From: Verrucomicrobiales bacterium
Lineage (GTDB): Bacteria; Verrucomicrobiota; Verrucomicrobiia; Verrucomicrobiales; V1-33
DNA length: 64,000 bases
Assembly: GCA_018003315.1 (NCBI GenBank)
Contig: JAGNEJ010000014.1
Coordinates: 1 to 64,000 of the forward strand
Direction of reading: 5' to 3'
Shown: in pieces, positions 1 to 64,000 of the stretch
Position numbering within the stretch: the stretch's first letter is position 1
Layout of the letters: each line of letters begins with the position of its first letter
Program-made: the position numbers and the translations under genes
Notes under the pieces: generated by a model
Databases searched by the model: none
Told to the model about the DNA's origin: nothing
What the model saw: only the letters and a program-made list of their open reading frames with translations

Positions 1-420
1 GAACGGCCTGGTTGAGTAGCTTGGCGGCGTCTGCAGCTCCAGCGGCGGTGATGCCGGCACTGCGTCCAGTGGAAACTCCGGCTTTGGATCCAGACTGTCC
101 AGAAGCGCCTGCAGCCTGGCCGCGTTCACCAGCCTGTAGAGGTCGGCTGTAGAAGAGATCTTCTGCGACACGCACCAGGCGTAAGTCAGATCCAGCAGCA
201 TCTGCTCCTCCTTGGTGAAGTACATCATCCGTTTGAGATTTCCAAGGAACAGAGAGGAGCGGTGAACGTATCGCCGATCCGGTAACAATGGCCCTAAGAA
301 ATGTCGCCTCGCCAATTCCACTAGCTCCGGGGTCAAGTCGTGCCGCGAGAGATTCGAAAGTTGCTTCGGTAAGAGGTTCCTGGCGATGGCCATCGATAAT
401 GGTATCCCGCAGCGGGTCAT
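1..420 (-). CDS. Unrecognised protein fragment, runs off left edge
   Basis: From ATG at 420 (alternative ATG 393) a second minus-strand frame opens and stays open to the window edge. It reads as a natural protein with segments such as LTPELVELARRHFLGPLLP, MMYFTKEEQMLLDLTYAW and ADLYRLVNAARLQALLDSL. Its third codon positions are strongly G/C (many CTG, GAG, AAG codons), whereas the frame continuing from the upstream gene has near-random third positions here. It is either the displaced C-terminal part of the upstream gene, after a frameshift near 400-430, or a separate overlapping gene. An in-frame TGA lies two codons before the ATG. Function unknown. Confidence 0.45.
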   Translation of the reverse strand, partial: MTRCGIPLSMAIARNLLPKQLSNLSRHDLTPELVELARRHFLGPLLPDRRYVHRSSLFLGNLKRMMYFTKEEQMLLDLTYAWCVSQKISSTADLYRLVNAARLQALLDSLDPKPEFPLDAVPASPPLELQTPPSYSTRPF

Positions 421-1531
421 AAGTCAACGAATCGAAATCAATGCCGACAGCCCGCGCGGCGGTCCGGACGATGTCATGTTCGGTGGCGAGCAGCTTGTGA
501 AGGTTTCCCACGTCATCGGCGGGGATCCAATCGGGAATTTCCTGCTTTTGCAGTCCTGTCGCGCCATCGCGGAATGTGAAGAGAGGGTTGAGGTGGCGAG
601 TGGAGTTGTGACGCAGTACGCTGGAAATCATCTGGCTGATGCGGCGCACCTGGGCTTTGGGGGAGACGATGCTGTCGGCCCGAAATTGCAGACCATTATT
701 GGCCGCGTAGGTCTGGGCTGCCTGATACACCTGGGCCCCTCCGCCGCTGCGTTCGACATCGCTGGCAAGGGAGGATGAATCGATGTAAACCTCCCCTGCG
801 GAGGTGTGCACGATGGTAGCCTGTCCGTTCTTGGTGGTCACGGTGTAGGCGCGGACCGTGCTGGGAGGCAAGGCGGCTCTTCGGGCAATGTCCGCGGCAT
901 TCGCTCCCTGGCTTAATGCTTGCCTGGCCTCTGCTGGTGTAAGTCGCGTGACTTCAGCGATGGTGATGGGGCTTGTGGAAAGAGTGTATGCCTGTGCGAT
1001 GGACGGCATGTCCTTGGCTTTGGAGGGAGGCGTGCCGAGCTGGAAGGAATCCGGATCACGGGCAATCTCCAAGTGCACCCGGACGGTGCGGGGCATGGAA
1101 AAACTCACCCGCGGAGCCTGCGAGCGGCGGACGAGGGCGGCTTCAGACTGGCGGTTGGCGAGGCGGCGGGTGAGGGCGACGGCTGCCGGTTCGTTGAGGA
1201 TGGTATCGCCTGCATTGCGGAGCTTATCCAGAGCCTCGGTGGACTGGGCGGCGGTGTCGTCGCTGGTGGTCAGGGCCAGGACTTCGCGGCCGTTGGGATC
1301 CAGCAGGGTGACGGCGCGTTCACTCAGCGGGCGCGGCTGGCTGCCGTAACCGAGGGCTGCTCCCAGAGTGTCCGGATTTGCCGCGGCTGACTGGATGGAT
1401 TCCTCGGTGTGCTTCCGTTTGTCGTAGAGCAGAGCGCCGGAACCGGTGAGGGTGAGGGCCACGGTGTCCTCATCCCCTGCGGGCTGCCAGGCGGCGGGCA
1501 GGGCTTCCAGTGGAACCCCCTCGAAGAGCAC
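420..1531 (-). CDS. Unrecognised protein, N-terminal part; frame lost near 420
   Basis: I do not recognise this protein. The minus-strand frame is open from about 1600 to the left edge, but only the part upstream of about 420 has GC-rich third positions. The protein begins after a hydrophobic stretch (residues such as FLLWVWHFALGVVLF). It then has an Ala/Thr-rich region, a possible helix-turn-helix segment around ADIARRAALPPSTVRAY, and a region rich in Gln, Asn and Arg (QAAQTYAANNGLQF, RRISQMISSVLRH). No ATG lies at its head: an in-frame TGA sits just upstream and GTG at 1531 is the first common start codon, so the 5' end may be damaged or read from an unusual start. The RAYT gene begins 62 bases away, divergently. 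Coordinates at both ends are approximate. Confidence 0.5.
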
Positions 1532-1593
1532 AACCCCCAGAGCAAAATGCCAGACCCATAATAAGAAAATTATTGCGTCACGGACCTTTATGA

Positions 1594-2691
1594 ATGATGC
1601 TCCCCGTCATGGCTTCGCATTACCGATTTCGTCCTGCACCGGGTCAACCGATGCTGGCTCATGTCACCAGCCGCATTGTCAACCGGGCCCTTTGGTTTGA
1701 TGAGGAGGGGAAGCGGGTGTTTCGCGGGTTGATGCGGAAGTATGAGGGGTTTGGAGGGCTGCGGGTCATCACTTACTGTCTGATGTCCAATCACTTTCAC
1801 ATTCTGGTGGAGGTGCCGGAGCGGCCGGAGCAAATGCTGGATGAGGAGACGATGCTGGCGCATTTGGAGGCGACTTTGGGGAAAATGAAGGCGCGGGAGT
1901 ATCGGGATTTGTTTGGCCTGTGGCGCAGCAATGGGTGTGCGGGGGAGATTCCAAAAGTGCTGGCGGCGCTGTGGAAACGGATGTTCGATCTCAGCGCGTT
2001 TGTGCAGGCGTTGAAGCTGGGGTTTTCCAAATGGTATAACCGGAAACACGGGCGCAAGGGGACGCTGTGGGAGGAGCGTTTTGCCAGTGTGCTGGTGGAG
2101 GGTGCGGGCAATGCGGTGGCGACCATGGCGGCCTACATTGATCTGAATCCGGTCCGGGCCGGGCTGGCGAGTGATCCGAAGGAATACCAATGGAGCGGCT
2201 ATGGGGAAGCGGTGGGCGGAGGTCGCTTGGCTAGGCGAGGCATTGCGATGGCGGTGGGTGCTTTGCGGCGGCAGAAGCTGGAGACTGCGGCTGCGATGCG
2301 TTGGAATGAGGCGCAGGCGGTGTATCGGAAGTGGATTTACTGGGGGGGTCAGGAGGTGAAAGCTGGCGGAGCGACTCCTGGCAGGAAGGGCTTTGCGGTG
2401 GAGCAGATCGAGGCCGTGCTGAGAGCCGGGGGCAAGCTGGGGCTGGCCGATGTGGTGCGGCTGCGGGTGCGGCATTTCACGGCGGGGGCAGTGGTGGGGA
2501 GCCGGGAGTTTGTTGACGAAATCTTCGCCGGTGCGCGGGAGCGATTTGGGCCGAAGCGGACCACGGGTGCGCGGCGGCTGCGGATGCTGGAGCGCGATGC
2601 CGGGCTGTATGCGCTGCGGGATTTGCAGCAACGCCGAGGATCGACTCGGAACCGCAGCCGGATTTCACGGTCGATTCCCATCCGTCCCTGA
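1594..2691 (+). CDS. REP-associated tyrosine transposase (RAYT, Y1 family)
   Basis: A 365-residue single-strand DNA transposase of the IS200/IS605-like Y1 superfamily. The N-terminal Y1 domain has the metal-binding HxH motif at residues 67-69 (SNHFHILVEVP) and a candidate nucleophile Tyr148 in FSKWYNRKHGRKGTLWEERF. The remaining ~120 residues form the C-terminal extension common in RAYTs (REFVDEIFAGARERFGPKR). RAYTs are usually single-copy, non-mobile genes that process REP palindromes elsewhere in the genome. No IS-like ends flank this copy, and a REP-like inverted pair lies at 28082-28142. The 3' end overlaps the convergent deacetylase gene by 27 bases. ATG is doubled at the start (MM), so either may be used. 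Confidence 0.93.
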   Translation: MMLPVMASHYRFRPAPGQPMLAHVTSRIVNRALWFDEEGKRVFRGLMRKYEGFGGLRVITYCLMSNHFHILVEVPERPEQMLDEETMLAHLEATLGKMKAREYRDLFGLWRSNGCAGEIPKVLAALWKRMFDLSAFVQALKLGFSKWYNRKHGRKGTLWEERFASVLVEGAGNAVATMAAYIDLNPVRAGLASDPKEYQWSGYGEAVGGGRLARRGIAMAVGALRRQKLETAAAMRWNEAQAVYRKWIYWGGQEVKAGGATPGRKGFAVEQIEAVLRAGGKLGLADVVRLRVRHFTAGAVVGSREFVDEIFAGARERFGPKRTTGARRLRMLERDAGLYALRDLQQRRGSTRNRSRISRSIPIRP

Positions 2692-4077
2692 TTCCGGTGC
2701 CTGGCCAGGCTCCGAGGTTTCCATGACCGGAACGGCTTTAGGGGAATCCACGGTCGGGGGAGGCTCGGGAAGATAATGGGCAATCAGATCGATGAAAAAT
2801 TTCCAGCTCACCATGTCCGGCTTGTCCTGCCCGGTTCGCTGAAAGGATACATGCACGTGAACTTCGTTGGTCCTCAATGGTTCGACAACTTGATAGGCGA
2901 TTCGTTTTGTCAGGGCGTTGTAGGTGAAAGGCACTGCTCCGAAACCGCCGATTTTCATGGCGACGCTCGCAGGGTCGATTCCTTCCAGTTTGCTTACGTC
3001 CACGGAAATGAGCGGGCGACGCCCGGCGATAACCGCATTGGGCTTGGGATCGGTGGCGACCAGATCCTCGCCGGGTTCCCCTTCACCGCCCAGCAGTTGG
3101 CGTCCGATGCCACCCTCACTGATGCCGCGGAAACTGAGGGCTGCCTTGAAGTTGTGGTCGTTGGGGTCATTTCCCAGCACCACGTAGCGCGGGATGGTTC
3201 CGGCGGGAGATTCCCAGGTGGCTTTTGCCGGATTGACGCTGAACATGAATTGGTAGCCGAAGTTTGTCCCCAGTTCCAGAATGCGCGGAGTGTAGGTGCC
3301 TCCGGGGTGTGCATACGTGGGCACCGGGCGCATGAACATGTCTTCAAGAAACTGCTTGGAGTCGCGCAGTTCGGTTACGAGGAACTGTTCATATTCCTCC
3401 GGGGTGCGGTTTCCCACCCTGGCGATATTCAGGGGATGACTGACACTGTGGCTGCCGACATCCCCGCCGTTGTTGAGAATGTCCTTTACCATTGAGGTGG
3501 TGAGAGCCCGTCCGCCTCCGTTGACGTATTTTTTGTAGAGAAAGACAGAAAATGGGAATCCGAATTCTTTGAGCACCGGCATCGCGAGGGAGTGGACGCT
3601 CTCATATCCGTCATCAATGGTGATCATGACGCTGCTGTCGGGGATGTCCTTCTCCCCGTGACGCCAGTGAACGAAATCCTGCAGGCTGATGACCGGGAGA
3701 CGCGCATCCTTGATCGACTGCATCTGGATGCGGAAGTGGTCGATGTTGATTCGCATTTGGCTGTTGGATTTGGCCGTGATGAAATCGTGGTAGCAGAGGA
3801 TGCCCACCTGAGCGCTCTTGTTGACCTTCAGTTCGGGAATGGTCGGGTCGATGGGCGTTTCCCCCGCCGGGGTAGCAGGGGGAGTGTCGGTCTCGTCTGC
3901 GATTTCCACGATCCTGGCCTTGGGGGCGGCAATTTCCGCGGTGTTTTCCGCTTTCTGCTTCTTGCAGGAGACCAGCAGCAGCGCTGTTGTGGCAAGCGCC
4001 AGCAACAGAAGGGCGGAGACGGGGCGAAACAACGAACCAAGCGGCATGGAAAGGGGAGGGGTGGCAGCGGCATTCAT
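2665..4077 (-). CDS. Polysaccharide deacetylase family lipoprotein
   Basis: A 470-residue secreted deacetylase of the NodB/CE4 fold, expected to remove acyl groups from cell-surface or peptidoglycan sugars. The start MNAAATPP at 4077 is chosen because it gives a signal peptide with a lipobox-like LLVSC cleavage site; a longer frame to 4200 adds an unlikely leader. The NodB domain follows a Pro/Thr-rich spacer: VGILCYHDF, then ITIDDGY (motif 1, metal Asp) and GSHSVSHP (motif 2, metal His pair), and the YAHPGG region. A C-terminal domain of about 200 residues follows, of no family I recognise. It is divergent from the CAP-protein gene. Confidence 0.87.
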   Translation of the reverse strand: MNAAATPPLSMPLGSLFRPVSALLLLALATTALLLVSCKKQKAENTAEIAAPKARIVEIADETDTPPATPAGETPIDPTIPELKVNKSAQVGILCYHDFITAKSNSQMRINIDHFRIQMQSIKDARLPVISLQDFVHWRHGEKDIPDSSVMITIDDGYESVHSLAMPVLKEFGFPFSVFLYKKYVNGGGRALTTSMVKDILNNGGDVGSHSVSHPLNIARVGNRTPEEYEQFLVTELRDSKQFLEDMFMRPVPTYAHPGGTYTPRILELGTNFGYQFMFSVNPAKATWESPAGTIPRYVVLGNDPNDHNFKAALSFRGISEGGIGRQLLGGEGEPGEDLVATDPKPNAVIAGRRPLISVDVSKLEGIDPASVAMKIGGFGAVPFTYNALTKRIAYQVVEPLRTNEVHVHVSFQRTGQDKPDMVSWKFFIDLIAHYLPEPPPTVDSPKAVPVMETSEPGQAPESGTDGNRP

Positions 4078-4203
4078 CGCCGCAGTGCCCGGAGGTGGCA
4101 AATCCTGAATACAGGGGTGCCCGCGGCAAATTCTCCGAATTCCGGTGCTTTCCGCACCAGGAAATTCGGTTGAAAGCCGATGCAATGACCCCATGATCAC
4201 CGG

Positions 4204-5313
4204 ATGTTCCGATGTCGATTTCTTTCCCTTATGGTGCTTTGTGCCGCTGCTGTTCCGGCGGTGGCATTGGAGCCGTATTCCCCTCCGGGAAAAGGCCCCG
4301 CATTCGCCAAACCGTTGACCGGCGAAGGCCTGTCGAGGGCCATGGACATGCTGAAGAGTCCGAACAGTACCGTGCGGACGAAAGCGCTGGATGCCCTGCT
4401 TTTGCGGAGCAATACCGAGGAATCAAAACAGCAGTTCCGCAAGCTGCTGGAGCAGGCCAAGGCGGCCCAACTCAAGAATGCGGAGGCGGTGGTGAAGAAG
4501 GGATCGCCAGCGCTCTCGCAAATTCAGACGGCCCATGCGGCATGGGATGTCAAACGCGCTGAGGTTTTGAAGCTGATCCACACGGACTGGCACAAGGATC
4601 CGGAGAAAGTGGCGATGCTTTCACGGGAACATGCGGAAACCGCAGCCAGGCTGGATGCGTTAGGCAAGGCGATGAAAACCGTTGAGACCGCGTGGAAACC
4701 GCTGGCGGACTCCACGGTTGCTCTTGAGGACATGGACCGGTATCTGGCCCTGCTGGACAGGAATTCCCATGCGCCAAAATCCGCCGAGGACCATTTGAAG
4801 CAACTGGGTGCCGCCCAGGAAGCCGTGGGCATTTTTTCGCTGGTGCGACAGTGCCAGCGGGCTGCGGAGGACCTGTCGGCAGCGGAAGCGCACAATGCCG
4901 CATTGAAGGGGGTGCCGAAGACGGCGGTGATGTTTGCCACGATTCTGAACCAGCGTCGGCATGTGGTGGGGCTGCAACCGCTCTGGCTGGACGAGCGCCT
5001 CAGCAAGGCTGCTGCGGACCATTCGCAGGAGATGATGTCACTGGGCTATTTCGCACACGAATCGCCAGTGGAAAAAAACAAGACACCGTGGATGCGGGGG
5101 CGGAATGCGGGCTTCGACGGTTCCAGTTCCGGAGAGTGCATTTACATGGGCAGTGCGGCGCCGGAGGCGGCATACTCCGCTTGGTGGGGGAGCGACGGGC
5201 ACCGGTTCATCCTGTTTGGTGCGGGTGCCAACACCCTGGGCATGGGACCGGTGGGCAACCATTGGACGCTGATGACCGGAGTGAAGAACCGCAGCAGGCT
5301 GGCGGTGCGCTAA
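4204..5313 (+). CDS. Secreted CAP (SCP/PR1) domain protein
   Basis: A 369-residue exported protein. The signal peptide ends near AVPAVA (residue ~22). A long, charged, probably helical region follows (residues ~30-230), then a C-terminal CAP domain beginning near MFATILNQRRHVVGLQPL, with the family hallmarks ADHSQEMMSLGYFAHESP, GECIYMGS and GSDGHRFILFG. Bacterial CAP proteins are common in the envelope, but their substrates are mostly unknown. It ends in TAATG, so its stop overlaps the ribD start by one base, which suggests translational coupling. The biological link to riboflavin synthesis is not apparent. Confidence 0.85.
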   Translation: MFRCRFLSLMVLCAAAVPAVALEPYSPPGKGPAFAKPLTGEGLSRAMDMLKSPNSTVRTKALDALLLRSNTEESKQQFRKLLEQAKAAQLKNAEAVVKKGSPALSQIQTAHAAWDVKRAEVLKLIHTDWHKDPEKVAMLSREHAETAARLDALGKAMKTVETAWKPLADSTVALEDMDRYLALLDRNSHAPKSAEDHLKQLGAAQEAVGIFSLVRQCQRAAEDLSAAEAHNAALKGVPKTAVMFATILNQRRHVVGLQPLWLDERLSKAAADHSQEMMSLGYFAHESPVEKNKTPWMRGRNAGFDGSSSGECIYMGSAAPEAAYSAWWGSDGHRFILFGAGANTLGMGPVGNHWTLMTGVKNRSRLAVR

Positions 5314-6353
5314 TGAGCGCCGCCGAGGACCAGGACCGACGGTGGATGCGCAGGGCACTGCGTGAAGCCCGACGCGGGATCGGTCTGACAAGCCCCAACC
5401 CTCCGGTGGGTGCGGTGATTGTTGGAAAGGACGGCACCGTGCTGGCTTCGGGGTGGCACCACCGGGCCGGCGACGTCCATGCGGAGATCGACGCCTTGCG
5501 AAAAATACCGGCCGCGCAGGGTGGCAGGCTCAAATCGGCCACGCTCTACGTCACACTGGAACCGTGCAGCACCCATGGCAAAACGCCACCCTGCACGGAG
5601 GCGCTTTGCACAGCCGGATTGAAGCGCGTTGTTTGGGCCATGGACGACCCGAACCCCCGGCACGCGGGGCGGGCTGCAGAAATGCTGGCTGCAGCAGGGA
5701 TCGCGGTGATATCCGGCATTTGTCAGGACGAGGCGGCCCGGTTGCTGGCGCCGTGGAGAAAATTCATCACCACGGGCCTGCCCTGGGTGGTGGCAAAAGC
5801 GGGCGTGAGCGTGGACGGAAGGATGACCCGCCCCGAGGGAGAAGGGCAGTGGCTGACCAATGACCGTTCCCGTCGCGATGCCATGCAATTGCGGCTGCAT
5901 GCCGATGCGATTTTGGTGGGTGGGGAAACCGTGCGAACGGACAACCCCCGGCTGAACCTGCGCGGCATCCGCATTCCAAAGGAAAAACAGGCTTCTTGGC
6001 GCGTGGTGTGGACCAAGTCCGGGAACCTGCCGCCCGGCTGTCATCTGCTGACAGACGAACTCAGGGAACGCACGTTGATCATGCAATGCAAGCCCCTGGA
6101 ACAGGTGCTGCGGGAACTTGCGGCAATGGGTGTGGTGAGCGTGCTGGTGGAAGGCGGCGGAACTCTTCTGGCGGCGGCATTTTCCGCCGGACTCGTGGAT
6201 GAATTCCACGCCTACGTCGCTCCGCTGATTACCGGCGGCGGGGTGCCGGTGGTCGATCCCACGGCCTTTGGATCCGGGGCGTCCATTCCCTTGAAACTGG
6301 CGGGAACGCGACGCATCGGCGACGATGTGAAACTCAGTTACCGCCGCCAATGA
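5313..6353 (+). CDS. ribD: Bifunctional deaminase/reductase of riboflavin synthesis
   Basis: A 346-residue cytoplasmic enzyme doing two consecutive riboflavin steps: deamination of the pyrimidine from GTP cyclohydrolase II, then NADPH-dependent side-chain reduction. The N-terminal zinc deaminase has TSPNPPVGAVIV, HAEIDAL and PCSTHGKTPPCTEA, which supply the Zn ligands and catalytic Glu. The reductase half starts near VAKAGVSVDGRM with DAILVGGETVRTDNPRLNLR and ends with LVEGGGTLL. Length is normal for RibD. It starts inside the stop of the CAP gene and its own stop overlaps the next gene by four bases (ATGA). No FMN riboswitch or other rib gene is seen nearby. Confidence 0.95.
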   Translation: MSAAEDQDRRWMRRALREARRGIGLTSPNPPVGAVIVGKDGTVLASGWHHRAGDVHAEIDALRKIPAAQGGRLKSATLYVTLEPCSTHGKTPPCTEALCTAGLKRVVWAMDDPNPRHAGRAAEMLAAAGIAVISGICQDEAARLLAPWRKFITTGLPWVVAKAGVSVDGRMTRPEGEGQWLTNDRSRRDAMQLRLHADAILVGGETVRTDNPRLNLRGIRIPKEKQASWRVVWTKSGNLPPGCHLLTDELRERTLIMQCKPLEQVLRELAAMGVVSVLVEGGGTLLAAAFSAGLVDEFHAYVAPLITGGGVPVVDPTAFGSGASIPLKLAGTRRIGDDVKLSYRRQ

Positions 6354-6889
6354 ATCGGGCATTTTTCTTTGATCGCGACGGAGTCATCAATGCCTCCCCC
6401 GGCGAAGGCCGGTATGTCCTTTCCTGGGAGGATTTTCATTTCCTGCCCGGACTGCGCGAGGTGCTCGCATTTCTCAAAGCCCAAGGCTGGGTGACGGTGG
6501 TGGTGACCAACCAGCAGTGCGTCGCCAAAGGGCTGATTTCACGTCAGGACTTGGACGACTTGCACCGGCGCATGAATGCGGCGCTGGGTCCGCTGGCCTT
6601 TGCCGCCACCCATGTGTGTCCGCACCCTGCGGCGGCACAGTGCCCGTGCCGCAAGCCCCAGCCGGGCATGGCCCGGCAGGCTGCGGCGGAGCTTGCGCTC
6701 GATCTGTCCCAGTCGTGGCTGGTGGGGGATCACGACCGTGACATCGAATTCGCAGGCCACGCCGGGATCGGCCACGCCGTGCGTTTTGTCAGTGAAAAGG
6801 AAGTTCGCCGCCGCGGGGAATTCCTGGTCCACAGCCATGCGGAACTGCTGGAGGTGCTCCGGCGGCATCCGGATTTTGCTCCACCGTGA
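6350..6889 (+). CDS. HAD-IIIA phosphatase, GmhB/HisB-N family
   Basis: A 179-residue phosphatase of the D-glycero-D-manno-heptose-1,7-bisphosphate 7-phosphatase type, which acts in the synthesis of ADP-heptose for lipopolysaccharide. Visible are the nucleophile motif FFDRDGVIN (residues ~5-13), VVVTNQQ (motif II Thr), the zinc-loop cysteines in CPHPAAAQCPCRKPQPGM and the Asp motif SWLVGDHDRDIEFA. HisB-type phosphatases share this fold, so the substrate is inferred. ATGA overlap couples it to ribD. Confidence 0.82.
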   Translation: MNRAFFFDRDGVINASPGEGRYVLSWEDFHFLPGLREVLAFLKAQGWVTVVVTNQQCVAKGLISRQDLDDLHRRMNAALGPLAFAATHVCPHPAAAQCPCRKPQPGMARQAAAELALDLSQSWLVGDHDRDIEFAGHAGIGHAVRFVSEKEVRRRGEFLVHSHAELLEVLRRHPDFAPP

Positions 6890-6970
6890 TGCAGGATGGA
6901 CCGCACCGGAGAACAAATCTGCTCGACAAGCCACCGGTGCGGGGCCATGCACTGACACGGCATCACCTGC

Positions 6971-7183
6971 ATGGCCACCGACTCCACTGCTTCCGAGGGC
7001 GACACCCGAGTTGCGTTCTACCAGGAATTTCTGGCGGAGCGGGAGGAAATTCTGCGTCACAAATGGTTTCGCAGCCAGGAAGCGGGCCGTGACATCGGCT
7101 GGGAAGCGGCCCTGCTGGACTGGGTGAGACGCCACCGGTCCGCCTGGAAAAAATCCCGCGAACGCAGCCGCCGCATTGAGTGA
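6971..7183 (+). CDS. Small conserved-looking charged protein
   Basis: A 70-residue protein rich in Glu and Arg, with segments such as FLAEREEILRHKWFRSQEAG and WEAALLDWVRRHRSAWKKSR. The pattern resembles small DUF4032-like tails that I associate loosely with Verrucomicrobiota and Actinobacteria genomes, but I do not assign a family. No signal peptide or membrane segment. It lies 81 bases after the phosphatase gene in the same direction. Confidence 0.6.
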   Translation: MATDSTASEGDTRVAFYQEFLAEREEILRHKWFRSQEAGRDIGWEAALLDWVRRHRSAWKKSRERSRRIE

Positions 7184-7264
7184 CTGGCGGCGGGGCGGCG
7201 AGGCGGGCTAGGCCGATGATCGCTCCGCTTGCAATTGCCCTCCGTTAAACTTACGAATTGCGCC

Positions 7265-9307
7265 ATGATCACCGCATCCGAAGCCGCCCCAGCCAGCCAG
7301 TATCTCACCAACGCCGACAAGACGAGCGATACGCCGCCGGATGCCGTTCCTTCCGGACCGCTGCACCTCAAATGGTCGAAGCACAAGGCGACATCAAAGC
7401 TGATCAATCCCGCAAACCGGCGGAAATACACGGTGATCGTGGTTGGGAGCGGCCTGGCTGGAGCCGCGGCGGCTGCCACGCTGTCCGAGCAGGGCTACAA
7501 GGTGAAATGTTTTTGCTATCAGGACAGCGCCCGTCGCGCCCACAGCATTGCCGCGCAGGGCGGCATCAATGCAGCCAAGAACTACCAGAACGACGGCGAC
7601 AGCGTTTACCGGCTCTTCTACGACACGATCAAAGGCGGTGACTACCGGGCCCGGGAGGCCAATGTTTACCGTCTGGCGGAAGTCAGCGCCGCCATCATTG
7701 ACCAGTGCGTGGCGCAAGGAGTGCCCTTTGCCCGTGAGTATGGCGGGCTGCTGGCAAACCGCTCTTTCGGTGGCACTCAGGTCTCGCGGACGTTTTATGC
7801 GTCCGGCCAAACGGGCCAGCAACTTCTGCTGGGGGCGTATTCCGCTCTGAGCAAGGAAATCGCCCGCGGAGGCGTGCAGATGTTTCCGCGGACGGAAATG
7901 CTGGACTTGGTGGTGGTGGACGGACACGCCAAGGGGATCGTAGTGCGCGACATGGTCACCGGAAAAATTTCCAGCCATGCCGGCGACACCGTGCTGCTGT
8001 GCACCGGCGGCTATGGCAATGCCTTCTATCTTTCCACAAACGCGAAGGGGTGCAACGTCACCGCCACCTGGCGCGCGCACAAGCGCGGAGCCTGGTTTGC
8101 CAATCCGTGCTACACCCAAATCCACCCCACCTGCATTCCGGTCAGCGGCAGTTATCAGAGCAAGCTCACGCTGATGAGCGAATCGCTGCGAAACGACGGG
8201 CGCTGCTGGGTGCCCAAGCGCAAGGAAGACTGCGGCAAGCCGCCCGGTGAAATTGCGGACGCAGACCGCGACTATTACCTGGAAAGGAAGTACCCCAGTT
8301 ATGGCAACCTGGCACCGCGGGACATCGCCAGTCGCGCTGCCAAAGAGGTCTGCGATGAAGGCCGCGGCGTGGGGCCGGGAGGGCTGGGGGTGTATCTCGA
8401 TTTTTCGGCGGCCATCAAACGCTACGGCATGGAAGCGCTGGGCATCCGCTCCGAAGCAGGCATCAAGAACCTGTCCGAGGTCATTGCTCGCGGCGAGCAG
8501 GCGGTGAAAGAGCGCTACGACAACCTCTTTGACATGTACCAGCAGATCACCGGGGAGAATGCATTCAAGGTGCCCATGCGCATTTTTCCTGCGGTGCATT
8601 ACACCATGGGCGGCCTGTGGGTGGACTACAACCTGCAAAGCAACCTGACTGGACTGCATGTGCTGGGGGAGGCGAATTTCTCCGACCACGGGGCGAACCG
8701 CCTCGGTGCCAGTGCGCTGATGCAGGGATTGGCGGACGGATATTTTGTCATTCCGGCGACCTTGCCCAACTATCTGGCCGGACAAAAACCGGGAGCCGTC
8801 ACCGAAAGCCATGCGGAATTCCGGCGCGTCGAAGAGGAGGTGCAGCAGCGCTTCAACAAGCTGGTTTCGATCAATGGCAAACGCACGGTGAACAGCTTCC
8901 ACCGGGAATTGGGGCTGCTGCTGTGGGATGATTGCGGCATGTCGCGCACCCGCGAAAGTCTGGCCCATGCTTTGCAACGCATTCCGGAACTGCGCGAGGA
9001 ATTCTGGAACAATGTCAGGGTTCCCGGCTCCGGCGCATCGTTCAACCAGCAGTTGGAAATGGCAGGCCGCGTGGCGGACTTTTTTGAGTTTGGCGAACTG
9101 CTCTGCCTGGACGCCCAGCATCGCGAGGAGAGCGCCGGCGGTCATTTCCGGAGCGAGCATCAGGTCGAGGGTGAAGCCAGGCGCAACGACGAGGATTTCA
9201 GCTATGCGGCCGCGTGGGAATACACCGGCGATCTCTCCGCACCCAGTCTGCACCGGGAATGGCTCAAATACGAGGAAGTCAGCTTCGCCACCCGGTCCTA
9301 CAAATAG
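7265..9307 (+). CDS. sdhA: Succinate dehydrogenase/fumarate reductase flavoprotein subunit
   Basis: A 680-residue FAD subunit that oxidises succinate to fumarate at the cytoplasmic membrane. The dinucleotide-binding motif is [17 protein letters not shown], and the covalent-FAD histidine lies in [15 protein letters not shown]. Also present are active-site elements around [44 protein letters not shown] and [17 protein letters not shown]. The length and insertions match the Bacteroidetes/Chlamydiae-like type with a diheme SdhC. ATG 7265 is preferred over an upstream TTG at 7229. No sdhC precedes it and no sdhB follows; both neighbours are unrelated. Confidence 0.93.
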
Positions 9308-9391
9308 GTGCGTGCTGAAATTTGACGGCACCTCCGGCGTTGGGCCGTTTTCCCTTGCGGTGCCTGATTCCGGCGCTAGGTAGCCGGTTCT

Positions 9392-10357
9392 ATGAAAGTT
9401 CTTGTTACTGGCGGTGCGGGATTCATTGGTTCGCACACCGTTGACCGACTGCTCCGGGATGGAGCCGAGGTTGCGGTGCTAGATGAATTCAACGACTACT
9501 ACAACCCGGCCATCAAACGGGCCAACGTGGCCGCATTTCAGGGTCGGGTCCGGGTTTTCGAGGGCGACCTCCGCGACCGGGAAACCGTGCACAGCGTTTG
9601 CCGCGAGGGCGGCTTCGACGCCATCATTCACCTGGCGGCCCGTGCCGGAGTCCGCCCGTCCATCAGCGATCCGGAACTCTACCTGAACACCAACATTTAC
9701 GGCACCCATCACCTTCTGGAGGCAGCCAGAGCATGCTCGGTGCCGCGCTTTCTGTTTGCCAGCAGCTCCTCGGTTTATGGCATCAACAAAAAGGTTCCCT
9801 TCAGCGAGACCGACCGCATTGAGCAGACCATCAGCCCCTACGCCATGACCAAAATGTGCGGTGAGCAGATGTGCTCCAACTATGCCAACCTGTATGGAAT
9901 CCGCACGGTGTGCCTGCGGTTCTTCACGGTTTACGGACCCCGGCAGCGTCCCGACCTCGCTATTTCGAAGTTCACCCGCCTCATCGACGAAGGCAAACCC
10001 GTGCCCCGTTACGGCGACGGCACCACTGCCCGCGACTACACCTATGTTGACGACATCGTCGATGGCATCATGGCGGCCCTGGCCTACGAAGGCGAACTCT
10101 TCGACATTTTCAATTTGGGCGGCTCGCAGACCACCACGCTGAATGAACTCATCGCCGCAGTGGAACAGGCGCTCGGGAAACAGGCCGTGATTGATCCCCA
10201 ACCCATGCAGCCCGGAGACGTGCCCCGCACGTTTGCCGATGTCAGCAAGGCCGGACGTCTGCTGGGTTATGCACCTCACACACCCATTCGGGAAGGAATT
10301 CCCCGGTTCGTCCGCTGGTATCAGGAAATGAAGGCCCGGCAGGTCACGGTGGCCTGA
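9392..10357 (+). CDS. NAD-dependent nucleotide-sugar epimerase (UDP-glucuronate 4-epimerase-like)
   Basis: A 321-residue extended short-chain dehydrogenase acting on a nucleotide sugar for surface polysaccharide. The NAD-binding motif TGGAGFIGSH is at residues 7-16, the strand-4 motif is HLAARAGVRPS, the catalytic Ser is in FASSSSVYG and the catalytic pair in YAMTK. FFTVYGPRQRPDLAI and YGDGTTARDYTYVDDI are typical of UDP-glucuronate 4-epimerases and their relatives. The exact sugar is not determined by sequence alone. It starts 84 bases after sdhA. Confidence 0.9.
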   Translation: MKVLVTGGAGFIGSHTVDRLLRDGAEVAVLDEFNDYYNPAIKRANVAAFQGRVRVFEGDLRDRETVHSVCREGGFDAIIHLAARAGVRPSISDPELYLNTNIYGTHHLLEAARACSVPRFLFASSSSVYGINKKVPFSETDRIEQTISPYAMTKMCGEQMCSNYANLYGIRTVCLRFFTVYGPRQRPDLAISKFTRLIDEGKPVPRYGDGTTARDYTYVDDIVDGIMAALAYEGELFDIFNLGGSQTTTLNELIAAVEQALGKQAVIDPQPMQPGDVPRTFADVSKAGRLLGYAPHTPIREGIPRFVRWYQEMKARQVTVA

Positions 10358-10376
10358 AGCTGCGGATGCGGGCAGC

Positions 10377-11801
10377 CTAACCAAGCATCTCCATCAGGTG
10401 GCCGAAAACGTGGCTGTTGCGGACCATGCCGGAAAACCGCGATGCCTGCGGCCCGATGGCGGTGACCAGCGTGGCATCGGAAGTATGGCTGGTGCCGGTC
10501 CAGCCGATGCCGGTGTGGTTGCCCTCGAATTGGCCAAGCAAACCCTCCGGCTTGTCCAACTGGTGGCTCCACTCGATGACGTTTTGCCTGGCCAGAATCT
10601 TGAGCAGCGCGTCCGCCTCGTCCGCCTTGAGCTTGATGTCCAGGTAGCTGGCAATGTGCGCCGTCAACTGCGCGGGATCGCTGCTTTTTAGCTTGAGCCA
10701 TTCGGAAAAGATGCGCTCATGCGAGGCCTTGGCCCGGGTGATTCGCTGGAAGCGGGGCGTGCTCTCCATGTAGGAGACGCCGGTGCCATTGAGGCCGGGA
10801 TTGGAGTTTCCATGGTCGCTGGTGACGACGACCAGCACATCGTCACGGCCCTCCAGCCGCTTCTGCACTGCTGCGATCGCGTCATCGAAGGCGAGCTGTT
10901 CTCCAAGCAGGCCGGCGATGTCATTGAGGTGCGCGGCATGGTCCACTCGGGCACCCTCGACCTGGAGCAGGAACGGCTTGTTATCCTCCAGAAAACGGGA
11001 AAGCGCAGCCTCCGCCATTTCGGTGAGCGTGGGCACGCTCGTGCTGAGTGTTTGGTCGTGGTCGCGGTCGATGGAATAGGGCAGGTGTCCCGCGGTGAAC
11101 GTTCCCAGGAGTCTTTTGGATTTGGACGCCAGCAATTCGCTGCGGGTGGCAATGCTCTGATAGCCAATTTTGACGAAATCGCCGCGCAGGTCGCGCTTGT
11201 CCGGTCGCTTGGCGGCATCGAAGTATCCGGAGCCGCCGCCGAGGAGAATGTCCACGCGGTCGAGATACTGCAGGGCGACATTGTTTTCGTCGCCGCGGGA
11301 CGTGACCGAGGCCGCAAAGCCGGCGGGAGTGGCGTGGGTCACGGTGGCGGTGGTGACGAGGCCAATGTTGGCATGGCGCTTTTGTTTCAATAGCGCAGCA
11401 ATCGGCGGCAGGGCATTGCCGCCGGGTGCGACGTTGATGGAGCCGTTGTTCACCCGCTGACCGCAGCCCCAGGAGGAGGAGGCCGCTGCGGAATCGGTGA
11501 CCATCGAATTGGCGGAGGCCGTGTCCATCAGCCCGCGTGCGGCCATCGGATGGTTGAAGAGTTCCCACCAGCGGGTGCCCCGGCTGCGGGTCAGTTGAGA
11601 ATAGGCCTGAGCCAGCGTCATCACGCCAGGACTCATGCCATCGGCAACCATGAAAACCACGCCTCGCACCTTTTGGGAGACCGGTTTTTCCGCTTCGGCG
11701 AACGTTTGTCCGCGCCCTAGCAGGGCGAGCGCTCCGCCCAGGGTTGCTGTTTTCAACCAATCCCTGCGGGCGATTTCAAATGAGGGAGGATCGAGCTTCA
11801 T
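10377..11801 (-). CDS. Alkaline phosphatase, PhoA family, Tat-exported
   Basis: A 474-residue periplasmic metal-dependent phosphomonoesterase. The N-terminus carries a Tat-like RRDWLKTATLGGALALLG signal. The first metal site is MVADGMSPG and the nucleophile Ser lies in MVTDSAAASSSWGCG. Metal ligands are also seen in ARVDHAAHLND, TSDHGNSNPG and HTGIGWTGTSHT. The family releases phosphate from organic esters outside the cytoplasm. It is convergent with the epimerase gene (19 bases between stops). No pho-box-like site is obvious upstream. Confidence 0.92.
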   Translation of the reverse strand: MKLDPPSFEIARRDWLKTATLGGALALLGRGQTFAEAEKPVSQKVRGVVFMVADGMSPGVMTLAQAYSQLTRSRGTRWWELFNHPMAARGLMDTASANSMVTDSAAASSSWGCGQRVNNGSINVAPGGNALPPIAALLKQKRHANIGLVTTATVTHATPAGFAASVTSRGDENNVALQYLDRVDILLGGGSGYFDAAKRPDKRDLRGDFVKIGYQSIATRSELLASKSKRLLGTFTAGHLPYSIDRDHDQTLSTSVPTLTEMAEAALSRFLEDNKPFLLQVEGARVDHAAHLNDIAGLLGEQLAFDDAIAAVQKRLEGRDDVLVVVTSDHGNSNPGLNGTGVSYMESTPRFQRITRAKASHERIFSEWLKLKSSDPAQLTAHIASYLDIKLKADEADALLKILARQNVIEWSHQLDKPEGLLGQFEGNHTGIGWTGTSHTSDATLVTAIGPQASRFSGMVRNSHVFGHLMEMLG

Positions 11802-11907
11802 GGGAATCCATCGCCCTGGCTCTGCCGGTTGGCAATGCTACGCGGCTCCCGCGAACACACGACGCCGCCAGACAGCGATTTGCTGCGAGTGCCGGGAGTC
11901 GCGTTTG

Positions 11908-12708
11908 CTACCGGATCGGAACTGCAGTAGTGAAAACACCAGCGGCGGCCTTGTGGGAAATGTTTTGATTGGCCGCGTAGGCCGCAGCGGCGCGCTGGTG
12001 CAGTTGGGCTGGCGTCTCCCCTGCCAGCCAGCCGTTGGCAGTCGCTTCGATTAGAAAGGCGCCCGGGTACATGAGTTGCGTGGTGAGCAGCAGGGGAGTC
12101 GCCCCCTGGCGGACCAGCAGCGGGCCCAGGGTTTTGTCGCTCACACAGCAGAAGGCCGCGGCAGAGCGGGGCGGATTGTTTTTCACCGGATCTTCCGGCT
12201 TCAGGGAAAAGTCCAGCAGTCCGTTGTGCCCGGCGTAGAGGATCATCTGGGCTGCACCGCCTGCTGGGATTTCCTTTCCATCCAGGTGCAGTGTGACCGG
12301 ATGCCGGCCGCCAGCGGAGGCCAGAAAATCCTCCATGCAGCGGCGGATCTGACTGCCGCGGTAGGCGTCGGCGACGAGTACCGCCGACTTTTCCGCATGG
12401 CGGAAGATGAGGCGCTCCAGGATCACCGCTTCGGCCTCGCCGGTTTTGTCCGGCTCCTTCAGGACCGCGATCCGTTTCCAGGCCCGGGTTTTGGAAAACC
12501 AGCCCTTCATGCCCTCGTCGCATCCCCAGTAGAGATTGGTGGCGGGGTTGTCGCCATCACCGATTTTTTTCGGAACGGGAACAATTCCCTGAGTGGCATT
12601 GTCCGCCAGCGCCACAAAGACGTGCACCACTTTCAACGTCGGCGCAGAGTCGGCCTGCCCGCAGGCGAGGGATGTTAGACAGCAGAGGAAAATAATGGCG
12701 GCACGCAT
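11908..12708 (-). CDS. Exported protein of unknown function
   Basis: A 266-residue protein with a signal peptide (MRAAIIFLCCLTSLACG, possibly a lipobox LACG). The mature part starts with VVHVFVALADNATQGIVPVP and contains NPATNLYWGCDEGMKGWF, VLVADAYRGSQI, MILYAGHNGLLDF and SAAAFCCVSDKTLGPLL. The GHNG plus later Cys pair is faintly reminiscent of caspase-like hydrolases, but I do not claim this. It follows uppP in the same direction by about 50 bases and precedes the phosphatase gene by about 100. Confidence 0.75.
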   Translation of the reverse strand: MRAAIIFLCCLTSLACGQADSAPTLKVVHVFVALADNATQGIVPVPKKIGDGDNPATNLYWGCDEGMKGWFSKTRAWKRIAVLKEPDKTGEAEAVILERLIFRHAEKSAVLVADAYRGSQIRRCMEDFLASAGGRHPVTLHLDGKEIPAGGAAQMILYAGHNGLLDFSLKPEDPVKNNPPRSAAAFCCVSDKTLGPLLVRQGATPLLLTTQLMYPGAFLIEATANGWLAGETPAQLHQRAAAAYAANQNISHKAAAGVFTTAVPIR

Positions 12709-12758
12709 CCGTCAGCATCCCCGTGGCACCGTGCTGGTGCAACCAGTCTGTGGCGTGA

Positions 12759-13670
12759 TCATGATGCCTGCCGCGCGGGTTCTGCCATTGCGTCCGCAGC
12801 CGCGGGGGCCGGAACCGGTTTGGGGGCGGAGTCCGACGGATTGTCATCCTGCAGTTTGCCCAGGATCAGCAGGGCTCCGACCACCCAGGCCAGGGCGATG
12901 CGGTAATAGCCAAAAACGGCAAACCCCCGGCGCTGCAAAAAACCGACCATCCATTTCACCGCCACCACGGCGGAAATCCATGCGGCCAGAAATCCGGCAA
13001 AAATGGTCAGCAGGCCGTAGTCGTGCACCATCTCGCTGCCATGTTTCAGCCCCTTGTAGGCGGTGGCGGCGGTCAGGGTGAGCAGCCCCAGCAGAAAGCT
13101 GAACTCGACGGCGGCCGCCAGGTTCAATCCCACTAGCAGTCCGCCGACGATGGTCACCAGACTGCGGCTGGTGCCCGGCCACATGGCCAGACACTGGATG
13201 AGTCCGATGATGAGCGCTGCCTTGGGAGTCAGTGATTCGAGACCCAGCCCTCCTCCCGCCGATTTGCGGCTGGGGCGGAACCACTCCACCGCCAGAATGG
13301 CCACCCCGCCGATCAGCCAGGCGGCAGTCACCGGCCAGAGACGCATCAGGTGGGCATCGATCCATTCCTCCGACAGCTTTCCCAGGATGGCGGCGGGAAA
13401 AAAAGCGGTCAGGATGCACAGGGCCATGCGCAACCCGCCAGGGTCCCTGCCCCGCAGTCCCTGGAACATGGAAAGCACCCGGCGGTAGTAGAGCCCCAGC
13501 ACGGCCACGATGGCTCCGGCCTGAATGCAGATGGCAAAGGCGTCGGCCACTTCTCCCTGACCAATTCCCAGCATCCGTTGGGTCAGGATGAGGTGTCCGG
13601 TGGAGCTGACCGGCAGGTATTCAGTGAGTCCCTCCACAATGCCCAGAATGATGGAATCGATGATGCTCAT
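12759..13670 (-). CDS. uppP: Undecaprenyl-diphosphate phosphatase
   Basis: A 303-residue multipass membrane enzyme that recycles the lipid carrier undecaprenyl pyrophosphate for peptidoglycan and polysaccharide assembly. Both family motifs are present: EGLTEYLPVSSTGHLIL at residues ~13-29 and PGTSRSLVT around residue 170. About eight hydrophobic segments are visible. An Ala/Pro-rich cytosolic tail ends the protein. Overproduction of this family is known to give bacitracin resistance. Confidence 0.95.
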   Translation of the reverse strand: MSIIDSIILGIVEGLTEYLPVSSTGHLILTQRMLGIGQGEVADAFAICIQAGAIVAVLGLYYRRVLSMFQGLRGRDPGGLRMALCILTAFFPAAILGKLSEEWIDAHLMRLWPVTAAWLIGGVAILAVEWFRPSRKSAGGGLGLESLTPKAALIIGLIQCLAMWPGTSRSLVTIVGGLLVGLNLAAAVEFSFLLGLLTLTAATAYKGLKHGSEMVHDYGLLTIFAGFLAAWISAVVAVKWMVGFLQRRGFAVFGYYRIALAWVVGALLILGKLQDDNPSDSAPKPVPAPAAADAMAEPARQAS

Positions 13671-13736
13671 GCGAAAAACAAAGCGCCAGCACTCCCGCAG
13701 CCGCTCGCGTTCTGCAACCGATAATCCGGTCCGGGC

Positions 13737-14675
13737 TTAACGCATTTCCACGGCCCCCACCGCCAGCGCTTCGCCCTGCAATGCCCGCTGGAGGTCCGGC
13801 TCGGCGGCCACCCGCGCCAGTGCCACCCCATGCCGCTGGCATCCTTCCTTCCACACCTGGAAGTGTCGGCGGTAGGCGGCGCGGTAGCGCTGGAGCAGCG
13901 CCGGTTCAACGCGCCGCAGGTGCCGGGTGCCGCTCTCCGGTTCGAAGAAGTCATAGTTTCCGTCCCAGTCCGCTTGGGCTTCCGCATTGCAATGCGGTGC
14001 AAAAATTACTCCCCGACCCTGACGGGACGCCAGCGGGTGAACGATGGTTTCCGGCGCTCCGGGATAGAGCAGGTCGCTCAGGAAGATCCGCAGTGCCTGC
14101 GGACGCAACGGAATTGCCGCCAGCGCCGGCGGCTCCGCTGGTGGTGCGGTCAGTTTGACCTCCGGAATGCGTTGCGGCCACGCATCGGAATAACATTCTT
14201 CGCTGGCCAGCAGTCGGTGTTCCCCGCCGTTGAGCAAAAACACCCGCAGTGAGGCCCCGGCACGCAGCGCGGAATCCACGCAGAAATAAAACAGTTTCAC
14301 CGTGCGCTGCGCCTTGGTGTCGTCAAAAAACATCGATGCCGAGGCGTCCAGCACGACATCCACCACTGGCCTGACCTCCTCGCGGAAGAGCTTCATGGAA
14401 TACTGGCCGGTCCGGGCATAGGCCTGCCAGTTGATGTGCCGGGGATCATCTCCCGGTGCGTAGGCGCGATGGTCCTGAAAGTCGAGGGAGCTGCCGGCAC
14501 CGCGCCCCATGAACTCACCGGCCCCGCCCTGCCACACCTTGTTGCGCAGCGGCAGATGGATGAAATCGGCATGACGCCGGGCTTCGGTCCGCAGGCGGCG
14601 GAGGGTTTCTGAGTGACTCAGCAAATCGGACACCGTGTGAATTCCAATGGGATGGTTGGCAGATCCCGCCACCAT
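13737..14675 (-). CDS. DUF58 / von Willebrand-like domain protein
   Basis: A 312-residue protein with the DUF58 core: FQDHRAYAPGDDPRHINWQA at residues ~68-87, followed by VDVVLDASASMFF, a vWA-like metal-site strand. DUF58 proteins usually sit beside MoxR ATPases and membrane vWA proteins; no MoxR gene is adjacent here. The start is uncertain: ATG 14675 and an in-frame GTG at 14633 both fit, and the latter leaves more room before the divergent methyltransferase gene. Located between that gene and uppP. Confidence 0.82.
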   Translation of the reverse strand: MVAGSANHPIGIHTVSDLLSHSETLRRLRTEARRHADFIHLPLRNKVWQGGAGEFMGRGAGSSLDFQDHRAYAPGDDPRHINWQAYARTGQYSMKLFREEVRPVVDVVLDASASMFFDDTKAQRTVKLFYFCVDSALRAGASLRVFLLNGGEHRLLASEECYSDAWPQRIPEVKLTAPPAEPPALAAIPLRPQALRIFLSDLLYPGAPETIVHPLASRQGRGVIFAPHCNAEAQADWDGNYDFFEPESGTRHLRRVEPALLQRYRAAYRRHFQVWKEGCQRHGVALARVAAEPDLQRALQGEALAVGAVEMR

Positions 14676-14692
14676 GGCACCGTCTGTTCCCG

Positions 14693-16033
14693 TTGAAAAC
14701 CTTGAAACGCAGGCCAGGAAGCCGTCCGGGAGTCCAATGCCGCCTTGCAGCCGCCGTGCGGCGGTTTTACAGATCGCCTGACTTGAAACCGCATTCTCCT
14801 CAAAAACTCCGCGACCGCACCAACGACACGGCCTACGCCCGGGCCACGCCTCCGCCGGGCAGCGGGCAATGGGAAACGCCCTGGGTGCAGTTGAAGTATT
14901 TTACCTATCATCCCACCGTTTACCCGCGGTTTCTGGCTGCGGTCTCGCCGGGAACGAAGCGCGGTGCGCTGGTGGCGGTGTATGACCGGGAGGGACAGCG
15001 GTTTGGCAGCGGATTTTACAACCCCGGCGCGCGGGTGCCGCTGCGCATGATGCACCACGGCCAGGATGCCTTTACCGAGGCGGCGCTCCTGGACAAGCTG
15101 CGTTCGGCGGTGCGCTTCCGACTGGACACCCTGGAACTTCCAGCCGTCACCGATGCCTGCCGACTCGTGCATTCCGACGGAGACGGCCTGAGCGGCCTGG
15201 TGGTGGACAAGTATGCCGACGTGCTGCGGGTGGAAGTGCACAGCCAGGGAGTGTGGCAGCGGCTGCCGCAATGGCTCCCGGTTCTGCACGAGGCCGCGGG
15301 CACCCGCCGGCATCTCTGCACGGTGGACCCTGACATTGCCCGCATCGAGAACATTCCGCCCGGCACCGGGGAAAATCCTGACAACATTCGCAGCGTCAAG
15401 ATTCGGGAGCATGGAGTGCGCTATCTGGTGAACTTTGCCGAAGGCCACAAGACGGGCTTTTTCTGCGACCAGCGGGACAATCGCCTGCGCCTTGCCCGGC
15501 TGGTCAAAGGGCGCAATCTGCTTGATCTCTGCAGCTACACCGGAGGATTTTCCCTCGCCGCCAAGGTGCTGGGCGGGGCAGGGGAGGTGACCGCCGTCGA
15601 TCTGGATGAAAAGGCCATCGACCAGGCCCGGGACAATGCCAACCTCAATCAGGTGCGGCTCCAGTTTGTGCATACGGATGCCTTCAAATACGCCCGGCAA
15701 ATGCAGCAGCTTGGACGCACCTGGGGCGCAGTGGTTCTCGACCCTCCGAAACTGGTGTTCACGCGGGATGACGAGGATGGTGGACGCCGAAAATACGAGG
15801 ACCTCAACCGCCTGGCCCTGACCCTGGTGGAACCCGGCGGCATTTTCGTTACCTGCTCGTGTTCCGGGCTGGTCAGCGGCGGGGAGTTCGAAAGCATCGT
15901 GATCAAGGCCGCACACCGCGAAGGAAAACGGCTCCAGTTTTTCGACCGCACCGGTCCCGGATCCGACCATCCGGTCATGTCCAACTGCCCGGAGAGCAAC
16001 TATCTGAAGGTCCTCTGGGCCCGGGTGTTCTGA
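14693..16033 (+). CDS. Class I rRNA cytosine-C5 methyltransferase, RlmI-like
   Basis: A SAM-dependent RNA methyltransferase of the RlmI family, which makes m5C1962 in 23S rRNA in E. coli. An N-terminal PUA-like region (VYPRFLAAVSPGTKRGALVA, DREGQRFGSGFYNP) precedes the Rossmann domain: KTGFFCDQRDNR, NLLDLCSYTGGFSLAA (motif I), VTAVDLDEKAI, VVLDPPKLV (motif IV) and FVTCSCSGLVS (catalytic Cys region). The frame opens at TTG 14693, but the first ~30 residues look non-native. A start nearer TTG 14783 would suit the conserved part. The gene is divergent from the DUF58 gene. Confidence 0.85.
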   Translation: MKTLKRRPGSRPGVQCRLAAAVRRFYRSPDLKPHSPQKLRDRTNDTAYARATPPPGSGQWETPWVQLKYFTYHPTVYPRFLAAVSPGTKRGALVAVYDREGQRFGSGFYNPGARVPLRMMHHGQDAFTEAALLDKLRSAVRFRLDTLELPAVTDACRLVHSDGDGLSGLVVDKYADVLRVEVHSQGVWQRLPQWLPVLHEAAGTRRHLCTVDPDIARIENIPPGTGENPDNIRSVKIREHGVRYLVNFAEGHKTGFFCDQRDNRLRLARLVKGRNLLDLCSYTGGFSLAAKVLGGAGEVTAVDLDEKAIDQARDNANLNQVRLQFVHTDAFKYARQMQQLGRTWGAVVLDPPKLVFTRDDEDGGRRKYEDLNRLALTLVEPGGIFVTCSCSGLVSGGEFESIVIKAAHREGKRLQFFDRTGPGSDHPVMSNCPESNYLKVLWARVF

Positions 16034-16111
16034 CACGGGAGGAATTCACGGAACCGCTTGCCCAGGGCCCGATTTCGCTGCACCATCCCGCGCCATACGA
16101 CTGCCATCAGC

Positions 16112-17350
16112 ATGCGTTTCCTCTCGCGCCTCAAGGGCTGGCTGCCCATCCGCACGCTCGATCTGTATCTCGGGCGGCAGTTGCTTGTCTATACGCTCAT
16201 CGCCGTCGGACTGCTGAGCGTCGTCATGGTGCTCGGCCAGATGTTCAAGACCCTGCTGGATCTCCTGGCAAAGGACATGATCTCGTTCCGGGATCTGCCC
16301 CAGCTCATGTGGAACATGTTTGCCTTTTCCCTTTCCTATACGGTGCCGTGGGGGCTGCTGGCATCCGTGCTGCTCATCTTCGGACGCCTGTCGGCGGACA
16401 ACGAACTAACCTCCATGCGGATGGCCGGCATCAGCCTGTTCCGCATCTGCCTGCCGGTGTTCCTCACCGCCGCCGCGCTCTCCTACGTTTGTTTTCTGGT
16501 CAATACCAAGGTCGCGCCGGCCGCCTACAAATCCATCAAGGTGCAGCGTTATGCCGTGGCGCTGGATGATCCGGTTTCCCTGTTCCAGCCGCAGCAGACC
16601 ATCGATTTCATCCCCGGCTACCTGATGTATTGCGAGTCGAAGGAGGGATCGCACCTCAAGAATTTCTTTGCGGTCGTTCTCAACGATCTCGAACCGCCGG
16701 AAGCCACGAACATCATCATGGCAAAGGACGTGGAGGTCATTCCCGTCAAGGAGGAGAAGCGAATCGATCTGCTCCTGACCGACATGACCGCGCTGACGCA
16801 TGAATTTGTCGCCTACAAAAATGAGTTGGGCGTGCTGGTGCCGCGGTTGGAGGTCAAGGCTCCCGCGACCACGCGCCAGTCCAGCCTGCCGGTGGATCTG
16901 GCCGAACTCTGGAAGCGCGCCAACCGTCCCCGCGTCGAAGGCATGTCCACCGCGGAACTCCGCCGGGTTTATGCGGACACCAATCCGGAAATCCGGAGCG
17001 GAGCCGCGGAAACCCTGCAACTGGACTATTTGGCCGGACTCAGTGAAAAAGAACTCCGCCGCCTGCGCAGCGAGGCCGTCACCACCTACAATTCCCGCTA
17101 CAGCTTTTCGCTCGCCTGCATTGCGCTCACGCTCGTGGGAATTTGTTTCGGCATCACCGCCCAGCGCCGCGAAACCTTCGTCGGCTTCGCCCTGAGCCTC
17201 GCCATCGGCATCGCCTACTTTACGCTCATCCTCCTGGGCAACCTCTGGACGGACAAGCCCGAATATCACCCCCAGTATCTGGTCTGGCTTCCCAACGCCA
17301 TTTTCGGCGGCCTGGGACTCTTCCTTTTCTGGCGGCAGCAGCGGCGTTAG
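16112..17350 (+). CDS. LptF/LptG (YjgP/YjgQ) family permease
   Basis: A 412-residue inner-membrane protein of the LPS transport permease family, which with LptB extracts lipopolysaccharide towards the outer membrane. ATG 16112 is used because it directly precedes the amphipathic start (MRFLSRLKGWLPIRTLDLYL). The N-terminal hydrophobic segments are followed by the family motif around LSADNELTSMRMAGISLFRI. A large periplasmic domain and three C-terminal membrane segments end in FLFWRQQRR. Only one permease gene is here, so LptF versus LptG cannot be decided. It is 78 bases after the methyltransferase gene, and its stop overlaps a convergent gene by four bases. Confidence 0.88.
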   Translation: MRFLSRLKGWLPIRTLDLYLGRQLLVYTLIAVGLLSVVMVLGQMFKTLLDLLAKDMISFRDLPQLMWNMFAFSLSYTVPWGLLASVLLIFGRLSADNELTSMRMAGISLFRICLPVFLTAAALSYVCFLVNTKVAPAAYKSIKVQRYAVALDDPVSLFQPQQTIDFIPGYLMYCESKEGSHLKNFFAVVLNDLEPPEATNIIMAKDVEVIPVKEEKRIDLLLTDMTALTHEFVAYKNELGVLVPRLEVKAPATTRQSSLPVDLAELWKRANRPRVEGMSTAELRRVYADTNPEIRSGAAETLQLDYLAGLSEKELRRLRSEAVTTYNSRYSFSLACIALTLVGICFGITAQRRETFVGFALSLAIGIAYFTLILLGNLWTDKPEYHPQYLVWLPNAIFGGLGLFLFWRQQRR

Positions 17351-18105
17351 GCGGGTGCCTTCACGGCTTCACATGCCGCGGCCGCGGCTAGCACAGCCGG
17401 CAGCGTTTCCCGGATCAATGGAGTGCCCTGGCGGGTTCTGGGTCCCTCGTGCATCAGGACGATGCCCCCCGGCTTCACACGCGGCAGCAACCTCCTGAGA
17501 ATTTCCGCCGGGTTCGTCCGCACGCCGTCGAGGCCCCGTGCCGTCCACCCAACCAAGGGAAGTCCCAACCGACGGAGCACCGGGTGGAGAAACGGGCTTT
17601 TGTGTCCCACCGGTGGACGGAAATACGCGGGTGTGTTTCCGGTGATTTCCCGCAGTATTTCCGAACAGGCCGAAATTTCCCGATGCAGTGCGCCCGGCCC
17701 CAGGCGCCAGCAGGAAGCCTGGGGATGTGTCAGGGTGTGGTTGCCCAGTGCGTGCCCTTCCGCCGCGATCCGGCGGATGAGATCGGGGTGGCGTCGTGCT
17801 TTCTCACCGATGACAAAAAAAATGCCCCGCCTCCCGTGCTGCCGCAGTTGTTCCAGAATGAACGGCGTGTCCGCCTCATCCGGGCCGTCATCGAATGTCA
17901 GGATGATTTCCCCCTCCCTGCCGGCAATGGAAGTGTGCACCGGCCCCAGCCACTGACAACGCGGATGCAGCACCGCCGAGAGCAGCGCCATGTGGCCGGC
18001 AAACATCAATCCCAGTCCGGTCCAGAAATGCCCTGCATACCATAACAAGCCAAACAGCGCCGTCGCCAGCACGTTGCCGCCGAAAAGGAGCATCCGTGTT
18101 GACAT
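17347..18105 (-). CDS. NodB-type polysaccharide deacetylase, membrane-anchored
   Basis: A 252-residue CE4 deacetylase with two N-terminal hydrophobic segments (residues ~5-45). The catalytic domain shows EIILTFDDGPDEADTPFIL (motif 1), GNHTLTHPQASCWRLG (motif 2 metal His), YFRPPVGHKSP (motif 3), GWTARGLDG and GGIVLMHEGP (motif 5). All five CE4 motifs are intact, unlike the more divergent deacetylase at 2665. ATG 18105 is chosen over a GTG at 18114. The likely substrate is an envelope or peptidoglycan aminosugar. Confidence 0.9.
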   Translation of the reverse strand: MSTRMLLFGGNVLATALFGLLWYAGHFWTGLGLMFAGHMALLSAVLHPRCQWLGPVHTSIAGREGEIILTFDDGPDEADTPFILEQLRQHGRRGIFFVIGEKARRHPDLIRRIAAEGHALGNHTLTHPQASCWRLGPGALHREISACSEILREITGNTPAYFRPPVGHKSPFLHPVLRRLGLPLVGWTARGLDGVRTNPAEILRRLLPRVKPGGIVLMHEGPRTRQGTPLIRETLPAVLAAAAACEAVKAPA

Positions 18106-18141
18106 CCATTGCACCGGGGCGGCCCTCTGGGTGAAGTTCTG

Positions 18142-19170
18142 CTAGTCCGCCCAGTGCAGCACCACTTTTCCGGACTGGCCGCCGATCATGGTGGCAAAGC
18201 CCTCTTCAAAGTCGGTGAATGGCAGGCGGTGGGTGATGACCGGGGAAATGTCGAGTCCGGTCTGGATCATCGCGGTCATTTTGTACCAGGTTTCATACAT
18301 TTCCCGACCATAAATGCCTTTGAGCGTCAGCATGTTGAAGATGACCTTGTCCCAGTCAATCACCGGGCGGTCCGGGAAAATGCCCAGCAGGGCGACCTTT
18401 GCGCCATGGCAGGCATGGTCCACAATGCTGTTGAGCGCCGCGGCAGATCCTGACATTTCCAGGCATACATCGAAACCCTCATGCATGCCCAGTTCCTTTT
18501 GCACGTCTGCCAGGTTTTCCTCGCGAACGTTGACCGTGCGGGTGGCTCCCAGGGATTTTGCCAGGTTGAGTCGGTAGGGATTGAGGTCGGTGACGACCAC
18601 ATGGCGCGCCCCGGCGTGGCGGACAATGGCCGCCGCCATGCAGCCGATGGGTCCGGCGCCGGTGATGAGCACATCCTCGCCCAGCACGTCAAAGCTCAGG
18701 GCGGTGTGCGTGGCATTTCCCAGCGGGTCGAAACAGGAGAGCACATCCTTGGAGATCCGCGGGTCGCAATGCCAGACATTGGTCACCGGAAGCGCCAGGT
18801 ATTCGGCAAAGGCTCCGGTGGTGTTGACGCCGATGCCGCGGGTGTGGGCGCAGAGATGCCGCCTTCCAGCCAGGCAGTTGCGGCAGCGCCCGCACACCAG
18901 GTGGCCTTCGCCGCTGACCAGATCACCGACGGCAAAGTCCTGCACGTTGGAGCCGATCGCCTCGATCACGCCGCAGAATTCATGCCCGACGGTCATCGGC
19001 ACTGGAATCGTCTTCTGCGCCCAGGCATCCCATTTGTAGATGTGGACATCCGTACCGCAGATGGAGGTGCGGTGGATGCGGATCAGGACATCATTGATGC
19101 CGATTTTCGGCTCCGGAACATCCTGGAGCCACAATCCGGGTGACGCTTCTTTTTTAACCAGTGCTTTCAT
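18142..19170 (-). CDS. tdh: L-threonine 3-dehydrogenase
   Basis: A 342-residue zinc-dependent medium-chain dehydrogenase that oxidises L-threonine to 2-amino-3-ketobutyrate. The catalytic zinc site is in [16 protein letters not shown] and [13 protein letters not shown]. The structural zinc cysteines are in [24 protein letters not shown] binding is in [17 protein letters not shown] with [16 protein letters not shown]-specific residues such as [20 protein letters not shown] favour threonine over other alcohols. The start is MKALVKKE at 19170. The usual partner kbl is not adjacent. Confidence 0.93.
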
Positions 19171-19239
19171 GAATGGCACCATGTGGAGCAGCCGACCGCA
19201 CCCGGCAAGTGCGGGTTCAGAATGAAACGGCAGGTGCTT

Positions 19240-21699
19240 TCACGGTGAGACCGCGCCGTGGTTGGGCGTCCTGGCGATCTGCAGGGCAGGCACCGGCGGC
19301 AGATCCCGCACGGGAAGCAGGCGGGCGTATCGTTCACACGCTGCGGCGCAGTGCTTGCGGAAGTCAGTCCACCGCTCCCATTGAAAATCTGGCGCATGTT
19401 TGACCTGCCGCAGCAGGCTGAGCCACTCCACCAGCGCCCGTTGGAAGTCTCCTTCTCCAAAGTGCTCCGTATAAAAATCTCTGCGGTTCTGCGGCCGGGC
19501 GATGATTTCCGCGAGCAGTTCCGCAGTTCCCTCTCCGTAACCCAAAGGCAGCCCCATTTCCAGGTAGCCTTCAAAATTCGCCGCACCGTAGGCTCCCAGG
19601 CAGGCCGAGGCGAGGCGTTCACTGCCGCCGGTTCCTGGCATTTCGCGGAGCCGATGACCGCCGCGCAGATTGGCGATGTGCAGGACCAGTTCCTCCAGTG
19701 GATAGGATGCATCCTCCAAGGCCGCTGCGATGGCCAGTCCCTCCCCGCCCTGGAAGGCGCTGCAAACGGCACCGCGCTGCGTCGGCGTTCCGTCAGGCTC
19801 GATGAGGCCGAGCTTCCTCCACGCGTAGGCCGCGGTATTGCTGGGGGCCAGGCGCTCCTCGCCGGACTCATCGCGATAACTGGGCGCCACCTCCAGCCGT
19901 ATGGTGCGTTCCTCCGGGGCAATGAGCGGCACGTCGAAGCTGTCGAAATAGGCTGGGTGCAGCGTTTTAGAAAAATCGATTTGCAGCATCAGAATCTCTC
20001 CGCGCTGTTTGATGCCCGCCACGCGGCCGCCGCAAAGATGCGGCACGAGCTGCGGGATGACGCGGTCATCCAACTGGTCGTAGGAAAAGGAATCGGATTT
20101 TGTGAATTCCGTGAGTTCCAGGATGTTTCTCGTCAGATGGAAACACCGGGGCTGACGTTCGATCGCCAGCGGCAATTCCTTGCCATAGACGCGGTTGCCG
20201 TTGCTTTTGCCGAGCCAGCAGACCCGACCGATGGGGAAGGCGGCGGCGATGAACGGAAAGACATGCAGTGCGTGTTCGAGATGGTTTTTGAAGAAGATTT
20301 TCGCCTGTGCCAGCGGCACCTCCGCCGTTCTGGCATCATCCCTGGCCTCCCATTCACCGCGGCTGTTGTAAACATCCGTCCGCGTCGGAACCAGGCCAAA
20401 CAGATTTCCGGATGGAACTGCGGATGCGCGGGGTTCTGCTGCGGCCAGCGCCGATTTTTCAAACCCCAGCACCAGATGCTGCCGGCTGAACAGGGCGCGG
20501 CAGAGGCGTTCCGCGGCGGCAAAGGGCGATTCCCCCGCCAGAGAGGCCCGGTACATCACGCGCAGCAGCGTCGGCCAGTCGATCTGGTTGGCTCGGCGCA
20601 GGTGCTTGGGTGCGGCATCCGCCAGCCGCGGACTGTTCCGCGCCAGAATCACATGTCCAGTTTCATCCATGCCACGACGCCCGGCCCTTCCGAACATTTG
20701 CAGCAGTTCATCCGGGGCTATTTCGCGCTCCACTTTGCCATCAAACAAAATCGTCTCCGCGACCATCACCGAACGCATCGAAAAATTGATGCCCGCTGCG
20801 AGCCCCATGGTGGCGACGACCACGCGAAGCTGCCCGGCCTTTGCCAGGGGCTCGATGACGCCGGCCCGCTGCTGGAAGCCCAGTCCGCTGTGATGATAGG
20901 CCACCCGCTGGCGCAATAGCTGGGCCAGCGGCGCGCCCAGCACCTGTTCCTGGCGGTCGGTTAGGGTCAGCGGATCGGGCGTTGGGAGCTGCTGCGCGAT
21001 CTGCCGGGCGATTTTTTCCGCCGTCAGCCGATGCGGCGCAAAAATGAGCAGCGGTCCGAGGTTGGCCATGAGAACGTCTCCCGCCAGTCGCGGCCAGAAG
21101 TTGGAAATGCGGCGCGGTGCCCGGTGCGGCAGGGTTTCCGAGGCAACTTCATCAAGCGGCACCGGACGCTCCGTGGTCCTAACGATTTCCACGCGGCGCC
21201 CCAGCCGTCCCAGCCACGCTGCCACTTCCGGCGCATTGGCCACGCTGCCGCTGAGCAGCAGCAGTTGTGTTTCCGCGGGCGCCAGTGCCAGCGCCAGCTC
21301 GTAGTTCAATCCCCGCACCGGATCTGCCAGCATCTGGTATTCATCAACCACCAGCAGCCGCGGTCCGCTCCCCCGCAGAAAATTCTCCCGCTGTGTTTCC
21401 AGCGTCGCCACCAGCACCGGTGCGGAAAGGTTTTCGGCCACATCTCCGGTGGCGATTCCCACATTCCAACCTTTGGCGGCCCATTCGTTGCGCTTGTCAT
21501 TGGCCAGCGCCCGGGTCGGCACGGTGTAAATCGCCTGGCCTGACAGTGCACCGCTTTGGAAATACAGCTCGAAAATGTGCGTTTTGCCCGCTCCAGTGGG
21601 GGCGTCCACGATGACATCGCAGCCGGCTTTCAAATGGCGCACTGCCTCCTGTTGCCACAAGTCCGGCAGGGCAAGGTTGATGGAAAATCCTGAGGGCAT
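19240..21699 (-). CDS. Ski2-like DEAD/DEAH-box helicase
   Basis: An 819-residue superfamily 2 helicase. Walker A is DAPTGAGKTHIFE (residues ~32-44), motif Ia TVPTRALANDKR, motif II LVVDEYQML (DEYQ rather than DEVH) and motif III LLLSGSVANA. In lobe 2, AYHHSGLGFQQR and VVVATMGLAAGINFSMR lead to motif VI LLQMFGRAGRRGMDE. The HHSG and GINF/GRAGRRG pattern is that of Ski2/HelY-type enzymes that unwind RNA or structured DNA. The ~330-residue C-terminal part is unassigned. Stand-alone gene, with no nuclease partner nearby. Confidence 0.85.
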   Translation of the reverse strand: MPSGFSINLALPDLWQQEAVRHLKAGCDVIVDAPTGAGKTHIFELYFQSGALSGQAIYTVPTRALANDKRNEWAAKGWNVGIATGDVAENLSAPVLVATLETQRENFLRGSGPRLLVVDEYQMLADPVRGLNYELALALAPAETQLLLLSGSVANAPEVAAWLGRLGRRVEIVRTTERPVPLDEVASETLPHRAPRRISNFWPRLAGDVLMANLGPLLIFAPHRLTAEKIARQIAQQLPTPDPLTLTDRQEQVLGAPLAQLLRQRVAYHHSGLGFQQRAGVIEPLAKAGQLRVVVATMGLAAGINFSMRSVMVAETILFDGKVEREIAPDELLQMFGRAGRRGMDETGHVILARNSPRLADAAPKHLRRANQIDWPTLLRVMYRASLAGESPFAAAERLCRALFSRQHLVLGFEKSALAAAEPRASAVPSGNLFGLVPTRTDVYNSRGEWEARDDARTAEVPLAQAKIFFKNHLEHALHVFPFIAAAFPIGRVCWLGKSNGNRVYGKELPLAIERQPRCFHLTRNILELTEFTKSDSFSYDQLDDRVIPQLVPHLCGGRVAGIKQRGEILMLQIDFSKTLHPAYFDSFDVPLIAPEERTIRLEVAPSYRDESGEERLAPSNTAAYAWRKLGLIEPDGTPTQRGAVCSAFQGGEGLAIAAALEDASYPLEELVLHIANLRGGHRLREMPGTGGSERLASACLGAYGAANFEGYLEMGLPLGYGEGTAELLAEIIARPQNRRDFYTEHFGEGDFQRALVEWLSLLRQVKHAPDFQWERWTDFRKHCAAACERYARLLPVRDLPPVPALQIARTPNHGAVSP

Positions 21700-21817
21700 C
21701 CGGCACAGGCGGTTTCAGTCGCTGCATTGCATTAGCCTGCTACCTGGTCGATGCAACCGGCGAGTTCCACCGCCGTCTGGTTTCCTGCGGAGGATGTCCG
21801 GCGGATGGCCTCGCCCC

Positions 21818-21838
21818 AAAAAAAATCCGTTACGGATT
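21818..21838 (-). terminator. Terminator overlapping the beta-helix gene stop codon
   Basis: On the minus strand a 6-bp stem (AATCCG/CGGATT) encloses only the three bases of the TAA stop codon at 21830-21832 and runs directly into eight T residues. It should terminate the beta-helix gene, although the loop is short and a translating ribosome would cover it. Confidence 0.6.
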
Positions 21839-24484
21839 GTTTGATGCGCTCAGGTTGTCCAGGAACCAGGCAGTTTTGGATTCCGCCAGGCTGGTCCAGC
21901 CGAGCCAGGCAAAGGATTTCCACTGCGGATCGCAGGCCAGATTGTCCAGGCGCTTCTCCTGTCCGGCCTGCGTCTTCACGGCGAGGGACCATTTTCCGCT
22001 GGCCTGTGAACCGACTCCTGCCGTGATTTCAAAGCGCGCCCACTGGTCGGCCGGAAGGTCGAGAAACGGCGACTGACCGCCCGGACCGGTGAGGATTTTT
22101 CCGTTTCTCCACCAGACGCTCGGCCCCACGTGGTAGCCCCCGCCCTCGTCACGCCACTCCGCATACCAGTCTGCTCCGGGTTGTGCCATGGCATCGAAAG
22201 TGACGGTGACTTTTCCCTCGTTCCAGTTCGGGGTAATGACCAGATGCGGATCCCAGGTGTTTTTCAACCCGGGAGCATCCAGGAACCGCAGACTGCGGCG
22301 ACCGGTCGGCTGTGCGTTGAGCGGAAGCGGCGATGCGGCCTCCTCCGACACAGCCAGATCATCGCCCTTGCCTTCCCGATGCCGGGTGTGGCGCGGCAGA
22401 GTGCAGCTTCCCACGGCGGAGAATTCGAATGTTTCCAGCGGCAGGCAGAAAGCCGGCGCCGGCCACGGCCTGCTTTCCGCCTCCCAGTTAGGAAAATCCG
22501 CACCTTGCGCCGCGAGGGCGCGCCAGGCTGCTCCGTCCGGTCCATCGGTTCGGACGCCGGCGAGGCCGAGGTCCCACGGTTTGAAGCCCAGCTTGAGTGC
22601 CGGGCTTTCCGGTTTGATCCGGAAATCGCGGGCCGCGACATCGAAGAACAGGGGATCGGCAATGACAGAATGCGCATCCCTGCCCGACTTGCGCCAGGCA
22701 TCCCAGTCCCAGGCACCCGCAAAGTCGAATTTCGCCCCGTCCAACTGCCAGTAAACATTGCGGCGCATCACGAAAAAGCGGCTGTCCCAGTTGTATTTGG
22801 ACCCGTCGAGCAGTCGTCCGCCGCGCCATGTCAGGATGTTGTTTTCAAAGACAAAGCTGATCCGGTCCTCATTGCGGGTGCGCTGCAGCATTGCCCGACC
22901 CCCGAAGGCAAGGATGTTGTTCCTGACATAATTGTCGTAGCCGTAGTGCTGGTGGAAGCAGCTTTCGCTGGTGTCGTGAACCAGGTTGTTTTCCAGGAGA
23001 ATGCCGCTGCTGCCCTCATCGGTGTAGAGCCCCCAGCCTCCGTAGCGGTAGCTGGAGACGTGGTGGATGTGGTTGCCCCGGACCACGGTTCCCTCGCTCG
23101 GCCCCAGGGTGTAAACTCCGCCCATGTCGCTGATGAACCCCCAGCCGAGATGGTGGAGGTGATTGTTCTCCACGCGGTTCCGTTTGGCCGGGCTCTCCGT
23201 GTAGCCCCACACCCAGCCCAGGCTCACGCTGCTGTAGAGGAAGTCGCCAATGTCACAGTTTGTCAGGGCGTTGCCGCCGCTGTGGCCGACCAGAAACCCC
23301 ACTGCCGCGGGAAACAGCCGCCCGCCGTGCTGAATGATGCAATCATCGACCACGCAATGCCCGGTGGCATCCTCCGGTTCCGGGAGGCCGCCATGTTCGC
23401 CGATGCGCACGCCGCCGCCTCCGAGGTCATGCAGATGACAGTGCCGCACGGCGCAGTCCTGACACCCGCGCCGAAACCAGACTCCATAACCGGCGGTGTG
23501 GGAAATTTCACCGTTTTCCACCCTGACATTCTGCGCCCGGTCCGCTTCGATGGCCGCACCGATGTCCACGGCGGCCTGCGGCGCTCCGCGGCCCTCCGCC
23601 GGCGTCAGGTATTGGGTGTGGGAAAAATGAATGCCGCGGAAGGTGACATCCCGCGCCCCATCCACGGATACCAACCGCTCCAGCACCGGTGCGGTCACCT
23701 CCGTGCGGGTCAGATCCTCCCCGGGAAACGGATGGTAGAACAACTCTCCGGCACGGCTGAGAAACCATTCCCCAGGAGCATCCAGAGCGGCCCGGAAATT
23801 TTCGATCCAGTAACGCCCGTCCGGTTCGTGGACCAGCAGTTCCCAGATTTTTGGACCGGTCAGGCGCAGCGCATGCCCGGCGGCATGCTGTTGCGCGATC
23901 CGATAGCGGTGGACTTCCCAGGTGTGCGGAATGATCACCGTGACATCCGGCATTTCCTGCGGCCTTGCCTTCGCCAACTCCGCAAACTCTCCGGGCCGGG
24001 CCACGAAACTGTGGAAGCCCAGCGCCGCGGCATCCTGTCCGGGGAAATGTTCCGTGGTGGCGTGGGACTGCATGTGGAAAAATCCCTTGTTAGGCGTCCG
24101 CGCCCGGGTGCGCCGCTGCCCGCCCACCCAGAGCTGCTCGAAATACCAGCCTCCGTCCCTGACTTCGGGGATGACGGCGCGCCAGAGGCCATCGGGCAAT
24201 TTCTGCCAGCCGCCGATCCGCCTCCCGCCTGAAAAGACTGGCCTGGCACCAGGGGCGGCTTCCCAAGTGATTCCGGAATGCTCCGCCTTGAGTTGGAGCA
24301 CCTCCGCCAGCGCATAGATGCCGTCCGCCACTTCGATGCGGTTCGCCTTTTGCGCCACCGCGGCATCCCGGGCGGCGGCCGGTGTGGTGATGGGGCCGGA
24401 GGTTGCGAGCAGCACGGATTTTTCCCCACCCGCAATGGTCGCGGCGGGAACCAGCAGCAGGAGATACAGAGTGAGGAAGCGCAT
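21830..24484 (-). CDS. Large secreted right-handed beta-helix protein
   Basis: An 884-residue exported protein, probably a carbohydrate-active or surface protein. Signal peptide RFLTLYLLLLVPAATIAGG. The start at 24484 is preferred to ATG 24502 because GGGGTGG lies just upstream of it. After a DUF1565-like opening (ARDAAVAQKANRIEVADGIY), parallel beta-helix coils run from about residue 270 to 600 with Asn/Gly-rich turns (NRVENNHLHHLGWGF, VVRGNHIHHVSSYRYGGW, NYVRNNILAFGG). A C-terminal jelly-roll-like domain (EGKVTVTFDAMAQPGADWY, WARFEITAG) may bind sugars. Closest in style to poly- or oligosaccharide lyases, but no catalytic set is claimed. Confidence 0.82.
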   Translation of the reverse strand: MRFLTLYLLLLVPAATIAGGEKSVLLATSGPITTPAAARDAAVAQKANRIEVADGIYALAEVLQLKAEHSGITWEAAPGARPVFSGGRRIGGWQKLPDGLWRAVIPEVRDGGWYFEQLWVGGQRRTRARTPNKGFFHMQSHATTEHFPGQDAAALGFHSFVARPGEFAELAKARPQEMPDVTVIIPHTWEVHRYRIAQQHAAGHALRLTGPKIWELLVHEPDGRYWIENFRAALDAPGEWFLSRAGELFYHPFPGEDLTRTEVTAPVLERLVSVDGARDVTFRGIHFSHTQYLTPAEGRGAPQAAVDIGAAIEADRAQNVRVENGEISHTAGYGVWFRRGCQDCAVRHCHLHDLGGGGVRIGEHGGLPEPEDATGHCVVDDCIIQHGGRLFPAAVGFLVGHSGGNALTNCDIGDFLYSSVSLGWVWGYTESPAKRNRVENNHLHHLGWGFISDMGGVYTLGPSEGTVVRGNHIHHVSSYRYGGWGLYTDEGSSGILLENNLVHDTSESCFHQHYGYDNYVRNNILAFGGRAMLQRTRNEDRISFVFENNILTWRGGRLLDGSKYNWDSRFFVMRRNVYWQLDGAKFDFAGAWDWDAWRKSGRDAHSVIADPLFFDVAARDFRIKPESPALKLGFKPWDLGLAGVRTDGPDGAAWRALAAQGADFPNWEAESRPWPAPAFCLPLETFEFSAVGSCTLPRHTRHREGKGDDLAVSEEAASPLPLNAQPTGRRSLRFLDAPGLKNTWDPHLVITPNWNEGKVTVTFDAMAQPGADWYAEWRDEGGGYHVGPSVWWRNGKILTGPGGQSPFLDLPADQWARFEITAGVGSQASGKWSLAVKTQAGQEKRLDNLACDPQWKSFAWLGWTSLAESKTAWFLDNLSASNNP

Positions 24485-24663
24485 GGTCCACCCCATAGTC
24501 ATGCGGCTCCGATCCGGCAAATTCCCATACGCGGGAACCATGCTGGAACTGACCCCGGTCAAGCGCCCGGGAACCGTCTCCGCATCACGCCGACTGGCTG
24601 GCGTGACGGAGGAAGCGGGGGGCAGAACCCGTCAGGACAGGGGAAGTTTCCGCTTCCCATCGG

Positions 24664-25356
24664 TTGGAAATCCGCTTTGCTCCGCACACGACAACCGCAC
24701 TCATTTCCTGCCTGAATCCATCCGCTATCATCTTCGACTGGTCCGGCACCTTGGTGGACGACCTGCCCCCGGTGCTCGATGCCACCAATGCCGTGCTCGT
24801 CCATGCCGGAAAACCGCCGCTTTCCCGGGAGGGATTCCGGCGAACCTTTCGCCTGCCCTACACGAAATTTTATGAGGAAATGACACCGCATGTCCCCATG
24901 CATGAACTGGAGGCGGTATTTCGGAGGGCTTTCAAGGAGTCGCGCGAGGCGGTGACGCTGCTGCCCCATGCCAGGGAATTCGTGGAATATGCCGCAAGTC
25001 GCAGGCTGCGGCTTTTCGTGCTGAGTTCCGCGCCGCAGGATGCCGTGGAGGAACAGGCCCGCACCTTCGGACTGCACGGCTACATGGAACGCATTCATGC
25101 CGACGTCCCTGACAAATCCGCCGTCATTCACGAACTGCTCGCACACCACGGGATCGAGCCGGACCGCACCCTGTATGTCGGCGACATGGTGCATGACATC
25201 GACACCGCCCGGGCTGCGGGCATTTTTTCCGTGGCAGTGCTCACCGGGTATGATTACGCCGAAACGCTGGAGGCAGCCGCGCCCCGCCTGATCCTCCCGC
25301 ATCTGGGCCGCCTGCAGGACTGGATGGAGGAACAGTTTCCAGCCATCCTGACATGA
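24664..25356 (+). CDS. HAD-family phosphatase (phosphoglycolate phosphatase-like)
   Basis: A 230-residue haloacid dehalogenase phosphatase. Motif I IIFDWSGTLVDDLPP has Asp-Trp-Ser-Gly-Thr in place of the usual DxDGT, so the general acid/base Asp is a Ser. Motif II is LFVLSSA, the Lys is near DKSAVIH and motif IV is TLYVGDMVHDIDTARAAG. The cap domain is alpha-helical, as in phosphoglycolate phosphatases. The missing second Asp may lower or change activity. No ATG is available; TTG 24664 is the only plausible start. Confidence 0.8.
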   Translation: MEIRFAPHTTTALISCLNPSAIIFDWSGTLVDDLPPVLDATNAVLVHAGKPPLSREGFRRTFRLPYTKFYEEMTPHVPMHELEAVFRRAFKESREAVTLLPHAREFVEYAASRRLRLFVLSSAPQDAVEEQARTFGLHGYMERIHADVPDKSAVIHELLAHHGIEPDRTLYVGDMVHDIDTARAAGIFSVAVLTGYDYAETLEAAAPRLILPHLGRLQDWMEEQFPAILT

Positions 25357-25577
25357 ACTGACCGGCCCGCCGGACACCATCCCTGACAATTCCGACCGGA
25401 CGTTTGGGTGCAGCCTGCTGATCCGCTTGAAATCGGTTCATTCTGCGATACCGGATGGCCTCACCTTTGCGAGGCCATTCGACGGATTTCCCTTGCCCAG
25501 GGGCGGGCGGTCCGGCCGGGATCATCCAGACAAGGCTGAAACCCGAACCACATCGGAAACCCAAACCTGCAACCGCG

Positions 25578-26070
25578 ATGACACCCGCCAAGTTCATCTT
25601 CGATTCCCTGCCGGAGCACGAACCAACCGTTATCCGGGAAGGCGACATTGAGTCCTGCTTTGTCGATAAACTGGTTGAACTCAAATACGAGTACCGGCAT
25701 GACATCCGCGACCGCACCGCGCTGGTGCAAAAACCACTTCGAGGTCGTCCATCAACTCCGCCTCAACACGGACAACAGCCACCACCGCTACGATGTGCTC
25801 CTGCTCATCAACGGTGTGCCTTGCGTGCAGATCGAGCTGAAGACCCTCGGCGTGAATCCGCGCCGCGCCATGGAGCAGATCGTCGAATACAAGAACGATC
25901 CCGGCAACGGTTACGTCTGGCACACCACCGGCAGCGGCAAGACGTTCACCTCCTTCAAGGCCTCCACCCTGCTCAAGCTCAACAAGCACATTCATAAATG
26001 CCTCTTCGTCGTGGACCGCAAGGACCTCGACCGCCAGACGCGGGAGCAACTGAACTTTTCCAACAACTGA
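25578..26070 (+). pseudogene. hsdR: Decayed type I restriction subunit HsdR
   Basis: A remnant of a type I restriction endonuclease R subunit. It starts normally (MTPAKFIFDSLPEHEP, then IREGDIESCFVDKLVELKYE). The A-run at 25729-25733 is too short to keep frame: sequence after it (NHFEVVHQLRLNTDNSHHRY, VQIELKTLGVNPRRAMEQ) is in another frame. Next, EYKNDPGNGY is joined directly to VWHTTGSGKT (Walker A), skipping the part of the nuclease domain that normally separates them. After VVDRKDLDRQTREQL the gene stops, losing all later helicase motifs. No hsdM or hsdS is present. mod begins 9 bases downstream. Confidence 0.85.
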
Positions 26071-26079
26071 TCCCACTTT

Positions 26080-29000
26080 ATGCCGCGCAAAAAGAATACC
26101 GACTCAACCGCTCCGAATGCGGGCGATGCCATCGCTTCCATCAAATACCCGGCCAAGCGAAAGAACCTCCCGCCGGCGGGCATTGAGGCGCAGGGGAGGC
26201 TTCAGGAGGCCCCGCGCATTCGCTACGAATACAATCCGCATCTCCCGCCCGTGCTGCGTTCTGCCACGGAGGCGGCGGAGGCGGACAAGCTGCCGGAACT
26301 GCTCGCCACGGCGCGGAAGCGGGCGCTGACGGATGAGGAAGCCCGCACGCTGGCGGACGCGCTGCGGCGGCATGAGCCGTGGCTGGAGTGGAGCGGCAAA
26401 CGCGAGAAACCGTGGTTCGAGGTCGAGCCGGTGGCCCTGCACATGCACGAGCGCGTCTCCACCCAGGCCATTCTGAAGGTGCTGGCGCGCGAGGATGTCG
26501 AGCGCGACCTCTTTGCCGATCCGCAGCACGAGTATGCCAAGGCGGTGCAGTTTTATCAGCACGAGGTGGACTGGGCCAACCGCATGATTCTGGGCGACTC
26601 GCTCCAGGTGATGGCCAGCCTCGCCCGGCGCGAAGACCTCGCGGGCCGCGTGCAGATGATTTACCTCGACCCGCCCTACGGCATCAAATTCGCCTCCAAC
26701 TTCCAGCCGCAACTCGGCCAGCGCGACGTGAAGGACCGCGAGCAGGACCTCACCCGCGAGCCGGAGATGGTCAAAGCCTACCGCGACACCTGGACGCTCG
26801 GCATCCACTCCTACCTCGCCTACCTGCGCGACCGGCTGGCGATGGCCCGCGAACTCCTCGCCGACTCCGGAAGCATTTTTGTGCAAATCAGCGATGAGAA
26901 TCTCCATCGCGTGCGGTGCGTGATGGATGAGGTGTTCGGGGTGGGGAATTTTGTGAGTGTCATCTCCTTCGCCACAACGACAGGCTTCTCTTCAAACTTC
27001 ATCTCAAACATCACCGACCACGTTCTTTGGTATGCAAAGGATGTGTCCAAAATGCGCTTTCGGCAGATCTACAAAGAGAAGACGGCAGGTGAGGAAGGCG
27101 CGGCAAAATACAAGCCCCTTACACCGGAACAACACGAGCTGGCATGCGCATTTGGGGTTGAACAACTCGCATCTTTCGACCAGATCACGGCGCAGGGAGC
27201 AACCGCAACGGAACAGAAGTTTTCGATGGAAGATCGGGAATTCGAGCCGCCTGTTGGGATGCACTGGAAAACTGCGGTCGAAGGATTGAAAAGATTGCGA
27301 GACTCCCATCGCTTGCGAATCGAGGGGAGCTTGCCACGTTATGCGAGATTGCTTTCCAACTTCCCAGTTTTTCCTCTCACGAACATCTGGATGGACATTG
27401 GTGGGGTTCAAAACAGAACCGAGGGCAAGATTTACGTTGTTCAGACAGCACCAACAGTCATCGAGCGCTGCCTCCTGATGACCACCGACCCCGGCGATTT
27501 GGTTTTAGACCCGACGTGCGGGAGCGGGACGACGGCGTTTGTGGCCGAGCAGTGGGGGCGGCGCTGGATCACCTGCGATTCCAGCCGCGTGGCGCTGGCG
27601 CTGGCCAAGCACCGGCTGCTGACCGCCAAGTTCGATTATTACCAGCTCCGCGAGTTGAGCGCCGAAGACGTGGCCCGCAATCCGCATGGCACATGGATTG
27701 CCGAGCAGGACAGCGAAGGCCGCGCGACGGGCAAGAAGCTCACCTTCCAGTGCAAGACGGTGCCGCACATCACGCTCAAGAGCATCGCGCGCAACACGTC
27801 GCTCGATCCCATCTTCGCCAAGCACGAGCCGATCCTCGCTGAGAGGCTGACGCAACTGAACCACGAAGTCGCCAAGACGGGCGCGGCGTTGAAGGAAAAG
27901 CTGGTCGAGAAGCTCATCTGCAAACATCGCCAGCAAGGCGCAAACGCGGTGACGGACGCCGACACGCGCCGCTGGCTGTTGCCGGACACGCAACCCACGC
28001 TCGTCCGCAGCCTGCCGGCGAGCAAACCGCTCAAGGGCATCACCCCCAAGCAGGCGGAGGCATATCGCGCCGCGATTCCAAGTGGTCCGCTCAGTCCTCT
28101 GAGCGGCTCGGGCAAATCCGCACAGAGGACTGTGCGGACCACAGTGGAGTGGCAGGAATGGGAAGTGCCGTTCGACACCGACCCGGACTGGCCGAAGCCG
28201 TTACAGGACGCGCTGACCGCCTACCGCACCGCGTGGCGGGCGAAGATGGACGAGGTGAACGCCTGCATCTCCGCCAACGCCGGGATGGAGGAATTGGTGG
28301 ACAAACCCGAGACGCGCAAAGGCGTGGTGCGGGTGAGCGGCCCGTTCACGATGGAAGGCGTCATCGCCGTGGAGGATGGTCTGGATACGCCCATCGGTGG
28401 TGCGCCGGGCGAACTGGACACCTTTGACGGCGAAGCCGAAGTGCAGAACGCCGAGGCGCATCTGGACAAGATCATCCGCCTGCTGAAGGCCAGCGGCGTG
28501 GATTTCCCCGGCAACAAGAACATGAAGTTCAGCCGCCTCGATCCGCTGACCGCGGCCTCGCTCATCCACGCCGAGGGCGAATGGATGAATGGCGAGTGCG
28601 AGCCGCACGGGCATCAGGACCGCCGCGTGGCCGTGAGCATCGGCCCGGAAGTGGGCAACGTCTCAGTGATGCAGGTGGAGGACGCCATCCGCACCGCCTA
28701 CCGCCGCGGCTACGACGACGTGGTCTTCGCCGGGTTCGGCTTCGATGCCGCCGCGCAGGATATCATCGAGAGCGAGAGCCATCCCAAGCTGCGCCTGCAC
28801 ATGGCGCTCATCCGTCCCGATGTGGCCATGGGCGACCTGCTCAAGACCCAGCCCGGCAGCCAGTTGTTCACCGTCTTCAGCGCGCCTCGCGTGAAAGGCC
28901 CCGAGAAACAGAAAGACGGCGAGTATGTGGTGGAGGTGGAAGGCATGGATGTCTATGACCCGGTGAGCAACACGCTGTTCCCGACGGACAAGGAACGCAT

Positions 29001-29274
29001 CGCCGCGTGGTTCCTCGACACCGATTACGACGGCCGCACCTTCTGCATCTGCCAGGCCTTTTTCCCCGACAAGAGCAAGTGGGCCAAGCTGGCCAAGGCG
29101 CTCGGCGGCGCGGATGTGATCGAGGAAGATGCCTTTGATGCGTTGAGCGGACTCAAGAGCCTGCCCTTCCCGCGACCCGAGCGGCTCAAGAAAGGCGAAA
29201 CGTGGCGCGTGGCCGTGAAGGTGATTGACCCGCGAGGGAATGAGGGGCTGCGTGTATTAACCGTGAACGATTGA
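26080..29274 (+). CDS. mod: Type III-like DNA adenine methyltransferase (Mod)
   Basis: A 1064-residue beta-class N6-adenine methyltransferase that should protect host DNA and guide the Res subunit. Motif IV DPPY is at residues 197-200 (MIYLDPPYGIKFASN). The SAM-binding motif is far downstream in LDPTCGSGTTAFVAEQW (~475-490), with the target-recognition region between. A C-terminal extension of over 500 residues is much longer than in EcoP1-type Mod (~650 in total). The segment at ~290-470 is visibly AT-richer than its flanks. Residues ~668-688 are encoded by a palindromic repeat pair. The stop overlaps the toxin-like gene (TGATG). Confidence 0.92.
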   Translation: MPRKKNTDSTAPNAGDAIASIKYPAKRKNLPPAGIEAQGRLQEAPRIRYEYNPHLPPVLRSATEAAEADKLPELLATARKRALTDEEARTLADALRRHEPWLEWSGKREKPWFEVEPVALHMHERVSTQAILKVLAREDVERDLFADPQHEYAKAVQFYQHEVDWANRMILGDSLQVMASLARREDLAGRVQMIYLDPPYGIKFASNFQPQLGQRDVKDREQDLTREPEMVKAYRDTWTLGIHSYLAYLRDRLAMARELLADSGSIFVQISDENLHRVRCVMDEVFGVGNFVSVISFATTTGFSSNFISNITDHVLWYAKDVSKMRFRQIYKEKTAGEEGAAKYKPLTPEQHELACAFGVEQLASFDQITAQGATATEQKFSMEDREFEPPVGMHWKTAVEGLKRLRDSHRLRIEGSLPRYARLLSNFPVFPLTNIWMDIGGVQNRTEGKIYVVQTAPTVIERCLLMTTDPGDLVLDPTCGSGTTAFVAEQWGRRWITCDSSRVALALAKHRLLTAKFDYYQLRELSAEDVARNPHGTWIAEQDSEGRATGKKLTFQCKTVPHITLKSIARNTSLDPIFAKHEPILAERLTQLNHEVAKTGAALKEKLVEKLICKHRQQGANAVTDADTRRWLLPDTQPTLVRSLPASKPLKGITPKQAEAYRAAIPSGPLSPLSGSGKSAQRTVRTTVEWQEWEVPFDTDPDWPKPLQDALTAYRTAWRAKMDEVNACISANAGMEELVDKPETRKGVVRVSGPFTMEGVIAVEDGLDTPIGGAPGELDTFDGEAEVQNAEAHLDKIIRLLKASGVDFPGNKNMKFSRLDPLTAASLIHAEGEWMNGECEPHGHQDRRVAVSIGPEVGNVSVMQVEDAIRTAYRRGYDDVVFAGFGFDAAAQDIIESESHPKLRLHMALIRPDVAMGDLLKTQPGSQLFTVFSAPRVKGPEKQKDGEYVVEVEGMDVYDPVSNTLFPTDKERIAAWFLDTDYDGRTFCICQAFFPDKSKWAKLAKALGGADVIEEDAFDALSGLKSLPFPRPERLKKGETWRVAVKVIDPRGNEGLRVLTVND
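26950..27485 (+). other. AT-richer target-recognition segment inside mod
   Basis: Between motif IV and motif I of Mod, codon use and base composition change. Many codons end in A or T (TTC/TTT, ACA, CAA, GCA, AGA), and the stretch looks close to 50% GC against clearly GC-rich sequence on both sides. The borders coincide with GNFVSVISF upstream and TTDPGDLVLDPTCGS downstream. This fits exchange of a DNA target-recognition domain, inferred from composition only. Confidence 0.55.
28082..28142 (+). repeat. Inverted pair of REP-like hairpins, in frame within mod
   Basis: Two 25-base elements face each other across an 11-base spacer (28107-28117). Each begins or ends with GTGGT/ACCAC and contains a perfect 8-bp stem: CCGCTCAG-TCCT-CTGAGCGG in the left arm, CCGCACAG-AGGA-CTGTGCGG in the right. 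As inverted copies they differ at two positions only, and these are partners in the stem, so pairing is kept. The element adds about 20 codons (Ser/Gly/Pro/Arg-rich) without breaking the frame. The tetranucleotide head plus hairpin layout is that of REP sequences recognised by RAYTs. Confidence 0.8.
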
Positions 29275-29801
29275 TGAAAACCAAACACAAAGCCCCCCGC
29301 TGCATCATCATCGCCGGACCGAACGGGGCCGGGAAGACGACGTTTGCCCGGGAGTTCCTGCCGCGCGAAGCGGGCATCCTGCATTTCGTGAATGCCGACC
29401 TCATCGCCGCCGGGCTGTCGCCTTTGAAGCCGGAACTGGCGGCGCTCGCGGCGGGGCGGCTGCTCCTGAGCGAACTGGACCGTCTGGCCGCCGCGCGCGT
29501 GGATTTTTCTTTCGAGAGCACCTTGAGCGGTTTGACCTACGTCGCCCGGCTGCAGGAGTGGAAAGCCGCAGGCTACAGGATCGAGATCGTGTTTCTGAAA
29601 CTCGCGTCCGTGACACTGGCGCTGCGGCGCATCGCGGACCGGGTGAAACAGGGCGGCCATGCCGTGCCGGCAGCGGATGTGCGACGGCGCTTCCACCGGG
29701 GCTGGAAAAATTTTGAAAGGACCTACCGCGCGCTGGCGGATGCGTGGGCGGTGTATGATAACTCCGCCGCTCAATTCCAACTGATCGAGGAAGGACCATG
29801 A
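29274..29801 (+). CDS. Zeta toxin-like P-loop kinase
   Basis: A 175-residue P-loop protein of the zeta-toxin/COG4185 type. Zeta toxins phosphorylate UDP-N-acetylglucosamine; small chromosomal relatives may have other substrates. Walker A IIAGPNGAGKTTFAREFLP covers residues ~12-30, FVNADLIAAGLSP follows, and VDFSFESTLSG matches the substrate-binding F-E-T/S-T motif. A basic region (RIADRVKQGGHAVPAADVRR) precedes a C-terminal YDNS motif. ATG 29274 lies within the mod stop, and the stop overlaps the following small gene by four bases, so all are probably translated from one mRNA. Confidence 0.85.
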   Translation: MKTKHKAPRCIIIAGPNGAGKTTFAREFLPREAGILHFVNADLIAAGLSPLKPELAALAAGRLLLSELDRLAAARVDFSFESTLSGLTYVARLQEWKAAGYRIEIVFLKLASVTLALRRIADRVKQGGHAVPAADVRRRFHRGWKNFERTYRALADAWAVYDNSAAQFQLIEEGP

Positions 29802-29950
29802 AACCGAAAATCAAACCGCAAAGCGAACTCGCTAAAAACGCCGGGCAGGCGCTCAAGCGCGCGGCGAAGCGCGCACGCACCATCGCCCGTCAATACGGGA
29901 CACCCGTCCACGTGCAGTCCAACGGTGCCGTGGTGGCCGTGAAACCTTAA
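29798..29950 (+). CDS. Small basic protein, possible partner of the zeta-like kinase
   Basis: A 50-residue protein starting MKPKIKPQSELAKNAGQALK, very basic in the middle (KRAAKRARTIARQYG) and ending with a short beta-rich tail (VHVQSNGAVVAVKP). ATG overlaps the kinase stop (ATGA). Its size, coupling and position suggest an antitoxin or accessory protein for the upstream kinase. It has no resemblance that I can see to the epsilon antitoxin. It stops eight bases before res. Confidence 0.7.
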   Translation: MKPKIKPQSELAKNAGQALKRAAKRARTIARQYGTPVHVQSNGAVVAVKP

Positions 29951-29957
29951 TCCATTC

Positions 29958-32900
29958 ATGCCTGCGGAAGACCAGATTCCCATTCAGCCGGTCGATAACC
30001 CGATTCTCTGCTCGCCCTACAAGGAGCCGGACCAGCATTGGCTTTACGACACAAAGACCGGCATCCCGTCGAAGACCCCGGGACGCCGCCCTGCGAGCTA
30101 TTGGTTCAAGACCGAACGCACCGGTGGGGCGCAGCGTGATCTTTTTGCGGAGGAGGAACGCGATGACCTGCCATTGGTGAACGCCCTGCGCGAGGACGTG
30201 AGGCGCTGGCGTGAGTCCGGCTGGGAAACTGCGAGCGAGACGACGAAGAAGCTGCTGCGGCACTGGTGGCGCGAGGATCGGGGAAGGAAGCTCTTTTTCT
30301 GCCAGGTCGAGGCGGTGGAGACAATCATCTACCTGCGGGAGATTCTGGCGCTGGGCAAGAAACCGCGCTGGACGCCGAAGCTGACGCTGGAGGACTTCAA
30401 CACGCTCGCCCAGGGCAGGAATCCGCGTCCGAACGAATGGGTAGCTGCGGTGGCGCAACACCCCAAGCTGGCGGACATCCCGAACGAGGCGGGCTTGAAG
30501 GCGATTCACCGCTACGCCTGCAAGATGGCGACGGGCAGCGGCAAGACGGTGGTGATGTCCATGCTCATCGCGTGGGCGTTCTGCAATCGCGGCACGAAGC
30601 CGGGCGATCCGCGCTTTCCGCGCCGGGCGCTGGTGCTGTGCCCGAACCTCACGATCAAGGAGCGGCTGAACGTGCTGCGCCCTGGTGACCCGGACAACTA
30701 TTACGAGAAGTTCGACGTCGTGCCGTCCACACTGCGCACGGAGCTGGCAAAGGGCAAAGTGCTGGTGACGAACTGGCATTGGCTCGCGCCGGAAGCAGAG
30801 GTGCAGAACGTGGGAGGTGCGCCCATTGTGAAACTTGGAGCCGAAAGCCCCGAAGCATTTGCCCGCAACCGGCTCGGTGATCTCTGGGATGACGAGCCGC
30901 TGATGGTGCTGAACGACGAAGGGCATCACGCCTACCGTCCCGCGCCCGTGGCGGAAGGCGTGACGCTGACTGCCGAGGAGAAGGCAAACCGCGAAGAAGC
31001 TACCGTATGGGTGAGCGGGCTGGATAAGATCAATGCGGCCTGTGGGATTGGCATCTGTGTGGATTTGTCGGCCACGCCCTTCTATCTGCACGGCAGCGGC
31101 TACCCGGAAGGCTCTCCCTTTCCGTGGATTGTGAGCGACTTCTCGCTGGTGGATGCCATCGAGAGCGGCATCACGAAGATTCCGCGCCTGCCGGCGATTG
31201 ATAACACCGGGCGGCCTGATCCGAAGTATTTCAAGCTGTGGGAGCACATCACCCGCGACCTGAAGTCCGGCGAGAAACTGACCGGCGGCAAGCCCAAGCC
31301 AGCAATAGTTTACCGGAAGGCTGAGGACGCCCTGCTCACACTTGCAGGGGAATGGAAGCAGAAGCTCGAACTGGTAACGACATCCGCGCCGGGACAGGAC
31401 CGCACACCGCCGGTGATGATTGTGGTCTGCGACAACACAGAGATCGCGAAGGAGTTCTACCGGGCGATTTCCGGCGAGGAAACTATCGAAGCCGATGTCG
31501 CGGATGACGAGGATGACGAGGACGAAACACCGAAGCGCCGGAAGAAGAAGGAAAAGGCGAAGAAGAACTATGGCGCGGGGCTTTCGGGGTTCCCGGAGTT
31601 ATGGAACCGCCAAGGCGCGGAAGTGACGCTGCGCATTGACTCCAAGCTGCTCGCTGCGGCGGAAAGCGAAGACCCGAACGACACCAAAAAGGAAGCTGCG
31701 GAAGAACTGCGGAAAATCGTCTCCACCGTGGGCAGACCCGGTGAGGCAGGCGCGCACATCCGCTGCGTGGTGAGCGTGAACATGCTCAGTGAAGGCTGGG
31801 ACGCGAACAATGTGACGCACATCCTCGGGCTGCGGGCGTTTCACAGTCAGTTGCTTTGCGAGCAGGTGGTGGGGCGCGGATTGCGCCGGATGGATTACAC
31901 GCCGGACCCTGTGACGGGACTGCTCACGGCGGAATACGTGGACATCTTCGGCGTGCCGTTTTCGCTGATCCCCTTCAAAGGCCGCGAACCCGGCGGCGGC
32001 CCGCCGCCGGAAGACCGCCCGAAGCACGAGGTCATGGCGCTGCCGGAACGGAAGGCGTTTGAGATTAGGTTTCCTGTAGTGGAGGGATATGTCGTTTCGC
32101 TCCAGCGCAACGCGGTGACCGCTGATGTGGCCAAGATCGAACGGACGAAGCTCGATCCGTGGACGGTCCCGACCGCAGCCTTTGTGCGCCCTCAGGTCGG
32201 TTACCAAATCGGCCATGCGAGCGCCCACGGCGGCTTCGGTTTCGATCTGGTGGATCGCCAGGAATACTACGATTCGGTTCACCCGCAGACCATCGAGTTT
32301 GAGATCACACGTGAGGTGGTGCGTGCGTTGACGGAGGCCGCGCATCCGGGCAAGGAACGGCTGCGGCGTGAAAGCCGGAGCACGCTGTTTCCCCAAGTGC
32401 TACGCATCGTGCAGAGCTACATCCGCGAGCGAGTGGACCTGAACGGGCTGAATCCCTGCGAGGTGGGCCTGCAAACCTACGCCCAGCGCATCATCGGCCT
32501 GCTTATTGCCGCCATCACCCCGGACGATGGCAAAGGTGAAGCTCCGCTGCTGCCGCGCTTGAACCGTTCCCGCCCCATCGACAGCACGGAAAGGGTTCGT
32601 TTCAAGACGGTGAAGCCGGTGCAGATCACCGGTGCAAGTCACATCAACTTTGTGGCCTGTGACACGGAGTCCTGGGAGCAAGCCGCCATGTTTCAACTCG
32701 AGAAGCTGGCAAAGGAAGGCGTGGTCAATTGCTACGCGAGGAATGACCGGCTGGAGTTTAACATCCCTTACGAGCTTTACGGCAACCCGCATGTGTATGA
32801 GCCGGACTTCATCGTCCGCTTGCGCAACACGGTGAACGTGGTGCTCGAAATCAAAGGCAAGCAGCACGAGGACACCGACGCGAAGCACCAAGCCGCGAAG

Positions 32901-33059
32901 CGGTGGGTTTCGGCGGTGAATCATTGGGGCCGACTGGGAGAGTGGGATTTCCTCGTTTGCCGCGATCCGCAGGGGCTGAGTGAGAAGCTCATGAGCCTCG
33001 TGGCTGCACGGGATGAACGAATCCGAGCTGTGGACGGCGGAGTTACAGGCGACGGCTGA
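29958..33059 (+). CDS. res: Type III-like restriction subunit (Res), helicase-nuclease
   Basis: A 1033-residue superfamily 2 translocase/nuclease. Walker A MATGSGKTVVMSMLIAWA is at residues ~190-207, motif II is DEGH at 320-323 and motif III VDLSATPFYLHGSG. Lobe 2 has RCVVSVNMLSEGWDANNVTH and the arginine-finger motif CEQVVGRGLRR. A Lys/Glu-rich insert lies near residue 515-540. The C-terminal nuclease is a PD-(D/E)xK type: YEPDFIVRLRN followed by VVLEIKGKQ (~950-970). It resembles the Res/BPTD_3080-type partners of large Mod proteins. All key motifs are intact, so the system may be active. Confidence 0.92.
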   Translation: MPAEDQIPIQPVDNPILCSPYKEPDQHWLYDTKTGIPSKTPGRRPASYWFKTERTGGAQRDLFAEEERDDLPLVNALREDVRRWRESGWETASETTKKLLRHWWREDRGRKLFFCQVEAVETIIYLREILALGKKPRWTPKLTLEDFNTLAQGRNPRPNEWVAAVAQHPKLADIPNEAGLKAIHRYACKMATGSGKTVVMSMLIAWAFCNRGTKPGDPRFPRRALVLCPNLTIKERLNVLRPGDPDNYYEKFDVVPSTLRTELAKGKVLVTNWHWLAPEAEVQNVGGAPIVKLGAESPEAFARNRLGDLWDDEPLMVLNDEGHHAYRPAPVAEGVTLTAEEKANREEATVWVSGLDKINAACGIGICVDLSATPFYLHGSGYPEGSPFPWIVSDFSLVDAIESGITKIPRLPAIDNTGRPDPKYFKLWEHITRDLKSGEKLTGGKPKPAIVYRKAEDALLTLAGEWKQKLELVTTSAPGQDRTPPVMIVVCDNTEIAKEFYRAISGEETIEADVADDEDDEDETPKRRKKKEKAKKNYGAGLSGFPELWNRQGAEVTLRIDSKLLAAAESEDPNDTKKEAAEELRKIVSTVGRPGEAGAHIRCVVSVNMLSEGWDANNVTHILGLRAFHSQLLCEQVVGRGLRRMDYTPDPVTGLLTAEYVDIFGVPFSLIPFKGREPGGGPPPEDRPKHEVMALPERKAFEIRFPVVEGYVVSLQRNAVTADVAKIERTKLDPWTVPTAAFVRPQVGYQIGHASAHGGFGFDLVDRQEYYDSVHPQTIEFEITREVVRALTEAAHPGKERLRRESRSTLFPQVLRIVQSYIRERVDLNGLNPCEVGLQTYAQRIIGLLIAAITPDDGKGEAPLLPRLNRSRPIDSTERVRFKTVKPVQITGASHINFVACDTESWEQAAMFQLEKLAKEGVVNCYARNDRLEFNIPYELYGNPHVYEPDFIVRLRNTVNVVLEIKGKQHEDTDAKHQAAKRWVSAVNHWGRLGEWDFLVCRDPQGLSEKLMSLVAARDERIRAVDGGVTGDG

Positions 33060-33176
33060 AGGGGAAGTTAACCGTCTGCGCTCGCTGGGATGGACGCAGG
33101 CGGATTTCGCCCGATGCCGATTTCGTTCCGTTTTTCCGCTCGATGGGGCGGCGCGTTGTTGTTCCAGGATGCTCTA

Positions 33177-34718
33177 CTACTTGATGCCGAACGAATAGAG
33201 GTGGGACATGGTCATGATGTAGAGGTTGTCATTGGCGACCACGGGCGTGGAGTAGATGGGTCCGGGGAAGTTGATGATTTTTTCCTTCACCAGTTCCTTG
33301 CCGGCTTTGAGGACGTGAAGTTCGCCTTCCTCGTTGGGAATCAGAACTTTTCCATCCACGACCATGGGGCTGGCCCAGATGTGACCTTTGGTGTCGTAGA
33401 GCCAGAAGCGCTTGCCGGTGTCGGGGTCCAGGGCGTGGAGGCGTCCGGAAAAGTCGGCGACATACATCACGCCATCCGCGATGGCAGCGGTGGAAATGGA
33501 CCGGGAGATGTCCTTGTAGGTCCAGAGTACCTTGCCGGTGAGGTCGCCTTTTTGGGAGGGATCGAGGCAGGTGAGCATGCCCAGGCCTTCCTGGTGTTCC
33601 GGGTCCTGGCCGATGTGCACGTAGACCTTGTTGTTGTGGGAGATGGGGGTGGCGATGACTTCGCTGGGACCGTTGAAGTCCGAATACTTCCGTTTGGTTC
33701 CCGTTTCGTCGAGGCGGTATTCCTTCGGGTTGCAGTCCACGCGCCAGAGTTCCTGAAGGACATCCAAATCCTCTTCGTTCTTTTTGGTTTTGGTGGAAAA
33801 GCCGTAACAGAAACCGTCGCTGGCGCCGAAAACGATGACGTCTTCACCGTTGACCTTGGCCAGGGCCGGGCTGGACCAGGAACCGTGCATGCAGCGGCTG
33901 CTGATGCCGCTGGACTCTTCGCCGAGCAGTTTGCCGGTGGCTTTGTCCAGCATGACGAGGTTGGGGGCATTGGGTGCGGGGATGTTGGTGTGGGTCCAGT
34001 CCTGTCCATTGGAGGTGTTGGCGAAGACCTTGTCGCCGACGACCATGACGGAACTGCTGGTGACGTTGTGGGGGAACACGCCGCATTCCTCCCGCATGTC
34101 GAAAAGCCAGATGATGTCCGCATCCTGGTCGCCGAGTTCCGCAAGAGGGTTTTCCTTGTCGGAAAGGTACTTTATTTCGTCCTTGTAGGGGCCGTCGTTT
34201 CCGTTGGCCAGGCCGTCCAGATCCAGACAGACCACCGTGCAGCGGTTGGTCACCATGTAAATGCGGTTGCCTTCGATCTGCCCGGTATTGCACATCCCGA
34301 GGTATTCCCAGTCGGAGACCTTGCCGGTGCCCAGTTTGGGGCTGGCAAACTGCCACTTCATCTCCCCGGTTTTTTCGTCGAGGCAAAGCAGCACGCCGCG
34401 GTCGTTTTTGATGCGGGAATCCCGTGGGTTTTCGTTGTTCGTCCCCACCAGCACCCGCCCGTTGGCCACTACGGGGGTGCCGTAGGCCTGTGAGCCCAGC
34501 TTCACTTCCCACCGCAGTCCCTTGGTGGTGGCGGGATCGATTTCGTCCTTCCCCTTGAGTTTTTTACCGGGTTCGATTTCCAGGCTGACCTTGTCCTTCG
34601 ACACCATGTTGCGGGAGGAGCTTCCACCCCACTCGGGCCAGTCAGCGGCCAGGGCATTGGCGACAACAGCAGCCGCGGCAACGGCAGCGGCAGGGAGAAA
34701 CAGAGCACGGTGGTTCAT
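33177..34718 (-). CDS. Secreted PQQ-like beta-propeller protein
   Basis: A 513-residue exported protein with a signal peptide (MNHRALFLPAAAVAAAAVVA, cleavage near ANALA) followed by repeated propeller blades of the PQQ/BamB type: YGTPVVANGRVLVGTNNE, VLLCLDEKTGEMKWQF, VIATPISHNNKVYVHIGQ, GRLHALDPDTGKRFWLYD and IYSTPVVANDNLYIM. The blade signature (A-x-D-x-x-T-G-x-x-x-W) is clear in several repeats. Such proteins either bind PQQ in a dehydrogenase or act as structural propellers. No dehydrogenase active site is recognised. It is convergent with res. Confidence 0.85.
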   Translation of the reverse strand: MNHRALFLPAAAVAAAAVVANALAADWPEWGGSSSRNMVSKDKVSLEIEPGKKLKGKDEIDPATTKGLRWEVKLGSQAYGTPVVANGRVLVGTNNENPRDSRIKNDRGVLLCLDEKTGEMKWQFASPKLGTGKVSDWEYLGMCNTGQIEGNRIYMVTNRCTVVCLDLDGLANGNDGPYKDEIKYLSDKENPLAELGDQDADIIWLFDMREECGVFPHNVTSSSVMVVGDKVFANTSNGQDWTHTNIPAPNAPNLVMLDKATGKLLGEESSGISSRCMHGSWSSPALAKVNGEDVIVFGASDGFCYGFSTKTKKNEEDLDVLQELWRVDCNPKEYRLDETGTKRKYSDFNGPSEVIATPISHNNKVYVHIGQDPEHQEGLGMLTCLDPSQKGDLTGKVLWTYKDISRSISTAAIADGVMYVADFSGRLHALDPDTGKRFWLYDTKGHIWASPMVVDGKVLIPNEEGELHVLKAGKELVKEKIINFPGPIYSTPVVANDNLYIMTMSHLYSFGIK

Positions 34719-34782
34719 GGTGGATGGGGAGAAGATTTGGAGTTGGGCGCTTCAGCCTATCGCCCCGCCAATGCCATGCAAG

Positions 34783-34811
34783 AAAAAGCCCCGCCGCGGA
34801 TGCGGCACGGC
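34783..34811 (-). terminator. Terminator of the DUF3307 gene
   Basis: On the minus strand, just after the stop at 34813, a ten-pair stem (arms 34802-34811 and 34788-34797, one mismatch and one G-T pair) closes a four-base loop ATCC and is followed by five T residues. Confidence 0.65.
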
Positions 34812-34812
34812 C

Positions 34813-35229
34813 TTACCCCAGCTGCCAGAGCACCAGAAGATAGAGGCCCTTGCAGATCATGTGCAGCGCCTGATCCTGGTGGAAATTGGTCCACCGTTCG
34901 CACTTCGCGAAATCAATGATCCAGTGCAGGACAAATTCGGCGAAGGCGAACCAGACTGCGTGCGGCTGCCCAAAGCCCGCTAGGATGACCCACACGGTGC
35001 CGGCATGGACCAGGCTGTGGGCGGACAGGCAGTAAACCCACAGGCTGGCGGGACCCTCGCCGGTATAGTCCACCGTCTTGATGTGGCGGTTTTTTTTGAT
35101 CGCCAGAAACTTTCCCTGAAGCGGGTAGTCGGCCAGGGCGTGGCCGATGACCATCGCGAAAAAAAGCGCCAGGGGATGCACCGGCATTGCACCGGGAGTG
35201 TGGGTTTCAATGATCGCCAGCATCTCCAT
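34813..35229 (-). CDS. DUF3307 family membrane protein
   Basis: A 138-residue membrane protein with three or four hydrophobic segments. It has the DUF3307 signature: GHALADYPLQGKFLA, SAHSLVHAGTVWVI, HWIIDFAKCE and DQALHMICKGLYLLVLW. The conserved Asp, His and Asp-Gln-His residues within membrane segments hint at a catalytic or metal role, but the function of the family is not known to me. Possible starts are ATG 35229 and ATG 35223. Confidence 0.85.
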   Translation of the reverse strand: MEMLAIIETHTPGAMPVHPLALFFAMVIGHALADYPLQGKFLAIKKNRHIKTVDYTGEGPASLWVYCLSAHSLVHAGTVWVILAGFGQPHAVWFAFAEFVLHWIIDFAKCERWTNFHQDQALHMICKGLYLLVLWQLG

Positions 35230-35365
35230 GAACGGGGGAAGGATTTGGCAATATGCAGCGCCAACCGGGTGAGTAAAGGACGGAAAAGCGAACCCTGGAA
35301 AAATTCCGCAGCCTCACAAAACCGGATGCGGGGGGCGCTCCGGCGGAAGGGAAGTGGCCATGGAC

Positions 35366-36175
35366 TTACAGCGCTGCCGCCAGGAACCGCAAGGCATCCG
35401 GCAGGTGCGTTTCCCAAAATGCCCAGTCGTGGCCGCCCGGGGGTTCGGAATAGTTGTGAGGAATGCGTGCAGCGAGCAGTGCGCCGTGCAGCGCGCGGTT
35501 GGCTTCCAGCAGGACATCCGCCGCACCGCAGATCAGATGCAGCGGCGGAAGCTGGTGGCGGTTTGCCAGGAGCAGGTCGAGCACATTTTCCTGCGGAGTG
35601 TCGGCGAAGTCCCCGCTGCGTTCCGATGCGAACTCCAGCAGGTGGTCAAAACGGGTGGCGGCGCTCAGAGCGGCTGCCGCGCGGAAGCGGCTGCGACCCA
35701 GTTTTGCCGCCAGGCGCAATGCTCCGTACCCGCCCATGCTCAGTCCCGCGGCCAGCAAGGGGCCGCCGCGGGCCTTTTCCGGCAGCAGTTGTTGCGCCAC
35801 CGCCGGGACATCCCAGGCGACCCAGGATTCAAAGTCCGCCCGGGGCTGCGTCAGGTAGCCGGTGCCGTCGCCCCAGAGTCCGTCGGATGGCATCGCCAAG
35901 ACCATCGGCGGGATTTCACCCGCAGCGACCATGGCCGCTGTGGTCAGGTGAGCCCCGGCACGCTGCGTCCAGGCCCAGTGGCTGCCGAAAATGCCGTGCA
36001 GCAGCAGGAGGACGGGGACGGCGGAAAGCTCCCCGACATTGTCGGGAAACCAGAATGTGATGTCTGCGCGGCCCCGCAGATGGCCGGATTTCACCGTGGC
36101 GCACCGCAATCCGCCGGTTTCAAAGCGGGTGTCCGAAACCTCCAGCTTGTGCCAGTCAACAGCGGGTCCGGCCAT
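35366..36175 (-). CDS. Alpha/beta-hydrolase esterase (esterase D-like)
   Basis: A 269-residue serine hydrolase of the esterase D/S-formylglutathione hydrolase and mycolyltransferase-like group. The nucleophile elbow is GLSMGGYGALRLAAKLG, the oxyanion region LLLHGIFGSHWAW, the acid Asp is likely in ICGAADVLLEANR and the catalytic His in PPGGHDWAFWETHL. No signal peptide. Substrate unknown; the family handles short acyl or feruloyl esters. It starts three bases after the purB stop, so it is co-transcribed with purB. Confidence 0.85.
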   Translation of the reverse strand: MAGPAVDWHKLEVSDTRFETGGLRCATVKSGHLRGRADITFWFPDNVGELSAVPVLLLLHGIFGSHWAWTQRAGAHLTTAAMVAAGEIPPMVLAMPSDGLWGDGTGYLTQPRADFESWVAWDVPAVAQQLLPEKARGGPLLAAGLSMGGYGALRLAAKLGRSRFRAAAALSAATRFDHLLEFASERSGDFADTPQENVLDLLLANRHQLPPLHLICGAADVLLEANRALHGALLAARIPHNYSEPPGGHDWAFWETHLPDALRFLAAAL

Positions 36176-36178
36176 CGG

Positions 36179-37597
36179 TCAGAGAATGTCACTCGGTTGA
36201 TAGGCGGCTGCCGCCGGTTCCCGTTCCAGCCAGCGGCGGGCCTTGGCGGCAATGGCGTCCACCTGCGCCCCTGCGGCGCCGGTTTCCGCGGCTCCGGCCT
36301 GCAGCAGTTCCTCCGCCCGGCTGCGGGAAAGTTTCAGGCGGGCATCGCCGGCCAGCCGGTCCAGCAGGTCGTTGTCGCGCAGCGCACCGCCGCGCAAATC
36401 CCGGACGGTGGCCACGGCATGTTCCTTGATGATCTCGTGTGCGGTCTCGCGGCCCACGCCGTTTTTCACCGCTTCCATGAGGAACGTTGTCGTCAGCAGA
36501 AATGGCAGCAGGCGCTCCACCTCGCGCTGGATGACGGCGGTGAACACCTCCATCTGGTTCAGGACCACCAGGGTGGTTTCCAGCAGCCCGTCGATGGCAA
36601 AAAAGGCGTCCGGCAGGACTACCCGGCGCACCACGGAGCAGGAAACGTCCCCTTCGTTCCACTGGTCCCCGGCCAGGGTGGAAACCATGGTGACGTGCCC
36701 CTTGAGTATGGAGTGAAATCCGTTGATGCGTTCGCACGACCGGCTGTTCATCTTGTGCGGCATGGCGCTGGAGCCGGTCTGGCCGGGGGCAAATCCTTCG
36801 CTGGCCAGCTCGTGGCCGGCCATGAGGCGCAGGGTCCGCGCCAAGCTGCCAGGGCCGGATGCCAGATCGCACAGCGTGCTGACAACCCGAAAGTCCAGAC
36901 TGCGCGGATACACCTGACCGACTGCGGTGAAGGCCGCCGGAAGCCCGAGGTGGGAGGCGATTTTCTCCTCCAGTGCGGCCACCTTTGCGGCATCGCCCCC
37001 GAAAAGGTTGAGCTGGTCCAGCTGCGTTCCCGTCGCCCCTTTGATGCCGCGGACTGGATAGGATTGGAGGAGATGTTCCAGTGCCTCGAGTGAGCCGAGC
37101 AGTTCTTCGGCAAACATCGCCAGGCGCTTGCCCAGCGTGGTGGTCTGCGCGGCCACATTGTGAGTGCGGGCGGTCAGGATGGTGGTGCGGAACTGTTCCG
37201 CCCTGCGGACCATGGCCGCGAGCACCGCCACCGCTTTCAGCCGCACCTGGCGCAGTGCCCGGAAGATCTGGAGCTGTTCGACGTTTTCAGTGATGTCCCG
37301 GCTGGTCATGCCTTTGTGAACCTGTTCGTGACCCGCCAGTTCGCAAAATTCGTCAATCCGCGCCTTCACATCGTGGCGGGTGACGCGTTCCCGGCGTGCG
37401 ATCGAGGCGAGGTCGATCCGGTCCGCGACCCGTTCGTAGGCGGCAATGGCCTCCGCGGGGATGTTGAGCCCGAGTTCCCGCTGCGCCTTCATGACGGCAA
37501 TCCAGAATTCCCGCTCCAGGCGGACTTTGCCCTCCGGGGACCAGATGGCGGTCATCGCCGCAGTGGCGTAGCGTTCGGCAAGCACGTTTGGAATCAT
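36179..37597 (-). CDS. purB: Adenylosuccinate lyase
   Basis: A 472-residue fumarase-superfamily lyase that acts twice in purine synthesis, releasing fumarate from SAICAR and from adenylosuccinate. The superfamily signature GSSAMPHKMN is at residues ~272-281. Conserved regions MTSRDITENVEQLQ, ARTHNVAAQTTTLGKRL and GIKGATGT (catalytic His and Ser regions) are intact. Length fits the family. It probably drives the downstream esterase gene. The divergent ECF sigma gene begins about 110 bases upstream. Confidence 0.95.
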   Translation of the reverse strand: MIPNVLAERYATAAMTAIWSPEGKVRLEREFWIAVMKAQRELGLNIPAEAIAAYERVADRIDLASIARRERVTRHDVKARIDEFCELAGHEQVHKGMTSRDITENVEQLQIFRALRQVRLKAVAVLAAMVRRAEQFRTTILTARTHNVAAQTTTLGKRLAMFAEELLGSLEALEHLLQSYPVRGIKGATGTQLDQLNLFGGDAAKVAALEEKIASHLGLPAAFTAVGQVYPRSLDFRVVSTLCDLASGPGSLARTLRLMAGHELASEGFAPGQTGSSAMPHKMNSRSCERINGFHSILKGHVTMVSTLAGDQWNEGDVSCSVVRRVVLPDAFFAIDGLLETTLVVLNQMEVFTAVIQREVERLLPFLLTTTFLMEAVKNGVGRETAHEIIKEHAVATVRDLRGGALRDNDLLDRLAGDARLKLSRSRAEELLQAGAAETGAAGAQVDAIAAKARRWLEREPAAAAYQPSDIL

Positions 37598-37705
37598 TCC
37601 CCATCCGTAACGGCCCCGCAGAGAATTTCAAACCGCGAAACGCCCCGAGCGGTCGGCGTCGGCCTGTGCTGGCAATTTTGTCATCCGGTGATAGCATCCT
37701 CTGCA

Positions 37706-38383
37706 ATGTTTCCCGATGATCCCGAACAGGAAGACGAAAAAGGTCCGGCTGCCGCCGCCTGGCGTGAAGCCTACGAAAAAACCCACAAGAGCCTCATCGA
37801 ACGGCTGGGGGACTGGGAGGATCAGAAATCGTGGGATGCCTTTTACAAGCGCTACTGGAAACTGATATACAGCGTGGCGCTCAAAAGCGGACTGCGCAGC
37901 GAGGAGGCTCTGGATGTCGTGCAGGAAACGATCCTCACCATTGCCAAGCAGCAGAAGGAGCACCGCTACGATGCCAATGTCGGCACCTTCAAAAGCTGGC
38001 TCATGAACCAGACGCGGTGGCGCATCGCCGACCAGTTCCGCAAGCGGGCCAAGGATACGGCGATGCTCAAATTTGAGCATGAGGATGACGAACGGAACAC
38101 CGCCACCCTGGACCGGATGGAAGACCCCGACGCCCACATCCTGGAAACTGTTTGGGATGCGGAATGGAAAAAGAGTCTCGCCGACCGGGCGCTGGCCGCG
38201 GTGAAATTGAAGGTTTCCCCGAAACAATATCAGATTTTTGACTGCTATGTTGTCAAAGGCTGGGGAGTGCGCCGGGTGATGCAGGAACTGGGGGTCAGCA
38301 TGGCTCAGGTGTATCTTGCCAAGCACCGGGTCGGCGGGCTCATGCGCAAGGAAGTCCTGGGTCTGGAGGGGCAGTTGTTCTAA
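37706..38383 (+). CDS. ECF-type RNA polymerase sigma factor
   Basis: A 225-residue ECF sigma factor. Region 2 spans YKRYWKLIYSVALKSGL, EEALDVVQETILTIAKQQKE and FKSWLMNQTRWRIADQFRKR. Region 4 includes VSPKQYQIFDCYVVKGWGVR and MQELGVSMAQVYLAKHRVG, an HTH for the -35 element. A charged linker (EHEDDERNTATLDRMED) separates them. The start ATG 37706 is chosen because an acidic N-terminus begins there; upstream sequence in frame is antisense to purB. No anti-sigma gene is adjacent. Confidence 0.88.
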   Translation: MFPDDPEQEDEKGPAAAAWREAYEKTHKSLIERLGDWEDQKSWDAFYKRYWKLIYSVALKSGLRSEEALDVVQETILTIAKQQKEHRYDANVGTFKSWLMNQTRWRIADQFRKRAKDTAMLKFEHEDDERNTATLDRMEDPDAHILETVWDAEWKKSLADRALAAVKLKVSPKQYQIFDCYVVKGWGVRRVMQELGVSMAQVYLAKHRVGGLMRKEVLGLEGQLF

Positions 38384-38395
38384 CTGCCGTCGGGA

Positions 38396-39145
38396 TCACA
38401 TTTCCCGGGCGGATTTCACCAGATAAAAGGCAAAGGCCAGCAGGGTGAAGCCGCCAAAGCAGACGGCGAAGGGAACATACCAGCCGAGCCACCAGGAAAG
38501 GGCGATTCCCAGACTGTAGGTCGGCGTGTCCAGGATGCCGGCGATCACGCGGGCCGCCAACTGCGTTAACGTTCGCTGCCGGGTGTCCGGAGAATTCCGG
38601 GCGTTTACCGAACCGGTTTCATACGCCTTCATCCAGTTCGTGAGGGCCAACGCCAGTCGGGGCACGGTGCTGATGGCGATCAATGCGCTAACATGCAAAG
38701 GTTCCACCCAGCCGTGAAGCCGAGCGCCCCGGGCGAGGATCATTGGCACCAAAAGGATGACCATGCCATCCAGCACCTTGTCGAGCAGCGCTCCGAACGG
38801 CGTGCACCGGTTGGTCGCCCTCGCGGTCACTCCGTCTGCGCAGTCCAGTGCATAGGAGAGTTGCAGTCCGACCAACAGCACCGCTGCGCCGCCCAGGGAG
38901 TCGTCGATCCACCAGCCTGCCGCCACCGCGGAAATGATGCCGACAAGGAATGCCAGCCAACTGACGGTATTGGGGCTCAGACCGATCTTGGACCCCAGCC
39001 AGGCCAGCCGGATTCCGATCGGATAGCTGAGATGCCGGGTGGGCGGCACCGACAGGGAACTGGCGCCAAACCGAGTAAAATGCGAGAGAGGCAGTTTTGC
39101 GGGTGGAATCGCAGCACTGCCTTCGCTTGATTCAAGCGTGCTCAT
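38396..39145 (-). CDS. CDP-alcohol phosphatidyltransferase family protein
   Basis: A 249-residue integral membrane enzyme that transfers a CDP-activated head or lipid group to an alcohol in phospholipid or related synthesis. The signature D-x2-D-G-x2-A-R-x8-G-x3-D-x3-D is seen in DCADGVTARATNRCTPFGAL continuing to LLDKVLD (residues ~105-130). About five or six hydrophobic segments follow. The acceptor (glycerol phosphate, inositol or other) cannot be read from the sequence. It is convergent with the sigma gene. Confidence 0.85.
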   Translation of the reverse strand: MSTLESSEGSAAIPPAKLPLSHFTRFGASSLSVPPTRHLSYPIGIRLAWLGSKIGLSPNTVSWLAFLVGIISAVAAGWWIDDSLGGAAVLLVGLQLSYALDCADGVTARATNRCTPFGALLDKVLDGMVILLVPMILARGARLHGWVEPLHVSALIAISTVPRLALALTNWMKAYETGSVNARNSPDTRQRTLTQLAARVIAGILDTPTYSLGIALSWWLGWYVPFAVCFGGFTLLAFAFYLVKSAREM

Positions 39146-39511
39146 GACGCCGCTGGGGTCGGCCAGCCAGTGGACTGGACCGGGGAGAACGAGTGGAACA
39201 GATGCATGACGGGGAAATGCTGCGCAGAGGCTGGGTCATCAGCGGATGGATGTCAAGAAATGCCGAATTCAGTGCAATGCTGTTGGTGAGTGGTTCATGG
39301 GGGAGACGGTTGCGTTTCTGCGTCCGCTGGTTCCGCTCCTACGTAGGATGTCCGGGCAGGCAACGGAAGCCAGCTTCGGCCGACAAAACCATTTGGATTG
39401 ACGTCCATGGCAAGTCGCTGGTTGCAAATTAGTTTTTTCCGGTCTAGTTTTTTCCGGTCTCGTTTCCTGCCCCCCCCATCCTCCATCCCCAGATGCCTGC
39501 ATTCCCCGAAC
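39146..39511. other. Gene-poor 366-base gap between divergent genes
   Basis: I see no convincing gene here. The stretch carries the upstream regions of the divergent phosphatidyltransferase and methyltransferase genes, a 15-base tandem duplication (39431-39460) and a run of eight C. A short open frame at 39193-39432 has no protein-like character. Confidence 0.5.
39431..39460. repeat. Perfect tandem duplication of a 15-mer
   Basis: The unit AGTTTTTTCCGGTCT occurs twice back to back, each with a run of six T. A degenerate third start (CGTTTCC) follows. It lies 50 bases before the methyltransferase start, in the possible promoter or leader region. Confidence 0.9.
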
Positions 39512-40114
39512 ATGGACTCCGCCTATTGGAACGCGTTTTACCGTAACACCAGCCTCCATTCTCCATCGAACTTCGCAACATTCTGCAGCACCTACCTCGT
39601 GCCGGGGATGAGCATTGCAGACCTCGGCTGCGGAAGTGGCCGGGACAGCGTGTATTTTGCCCACCAGGGGCTGAATGTCACCGGGGTGGATTCTTCGGAG
39701 GTGGCGATTGCGAAACTGACCGAACACGGCATCCGGCGGTGCGAATTCCTCTGTCGCGACTTCACCCTGCTGGGGGAGATGCCGCGCGACTGCGGCTACC
39801 TGCGGTGGAGCCTGCACGCCATCACGCGCGACAGTCAGGAACGGGTTTTGCGCTGGCTCGGAGCCAATGTGAGGCACCTCTTCATCGAATGCCGCAGTGT
39901 GAACGATGCCATGTATGGCCAGGGAACGCAGGTCGGGCCGGACGAATTTGTCACCAGCCACTACCGCCGTTTCATCCGCAAGGAAGAACTGGAACGCGAT
40001 GCCGCTGCGGTCGGCTTCGACATCCTGTCGTGCGAGGAGTCACTCGGCTGGAGCCGGGTGGACGATGACAATCCGTCCCTCATCCGGCTTGTCGCCCGGA
40101 ATCGCAACCGGTAG
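39512..40114 (+). CDS. SAM-dependent methyltransferase
   Basis: A 200-residue class I methyltransferase with an isolated Rossmann core: SIADLGCGSGRDSVYFAHQG (motif I, residues ~30-49), VTGVDSSEVAIAKL (motif II) and a CRDFTLL segment. The motif after strand 4 is YLRWSLHAI, which resembles small thiopurine/tellurite-type methyltransferases. The substrate is unknown. Start ATG 39512 gives MDSAYWNAFYRN, typical of small-molecule methyltransferases; longer frames extend into the tandem repeat. Confidence 0.82.
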   Translation: MDSAYWNAFYRNTSLHSPSNFATFCSTYLVPGMSIADLGCGSGRDSVYFAHQGLNVTGVDSSEVAIAKLTEHGIRRCEFLCRDFTLLGEMPRDCGYLRWSLHAITRDSQERVLRWLGANVRHLFIECRSVNDAMYGQGTQVGPDEFVTSHYRRFIRKEELERDAAAVGFDILSCEESLGWSRVDDDNPSLIRLVARNRNR

Positions 40115-40218
40115 CCCTGCGCCTGCCCGGGCCATTGGCCGTCCCTGCAGGCATTGCCCGTTTTGGCGCTGCAAAGAGCACTTGCCAGAACGAAAATGGG
40201 ACCACAAGCTCCCGCCGT

Positions 40219-41205
40219 ATGAAATTCATCCATTTGCTGCCGATCGCCGCCCTTGCCGCGGCCGCCGTGTCCCGCGCAGAGGACAAACCTGCTGCCGAAA
40301 GCCAGTCCGGGAAAAAAGCCGAAGCGCCCAAAAAGGAGGGAGCGGACGCGGCCTGGGAGGAAGTGGAGGCGGCGATGAAGGGAAGTCCCGGTGAGCGGCC
40401 CAAAACCCGGGATGAAGCGATGGCTATGATGAAAAAGCGGATTCTGGCGGTGGATGCAAAAGGCGCCGCCTTTTGCAAGGCCTATCCGAACGACCCCCGC
40501 CGCTGGAAAGTGGCCGCGAATGAACTCATGTCCAAGAGGGCCCGCCAGCAACTGGGCATGAAAGGCATGAACGAGGCGGACGAGACCAGACTCCGCAAGG
40601 AAATCCTGGCCGCGCCGGATGCGGATGAGGAAACCAAATCCACGGTCAGCTTTGCGGCAGCCATGGACGAGGAAGACGATGCCAAGTTCAAGGAACTGGC
40701 CGAAGCACACAAAAAAGCATTTCCAGACTACCGCCGCAATGGTGCCCTGGACGGACGCATCAAGCGGATGGAAACGCAGAAGGCCCTGAAGGAAAAGCCG
40801 CTGGAACTGAGCTTCACCGCTGTGGACGGTACGGAGGTCGATCTGGCCAAGCTGCGCGGCAAAGTGGTGCTCATCGATTTCTGGGCTACCTGGTGCGGTC
40901 CCTGCATGGCTGAAGTGCCCAACGTGGTGAAGACCTATGAAAAGCTGCACGAAAAGGGTTTTGAGATCGTCGGCATTTCGCTCGACAACGAGGAGGACAA
41001 GGAGAAGCTGCTTTCGACCACCAAGGAAAAGAAGATGACCTGGGTGCAGCATTTTGACGGCAAGGGATGGAAGAACGAACTCGCCCAAAAATACGGCATC
41101 AATTCCATCCCAGCCATGTGGCTGGTAAACAAAAAGGGCATGGTGGTGAATTTCAATGCCCGCGGAGGCCTGGAGGCGAACGTGGAAAAACTCCTGGCCG
41201 AATAG
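40219..41205 (+). CDS. Secreted TlpA/ResA-like thioredoxin
   Basis: A 328-residue exported thiol-disulfide oxidoreductase. The signal peptide is MKFIHLLPIAALAAAAVSRA. A Lys/Glu/Ala-rich helical region (residues ~20-185) leads into a C-terminal thioredoxin domain with the redox motif WATWCGPCMAEVPN, strand VVLIDFW and the cis-Pro at NSIPAMWLV. TlpA-like proteins reduce disulfides in periplasmic proteins or during cytochrome maturation. Here 'GKWV'-type insertion sequence is replaced by a Glu/Lys-rich loop (DNEEDKEKLLSTTKEKKM). A strong terminator follows 25 bases after the stop. Confidence 0.9.
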   Translation: MKFIHLLPIAALAAAAVSRAEDKPAAESQSGKKAEAPKKEGADAAWEEVEAAMKGSPGERPKTRDEAMAMMKKRILAVDAKGAAFCKAYPNDPRRWKVAANELMSKRARQQLGMKGMNEADETRLRKEILAAPDADEETKSTVSFAAAMDEEDDAKFKELAEAHKKAFPDYRRNGALDGRIKRMETQKALKEKPLELSFTAVDGTEVDLAKLRGKVVLIDFWATWCGPCMAEVPNVVKTYEKLHEKGFEIVGISLDNEEDKEKLLSTTKEKKMTWVQHFDGKGWKNELAQKYGINSIPAMWLVNKKGMVVNFNARGGLEANVEKLLAE

Positions 41206-41230
41206 CATCCGTTTCCCATTCGACCTGCGA

Positions 41231-41262
41231 AAGGGCCGGCGCAACCACGCCGGCCCTTTTTA
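41231..41262 (+). terminator. Strong rho-independent terminator after the TlpA gene
   Basis: Stem AAGGGCCGGC paired perfectly with GCCGGCCCTT across an eight-base loop (GCAACCAC), followed by a T-run. The A-run before the stem could also make it work on the other strand. Confidence 0.9.
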
Positions 41263-41376
41263 TCGAGGCACCGCCGGGAGGCCGCCCCATTGGGCGGACG
41301 ATGAACCGGCAGCATGGTGCCCCGCGAGGGCCTTTGGTGCAAAGAAATGCTTTGCCTTGGCGCTGGATTTCAGGCT

Positions 41377-44085
41377 ATGGGGACAGGCGTGCCGGATTCC
41401 CCTTCATCTTCCCCGCCGCGGCGTGCCCGACGGCTTTTGTTAGGCGCTGGACTGCTGGTCCTCGGAGCGGCGGCTTGGTGGGGTTTGGGCCGATGGCGCA
41501 GCGAGCGCACGGCGGCGTCCGATGAACAGGTGGTGCAGGCTCTGGTGACTTCTGAGGAGACGTATTTGGAACTGAGCCCTTCCATGGGGCGGTTGAGCGC
41601 CGATTTCATGGCGGGAGCGCTGCCGGGTGAGAAAAGCCGGGAATTGTTCGCGGCAGGAGCGGTGTCCTTGACCGATGCCGGACCTGCGCCGCCGCCTGGA
41701 GCCGCCGCCCTGACGTTTCACGTCTGGCCGGTTCAGCCCGCAGCGGCGGCCCCCGGTGCCGCGGTGAAAATCTGGGAACCGCTCACTGCCGCGGTGGATT
41801 ATTTTTCCCATGCCAAGGTTTACATCATCCGCGGGGGCCATCCCGACGGCGATGAATCCCGCTACCATGCGCAGGGTGGAATGGAGGCATTGGGGGCGCT
41901 GAAAAGCGGGGGCCTGGCTTCCTTCACCGGGAAAATGGACTTGGAATGGCGGCGCGAGGCGGCGGGCTGGAGACTCACCGCCTGGCATACCCGCGAACTG
42001 CGCATGGCCACCAGTCCGGAAACACTCTTTGCCGAGGTTTCGGGCAAGGTGTTGTCCGAGGCAGAGGCGGCCCACCTGCGCCAGGGCGACAACGAAGCCG
42101 CCGCCATCAAATATTACAAAGGGGGCCAGAAACAATTGCCGCACCCCTACTTTTCGACGATTTCAGCCAACCAAAAACCCGGCGTGGCGGTGGCGGACAT
42201 CAACGGCGACGGCTGGGACGACATTTATATTACCGTGCGCCTCGGCACCAACCGGCTCCTGGTGAACAAGGGCGATGGCACATTCGCGGAGGAATCGGAA
42301 AAATACGGGCTCGCGCTGCCGGGGCATACCACCTGCACGATTTTCGCCGATTTTGACAACGACGGCGACCTGGATGCACTGCTGGGGCGCAGCCTGCTGA
42401 AAACCGCCTATCTGGAAAACCGGGGCGGCGTCTTTGTCCAGCACAAGGCTCCTGCCTGGTCTCCCATGGCCGTGGTTTCCATGAGCGCTGCGGACTACAA
42501 CCGCGACGGGCTGCTCGACGTCTATCTCTGCACCTACCGTCCCGCCGCTCCGCCCCAGTCTGCACCCTCCGGTGGCGTGGCGGTGGTGGCTACCGATGAT
42601 TTCGACTGGATGGATGAATTCCTGCCGCCGGATCAGGCCAAGGAATACCGTCGTCGGCTCCAGGCAGAGCGTACCCGCGCCCCGGACGGCGCTTTTCCCG
42701 ACCTGCTCGACCAGGTCGGCCCGCCGAACATGTTGCTGGTGAACCGGGGAGGCGGTGTCTTCGAGCCCGCACCGGAAAACAAATCCGCGGGCCTCTGGCG
42801 CAATACCCTGCAGGCCACCTGGGGCGACTATGACCGCGACGGCGATCCCGATTTGTATCTGGCCAACGACTGGGCACCGGACAATCTGCTGCGCAACGAC
42901 GGTGCCGACGGCTTCACCGACGTCACGGAACAAGCGGGCATCACCGCCTACGGATTCGCCATGGGCGCGAGCTGGGGCGACTACGACAACGACGGACGCG
43001 AGGACATTTATGTTTCGAACATGTACAGCAAAGCCGGACGGCGCATCACGGCCGACGTGCCGGGACTGTCTCCCCGCTACGTCGAATCCGCCCAGGGCAA
43101 CTGGCTCTACCACCACGGTGCCGACGGGAAATTCACCCAGGTCGCCGGACTGGAACCGCCGGCCATGACGGTGATGAAAGCCGGTTGGTCGTGGGGCGGC
43201 AAATGGGCGGACTTCGACAACGACGGGTGGCTGGACCTTTACGTGCTCAGCGGCTACTTCACCGCGCCCAAGGAGCTGAGCAGCGAGTTGGATTTGTGAA
43301 GCAACCTCTGGCGCACAGTTGTGCGCACCGACGCCAGCCTCTCCCGCCGCAGTTTCCGCCTGTCCGACGCGTGGAAACGCCGCGGGGAGCATGCCGCGGT
43401 CAACACCCGGCAGGATTCCCGTCTGTCCGGGGTGGAAATGCGCGACGGAAAACTGGTCGTCCACTCGCTCAGCGGCAAGGAGCGCAACCACTACTTTGCC
43501 AACCATGCGGGCAAGTCGTTCACGGATCTTTCCGCACTCAGCGGGCTGGACAACAATGCCGACAGCCGCGGCTGGGCGCTGCTGGATTTCGACCGCGACG
43601 GCTGGCAGGACGTGGCCCTCGTCAATGCCAATCCGCCCCTCTTCAATTTCTACCGCAACACCATGCCCTCGGCCGGCCTGCGCGGCGGCTTCATCGCCGT
43701 GAAATTTGTGGGAGGCAACCGGACGGCTGCCGCTTCGCCATTCGCCTGCCGCGACGGCTACGGTGCGGTGCTCACCGCTGCCCTCGGCGCTACCACCCTG
43801 ACGCGCGAACACCGCTGTGGCGATGGTTTTGCCTCCCAGCACAGCGCCGTCATGATGCTCGGGATCGGCGACTGCCGCGAAGCCAAATCCATCACGGTGC
43901 GCTGGCCCTCCGGAAAATCTGCCACCACTGAAAACATCCCCGCCGGCACCCTGCTAACCTGCTGGGAAAACGCCGGAGATTCTTCTGACGGGGCGGCCTT
44001 CACCCGCAGTGTCTGGGTCATGCCTGCTGCAGGCGCTGGGGATAAAAGCGGCAGGGTTTCCCAGTCTGGCGAGCCAAGTCGCTGA
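41377..44085 (+). pseudogene. VCBS/FG-GAP and ASPIC-UnbV protein interrupted by in-frame TGA
   Basis: One frame of 903 codons broken only by TGA at 43297-43299 (codon 641). An N-terminal anchor (RRLLLGAGLLVLGAAAWWGL) is followed by a spacer. VCBS/FG-GAP beta-propeller repeats then carry Ca-binding motifs: VADINGDGWDDIYI, FADFDNDGDLDALLG, AADYNRDGLLDVYL, WGDYDRDGDPDLYLA, WGDYDNDGREDIYVS and ADFDNDGWLDLYV. After the stop the same frame resumes with SNLWRTVVRTDASL, another FG-GAP motif (LDFDRDGWQDVAL) and a C-terminal ASPIC/UnbV domain (GYGAVLTAALGA, ITVRWPSGKSATTE). The two parts would together make a normal secreted protein. The start ATG 41377 is the one nearest the anchor. Confidence 0.8.
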
Positions 44086-44325
44086 TGGAGCAACAGGGCG
44101 AGGGCTTGGTGTGGTTGCTTCGCGGAGGTTCCCCTCGACTCAGCGAGGCTTTTGTGGCGGGGGGCGGGGTGCTGAGTGTTTTCCATCACCCAATGGCAGC
44201 AGATGCGTTTGGGGAGGCGCGCCGGACTGGCGGGCTTCGCTGCGCCAAGTATTTTGCACGGTGGATGACAAAGTTTGCCGCCGGCTGCGACATTCCAAGT
44301 GAAACACTCTGACTGAAAATGCCGA

Positions 44326-44841
44326 ATGCCAAATCAGGAACTGCAACGCTGCTGGGAACGCTGGCTGGAGGCCCACCTCGACGCGCTGCTGCTCTACGCG
44401 CGGTCCCAGTGCTCCCGCGAGGAGGACGCCGAGGACCTGGTGCAGCAGGCACTGGCGGAATCCTGGCGTCACGGCGAGCCGTCACTGCCGCTGGTTTTCA
44501 CGATCATCCGGCGGCGCGGCATCGATCTGGTGCGGCGAACGTCCTCGCGGCAGCGCCGGGAGTCCGACCTGTGCTGTCTGAACGAGGCATGGCTGGAACC
44601 GGAGGTGGAGAGCCGGGACTGCGCCGCGCATCTGGCCCGGGAGTTGAACAAATTGCCGTCCGCCCAGCGGGAAGTGGTGCTGTTGCATGTCTGGAGCGGA
44701 CTCAGCTTCCGCGAAATCGGGCAGGTCATGGGCACCTCCCTGCACACCGCTGCCTCCCGCTATCGTGCGGCGCTTTGCGCCCTGAGGATTTCCCTTGTTG
44801 AACTTAGCCCTTTCCCGCTCCGCACCGATGCCCAACCCTGA
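44326..44841 (+). CDS. ECF-type RNA polymerase sigma factor
   Basis: A 171-residue ECF sigma factor, shorter than the one at 37706. Region 2 includes LDALLLYARSQC, EEDAEDLVQQALAESWRH and IIRRRGIDLVRR. Region 4 includes LNKLPSAQREVVLLHVWSG and LSFREIGQVMGTSLHTAASR, with a clear HTH. The last 14 bases overlap the start of the next gene, a membrane protein with the layout of an anti-sigma factor, which suggests regulation by that partner. Confidence 0.9.
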   Translation: MPNQELQRCWERWLEAHLDALLLYARSQCSREEDAEDLVQQALAESWRHGEPSLPLVFTIIRRRGIDLVRRTSSRQRRESDLCCLNEAWLEPEVESRDCAAHLARELNKLPSAQREVVLLHVWSGLSFREIGQVMGTSLHTAASRYRAALCALRISLVELSPFPLRTDAQP

Positions 44842-45313
44842 CAACCAACCGGCAGACCGCGCGGTGGAGACTGCCCTTCGCCGCATTCGCCCCGCTCCCG
44901 CTCCCGCAGCATTCCGCCGCCGCCTGCTGCAGGCTGGACCGCCCGCACCGTGCCTTGCCCAACGGAGCGCCGGGAGGTTCGGCTGGCTGGCTGCCGCTGG
45001 CATTGCTGCGGCTGGCGCCCTCGGATTTTTCCTCCTGCAACCGACCTCCCGCGTGCCGCAAATGGATGCACTGTCGGCGTTGTCGCAGTCTCTTCCGGGT
45101 CTGAAACCCACCGCGCCGTCTGTTCCAGATCAAACACCTGCAGCGCCCGCCGCTGCACGGGAAGTCGCCCTGCTGCGCCGCGGCCTGTTGCCGCCAGTCC
45201 AGGTCCTGGAAGTTGAGGAAGTGAGCCTTCCGCCCGCCGGAGGTTCGCTCCACCCAGACTCCGCACGGGAGACATCCACCCGGCTCATTTCCGTTGTCCT
45301 CAATTATTACTAA
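44828..45313 (+). CDS. Putative anti-sigma-like single-span membrane protein
   Basis: A 161-residue protein. The N-terminal cytosolic part (residues 1-50) is basic and Pro/Ala-rich with an RRIRPAPAPAAFRRRLLQ stretch. One membrane segment (GWLAAAGIAAAGALGFFLL, ~55-75) follows, and a Pro-rich periplasmic part ends in STRLISVVLNYY. It lacks the zinc motif of ZAS anti-sigma factors. The role is inferred from its overlap with the ECF sigma gene. The start ATG 44828 is preferred over an earlier ATG/TTG at 44795. Confidence 0.7.
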   Translation: MPNPDNQPADRAVETALRRIRPAPAPAAFRRRLLQAGPPAPCLAQRSAGRFGWLAAAGIAAAGALGFFLLQPTSRVPQMDALSALSQSLPGLKPTAPSVPDQTPAAPAAAREVALLRRGLLPPVQVLEVEEVSLPPAGGSLHPDSARETSTRLISVVLNYY

Positions 45314-45333
45314 CCTGCCACACACCCTAACCG

Positions 45334-46356
45334 ATGAATCGCACCCTGTATTCCACCCTCCTTGCAGCTCCACTGCTGTTTGCCTTGCCGTCCGTTGCCC
45401 AGGAGCAGGCCAGTCAGCCGACCGCTCCTCCCATGCTTTCCGGGCAGCTTCACCTGAGCATCACCGATGGCAAAGGCGGCACGCAGACCATCCTGATTCC
45501 CGACAAGGAACCGCTGAAAATCGACCTGACGCCCTGGAAGGATTTCGTCGCCCGCGCGGGAGGGATCAGTGGCCTGGCGGAATCCGCCAATGCCGCATTT
45601 GAATCATGGGCCGGCGATTTTTCCCGCCGGCTGGCGGCTCACCAGCAGGCGAAAACGCCTTGGCTTGGCGTGGCGGTGCAGCCGCTGCCGCCATCCGCAG
45701 CGGCACAGTTTCCGGATTTGAAAGGGGCGGGTTTGATTGTGCGGGATGTCTCGCCGGGCAGTCCTGCCGCCGCGGCGGGCTTGCAGGCGGATGACGTGCT
45801 GGTGCGCCTCAAGGATCAGGTGCTGTTCAGTGAGGAGCAGTTGAAAAAGCTGGTGGCCAGCCTGGAGGTGGGCGCCGCGCTGGAGGTGGTCTGGCTGCAC
45901 GGCGGCAAGGAAACCAAAGCCCAATGCACCCTGGGAAATGCCCCGCATCGGGGATTCAACGAAGCCGTCGCCGCCGCCCTGCTGGGGCCAAAAAATGCGC
46001 AAGCATTCAGAAATGTAATGGGTCCGGATGGGGAGCAGCTGCTGGGGAAACTGCTGACCAATCCCCGGGTGCTGGAGCAGCTTCCCCGGCTGCAGGGCCT
46101 GCTGCGTGCGGGAGCCGAGGGCAGCCTGGATTTTTCCCAACTGCAAACCTTCCTGGAACAGGCCCGCCAAAGCGCGCCGGAATGGAAGTTTTTCATCGAG
46201 GAAATGGTGCGTGCTGCGCAGAGCGAAGCAGACCTCAACGCCATCGCAGAGCGGCTCAAGACGGAACTCGACGCCGTTTCCCCTGAAGTGCGGGAACGCG
46301 CGGCGGGGCTGCTACGGCAGGTGGTGGAGCGGCTGCAGAGAGCGGCTGGGAAATGA
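45334..46356 (+). CDS. Secreted PDZ-domain protein
   Basis: A 340-residue exported protein with signal peptide MNRTLYSTLLAAPLLFALPSVAQ. A PDZ domain is at residues ~110-200: WLGVAVQPLPPSAAAQFPDL, VRDVSPGSPAAAAGLQADDV and LVASLEVGAALEVVWLHGG, with the ligand-binding loop before WLGV. No protease domain (no catalytic Ser or His triad) is seen. The rest is Leu/Glu-rich helical sequence. As third gene after the ECF sigma/anti-sigma-like pair it may sense or deliver an envelope signal; this is inference. Confidence 0.82.
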   Translation: MNRTLYSTLLAAPLLFALPSVAQEQASQPTAPPMLSGQLHLSITDGKGGTQTILIPDKEPLKIDLTPWKDFVARAGGISGLAESANAAFESWAGDFSRRLAAHQQAKTPWLGVAVQPLPPSAAAQFPDLKGAGLIVRDVSPGSPAAAAGLQADDVLVRLKDQVLFSEEQLKKLVASLEVGAALEVVWLHGGKETKAQCTLGNAPHRGFNEAVAAALLGPKNAQAFRNVMGPDGEQLLGKLLTNPRVLEQLPRLQGLLRAGAEGSLDFSQLQTFLEQARQSAPEWKFFIEEMVRAAQSEADLNAIAERLKTELDAVSPEVRERAAGLLRQVVERLQRAAGK

Positions 46357-46390
46357 CCCGTATCCCTTGCGGCGGGGCTGCCGCACCGGC

Positions 46391-47167
46391 TCAGTCGCGC
46401 ATGTTGCGATAGCGATAGGCCCGGTAGCCCCAGTCGGCGAGCGGTTTGCGCATCAGCGGGTGGCGCTGCACTTTCCACATCGGCGGGCTGCCCGTTTCGT
46501 AAACAATCAGCGCCGTGTGCGCGGCATCATGCCATTGGGCAAACAGGAGCACGTGTTCGTTCCGGGTATTGAGAATGTCGCCCGGCAGCAGGTCGTCCCA
46601 GTTGGCGAGTTCGTCACAAAGCTGCGGAAGCTCGCGCGTCGAGTAGGACCGCGGCAGTCTCCAGCAGCGGGAAACAAACCCTGAGCAGTCGATGCCGACC
46701 GCGTGCCGGCTGACGGCCCCGTCCAGCAGTGCGCGTTTGCGCAGCGTGTAGATGTCCCCCGCGTACTTTCCGGCGGCCAGCCCGGCGTCGAATTCTTCCG
46801 GCGTGGAGAAGCCGCCCCATTGGTAGGGAATTCCCCGGTTCATCAAACCCGCCACCCACCAGCCAGGCAGCGTCATGGCTGGCTTGAATGCGGAATCCGG
46901 CGTGTCCACCCGGATGCCGTCCGGATCGATGCCGTGAAAGACATTCCGGCTGGTGGGCAGCCATTCATGCGTCAGATAGGCTTCCGCTAACTGCATGCTT
47001 TCGCTGCGCGTGGTGGGCGGAAACTGCGCGGAATCCAACGCCGGTCCGGAGTCGCGGCCCTTTTCCGGCACGTAGAGATAGGTGCTGCCGCGCAGGGACT
47101 GCGGGGAGGTCGTTTTGCAGCCGAAGCCAAATAGCCCAGCCGTCAGGAACAGAAGAGTGTTTCGCAT
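46391..47167 (-). CDS. NlpC/P60-family lipoprotein
   Basis: A 258-residue cell-wall cysteine peptidase. The start at 47167 gives a lipoprotein signal MRNTLLFLTAGLFGFGC. An uncharacterised segment follows, then the catalytic domain: PYQWGGFSTPEEF, the nucleophile in VGIDCSGFVSRCWRLP, LLPGDILNTRNEHVLLFAQW (catalytic His) and TALIVYETG. NlpC/P60 enzymes cut D-Glu-meso-DAP bonds in peptidoglycan. It is divergent from the PEP-CTERM region and upstream of the rhodanese gene. Confidence 0.9.
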   Translation of the reverse strand: MRNTLLFLTAGLFGFGCKTTSPQSLRGSTYLYVPEKGRDSGPALDSAQFPPTTRSESMQLAEAYLTHEWLPTSRNVFHGIDPDGIRVDTPDSAFKPAMTLPGWWVAGLMNRGIPYQWGGFSTPEEFDAGLAAGKYAGDIYTLRKRALLDGAVSRHAVGIDCSGFVSRCWRLPRSYSTRELPQLCDELANWDDLLPGDILNTRNEHVLLFAQWHDAAHTALIVYETGSPPMWKVQRHPLMRKPLADWGYRAYRYRNMRD

Positions 47168-47226
47168 GACAGGACGGAAAATCCGTCGCGACAGTGGGCG
47201 GAGCGACCCGGAGTGCAACCGGCAAA

Positions 47227-47670
47227 TCAGCGGCCCGCTTTCCACACCGGCCAGCCGCCATGCAGCACGCGGACCTTGTCCGGGTCCGGGTGCACCTGCC
47301 GGAGCTGCTCCGCCACCTCGTGACTGGCGGCGCATTGCTTCGCATCGCAGTAAATGACGACGGAGCGCTCCAAGTTGTCCTGCACGGCTTTCATCACTTC
47401 CAGAATCTGCGCATTAAACTGCTGCGGGTTGAGCGGCAGCGCACCGGGAATGTGTTCCATCTGATAGGCAGCCTGCTGCCGGGCATCAATCCAGAGAACC
47501 CCGCCATTGCGCTCCAGGGCCAGCGCCTCCGACAACGAAATTTCGCCCTCACCGGGAACTTCCTGCGCCAGATAGAGCGCGGGACGGGCAGGGTAGAAAA
47601 AATACGTCAAGGCAGCGGCAATTACGGCCATCGCCAGCAGGATGAGGGATTGGAGACACAGTTTGCGCAT
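47227..47670 (-). CDS. Membrane-anchored rhodanese-like protein
   Basis: A 147-residue protein with an N-terminal membrane segment (LCLQSLILLAMAVIAAALTY) and one rhodanese domain facing the periplasm: VLWIDARQQAAYQMEHIPGA and VVIYCDAKQCAASHEVAEQL, with Cys in the active-site loop, then VRVLHGGWPVWKAG. The loop Y-C-x4-C is a variant of the usual CRxGxR, so sulfur transfer is uncertain. Longer in-frame starts would read through the heptamer repeat and are rejected. Confidence 0.87.
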   Translation of the reverse strand: MRKLCLQSLILLAMAVIAAALTYFFYPARPALYLAQEVPGEGEISLSEALALERNGGVLWIDARQQAAYQMEHIPGALPLNPQQFNAQILEVMKAVQDNLERSVVIYCDAKQCAASHEVAEQLRQVHPDPDKVRVLHGGWPVWKAGR

Positions 47671-47715
47671 CGCGAGGTGGGAAAATGCAGCGGGACGGCG
47701 GGTGAGAATCCGGAG

Positions 47716-47760
47716 CAGGGAACAGGGAACAGGGAACAGGGAACAGGGAACAGGGAACAG
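47716..47760. repeat. Heptamer tandem repeat, six copies
   Basis: CAGGGAA is repeated six times without error, then a partial CAG. It begins 45 bases upstream of the rhodanese start. Confidence 0.95.
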
Positions 47761-48001
47761 CCGCCACGGGACGAATCGACAGCCCACCGGAGCAGGCACC
47801 GCAGCAACCGCATGGGCAAATTCAAATGGCACCGCGATTTGATGGCAAGCCTGGATTTGTCCGTTTTGCAAGCAAGGCGTCTGACCGGTGAGGCATCCCT
47901 TTCCGTCGGGCAGGGGGCGGTCCAGTACGGCTTTTTCCGGAGGAAAGGGGGGGTCGGTTTTTTGATTCGACGGCGCATTTTTGCTTGCCTCCCCGGCGAT
48001 C

Positions 48002-48047
48002 GTGGGGTTGGGTCAAAGCCCCAAGCAAGTTTTTGCTTCAACCCCAC
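48002..48047 (+). promoter_or_regulatory. Nested inverted repeat in the PEP-CTERM gene leader
   Basis: An outer 9-bp perfect repeat (GTGGGGTTG ... CAACCCCAC) encloses a second hairpin AAGCAA-GTTT-TTGCTT (48023-48038). A competing GGGG/CCCC pairing also exists inside. The structure ends 13 bases before the ATG at 48061, so if transcribed it would shape the ribosome-binding region. No clear Shine-Dalgarno site is seen. Confidence 0.5.
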
Positions 48048-48060
48048 CGTTCGCAACTCC

Positions 48061-50427
48061 ATGAACCCCAGTAAAACCTCCTGTCGCTTTCTCCTCGCCG
48101 CCGCCTTGCCAATTTGTTTCCTGGCACCGCATGCCTTCGCCATCAATGGCGTCACCAAGGCGAATAATTCAGACAATCTCAACCTCGGGTCCAGTTGGAC
48201 CGGCGGCACCGCACCCGATGGCACCGATAGCAACGCTGGCGCTGCCGTATTCGATACCTCCATTATCGGAACCAGTGCGGCGACCTATACCCTCGGCGGC
48301 GATGTCACCTGGGGCATGGTCCGCGTGGACCGCGACGCACCCACCTCCGGTTCGCTGATCACCATTACCGGTGCGAACACCATCACCCTCAACGGCAACA
48401 CCACCGTCGGTGGCTCCAGCCGTGCCGATGCCATCCTGCTGAACTCCGGAGTGGGTTCGCCTCTGGAGATTGATTCCAACATTAAACTTGGAGGGACAGT
48501 CGGTGGGACGGAATTCTTCACCGCCTCCCGGAATCTGACTCTGGATGGCAATGTGGATCTCAACGGTGTGAACCTGAATGCCTTCACGGCCGGAGGCACC
48601 TCCAAGTACAATGGGATCCTTTCCAACTCCAGCCCTTTGGTTGCCAGCAGCTTGACCAAATCCGGCAACGGTGAGTTGATCCTGGCCAACTCCAACACCT
48701 ACAACGGCACCACCACTTTCAATGGCGGCATTGTCCGGGCTGCCAACTCCGACACGGTCTTTAGCACCAGCGCCATCACCGTGACGAGCAACACCACCCT
48801 CGCCACCGCCGACGGCGGCGGCGCGCGCAACATTGGCAATGGCGTCACCGTCAATGCGGCTAGGGTCCTCACCTTGGACGGCGGTTTCGCGGATCTGACC
48901 CTGTCCGGCAACATCGACGGCGGGGGCGGTCTAACCAAGGCCTCCATCGGAAACGTCATCCTTTCCGGCACCAACTCCTACACCGGGGCCACCACGATCA
49001 ACAGTGCCGCTGGCGGGCTGCAAATCAGCGGTGCCACCAACACCGGTGCGGGCAATGTGACGATCCTTGGTGTCGGCGGGCTCACCATCAGAACTGGCGG
49101 CAGCCTAACCACCACCGGTGTCCTGGCACGCGGTAGCGCGGTGGGGGGGAATCTCGTCGTGGAAAATGGTGGGATGCTCAATGTTGGCACGGCCAACATT
49201 TCGTGGAACACCAGCACGTTCAAGGTGGATGGCACCATGAATGTTGGGACTGGCGGACTGAACATCACCACGAACGCCACCACCACCATCTCCGGTTCGG
49301 GTGCCATTGCTGCCGACGTATTTACCACCGGCAACGCCAACACCACGGTCAACTTCACCAATACGGGCTCGATGACGCTGTTCACCAGAATGTCGGTAGG
49401 CGGTGCCCTCGGAAATAATCCAGGCACCCTCGTCGTCAACCAAAGCGCAGGCACGATCAACACACCCACGCTGAAGCTGGGGGAAGATACTTCCGAAGGT
49501 CCACGCAGCGACATGGGAAGCAGAACATTCAACCTCACCGGCGGCCGGATCAATATCGGCTCCGGTGGCATCATCGCGGGCACTGGTGCCGCGGGTAAGG
49601 CAGTCAATCTCGGGGTCGGCACCGTGGGTGCAACCTCCCATTGGGGCAGCATTTTGAACATGGCCCTGACCGACGCAGGCACCGGAACGACCTTCGATAC
49701 CTTGGATGCCGTGGATGGCCTCACCCCGCGTAAAATCGGCCTTTCCGGCAACCTGACGGGAGCCGGTTCGCTTGTGAAGACGGGAGCCGGCACGCTGGTG
49801 CTCAGCGGGGCGGCCAACAGCTATGCGGGCACCACCACCGTCAACGGCGGCACCCTGCTCGTCAGCGGGACGAATACCGGACTTGGTTTGGTGACGGTGG
49901 GAAGCGGCGGCACCCTGGGCGGCAGCGGATCGCTGGCGGCCAACTTGAGCGTCAGTGGCATTTTGGCACCCGGGGAGTCCATCGAATCGCTGGGTGTAGG
50001 CAGTGTCACTTTCAACAACAATTCCACCTTCGCCTACGAACTGGATTCCTCGGTATCGAACACTGGCGATTTGCTGGATTCCACCGGCTCCCTCGATCTC
50101 AATGGAACCGTGATTCTGACGCTGACCGATATTCCCGGCGGAATCTTGGTGCCCGGTTCCAAGCTGACCCTCATCAACTACGCAGGAGCATGGAACAACG
50201 GCACGTTCACTTACAATGGCGGTCCGCTGGCAGACGACGCGACCTTTGTTCTGGGAGCCAACCAGTGGCAGTTCAACTATAACGACACCTCCGGGGGCGG
50301 CAACTTTGCTCCGGACCAGGCCGGAGCGACGAGCTTTGTGACCATGACCGTGGTACCCGAACCTGGAGCAACCACCCTGCTCGCTGGGTTGGCTGCGCTG
50401 TTTCTGATGCGCCGCCGCCGCGCTTGA
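48061..50427 (+). CDS. PEP-CTERM protein with autotransporter-associated beta-strand repeats
   Basis: A 788-residue surface or exported matrix protein. The signal peptide is RFLLAAALPICFLAPHAFA. The Gly/Thr/Asn-rich passenger is a predicted beta-helix with the autotransporter-associated repeat LTKSGNGELILANSNTYNG, its copies LTKASIGNVILSGTNSYTG and LVKTGAGTLVLSGAANSYAG, and looser ones between. The C-terminus is a PEP-CTERM sorting signal: VVPEPGATTLLAGLAALFLM followed by RRRRA, processed by an exosortase/archaeosortase-like system when present. No exosortase gene is in this window. A terminator follows. Confidence 0.93.
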   Translation: MNPSKTSCRFLLAAALPICFLAPHAFAINGVTKANNSDNLNLGSSWTGGTAPDGTDSNAGAAVFDTSIIGTSAATYTLGGDVTWGMVRVDRDAPTSGSLITITGANTITLNGNTTVGGSSRADAILLNSGVGSPLEIDSNIKLGGTVGGTEFFTASRNLTLDGNVDLNGVNLNAFTAGGTSKYNGILSNSSPLVASSLTKSGNGELILANSNTYNGTTTFNGGIVRAANSDTVFSTSAITVTSNTTLATADGGGARNIGNGVTVNAARVLTLDGGFADLTLSGNIDGGGGLTKASIGNVILSGTNSYTGATTINSAAGGLQISGATNTGAGNVTILGVGGLTIRTGGSLTTTGVLARGSAVGGNLVVENGGMLNVGTANISWNTSTFKVDGTMNVGTGGLNITTNATTTISGSGAIAADVFTTGNANTTVNFTNTGSMTLFTRMSVGGALGNNPGTLVVNQSAGTINTPTLKLGEDTSEGPRSDMGSRTFNLTGGRINIGSGGIIAGTGAAGKAVNLGVGTVGATSHWGSILNMALTDAGTGTTFDTLDAVDGLTPRKIGLSGNLTGAGSLVKTGAGTLVLSGAANSYAGTTTVNGGTLLVSGTNTGLGLVTVGSGGTLGGSGSLAANLSVSGILAPGESIESLGVGSVTFNNNSTFAYELDSSVSNTGDLLDSTGSLDLNGTVILTLTDIPGGILVPGSKLTLINYAGAWNNGTFTYNGGPLADDATFVLGANQWQFNYNDTSGGGNFAPDQAGATSFVTMTVVPEPGATTLLAGLAALFLMRRRRA

Positions 50428-50470
50428 TTCTACCGCCGCGCTTTTTCCGGCAGCCTCCCCCTATTTTGAG

Positions 50471-50515
50471 CCCCCTGCACCCGCCCACAGTGGTCGGAGG
50501 CAGGGGGTCTTTTTT
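50471..50515 (+). terminator. Terminator after the PEP-CTERM gene
   Basis: CCCCCTGC (50471-50478) pairs with GCAGGGGG (50500-50507), followed by a TCTTTTTT run. The 21-base loop is large. Confidence 0.7.
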
Positions 50516-50658
50516 GAGCCAGGTGCAAAGCGTTCTGCCCGCCGACGGAGGTGCATCTGTGCGGTTGGGGTCGTTCGCGGAGAGGCTCTCCTCTCGCTGA
50601 TTGCTCGCGGACAACCCTCCGGCTTGCCCCATTCAATCGCTCTGAACGAACAATGGAA

Positions 50659-53600
50659 TCAGGGCCGGGACACATGCAGCCGGGCGAAGCGCCGGGCCGC
50701 ACCGGCAGTGTCCTCGACGACGACGCGTTCCCACACGACATCAATGGCGGTGACCACCGGAGTGCCGGTGGCATTCTGCCACTCTGCAGTATTGGAAGAA
50801 AACTGCGGAGTGACGGTGATGCCGGGATTGCCGGTGCCGCGGCGGCGGAGGTATTCGATGCGGAGGCGGGCGGCGGCCCCGGTGCCGGTGTGGCTGACGT
50901 GAGGCAGACCGGCGGTTCCGCTTCCGGGAGTCAGGGTGGACTGAACTTCGGCGGCACCGGGATTCAGGGCACAGGCGAACTCGATGAGATTGGCGAGGCC
51001 GTCGTTGTCAGGATCAAGGAGCGGCGGGAACGTGGTGCCATCCAGACCCTGCGCTGCGGCCCAGCGCGCGTAGGCATCACCCAGCAGCAACACATAGTCG
51101 CCTCGGGTTTCATTGCCGGAGACTCCGGCCAGTCGAAGGCGATAGGTGGTGCCCTGCACGGCGTTGAAATTCAGTGCTGCCGGCGTGGTGGTGGTGGAGA
51201 GCGCGCTGGCAACGTTTGTCAGCGCACTGACGGCGCTGCCCGTGAAGACATCGAGCCGCGACTGAAAATTGCTCCCGGTGCTGTCGAGGGTCACCGGGGC
51301 GGAGGCGGGTGCCGTCCAGTTCCACCAGACGGAATTGGGGCCCGCCGGTTCGCCCGCTTCCGTGCCAGCAGCGGCATTGCTGCCCTGCCGGGTGGCGCCG
51401 ATGGCACTGCCGAGCGTTGCAGCGGATGCAAAGGCATCGTGAGGCGGCGGCGTGTAGTGGGTGCGCAGGTTGAGTGTGAGGTTGCCGCGCCGCGCCCCGC
51501 GATAAATCGAACCCGCTGCCTGGATGCAATAAACGATGCCGGCACCGCCGTTGAAAAACAGCCGGTGCCGCGGATCGATGTCGCCGTCGAAAAACAGTTT
51601 TGTGCTCACAGCGCGACTGGTGAGGCTGCCGCCGGGCGGGAAGCTGCCGGTGAAGGCCCGGCACACCGCGCCGTGGTCGCTGCCGATGGTGTTCACTTCC
51701 ACGAGTCCGGACGCGGGCGCCGTCCAGCGCCACCATGTCGTGTTGTCACCAGCGTTGAGTGGCTCGCTGAACTCCGGCGTGGCCACGGCGTCCAACACCT
51801 GGCTGGACGCGGTGGCCGCGGAACCCCAATCGAGGGCATTCGCAAAGTGGTCATTGCCCGGGGGTGGGGGCATCGAAAGATCCAGACCGACGGCGACATC
51901 TTGGAGGGAGACGATCCGGAAAAAATAGACGGTGTCGGCGACGGTATCGAAGGTGAGGTGGAGCAGCGGTGGAGGGCCGTTGAGAAGATTGTCGCTGTTG
52001 ATGGTGGCCACCTCCGTGAGCGCATTGAATGCGGAGCCGGTGAAAACGTGCAGGTAAGTGACGACGAGAGGAGTGGCCGCCATGCGCAGCCATGCGCGTC
52101 CGGTGGCGGGTGCCCTCCACTTCCACCAGACGGACTTGCCGTAGCCAGGCGGGGGCTCGCCGCTCTGCTGCGTGGAATTTTCCGTGCTGCCGACGACGGA
52201 AAATCCGGACGCAGCGCCGACATCCGCTGCATCGGCGAAGTCGTCGTTGGCCGGAACCAGATTCCAGCGCAGGGTGAAATACCCCTGCGTGTTCGCATCG
52301 TTGCCGCCGACCTGCACATAGTAGGCGGTGCCCGCATCCACATTGAGGTTCACCTGGCTGAGCGTCGGGGCAGCGAGTCCGGGCGCATTGTCATTCAGGC
52401 CAAGCAGGGTCAGACTGCCGGGGGCGTTTCCGGCATAGACGGCGAGCACGGTGTCGAAGGTTGCGGCGGAGGTGTAAAATTTCGCCCGGGAGCTCGTCGG
52501 CGGTGTCCAGCGGTACCATGCCGTGCGGCTCCCCATCGGTGCCGGATGCGGCTCTCCGGCTTCGCTGGTGAAGAGGATGTTGTGATGGTTGGTGAAGGTC
52601 GCCGCGGCTGTGGTGCCGGTGACGGGGGAGGCAAAGGCGTCGTTGGTCCCGGGAGTTACCGCCCGCAGCGTCACCGCGACGAGTGCGTTCGCGGCGGAGG
52701 CCGGGGAAATCTGAACCATGTGGGTCTCCCCGGCGTTGAAGGGAAAGTAGAGCGAACCACCGGTCTGGCTGACTACGGGATGGAGCGCCGCGAGGGCGGT
52801 GCCGGTATAAACGCAGGCACGCACCGGGGCGGCGGACACCAGACTCAACTCCGCAATGCCTCCCGCCGCCGGAGTCCAACTCAGCCAGACCGTGCCCGGA
52901 TGGAATCCTCCCGGTGCCGGCTCTCCGGCTTCCAGCGTTGCTCCTGTCAGGTTGAGCCAGGGCGAATTGCGCGGCAGCGCCGCAGCGAATGCGAACGGAG
53001 CCGCGAAATTGTCGTAAAGGGGCGCGGGCGCGGCGGTCAGGGCCAGGGTCAGGTTTCCCTGCGTCACTGCCTGGCCGGAAGCCCCCCCGGCCTGAATAAA
53101 ATACTGCGTGCCGGCGAGAGCATTGAATTCGATCACCGCAATGGAATTGGGGTTGCTTTCGTTCGACACCACTTTTGTCAGGGCATCGAGCGAGTTTCCG
53201 GCGTAGATCGTCAGGACCGGTTTGAACGCGGAGCCGGTGCGATCCACACGGACGCCGGTGTCTGCGGGGGCGGTCCATTTCCACCAGACGGTGGCCGTGG
53301 TGCCCGGGGGGAAGGTCTCACCCGGCTGGGTGCTGGCATTGACATTCGTGCCGCTGGCCGACTGTGGCAACGCCGACGGAATGGCAGCCGCGGACGCGAA
53401 GGAGTCGTTGGCCGGTGGAGGTGCCAGCGTGACCCCGACGGACAATGTACCGGTTTCGCCCTCATAGCCGCCCGCTTGAATCCACAACACCTGCCCGGCC
53501 GCCAGCACGGCGGTGCAGCGGCTGTGGTCTTCCAACCCGTCCTGGTCGTTCGCGTCCAGTTGTGTCAGGTTCGCGAGCGTGGTGCCGGAATAAATGGCCA

Positions 53601-53886
53601 GCACGGTATCGAAATCGCTGCCCGCGGTCGTCACCGTGACCTCTCCCGCCTCCAGGGCGGTCCATTTCCACCAGACGGTGGCTCCGATCTGGAGCGGCAG
53701 CGGCTCGGAGGCTTCGACGGTGGCTTCACCATTGGTGCCTGTGACTGTGGCTGGATTGGCTGAAGCGAGGTCCGCTGCCGCGGCGAACGGATCATTGCTC
53801 GGTGGTGCGGCCATGGCAACACCACCGACACTTGTCAGGATGGCGGCGGCAAGGCGCCCCACCCCAACGGTAACGCCTGCATTCAT
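50659..53886 (-). CDS. Large secreted protein of seven tandem beta domains
   Basis: A 1075-residue exported protein. A signal peptide ends near GGVAMA. Seven repeats of about 115-140 residues follow, each opening with a (N/Y/H)D-x-F motif (NDPFAAAADL, NDSFASAAAI, YDNFAAPFAF, NDAFASPVTG, NDDFADAADV, NDHFANALDW, HDAFASAATL). They share a core WWKWTAP and later DTVLAIYSG-type and YFIQAGG-type strands. Each is a probable jelly-roll/PPC-like beta domain. The last ~130 residues carry DPDNDGLANLIEFACALNP and a trailing beta domain ending in RRFARLHVSRP, common in Verrucomicrobiota secreted proteins. Function unknown, likely adhesion or glycan binding. The start is ATG 53886. Confidence 0.8.
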   Translation of the reverse strand: MNAGVTVGVGRLAAAILTSVGGVAMAAPPSNDPFAAAADLASANPATVTGTNGEATVEASEPLPLQIGATVWWKWTALEAGEVTVTTAGSDFDTVLAIYSGTTLANLTQLDANDQDGLEDHSRCTAVLAAGQVLWIQAGGYEGETGTLSVGVTLAPPPANDSFASAAAIPSALPQSASGTNVNASTQPGETFPPGTTATVWWKWTAPADTGVRVDRTGSAFKPVLTIYAGNSLDALTKVVSNESNPNSIAVIEFNALAGTQYFIQAGGASGQAVTQGNLTLALTAAPAPLYDNFAAPFAFAAALPRNSPWLNLTGATLEAGEPAPGGFHPGTVWLSWTPAAGGIAELSLVSAAPVRACVYTGTALAALHPVVSQTGGSLYFPFNAGETHMVQISPASAANALVAVTLRAVTPGTNDAFASPVTGTTAAATFTNHHNILFTSEAGEPHPAPMGSRTAWYRWTPPTSSRAKFYTSAATFDTVLAVYAGNAPGSLTLLGLNDNAPGLAAPTLSQVNLNVDAGTAYYVQVGGNDANTQGYFTLRWNLVPANDDFADAADVGAASGFSVVGSTENSTQQSGEPPPGYGKSVWWKWRAPATGRAWLRMAATPLVVTYLHVFTGSAFNALTEVATINSDNLLNGPPPLLHLTFDTVADTVYFFRIVSLQDVAVGLDLSMPPPPGNDHFANALDWGSAATASSQVLDAVATPEFSEPLNAGDNTTWWRWTAPASGLVEVNTIGSDHGAVCRAFTGSFPPGGSLTSRAVSTKLFFDGDIDPRHRLFFNGGAGIVYCIQAAGSIYRGARRGNLTLNLRTHYTPPPHDAFASAATLGSAIGATRQGSNAAAGTEAGEPAGPNSVWWNWTAPASAPVTLDSTGSNFQSRLDVFTGSAVSALTNVASALSTTTTPAALNFNAVQGTTYRLRLAGVSGNETRGDYVLLLGDAYARWAAAQGLDGTTFPPLLDPDNDGLANLIEFACALNPGAAEVQSTLTPGSGTAGLPHVSHTGTGAAARLRIEYLRRRGTGNPGITVTPQFSSNTAEWQNATGTPVVTAIDVVWERVVVEDTAGAARRFARLHVSRP

Positions 53887-54244
53887 GTTCCACCATACTA
53901 CACCGGCCACTCGATTTCAACTTCCGACTGCGCCACGGAACCGGGCCTGGAGCCATCCGCGGGGAAGTTGCCGCCCTTGCAGGCGGTTCAGACCGCATTT
54001 GAGGACCATCCGGAACGTTGCGGTCAAACCCTCGAAATAAAACCAATCGAAAGAGACATCTCCTTGAAGATCAATGAAAAACACCATGTCCGCCGCCCTT
54101 CTGCAGAATGCATCACCAAGCCTCTGCGCGGCAAAATTTTCAACGGGGTATTTTTTTCTGGACTTCATTCCGTGATTCCACTAATTTCCCCGGCAAAGGT
54201 TTCCGACCTGAAACGATTTTATCATCCCAACCAGCCACCAAACC
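53887..54244. other. 358-base divergent gap
   Basis: The upstream region of two divergent secreted-protein genes. It is AT-richer near 54050-54240. I see no gene, convincing hairpin or repeat in it. Confidence 0.5.
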
Positions 54245-54817
54245 ATGACAACCCGCCTACGTCCCCTCTTCGCGACGGTCTTTGCCGCCGCGGCACTTAC
54301 CACGGTCGGCTATGCCGAAAGCAAGTGTGATCCGGTTGCCAAGCAACAGGACGCCGAAATCGCCAAGGACAAAGACAATGTCCTGAAAATTGTCGAAACC
54401 TACGTTTCCCAGAATCCGGACTGTGCCTGCTACCTGATCAAGAGCGCGATCGCCGCAGTCAACGCGGACGAAGATCTGCAAAAATCAATTGTTCTGACGG
54501 CGCTTCACGCGGCTCCGTCCCAGGCGGCTCAAATCCGCAGTTGCATTCCTGCTGCCGATGCTTGGGTGACCGCCGAGATGGGCGGCAGCGGCAAAAGCCC
54601 TGTTGGCAAAGGCCCAGTCGGCAAAGGTCCGGTTTCTCCTCCGGCGAAGGATGATGATTGGGGAGTGACTCCCCCGGCTTTCGGCACCGGTGCCGTCTAT
54701 CTCTCTGCTCCCGGTGGTTCCGGTGGAACTCCGCCGCCTGAAATCATCACCGTGACGGAAAAAACGCCGCCCGTGATCGTCAGGCGCCCGCCGCACAGGC
54801 CGGTTAGCCCGGACTAA
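54245..54817 (+). CDS. Small secreted protein of unknown function
   Basis: A 190-residue exported protein. Signal peptide RLRPLFATVFAAAALTTVGYA. A helical N-terminal domain (IVETYVSQNPDCACYLIKSA, DLQKSIVLTALHAAPSQAAQ) has four Cys that could make disulfides. A short repeat SPVGKGPVGKGPVSPP links it to a Pro/Gly-rich tail ending in VRRPPHRPVSPD. No family recognised. Clear terminator downstream. Confidence 0.7.
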   Translation: MTTRLRPLFATVFAAAALTTVGYAESKCDPVAKQQDAEIAKDKDNVLKIVETYVSQNPDCACYLIKSAIAAVNADEDLQKSIVLTALHAAPSQAAQIRSCIPAADAWVTAEMGGSGKSPVGKGPVGKGPVSPPAKDDDWGVTPPAFGTGAVYLSAPGGSGGTPPPEIITVTEKTPPVIVRRPPHRPVSPD

Positions 54818-54845
54818 GATCGCTGGTCTGCATCTCCGTTTTCGA

Positions 54846-54879
54846 AACGGCTCCACACTAACCCGTGGAGCCGTTTTTT
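54846..54879 (+). terminator. Rho-independent terminator
   Basis: Perfect 11-bp stem AACGGCTCCAC / GTGGAGCCGTT with an eight-base loop (ACTAACCC), then T6. Confidence 0.9.
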
Positions 54880-54950
54880 GCATCGGGCACAAAGAGTTCA
54901 CATTGGTTCGATCCGGGAATTCCGATCCTCCGTGAACGGCGCTCCCACGC

Positions 54951-54978
54951 TTGACGAAACGATGAAGCCGCCTATTGG
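54951..54978 (+). promoter_or_regulatory. Candidate sigma70-type promoter of gapA
   Basis: TTGACG, 16 bases, TATTGG. The -10 match is weak (4 of 6). Transcription from here would give a leader of about 110 bases that includes a possible 40-codon open frame at 54962-55084. Confidence 0.3.
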
Positions 54979-55084
54979 TGCCGTCCGCAGACGGACCACA
55001 ATTCAGGCATTGCTGCTCTTTTACCTGATCGGAACCGGTGCGGCTTCATCCGAACTTGGCGCTGCCAAATTCATCCCACCCTAA

Positions 55085-56140
<1,056 letters not shown>

Positions 56141-56167
56141 TTCCCAGCCACCACGGAGTTTTTGACG

Positions 56168-56198
56168 ACCCCGGTCCGGCAACGGATCGGGGTTTTTT
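56168..56198 (+). terminator. Rho-independent terminator of gapA
   Basis: CCCCGGTCCG pairs with CGGATCGGGG (one G-T-type mismatch) around the loop GCAA, followed by T6. It begins 28 bases after the stop. Confidence 0.85.
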
Positions 56199-56249
56199 CA
56201 AGTTCACGCCCGGGGTCCACCCATCTCACCGATCACCCATAGCCGATTC

Positions 56250-58499
56250 GTGCCTTCAAAATCGTTCCGCCGTCGCTGTATTGTGATTTGCACCGCTTGT
56301 GCCGTGTTACTGGCCGCAGGGTGGATCGGCATTCGGCAGTGGCAGCGGGGCCGCACCGATGCGTCCCCGGAACTCACAACTCCGGGGGAAAAATTGTCCC
56401 GATCTGAGGTGGCGCGCCGCCTTTGTCTGGCCGTGGAAAAACTGACCTCGGGCAGCCAGGCCCGCATCGTCTGGGTGGAAAACCGACGCGCCACCGAGTC
56501 CGACCCATTTGCCAATTCCCAGGAATTGCGCCTCGGCGGCTTCGACAGCCGGGCGGGCGGCTATCGAGTGATTTCGCGTCGGGAGGGAAATTATGCCCGG
56601 CCGCTCATGGTGCCTGGTGGTCAGGAGGTCATCTATACGGACAAAGGCGCGGAGGACCAGGATCACCTGACAAGTTTCAGCCCGCACATCCATGCGATTC
56701 ATTGGGATGGTTCCGGTGACCGGGTGCTGACCGATGGCTTCGCCCTGGATGTCGTTCTGGATGCGGATGGCAGGACCGTCTGGGTTTATGCGCTGGAACG
56801 GCTCGGACCGAGCCGTCAGCAGTCGCTGGGGGGCGAGGGTTTTTTCCGGTTTCCCCTGCACAATCCGGCGCAACGGGAACCGGTGTGGCCGCGCGGAGAT
56901 TTCGCCCTCGACAACGTGCAGGTGTCCCGGGACGGAAAGCGGTTTGCCGCACTCTTTCCGGAACGGGAGGGAGTACTCGGGAATCCAGCCGCTGGAACCT
57001 GGCACAAGCTAACCAATGGGTGCTGGGCGGGCCTGGCGCCGGACAACAGTTATGTAGGCTGTGTGTTCCATGGCGGGCATCGCCAGCTCCGGTTTTTTGA
57101 CCTCGCCGGAGGCCGCAACTGGCAGGTGGACCTGAGCAAACTTCCCGGCGTGGGTGGTCACGAGTTGTTCCACCCGCGGTGGAGTAATCACCCTCGCTTC
57201 CTGACTTTTACCGGTCCCTATCCAGTCAAAAAGGTGGCTGCAGCCAAGGGGGCTTCCGCCGGGTCGCGCGGCATCCAGGAGGCCGGACACAAGGCGGATG
57301 TCTTTCTGGTGCGTCTCTCGGACAATCTTCTAGCCGTCGAAGACTCGGTGCGCATCACTGGCAATACCTTCGGGGATTTTTATCCGGACGCGTGGGTGTC
57401 CGGCGGGGATCAGGCTGTGCTGCAAGCCTTCGCCCAGGCCCCGGCGGACCTGCCGGTCGCAGGAAAGTCCGAGTGGCCGGTGTCCCGCCAAGACGCGCAC
57501 TTTGTCTGGGAAAATGCCGATGCCGACAATCAGCTTCAGGATCGCCCTTCGCCCTGCCGGGTGGCTGCTGCTGGAATCGCCCGGTTTGGCCGCCACCATG
57601 ACATGATCCTCGACGGCGGCCAGTTTGCCGTGGATGCTGCGTCCGCCGCTTCGTTTGCGGAAGCGATCACTGCCGCCCAGTGTTTCACCGTGGAATTGCA
57701 GCTCCGAGAACAGCTGGCGGAGAACGAAACGGTGCGGGCAACATTGTTTTCCATGCTCGATGCTGGCGGAAGACCGGTTCTGACATTGCAGCGCGAGGCG
57801 GATTTCCTGCGCTGGAATTGGTCGCCAGACCCCGCAATTCCCGCGGTGAAACTCGAATTGAGAGCCCCTCCGCCGACAGATTTTCAGCCTCGGCATGTGG
57901 TTCTGACCCATGACGGGCGCACGCTGCAGTGGAACCTGGACAACGGCACCCTGAGGGCCGGTGCACCCGCGCCTTCACCGGGCAAGACTCTGGCCCGCGG
58001 CGGACGAATTCTTTTTGGCGGCATGACTCCGCCGACGGCTGCCACTGCCAGTGTCGATTGTGTCGGCCTGTTCAGCCGGGTGCTGCCGGAAGGCGAACAG
58101 GAGGCGCACTATCGGATGAGTGTGGCCCGGTCCCTGCCGCAAGCGGCACCCAAGCGCCTGCGACTGCTCGCCAGGGTCCTCTCCGCCACGGCACCCGATC
58201 CGGCGCGGCTGGAATCCTATCAGCGCATGCTGGTGGATCACACCTGGGAAGTGGTCCGGGTCATTTCCGGAACCTGCGAAGCCAGGCAAATCGTGGTGCT
58301 GCACTGGGGCATGCTGGAGCGGCGTCCCGTCCGCGGCGTGCCGTGGTCACCGGGAGAAACAGTGGAGCTTGAACTTGAAGCCGCCGACGCCCATCCGGAG
58401 CTGGCCTCCGAAATGCAACTGGTGGATGCCACCGACCCCGCCATGCCCGTCTATTTCGATGTTTCCACGCCCCTGGGGATCCTTCCAGCCAGGGATTGA
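56250..58499 (+). CDS. Exported protein with propeller-like and LamG-like regions
   Basis: A 749-residue protein starting at GTG 56250. A signal-anchor (CIVICTACAVLLAAGWIGI) is followed by a TolB-like propeller region with segments such as LDVVLDADGRTVWVYALE, VQVSRDGKRFAALFPERE and HRQLRFFDLAGG (residues ~60-440). A concanavalin/LamG-like domain (CFTVELQLREQ, FLRWNW, VVLTHDGRTLQWNLDNG) spans ~455-640. A short C-terminal part containing LLARVLSATAPDPARLESY closes it. No enzymatic motif recognised. Probably an envelope sugar-binding or sensing protein. Next gene is convergent. Confidence 0.7.
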   Translation: MPSKSFRRRCIVICTACAVLLAAGWIGIRQWQRGRTDASPELTTPGEKLSRSEVARRLCLAVEKLTSGSQARIVWVENRRATESDPFANSQELRLGGFDSRAGGYRVISRREGNYARPLMVPGGQEVIYTDKGAEDQDHLTSFSPHIHAIHWDGSGDRVLTDGFALDVVLDADGRTVWVYALERLGPSRQQSLGGEGFFRFPLHNPAQREPVWPRGDFALDNVQVSRDGKRFAALFPEREGVLGNPAAGTWHKLTNGCWAGLAPDNSYVGCVFHGGHRQLRFFDLAGGRNWQVDLSKLPGVGGHELFHPRWSNHPRFLTFTGPYPVKKVAAAKGASAGSRGIQEAGHKADVFLVRLSDNLLAVEDSVRITGNTFGDFYPDAWVSGGDQAVLQAFAQAPADLPVAGKSEWPVSRQDAHFVWENADADNQLQDRPSPCRVAAAGIARFGRHHDMILDGGQFAVDAASAASFAEAITAAQCFTVELQLREQLAENETVRATLFSMLDAGGRPVLTLQREADFLRWNWSPDPAIPAVKLELRAPPPTDFQPRHVVLTHDGRTLQWNLDNGTLRAGAPAPSPGKTLARGGRILFGGMTPPTAATASVDCVGLFSRVLPEGEQEAHYRMSVARSLPQAAPKRLRLLARVLSATAPDPARLESYQRMLVDHTWEVVRVISGTCEARQIVVLHWGMLERRPVRGVPWSPGETVELELEAADAHPELASEMQLVDATDPAMPVYFDVSTPLGILPARD

Positions 58500-58531
58500 A
58501 GCGGCTGGTCAGAGATGTCCTCCGTGTGAAC

Positions 58532-59872
58532 TCAGGAACCCTGTCCGGTTGAGGTGCCGGAGGGTGTCATCGCCAGCGCGTCATCCGGCGTGACGGTGCG
58601 CTGTCCGCTGGCGTCGCGCAGTTTTTGTGAATAAACGTTCACGGTGATTTTCAACAGCAGGGTATAAATCATCAGCCCCAGCGCCCAGATGCCGGCGGTG
58701 ACTTTCCATTCGGTGATGCTGGGGCGGTATTCGACAATTTCGTGCAGGGTGCTGGGAACAAAGGCGGGAATGATCATGCCCATGCCCTTTTCGATCCACA
58801 GTCCGGCGAAGGCGAGCAGGCAGGCTGTGTTCAAAATGATGGGGCGGCGGTTCACCCCTTTCTGCAGGAAAAGAATGACGGCGACGACGGTGGCGGCGAC
58901 GGAACTCCAGATCCATGGGACCAGCTCGCGGTGTCCGTGCAGGCCGAAGTAGAGATACCTTGCGGCGCTGGTGTGGCTGCTGCCGGTATAGAATTCCACA
59001 AAGACTTCGGAGACGACCATGAGCAGGCTGATGAGAATGGTGATGCGCACGATGCTCACCAGCGTGCGGATGGCGCCTTCACCAAACATGCGGCCGGTCT
59101 GCCGTCGGATGATCTGAATGGCGATGATGAGAAAGGCAGGACCACTGACAAATGCGCTGGCCAGAAACCGCGGGGCGAGCAGTGCGGTGTTCCAGAACGG
59201 ACGGCCGCCCAGGCCGCAATAGAGAAAGGCCGTGACGGTGTGAATGCTGATCGCCCAGACGATGCTGAGGAAGACAAAGGGCACATACATTTTGGCGGCG
59301 GGCTTGTGTCCACGGAAGCGCTTGTAGAGCAGATAGCCGCAGATGTGCAGGTTGATCAGCAGGTAGCCGTTGAGCACGATGACATCCCAGGTGAGCATCG
59401 AGACGGGAAAATTGAACTTTCCCAGGCCCGGGATCATGTGCCAGAAGCGCTCGGGCCGCCCGAGATCACAGACGACAAACATGACGCTCATGACGATGGC
59501 GGCGATGGCGAGCAGTTCGCCGACGATGACGATGTCGTGCATGTCCCGGTCGTGATAGAGATAGGCCGGGATGACCATCATGACGCCGCCGGCCGCCAGT
59601 CCAACCAGGAAGGTGAAATTGGCGATGTACAGCCCCCACGAGACGTGGTCGCTCATGGCAGTGACGGCCATTCCCTGCTGGACCTGCACGGCCCAGGCGT
59701 TGGCACCGACCAGGAACACCGCGGTGAGCAGCGTCATCCAGACGTAGAATTTCCAACCGCCTTCGATGCTCTGGCTCAGCGCGGAGCGTCCGAAGCGCAG
59801 ATACTGCCGCCATTCGGGAACGGACTTTGCGGGGGGCGGGGGAGCGGCGGTGCCACCGGTCGGATTACTCAT
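58532..59872 (-). CDS. NrfD/HybB/DsrP-family membrane protein
   Basis: A 446-residue inner-membrane protein with about ten hydrophobic segments, longer than the eight-helix NrfD of ~320 residues and close to HybB/DsrP/ActC. Conserved regions include WGLYIANFTFLVGLAAGGVM (residues ~80-100), CDLGRPERFWHMIPGLGKFN and FPVSMLTWDVIVLNGYLLIN. The family binds quinones and passes electrons to a partner ferredoxin without haem. It overlaps the ferredoxin gene by eight bases, ends the nap-type operon and is presumed to be its quinol dehydrogenase core. Confidence 0.9.
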   Translation of the reverse strand: MSNPTGGTAAPPPPAKSVPEWRQYLRFGRSALSQSIEGGWKFYVWMTLLTAVFLVGANAWAVQVQQGMAVTAMSDHVSWGLYIANFTFLVGLAAGGVMMVIPAYLYHDRDMHDIVIVGELLAIAAIVMSVMFVVCDLGRPERFWHMIPGLGKFNFPVSMLTWDVIVLNGYLLINLHICGYLLYKRFRGHKPAAKMYVPFVFLSIVWAISIHTVTAFLYCGLGGRPFWNTALLAPRFLASAFVSGPAFLIIAIQIIRRQTGRMFGEGAIRTLVSIVRITILISLLMVVSEVFVEFYTGSSHTSAARYLYFGLHGHRELVPWIWSSVAATVVAVILFLQKGVNRRPIILNTACLLAFAGLWIEKGMGMIIPAFVPSTLHEIVEYRPSITEWKVTAGIWALGLMIYTLLLKITVNVYSQKLRDASGQRTVTPDDALAMTPSGTSTGQGS

Positions 59873-60845
59873 CGAAGAAATAGAAGAATTGAGGTTTCAG
59901 TCCGAGTTCCTCCTTGAGGACAAAGACACGCTTGTTTTCCAGCACCCAGCGGATTTCGGATTGTGGATCGTTGAGGTTGCCAAAAACTCGCGCACCGGTT
60001 GGGCAGGCTTCCAGACAGGCTGGCAGGCGGCCATTGCGGGTTCGGTGCAGGCAGAAGGTGCACTTTTCCATGACTCCCTGGGGGCGGATGCGGTTGCTGA
60101 GGTAACTCTGGTCCGGGTTGACCTGATCAGTCGGGATTTGCGGCTTCTGCCAGTTGAACCGCCGCGCATGATAGGGGCAGGCCGCCTCGCAGTAGCGGCA
60201 GCCGATGCACCAGTTGTAGTCCACCACGACGATTCCGTCCTTTTCCTTCCAGGTGGCCTCGACCGGACAAACGTCCACGCAGGGCGGGCGTTCGCACTGC
60301 TGGCACTGGACGGGCATGTAGTATTTGTCAGGCTGCGGGACGGGGTGGTTGTAGTGGGGGTTGCCCTTCTCGAAGTCCATGGTGCCCTTGGTCATTTCAA
60401 ACACACGGATGTAGCTCTGGTGCGAGGGTCGGTCGTGGTTGTTTTCCAGGTGGCAGGCTTCGGCGCACTTCCGGCAGCCATTGCAGATGCTCAGGTTGAG
60501 TGCGTAGCAGAATTTCACGCCGTCCGTGGGCTGGGGAACGGCGATGGTCACGTCCGCGCCGTATTTCTCCTTTGTCTCCGCGGTCAGCCGCTGAAGAACG
60601 GCAGCCATTTCTTCCTTCCCTAATTCCTTGTAGTGCTTCTGCAGAAATTCAGCCATGGATGTCTCCCTGGTCAGCTCCGTCAGCGGGGCCAGCGCCTTTG
60701 CGTAGGCCGCGGCCCCGAGGGTGACACCGATGCCCTTGAGCACCTGGCGCCGGGTGGCTCCGCTGTCCGGCTGCGGTGGCGCGGGCGCCTTCGGATGGAG
60801 GTCGTCGCTGGATGCGTTAGGAAGTCCGGGAGAGGAATCAGTCAT
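59865..60845 (-). CDS. Tat-exported four-cluster ferredoxin (NrfC/HybA/DsrO type)
   Basis: A 326-residue electron-transfer protein. Start MTDSSPG at 60845. A Tat-like TRRQVLKGIGVTLGAAAYA is at residues ~30-50. Cysteine clusters for four [4Fe-4S] centres are CNGCRKCAEACHLENN, CQQCERPPCVDVCPVEATW, CIGCRYCEAACPYHARRF and CTFCLHRTRNGRLPACLEAC. It should dock on the membrane protein encoded next and pass electrons to a periplasmic cytochrome. It overlaps the tetrahaem gene by eight bases. Confidence 0.92.
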   Translation of the reverse strand: MTDSSPGLPNASSDDLHPKAPAPPQPDSGATRRQVLKGIGVTLGAAAYAKALAPLTELTRETSMAEFLQKHYKELGKEEMAAVLQRLTAETKEKYGADVTIAVPQPTDGVKFCYALNLSICNGCRKCAEACHLENNHDRPSHQSYIRVFEMTKGTMDFEKGNPHYNHPVPQPDKYYMPVQCQQCERPPCVDVCPVEATWKEKDGIVVVDYNWCIGCRYCEAACPYHARRFNWQKPQIPTDQVNPDQSYLSNRIRPQGVMEKCTFCLHRTRNGRLPACLEACPTGARVFGNLNDPQSEIRWVLENKRVFVLKEELGLKPQFFYFFDE

Positions 60846-61479
60846 GACTGGAAGGCGCTTGTGGCACGGAGATTCGGTCGCGCGGCGGCAGCACCGGCTG
60901 GACCAGCGGAAATTTTGGCAGGTGCGGGTCGTGGCAGTTGACGCAGTTGTTGCGGATGCGTCCGCCTTTGGCGAGGTCCCAATGGCCATTCATGCCGCCA
61001 TGGCTGCCGTGAAGATAGTCGCGCATGGCCGTGCCGTGGCACTGGCCGCACAGTGTCATGACGTCAGGAAATTCCACTGCGCGTCCGTCGGCCAGGTGCA
61101 GGGTGTCATAGTCCTGCGAGTTGTGGCAGCTGAGGCAGGTCAGGCTTCCGTGGCTGTAATTCAGCCCCCGATGGGCCTGGATGAGATCGTGCGCGGTCTG
61201 CCGAGCGGTGTTCGGTGTGGTGGTGCTGTGGCAAGTGCTGCAGGCGACGGTGACGGGATTGCCTGAGGCGTCCCTGATGCCGGTGTCGAGCCGCGGCGTG
61301 GCCGGACCGGGTTTGATGGTGACGGGATGCATCCGAGGCATCTGCACCGGGGAAGCTGCGGGGACGTCCGCCGGAGGGAGATGTTTCTGCGCCCAAATGA
61401 CGGCGAGGCTGCACGCGCCGGTGAAGACTACGAGGGTGAGCCAGGCGAGGACCGGATGTTTTCTGAAACAGGCATTCAT
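60838..61479 (-). CDS. Membrane-anchored tetrahaem cytochrome c
   Basis: A 213-residue cytochrome with one N-terminal anchor (VLAWLTLVVFTGACSLAVIW) and four CxxCH sites: CSTCH, CLSCH, CGQCH and CVNCH. Additional His residues (HDLIQAHRGLNYSH, HGSHGGMNGHW) could be distal ligands. It differs from NapC/NrfH in the sequence around the haems and ends in PVLPPRDRIS. It likely links the quinol dehydrogenase to NapB. The start MNACFRKHP at 61479 overlaps the preceding gene by four bases. Confidence 0.88.
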   Translation of the reverse strand: MNACFRKHPVLAWLTLVVFTGACSLAVIWAQKHLPPADVPAASPVQMPRMHPVTIKPGPATPRLDTGIRDASGNPVTVACSTCHSTTTPNTARQTAHDLIQAHRGLNYSHGSLTCLSCHNSQDYDTLHLADGRAVEFPDVMTLCGQCHGTAMRDYLHGSHGGMNGHWDLAKGGRIRNNCVNCHDPHLPKFPLVQPVLPPRDRISVPQAPSSHD

Positions 61480-61814
61480 GCGCCGGGCGGGGGAAAGTGG
61501 TGTTGGATGCGCACGAGGCGGAACCGTTCTCCGGGCAGCGCCATGACCGTGTCCCACCAGTCGGAACCATCGTAACGGTAGCGGAACTGCACGGCGCGGG
61601 CTTTGCCGTCAAGCAGCAGGCTCCTCCCGACGTCGAGACTGAGCGCGGACTGATCCGGCACGAGGCCGACAGCGGAAAATTTCGGAATGATTTCCGTCAC
61701 CTCCGCACAGGCAGCAAGATCGCGCAGGAGGCGGTCCAGTGCGGCAGCGTCAAGCAGCGCTTCGTGCAGGTCCGGCAGCGGAGATGCTTCGGAGATGTCA
61801 GGGTCTGAAATCAT
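61476..61814 (-). CDS. Unknown 112-residue protein in the nap operon
   Basis: A protein without signal peptide or membrane segment. Start MISDPDISEASPLPDL at 61814. A helical part (LHEALLDAAALDRLLRDLA) is followed by beta-rich sequence (EIIPKFSAVGLVPDQ, ARAVQFRYRYDGSDWWDTVM, RFRLVRIQHHFPPPGA). It overlaps genes on both sides by four bases, so it belongs to the operon. It does not look like NapD, NapE or NapL as I know them. Cytoplasmic assembly factor is one possibility. Confidence 0.8.
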   Translation of the reverse strand: MISDPDISEASPLPDLHEALLDAAALDRLLRDLAACAEVTEIIPKFSAVGLVPDQSALSLDVGRSLLLDGKARAVQFRYRYDGSDWWDTVMALPGERFRLVRIQHHFPPPGA

Positions 61815-62152
61815 GGGGAAGAAATTGCGGGGGCGCGGCGGCGCGGCAGCAGGAGCACGGCATTGCGCGGTGCCGGGCAAACCTCCTGGCAAATGCCGCA
61901 ACCGGTGCAGACATCGGAAATCACTTGGGGCAGGCCGCGCTCCCGATGCATCGCACCGGGCACCGGGCAGCGTTCGGTGCAGACGGAGCAGAAGGAGGTG
62001 AGCGCCATGCAGAAGCGGCCCTGAATAACCGCGGTGCGGAGCACGGAGGGTTCATTTGCGGCAGCGCCTGACCGGTCGGCAGCCGCGCTGGCCGGGTGAA
62101 AGGGCCGGCTGACAGCGGAAAAAAATCCGCGTCGGGAAATGGCGGTGCTCAT
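61811..62152 (-). CDS. NapF-like Tat-type ferredoxin
   Basis: A 113-residue protein with SRRGFFSAVSRPF (Tat-like RR at residues 7-8) and two cysteine groups: FCMALTSFCSVCTERCPVPG and DVCTGCGICQEVCPAP, the latter a standard [4Fe-4S] site. NapF proteins assist maturation or electron supply of NapA on the cytoplasmic side. It is shorter than NapF of E. coli (~164 residues). The start at 62152 overlaps the NapB-like gene by four bases. Confidence 0.82.
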   Translation of the reverse strand: MSTAISRRGFFSAVSRPFHPASAAADRSGAAANEPSVLRTAVIQGRFCMALTSFCSVCTERCPVPGAMHRERGLPQVISDVCTGCGICQEVCPAPRNAVLLLPRRRAPAISSP

Positions 62153-63066
62153 GGGTTGGGATTGGGCGGAGTTTCGGCTGCCGGGGAAGGCTGGGCGGGG
62201 GGAGCCGCTGCGGCGGGAACAGGGGTGGCCACCGGTGGCGGCACAGGCCGTGGTGCATCCAGCGGCGGCGTCGTTAGGAACTGCCGCTGATCCTTCGCAG
62301 CGGCAGCAGCGTGGCATTGTTTGCAGTTGTGCCGTTCGGGATGCGGGGTGCGCAGGGCGAATAATCCGTGAGGTCCGTGGCAGCTCAGGCAGTCGCTGCG
62401 CATCAGAGTGGCGTGGGGAATGGTGGGCGGTGCGCCCGGCCATGCCCGGGGGCCGCTGGTCGGAGCAGCGCTGCCCTGAAAGGAATTGTCTGCGAGCGGC
62501 ACGTCGTAGCGGGCGGCATCCGCGGCAGGGAATGCCCCGCGGGTGGAGACGTGGCACTGGGTGCAGCTTCCGCCGAAATGCGCATGGCTGATTTTCGACG
62601 CGAACCGGTCCTTCACCTGCAGCCCCTCGTCGTGGCAGGCCAGGCACGCCGCCGAGGAATCCTGCGTGACCGGGTGGGGCACCGTCGGCGGCGCTCCATC
62701 ATAGGCTCGGCGTCCGGCCCGCGCCTGGAGTGCGGCCATTTTGATCTCGGCAGACACCGGCTGGTTCGGGACCGCCGCGGGGTTTTGCACAAAGTCGAGC
62801 AGCGAAGTGCGCCAGAATGCGTTGGGGCCGTGCGCCGACCAGTCCTGGTCAATGTAGCGCACGGCCGTTGGCACCGCCGCCGTGCCGGTCAAATCCCGGT
62901 GCGTTTCCGCCTTCACGACTTCCACCGCCTGTGTAATCGCGATCGCGCTGTTCGTCTGGCGCAGGCCGACGAAATACCCGCTGACCGCGGTGAGCATGAA
63001 AATGCTGCCAATCATGAAGCTGATCTGAATGCCTCTGGGAGCGGCGGATGGAGGCTGGTCGTCCAT
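62149..63066 (-). CDS. napB: NapB-like cytochrome with four haem sites
   Basis: A 305-residue periplasmic cytochrome with an N-terminal anchor (FMIGSIFMLTAVSGYFVGL). The first NapB-type module has GAPPTVPHPVTQ, CLACH and CTQCH (residues ~140-195). A second module repeats the pattern: GAPPTIPHATL, CLSCH and CKQCH (~220-265). Classical NapB has only two haems, so this looks like an internal duplication. The tail is Pro/Ala-rich. It is five bases downstream of napA and should deliver electrons to it. The start MDDQPPSAA at 63066 is chosen. Confidence 0.9.
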   Translation of the reverse strand: MDDQPPSAAPRGIQISFMIGSIFMLTAVSGYFVGLRQTNSAIAITQAVEVVKAETHRDLTGTAAVPTAVRYIDQDWSAHGPNAFWRTSLLDFVQNPAAVPNQPVSAEIKMAALQARAGRRAYDGAPPTVPHPVTQDSSAACLACHDEGLQVKDRFASKISHAHFGGSCTQCHVSTRGAFPAADAARYDVPLADNSFQGSAAPTSGPRAWPGAPPTIPHATLMRSDCLSCHGPHGLFALRTPHPERHNCKQCHAAAAAKDQRQFLTTPPLDAPRPVPPPVATPVPAAAAPPAQPSPAAETPPNPNP

Positions 63067-63071
63067 GCAAG

Positions 63072-64000
63072 TTAGGGCGTCGCGGCCGCCCGCATCACGG
63101 TGGCGGCGCACTTTTTATAGTCCGGTTCCTTGGAAATGGGATCGATGTCACCGAGCGTCAGCACATTGCAGAGCAGACGTTCATCGAAGAACGGAATGAA
63201 CAGCGACTTGCGGGGTGGATGGCCGCGCCCGTCGAACCACACCGGAAGCTTCAGTTCTCCGCGGCGGGTTTTGATCAGGATGGTTTCCCCGTTGGCAAAA
63301 CCATGCTCCCTCGCGTCGTCGGGGTGCATTTCGACGTAGGCGTGCGGAACGGCGGCATGAAGCTGGGGAATGCGGCGCGTCAGGGTGCCGGTGTGCCAGT
63401 GTTCGAGCACCCGCCCGGTGCACAACCAGAACGGAAAATGCGCGTCCGGTTCCTCCGCAGCCTTTTCCGCCGGGGCAAACCAGATGAGCGCCCGGTCGTT
63501 CTTGGTGACGGAATGATAAAACTGAATCTCCGCACCCTTGCTGACATAGGGATCATCGAATTCAGCGAAACGGAAGCGCGTTTCGCGCCAGGTTCCATCC
63601 GCCTGTTGCACCACCGGCCAGCGCAGGCCGCGGGCCTTCACGTATTCGTCATAGGGGGCCAGGTCCTTGTGCTTGTAACGGCTGAAGATGCGGTATTCCT
63701 CAAACAGAGCCTTGTCCACATTGACGTCGTAATAATGCGCCCAGTCCCAGACCGGCACTTCCTCGCCCTTGTCGTTTTTGATCGTGAAAATAAACCTAGC
63801 ATCCCGGTCCTTCATCCCCGGGTGGCCGAGGTCGTGCACGCGCCGCGCCACTGCCAGCATTTGCCAGCAATCGTCGCGCGCCTGCCCCGGCGGACTGACC
63901 ATGCGGAACCACTGCTGGGTGCGGCGTTCCGAATTGCCAAACATTCCGTTTTTCTCCACCCACATCGCGCTGGGCAGCACCAGGTCGGCCAGCTCCGTGG
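63072..64000 (-). CDS. napA: Periplasmic nitrate reductase catalytic subunit, C-terminal part
   Basis: The last ~309 residues of NapA, the molybdenum-bis-MGD enzyme reducing nitrate to nitrite; the gene runs off the right edge. Conserved segments are LADLVLPSAMWVEKNGMFGN, SERRTQQW, FPFWLCTGRVLEHWHTGTLT, RRIPQLHAAVPHAYVEMHPD and IDPISKEPDYKKCAA. The His-Thr-Gly-Thr and the NxLTxxDIDPISK end are typical of NapA rather than NarG or formate dehydrogenase. The N-terminal [4Fe-4S] cluster and Cys ligand are not in the window. Confidence 0.93.
   Translation of the reverse strand, partial: TELADLVLPSAMWVEKNGMFGNSERRTQQWFRMVSPPGQARDDCWQMLAVARRVHDLGHPGMKDRDARFIFTIKNDKGEEVPVWDWAHYYDVNVDKALFEEYRIFSRYKHKDLAPYDEYVKARGLRWPVVQQADGTWRETRFRFAEFDDPYVSKGAEIQFYHSVTKNDRALIWFAPAEKAAEEPDAHFPFWLCTGRVLEHWHTGTLTRRIPQLHAAVPHAYVEMHPDDAREHGFANGETILIKTRRGELKLPVWFDGRGHPPRKSLFIPFFDERLLCNVLTLGDIDPISKEPDYKKCAATVMRAAATP

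Follow-up and report, generated by a model that had tools for sequence, protein, structure and literature searches.

The stretch of DNA analysed here (the window) covers bases 1 to 64,000 of a contig 68,954 bases long, which belongs to a 5.09-Mb draft genome of a Verrucomicrobiales bacterium. Its right-hand end carries seven minus-strand genes. In the order of transcription, these are the 3′ part of napA (63072..64000), a gene for a predicted membrane-anchored tetrahaem NapB (62149..63066, with an alternative GTG start possible at 63111), one for a NapF/NapG-like ferredoxin of the Fer4 families with a twin-arginine N-terminus and eight cysteines (61811..62152), one for a conserved protein of about 110 aa that belongs to no known family (61476..61814), one for a tetrahaem cytochrome c with an N-terminal anchor and four CXXCH motifs (60838..61479), and finally those for a putative DsrO-type iron-sulfur subunit with four 4Fe-4S motifs and a Tat motif (59865..60845) and a DsrP-type membrane subunit predicted to interact with quinol (58532..59872). 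With likely starts read from the sequence, napB (ATG at 63066) begins 5 bases after napA. ATGA overlaps join napB to the ferredoxin gene, the ferredoxin gene to the gene of the 110-aa protein, and the latter to the cytochrome gene. The iron-sulfur gene (ATG at 60845) overlaps the cytochrome gene by 8 bases, and the membrane-protein gene overlaps the iron-sulfur gene by the same number. The spacing is thus as a first-pass annotation had reported it (-8 to +5); it is of the translation-coupled kind, and the seven genes form a single operon. A scan for promoters and terminators gave no matches above chance.

The contig extends 4,954 bases past the window. There we find the remainder of napA, which runs on to contig position 65483 and encodes a full protein of about 803 aa, a divergent, putative napD (contig 65480-65770), and a gene for a fusion of VKOR and thioredoxin (contig 65883-67265). 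The suggestion that napC might lie past the window edge did not hold: neither napC nor napGH is present upstream of napA, or anywhere on the contig up to its end at 68,954. Elsewhere in the window, a DNA methylase gene (N6_N4_Mtase) adjoins a ResIII-type helicase gene (26080-33059), probably forming a type III restriction-modification system, and a large autotransporter-like protein with PATR (passenger-associated transport) repeats is encoded at 47194-50427.

The identity of NapA is clear from its full length, 46% identity to the E. coli protein, and the motifs CRFCGTGC and NARLCMASA, which align with those of E. coli NapA. Its score of 878 bits with NCBIfam PRK13532 falls just below the cut-off of 904, this being the best family by far. 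The putative NapD of the window's contig does not itself match Pfam NapD, a family that 8 of 16 aligned relatives do match (best, 8e-8). The ferredoxin slot is filled in relatives by a NapF-like or a longer NapG-like protein, and in the lineage of the window by the short form with eight cysteines. The 110-aa protein, present in 67 of the 80 related loci described below, has no signal peptide, transmembrane segment or Pfam family. Its AlphaFold model has a pLDDT of 88.6. A fold search with it gave nothing from the PDB at E < 0.001 and found one uncharacterised phage protein (5.5e-4, TM 0.50); weak matches to Eag-like chaperones were not trusted. NapD, the ferredoxin and the 110-aa protein would be accessory, probably serving maturation. 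The VKOR-thioredoxin gene, which immediately precedes napD and shares its strand, is absent from all 80 related loci, and is therefore probably a local addition; its product has perhaps a role in disulfide chemistry or in that of haem-motif thiols.

The two cytochromes deserve separate attention. The NapB homology seen by the first-pass annotation stands (Pfam NapB, 42.4 bits, cut-off 25.1), but the four CXXCH motifs of the protein had gone unreported. The motifs lie in two repeated halves, so that the protein departs from the two-haem definition of NapB, and a single N-terminal transmembrane segment provides an anchor. The halves align with a score reached by none of 5000 shuffles, even when the haem motifs were held fixed. 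Pfam NapB is matched in 12/12 relatives, and a profile matches NapB crystal structures. NapB here is predicted to be an anchored tetrahaem protein that arose by duplication of a dihaem unit. Each of the two cytochromes also has four invariant histidines outside the CXXCH motifs, namely H146, H176, H233, and H257 in NapB (12 sequences compared) and H103, H110, H160, and H186 in the second cytochrome (20 sequences), the number that bis-His coordination of the haems would need in each. The AlphaFold model of NapB was not usable (pLDDT 45). The second cytochrome was also considered as a DsrJ homologue and rejected, the alignment covering only 10 columns. Against NapB, hhalign gave 94% over the haem-binding columns, a value that the CXXCH motifs alone may explain.

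The remaining two proteins had been taken for an NrfD/HybB-type membrane protein and an NrfC-type partner. Membership of the NrfD superfamily is upheld (Pfam, 140 bits), but the NrfD/NrfC assignment is not. The membrane protein scores 431 bits with NCBIfam DsrP, above the cut-off of 350, and only 29.5 bits with the NrfD model (cut-off 347.6). For the iron-sulfur protein, NCBIfam DsrO is the best family at 192 bits, just below the cut-off of 200; the NrfC model gives 114 bits (cut-off 377.6). Its twin arginines and cluster cysteines are invariant. The other products named by that annotation (NapA, the NapF-like ferredoxin, the protein without a family, the tetrahaem cytochrome, and the four-cluster Tat ferredoxin, as well as the NapB homologue) were all found at the positions given.

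The residues of the quinone site and half-channels of DsrP1 have been listed by Calisto and Pereira, who noted in its TMH8 a lysine at a position that in most other NrfD-like subunits is arginine (PMC8076601). We mapped these residues by spacing and alignment onto 25 Nap-linked proteins and five of the DsrMKJOP type, several of the latter from recognisable dsrMKJOP clusters (L216, L218, and L219 include a gene for a trihaem DsrJ-like protein). Quinone-site residues Y82, D136, S158, and D163 and the lysine of TMH8, K362, are identical in all 30 proteins, the D. vulgaris numbering being transferred by spacing rather than from its sequence, and published Lys162 finding no match. Conservation breaks down at R187 among the 19 residues mapped; T229 mainly swaps with serine, and the others vary little or not at all. 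In the tree, built from 40 proteins, the 25 Nap-linked DsrPs from three phyla form a single clade (100/99), within which Myxococcota, Planctomycetota, and Verrucomicrobiota make subgroups of lower support. The DsrMKJOP-type proteins form a separate clade (100/100). As judged from family scores, residues and tree, the membrane subunit is of the DsrP type and not NrfD; the iron-sulfur subunit, by its scores, is probably of the DsrO type and not NrfC.

Co-occurrence of the gene set was followed first within the order. In a sample of 142 genomes, NapA is found in 14, and all 14 also have tetrahaem NapB and a DsrP homologue. DsrP (E <= 1e-80) is present in 17 of the 142, and the overlap with NapA has a chance of about 1e-16 by a hand estimate that ignores shared ancestry. 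In G070, one of the DsrP genomes outside the 14, the module sits at the edge of a contig. Two others lacking NapA, G007 and G064, have cytochrome-DsrO-DsrP genes beside an octahaem HAO-like cytochrome (L164:3756-8246 and L165:5079-9594), possibly a quinol-dependent octahaem reductase; this DsrP pair adjoins the Nap clade in the tree with weak support (83/78). The comparison of gene order across species that had been proposed for this locus returned the same set in 13/13 relatives from the order and in nearly all of 80 more widely sampled loci. The latter were kept from 210 confirmed places found when GTDB species genomes were scanned with a NapB alignment, and come from Verrucomicrobiota, Planctomycetota, Myxococcota, and records titled proteobacterium or Deltaproteobacteria. 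In 57 of these loci the sequence reaches 6.5 kb or more upstream of NapB; every one of them has DsrP next to NapB, and DsrO and the tetrahaem cytochrome are each present in 56. DsrP shares its strand with NapA in 20 of the 57 and is encoded on the other strand in 35. The distances of NapA, NapB, DsrP, DsrO, and the cytochrome correlate over 36 dereplicated loci (Mantel r 0.45-0.72), with a contribution from shared species history. Relatedness inflates both the co-occurrence and the correlation statistics. The gene set co-occurs far above chance.

A divergent form of the cluster with six genes (napD, napA, tetrahaem NapB, tetrahaem cytochrome, DsrO, and DsrP) is present on a 640-kb plasmid of Flammeovirga kamogawensis (L145:7042-13221), a cultured strain of Bacteroidota. 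Other cultured carriers include Pelagicoccus mobilis, Haloferula rosea, and Persicirhabdus sediminis. The arrangement spans at least three phyla, plus this divergent version. Other variants were seen. At the nap locus L221:6371-13758, a 17-haem cytochrome replaces tetrahaem NapB in its position between NapA and DsrP, and DsrO and the tetrahaem cytochrome are upstream of NapA. The DsrPs of Flammeovirga and L221 fall outside in the tree, on long branches, and may have been recruited separately. In the Myxococcota loci L222:4568-16219 and L223:1-13641, DsrO-DsrP genes, in two tandem copies in L222, adjoin those of large 9- to 12-haem cytochromes, and perhaps have a role in extracellular electron transfer. 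Four MAGs titled Akkermansia muciniphila (L033, L042, L043, and L044) carry the nap cluster of this study; from their isolate names they look like mislabelled environmental MAGs.

The usual quinol dehydrogenases of Nap are missing from the clusters. No match to PF03264 (NapC/NirT) occurs anywhere in the genome of the window. The NapC family is absent from 12 of the 14 carriers in the order, and in one of the other two the match is NrfH beside NrfA. Two of the related loci have NapC-family matches, both also encoding NrfA. In other groups, PF03264 occurs away from nap in 13 of 18 carrier genomes; 7 of 10 loci among the matches listed adjoin NrfA, and these look like NrfH. NrfA itself was looked for in the genome of the window without a convincing match, the PF02335 matches outside G132 being short, weak, and multihaem. 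No futalosine menaquinone genes were found in the 14 genomes. A Cu nitrite reductase encoded elsewhere in the window's genome suggests that nitrite goes on to NO. There is good support for reading the locus as a Nap operon with an NrfD-superfamily module on its quinol side and with neither NapC nor NapGH.

It is probable, in our judgement, that in this Nap system a DsrP/DsrO-type module, known elsewhere from complexes of sulfur respiration, has replaced the NapC or NapGH quinol dehydrogenase. DsrP would oxidise quinol in the cytoplasmic membrane and hand the electrons over to DsrO, whose four iron-sulfur clusters would lie on the periplasmic side. From DsrO, the electrons would go to the anchored tetrahaem cytochrome, then to anchored tetrahaem NapB, and from there to NapA, where nitrate would be reduced to nitrite. 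With both cytochromes anchored, a membrane-bound chain is plausible. It is from sequence that we infer the order and direction of electron flow, the type of quinone, a physical complex, and any energy conservation or proton translocation.

Could the cytochrome-DsrO-DsrP module serve another pathway, such as sulfur metabolism, and be a mere neighbour of nap? NCBI family models do label these proteins as DsrO and DsrP of sulfate reduction, and similar modules are found away from nap. The module is not specific to nap, since DsrP homologues are also found next to octahaem or decahaem cytochromes. We nevertheless hold this reading to be very improbable, as adjacency persists in 57/57 loci, in both strand arrangements and in three phyla, and the window genes all overlap in one operon. 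DsrA, moreover, is not found above cut-off in any of the 14 carriers, and therefore no sulfite-reductase role is at hand for the module.

Two other routes to NapA were weighed. Alternative complex III or a soluble cytochrome might be the main reductant of NapB, with DsrOP only adding or balancing electrons. A related proposal has been made for Caldithrix (PMC5317091). Each carrier genome has exactly two NrfD-superfamily genes, the nap-linked one and a weaker one, and in the window's genome the latter is that of alternative complex III. Here the genes of the complex lie apart from nap, whereas those of DsrOP are linked to it in every case, which makes such a supply very improbable. Electrons might instead enter through the NapF/NapG-like ferredoxin in the manner of NapGH, given that the slot holds NapG-like multi-cluster proteins in many relatives. 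But NapH is missing from the clusters (a single match, at the edge of one locus among 80), the ferredoxin of the window's lineage is short with only eight cysteines, and in the Flammeovirga cluster both tetrahaem cytochromes are retained but no such ferredoxin gene was seen. We give this route almost no credence.

The DsrP/DsrO-fed Nap system that we favour shares features with several known ones. With canonical Nap (E. coli napFDAGHBC, the Wolinella NapGH type, and Sporomusa napGHCAD), it has in common NapA, a putative NapD, a NapB homologue, and a NapF/NapG-like ferredoxin, and nitrate reduction would likewise be periplasmic. It differs in lacking NapC and NapH, in its tetrahaem, anchored NapB, and in the DsrP/DsrO module and extra tetrahaem cytochrome of the quinol side. 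The NapMADGH type (Desulfovibrio and Caldithrix, with tetrahaem NapM) also uses a tetrahaem carrier cytochrome, and Caldithrix also lacks NapC (PMC5317091). Those systems have NapGH and no NapB (Caldithrix has in addition a Rieske/cytochrome b pair), whereas the present cluster retains NapB, in duplicated form, and includes DsrOP. The likeness to DsrMKJOP lies in the above-cut-off DsrP score, the retained quinone-site residues and TMH8 lysine, the four-cluster protein of putative DsrO type, and the order cytochrome-O-P, which parallels J-O-P. In contrast to DsrMKJOP, the cluster has no DsrM or DsrK gene, and no DsrA; its cytochrome is tetrahaem, without detectable homology to trihaem DsrJ, and its DsrP belongs to a separate clade. 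NrfABCD similarly feeds a periplasmic reductase through an NrfD-superfamily protein, a ferredoxin, and a multihaem cytochrome, but the terminal enzyme differs, and the membrane protein is only about 21% identical to E. coli NrfD, the scores being far under the NrfD/NrfC cut-offs.

The possible quinol donors of Nap described in the open literature are NapC, NapGH, and, for Caldithrix, the Rieske/cytochrome b pair (PMC12780646, PMC5317091). In the Planctomycetota MAGs OFTM8 and OFTM33 from the Oslofjord, genes for a multihaem cytochrome, a 4Fe-4S protein, and an NrfD-type protein have been noted downstream of the Nap genes (PMC10732223), possibly in the same arrangement as here. That description includes an actD gene, does not identify DsrOP, and draws no link to the absence of NapC or to a tetrahaem NapB. 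The words "nitrate reductase" are absent from the review of NrfD-like subunits (PMC8076601). Apart from the passing mention in these two MAGs, we found no description of DsrOP with Nap in the open literature, subscription papers and preprints lying outside our search. New here are the breadth of the arrangement, the identification of its module as DsrOP, and the tetrahaem NapB formed by duplication.

For the NrfD-like subunits, among them DsrP, transport of ions across the membrane has been proposed (PMC8076601). Nap is otherwise considered non-electrogenic (PMC5317091). The half-channel residues of DsrP are mostly kept in the Nap-linked proteins. A more tentative view, and one we think unlikely, is that this Nap conserves energy at quinol oxidation, and that cytochrome-DsrO-DsrP is an exchangeable unit of general use, which oxidises quinol with energy conservation on behalf of periplasmic reductases (nap, octahaem, and decahaem cytochromes).

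For naming, the case carries a caution. The Flammeovirga DsrP is annotated by NCBI as 'sulfate reduction DsrMKJOP subunit DsrP', and DsrP labels from automatic annotation can yield false calls of sulfate reduction. For the NapA carriers of Verrucomicrobiota, Planctomycetota, and Myxococcota that lack napC, the module suggests a way to feed electrons to nitrate. Their electron supply has been a gap in denitrification models for bacteria widespread in soil and sediment. Because cultured carriers exist, the energy yield of periplasmic nitrate reduction becomes testable.
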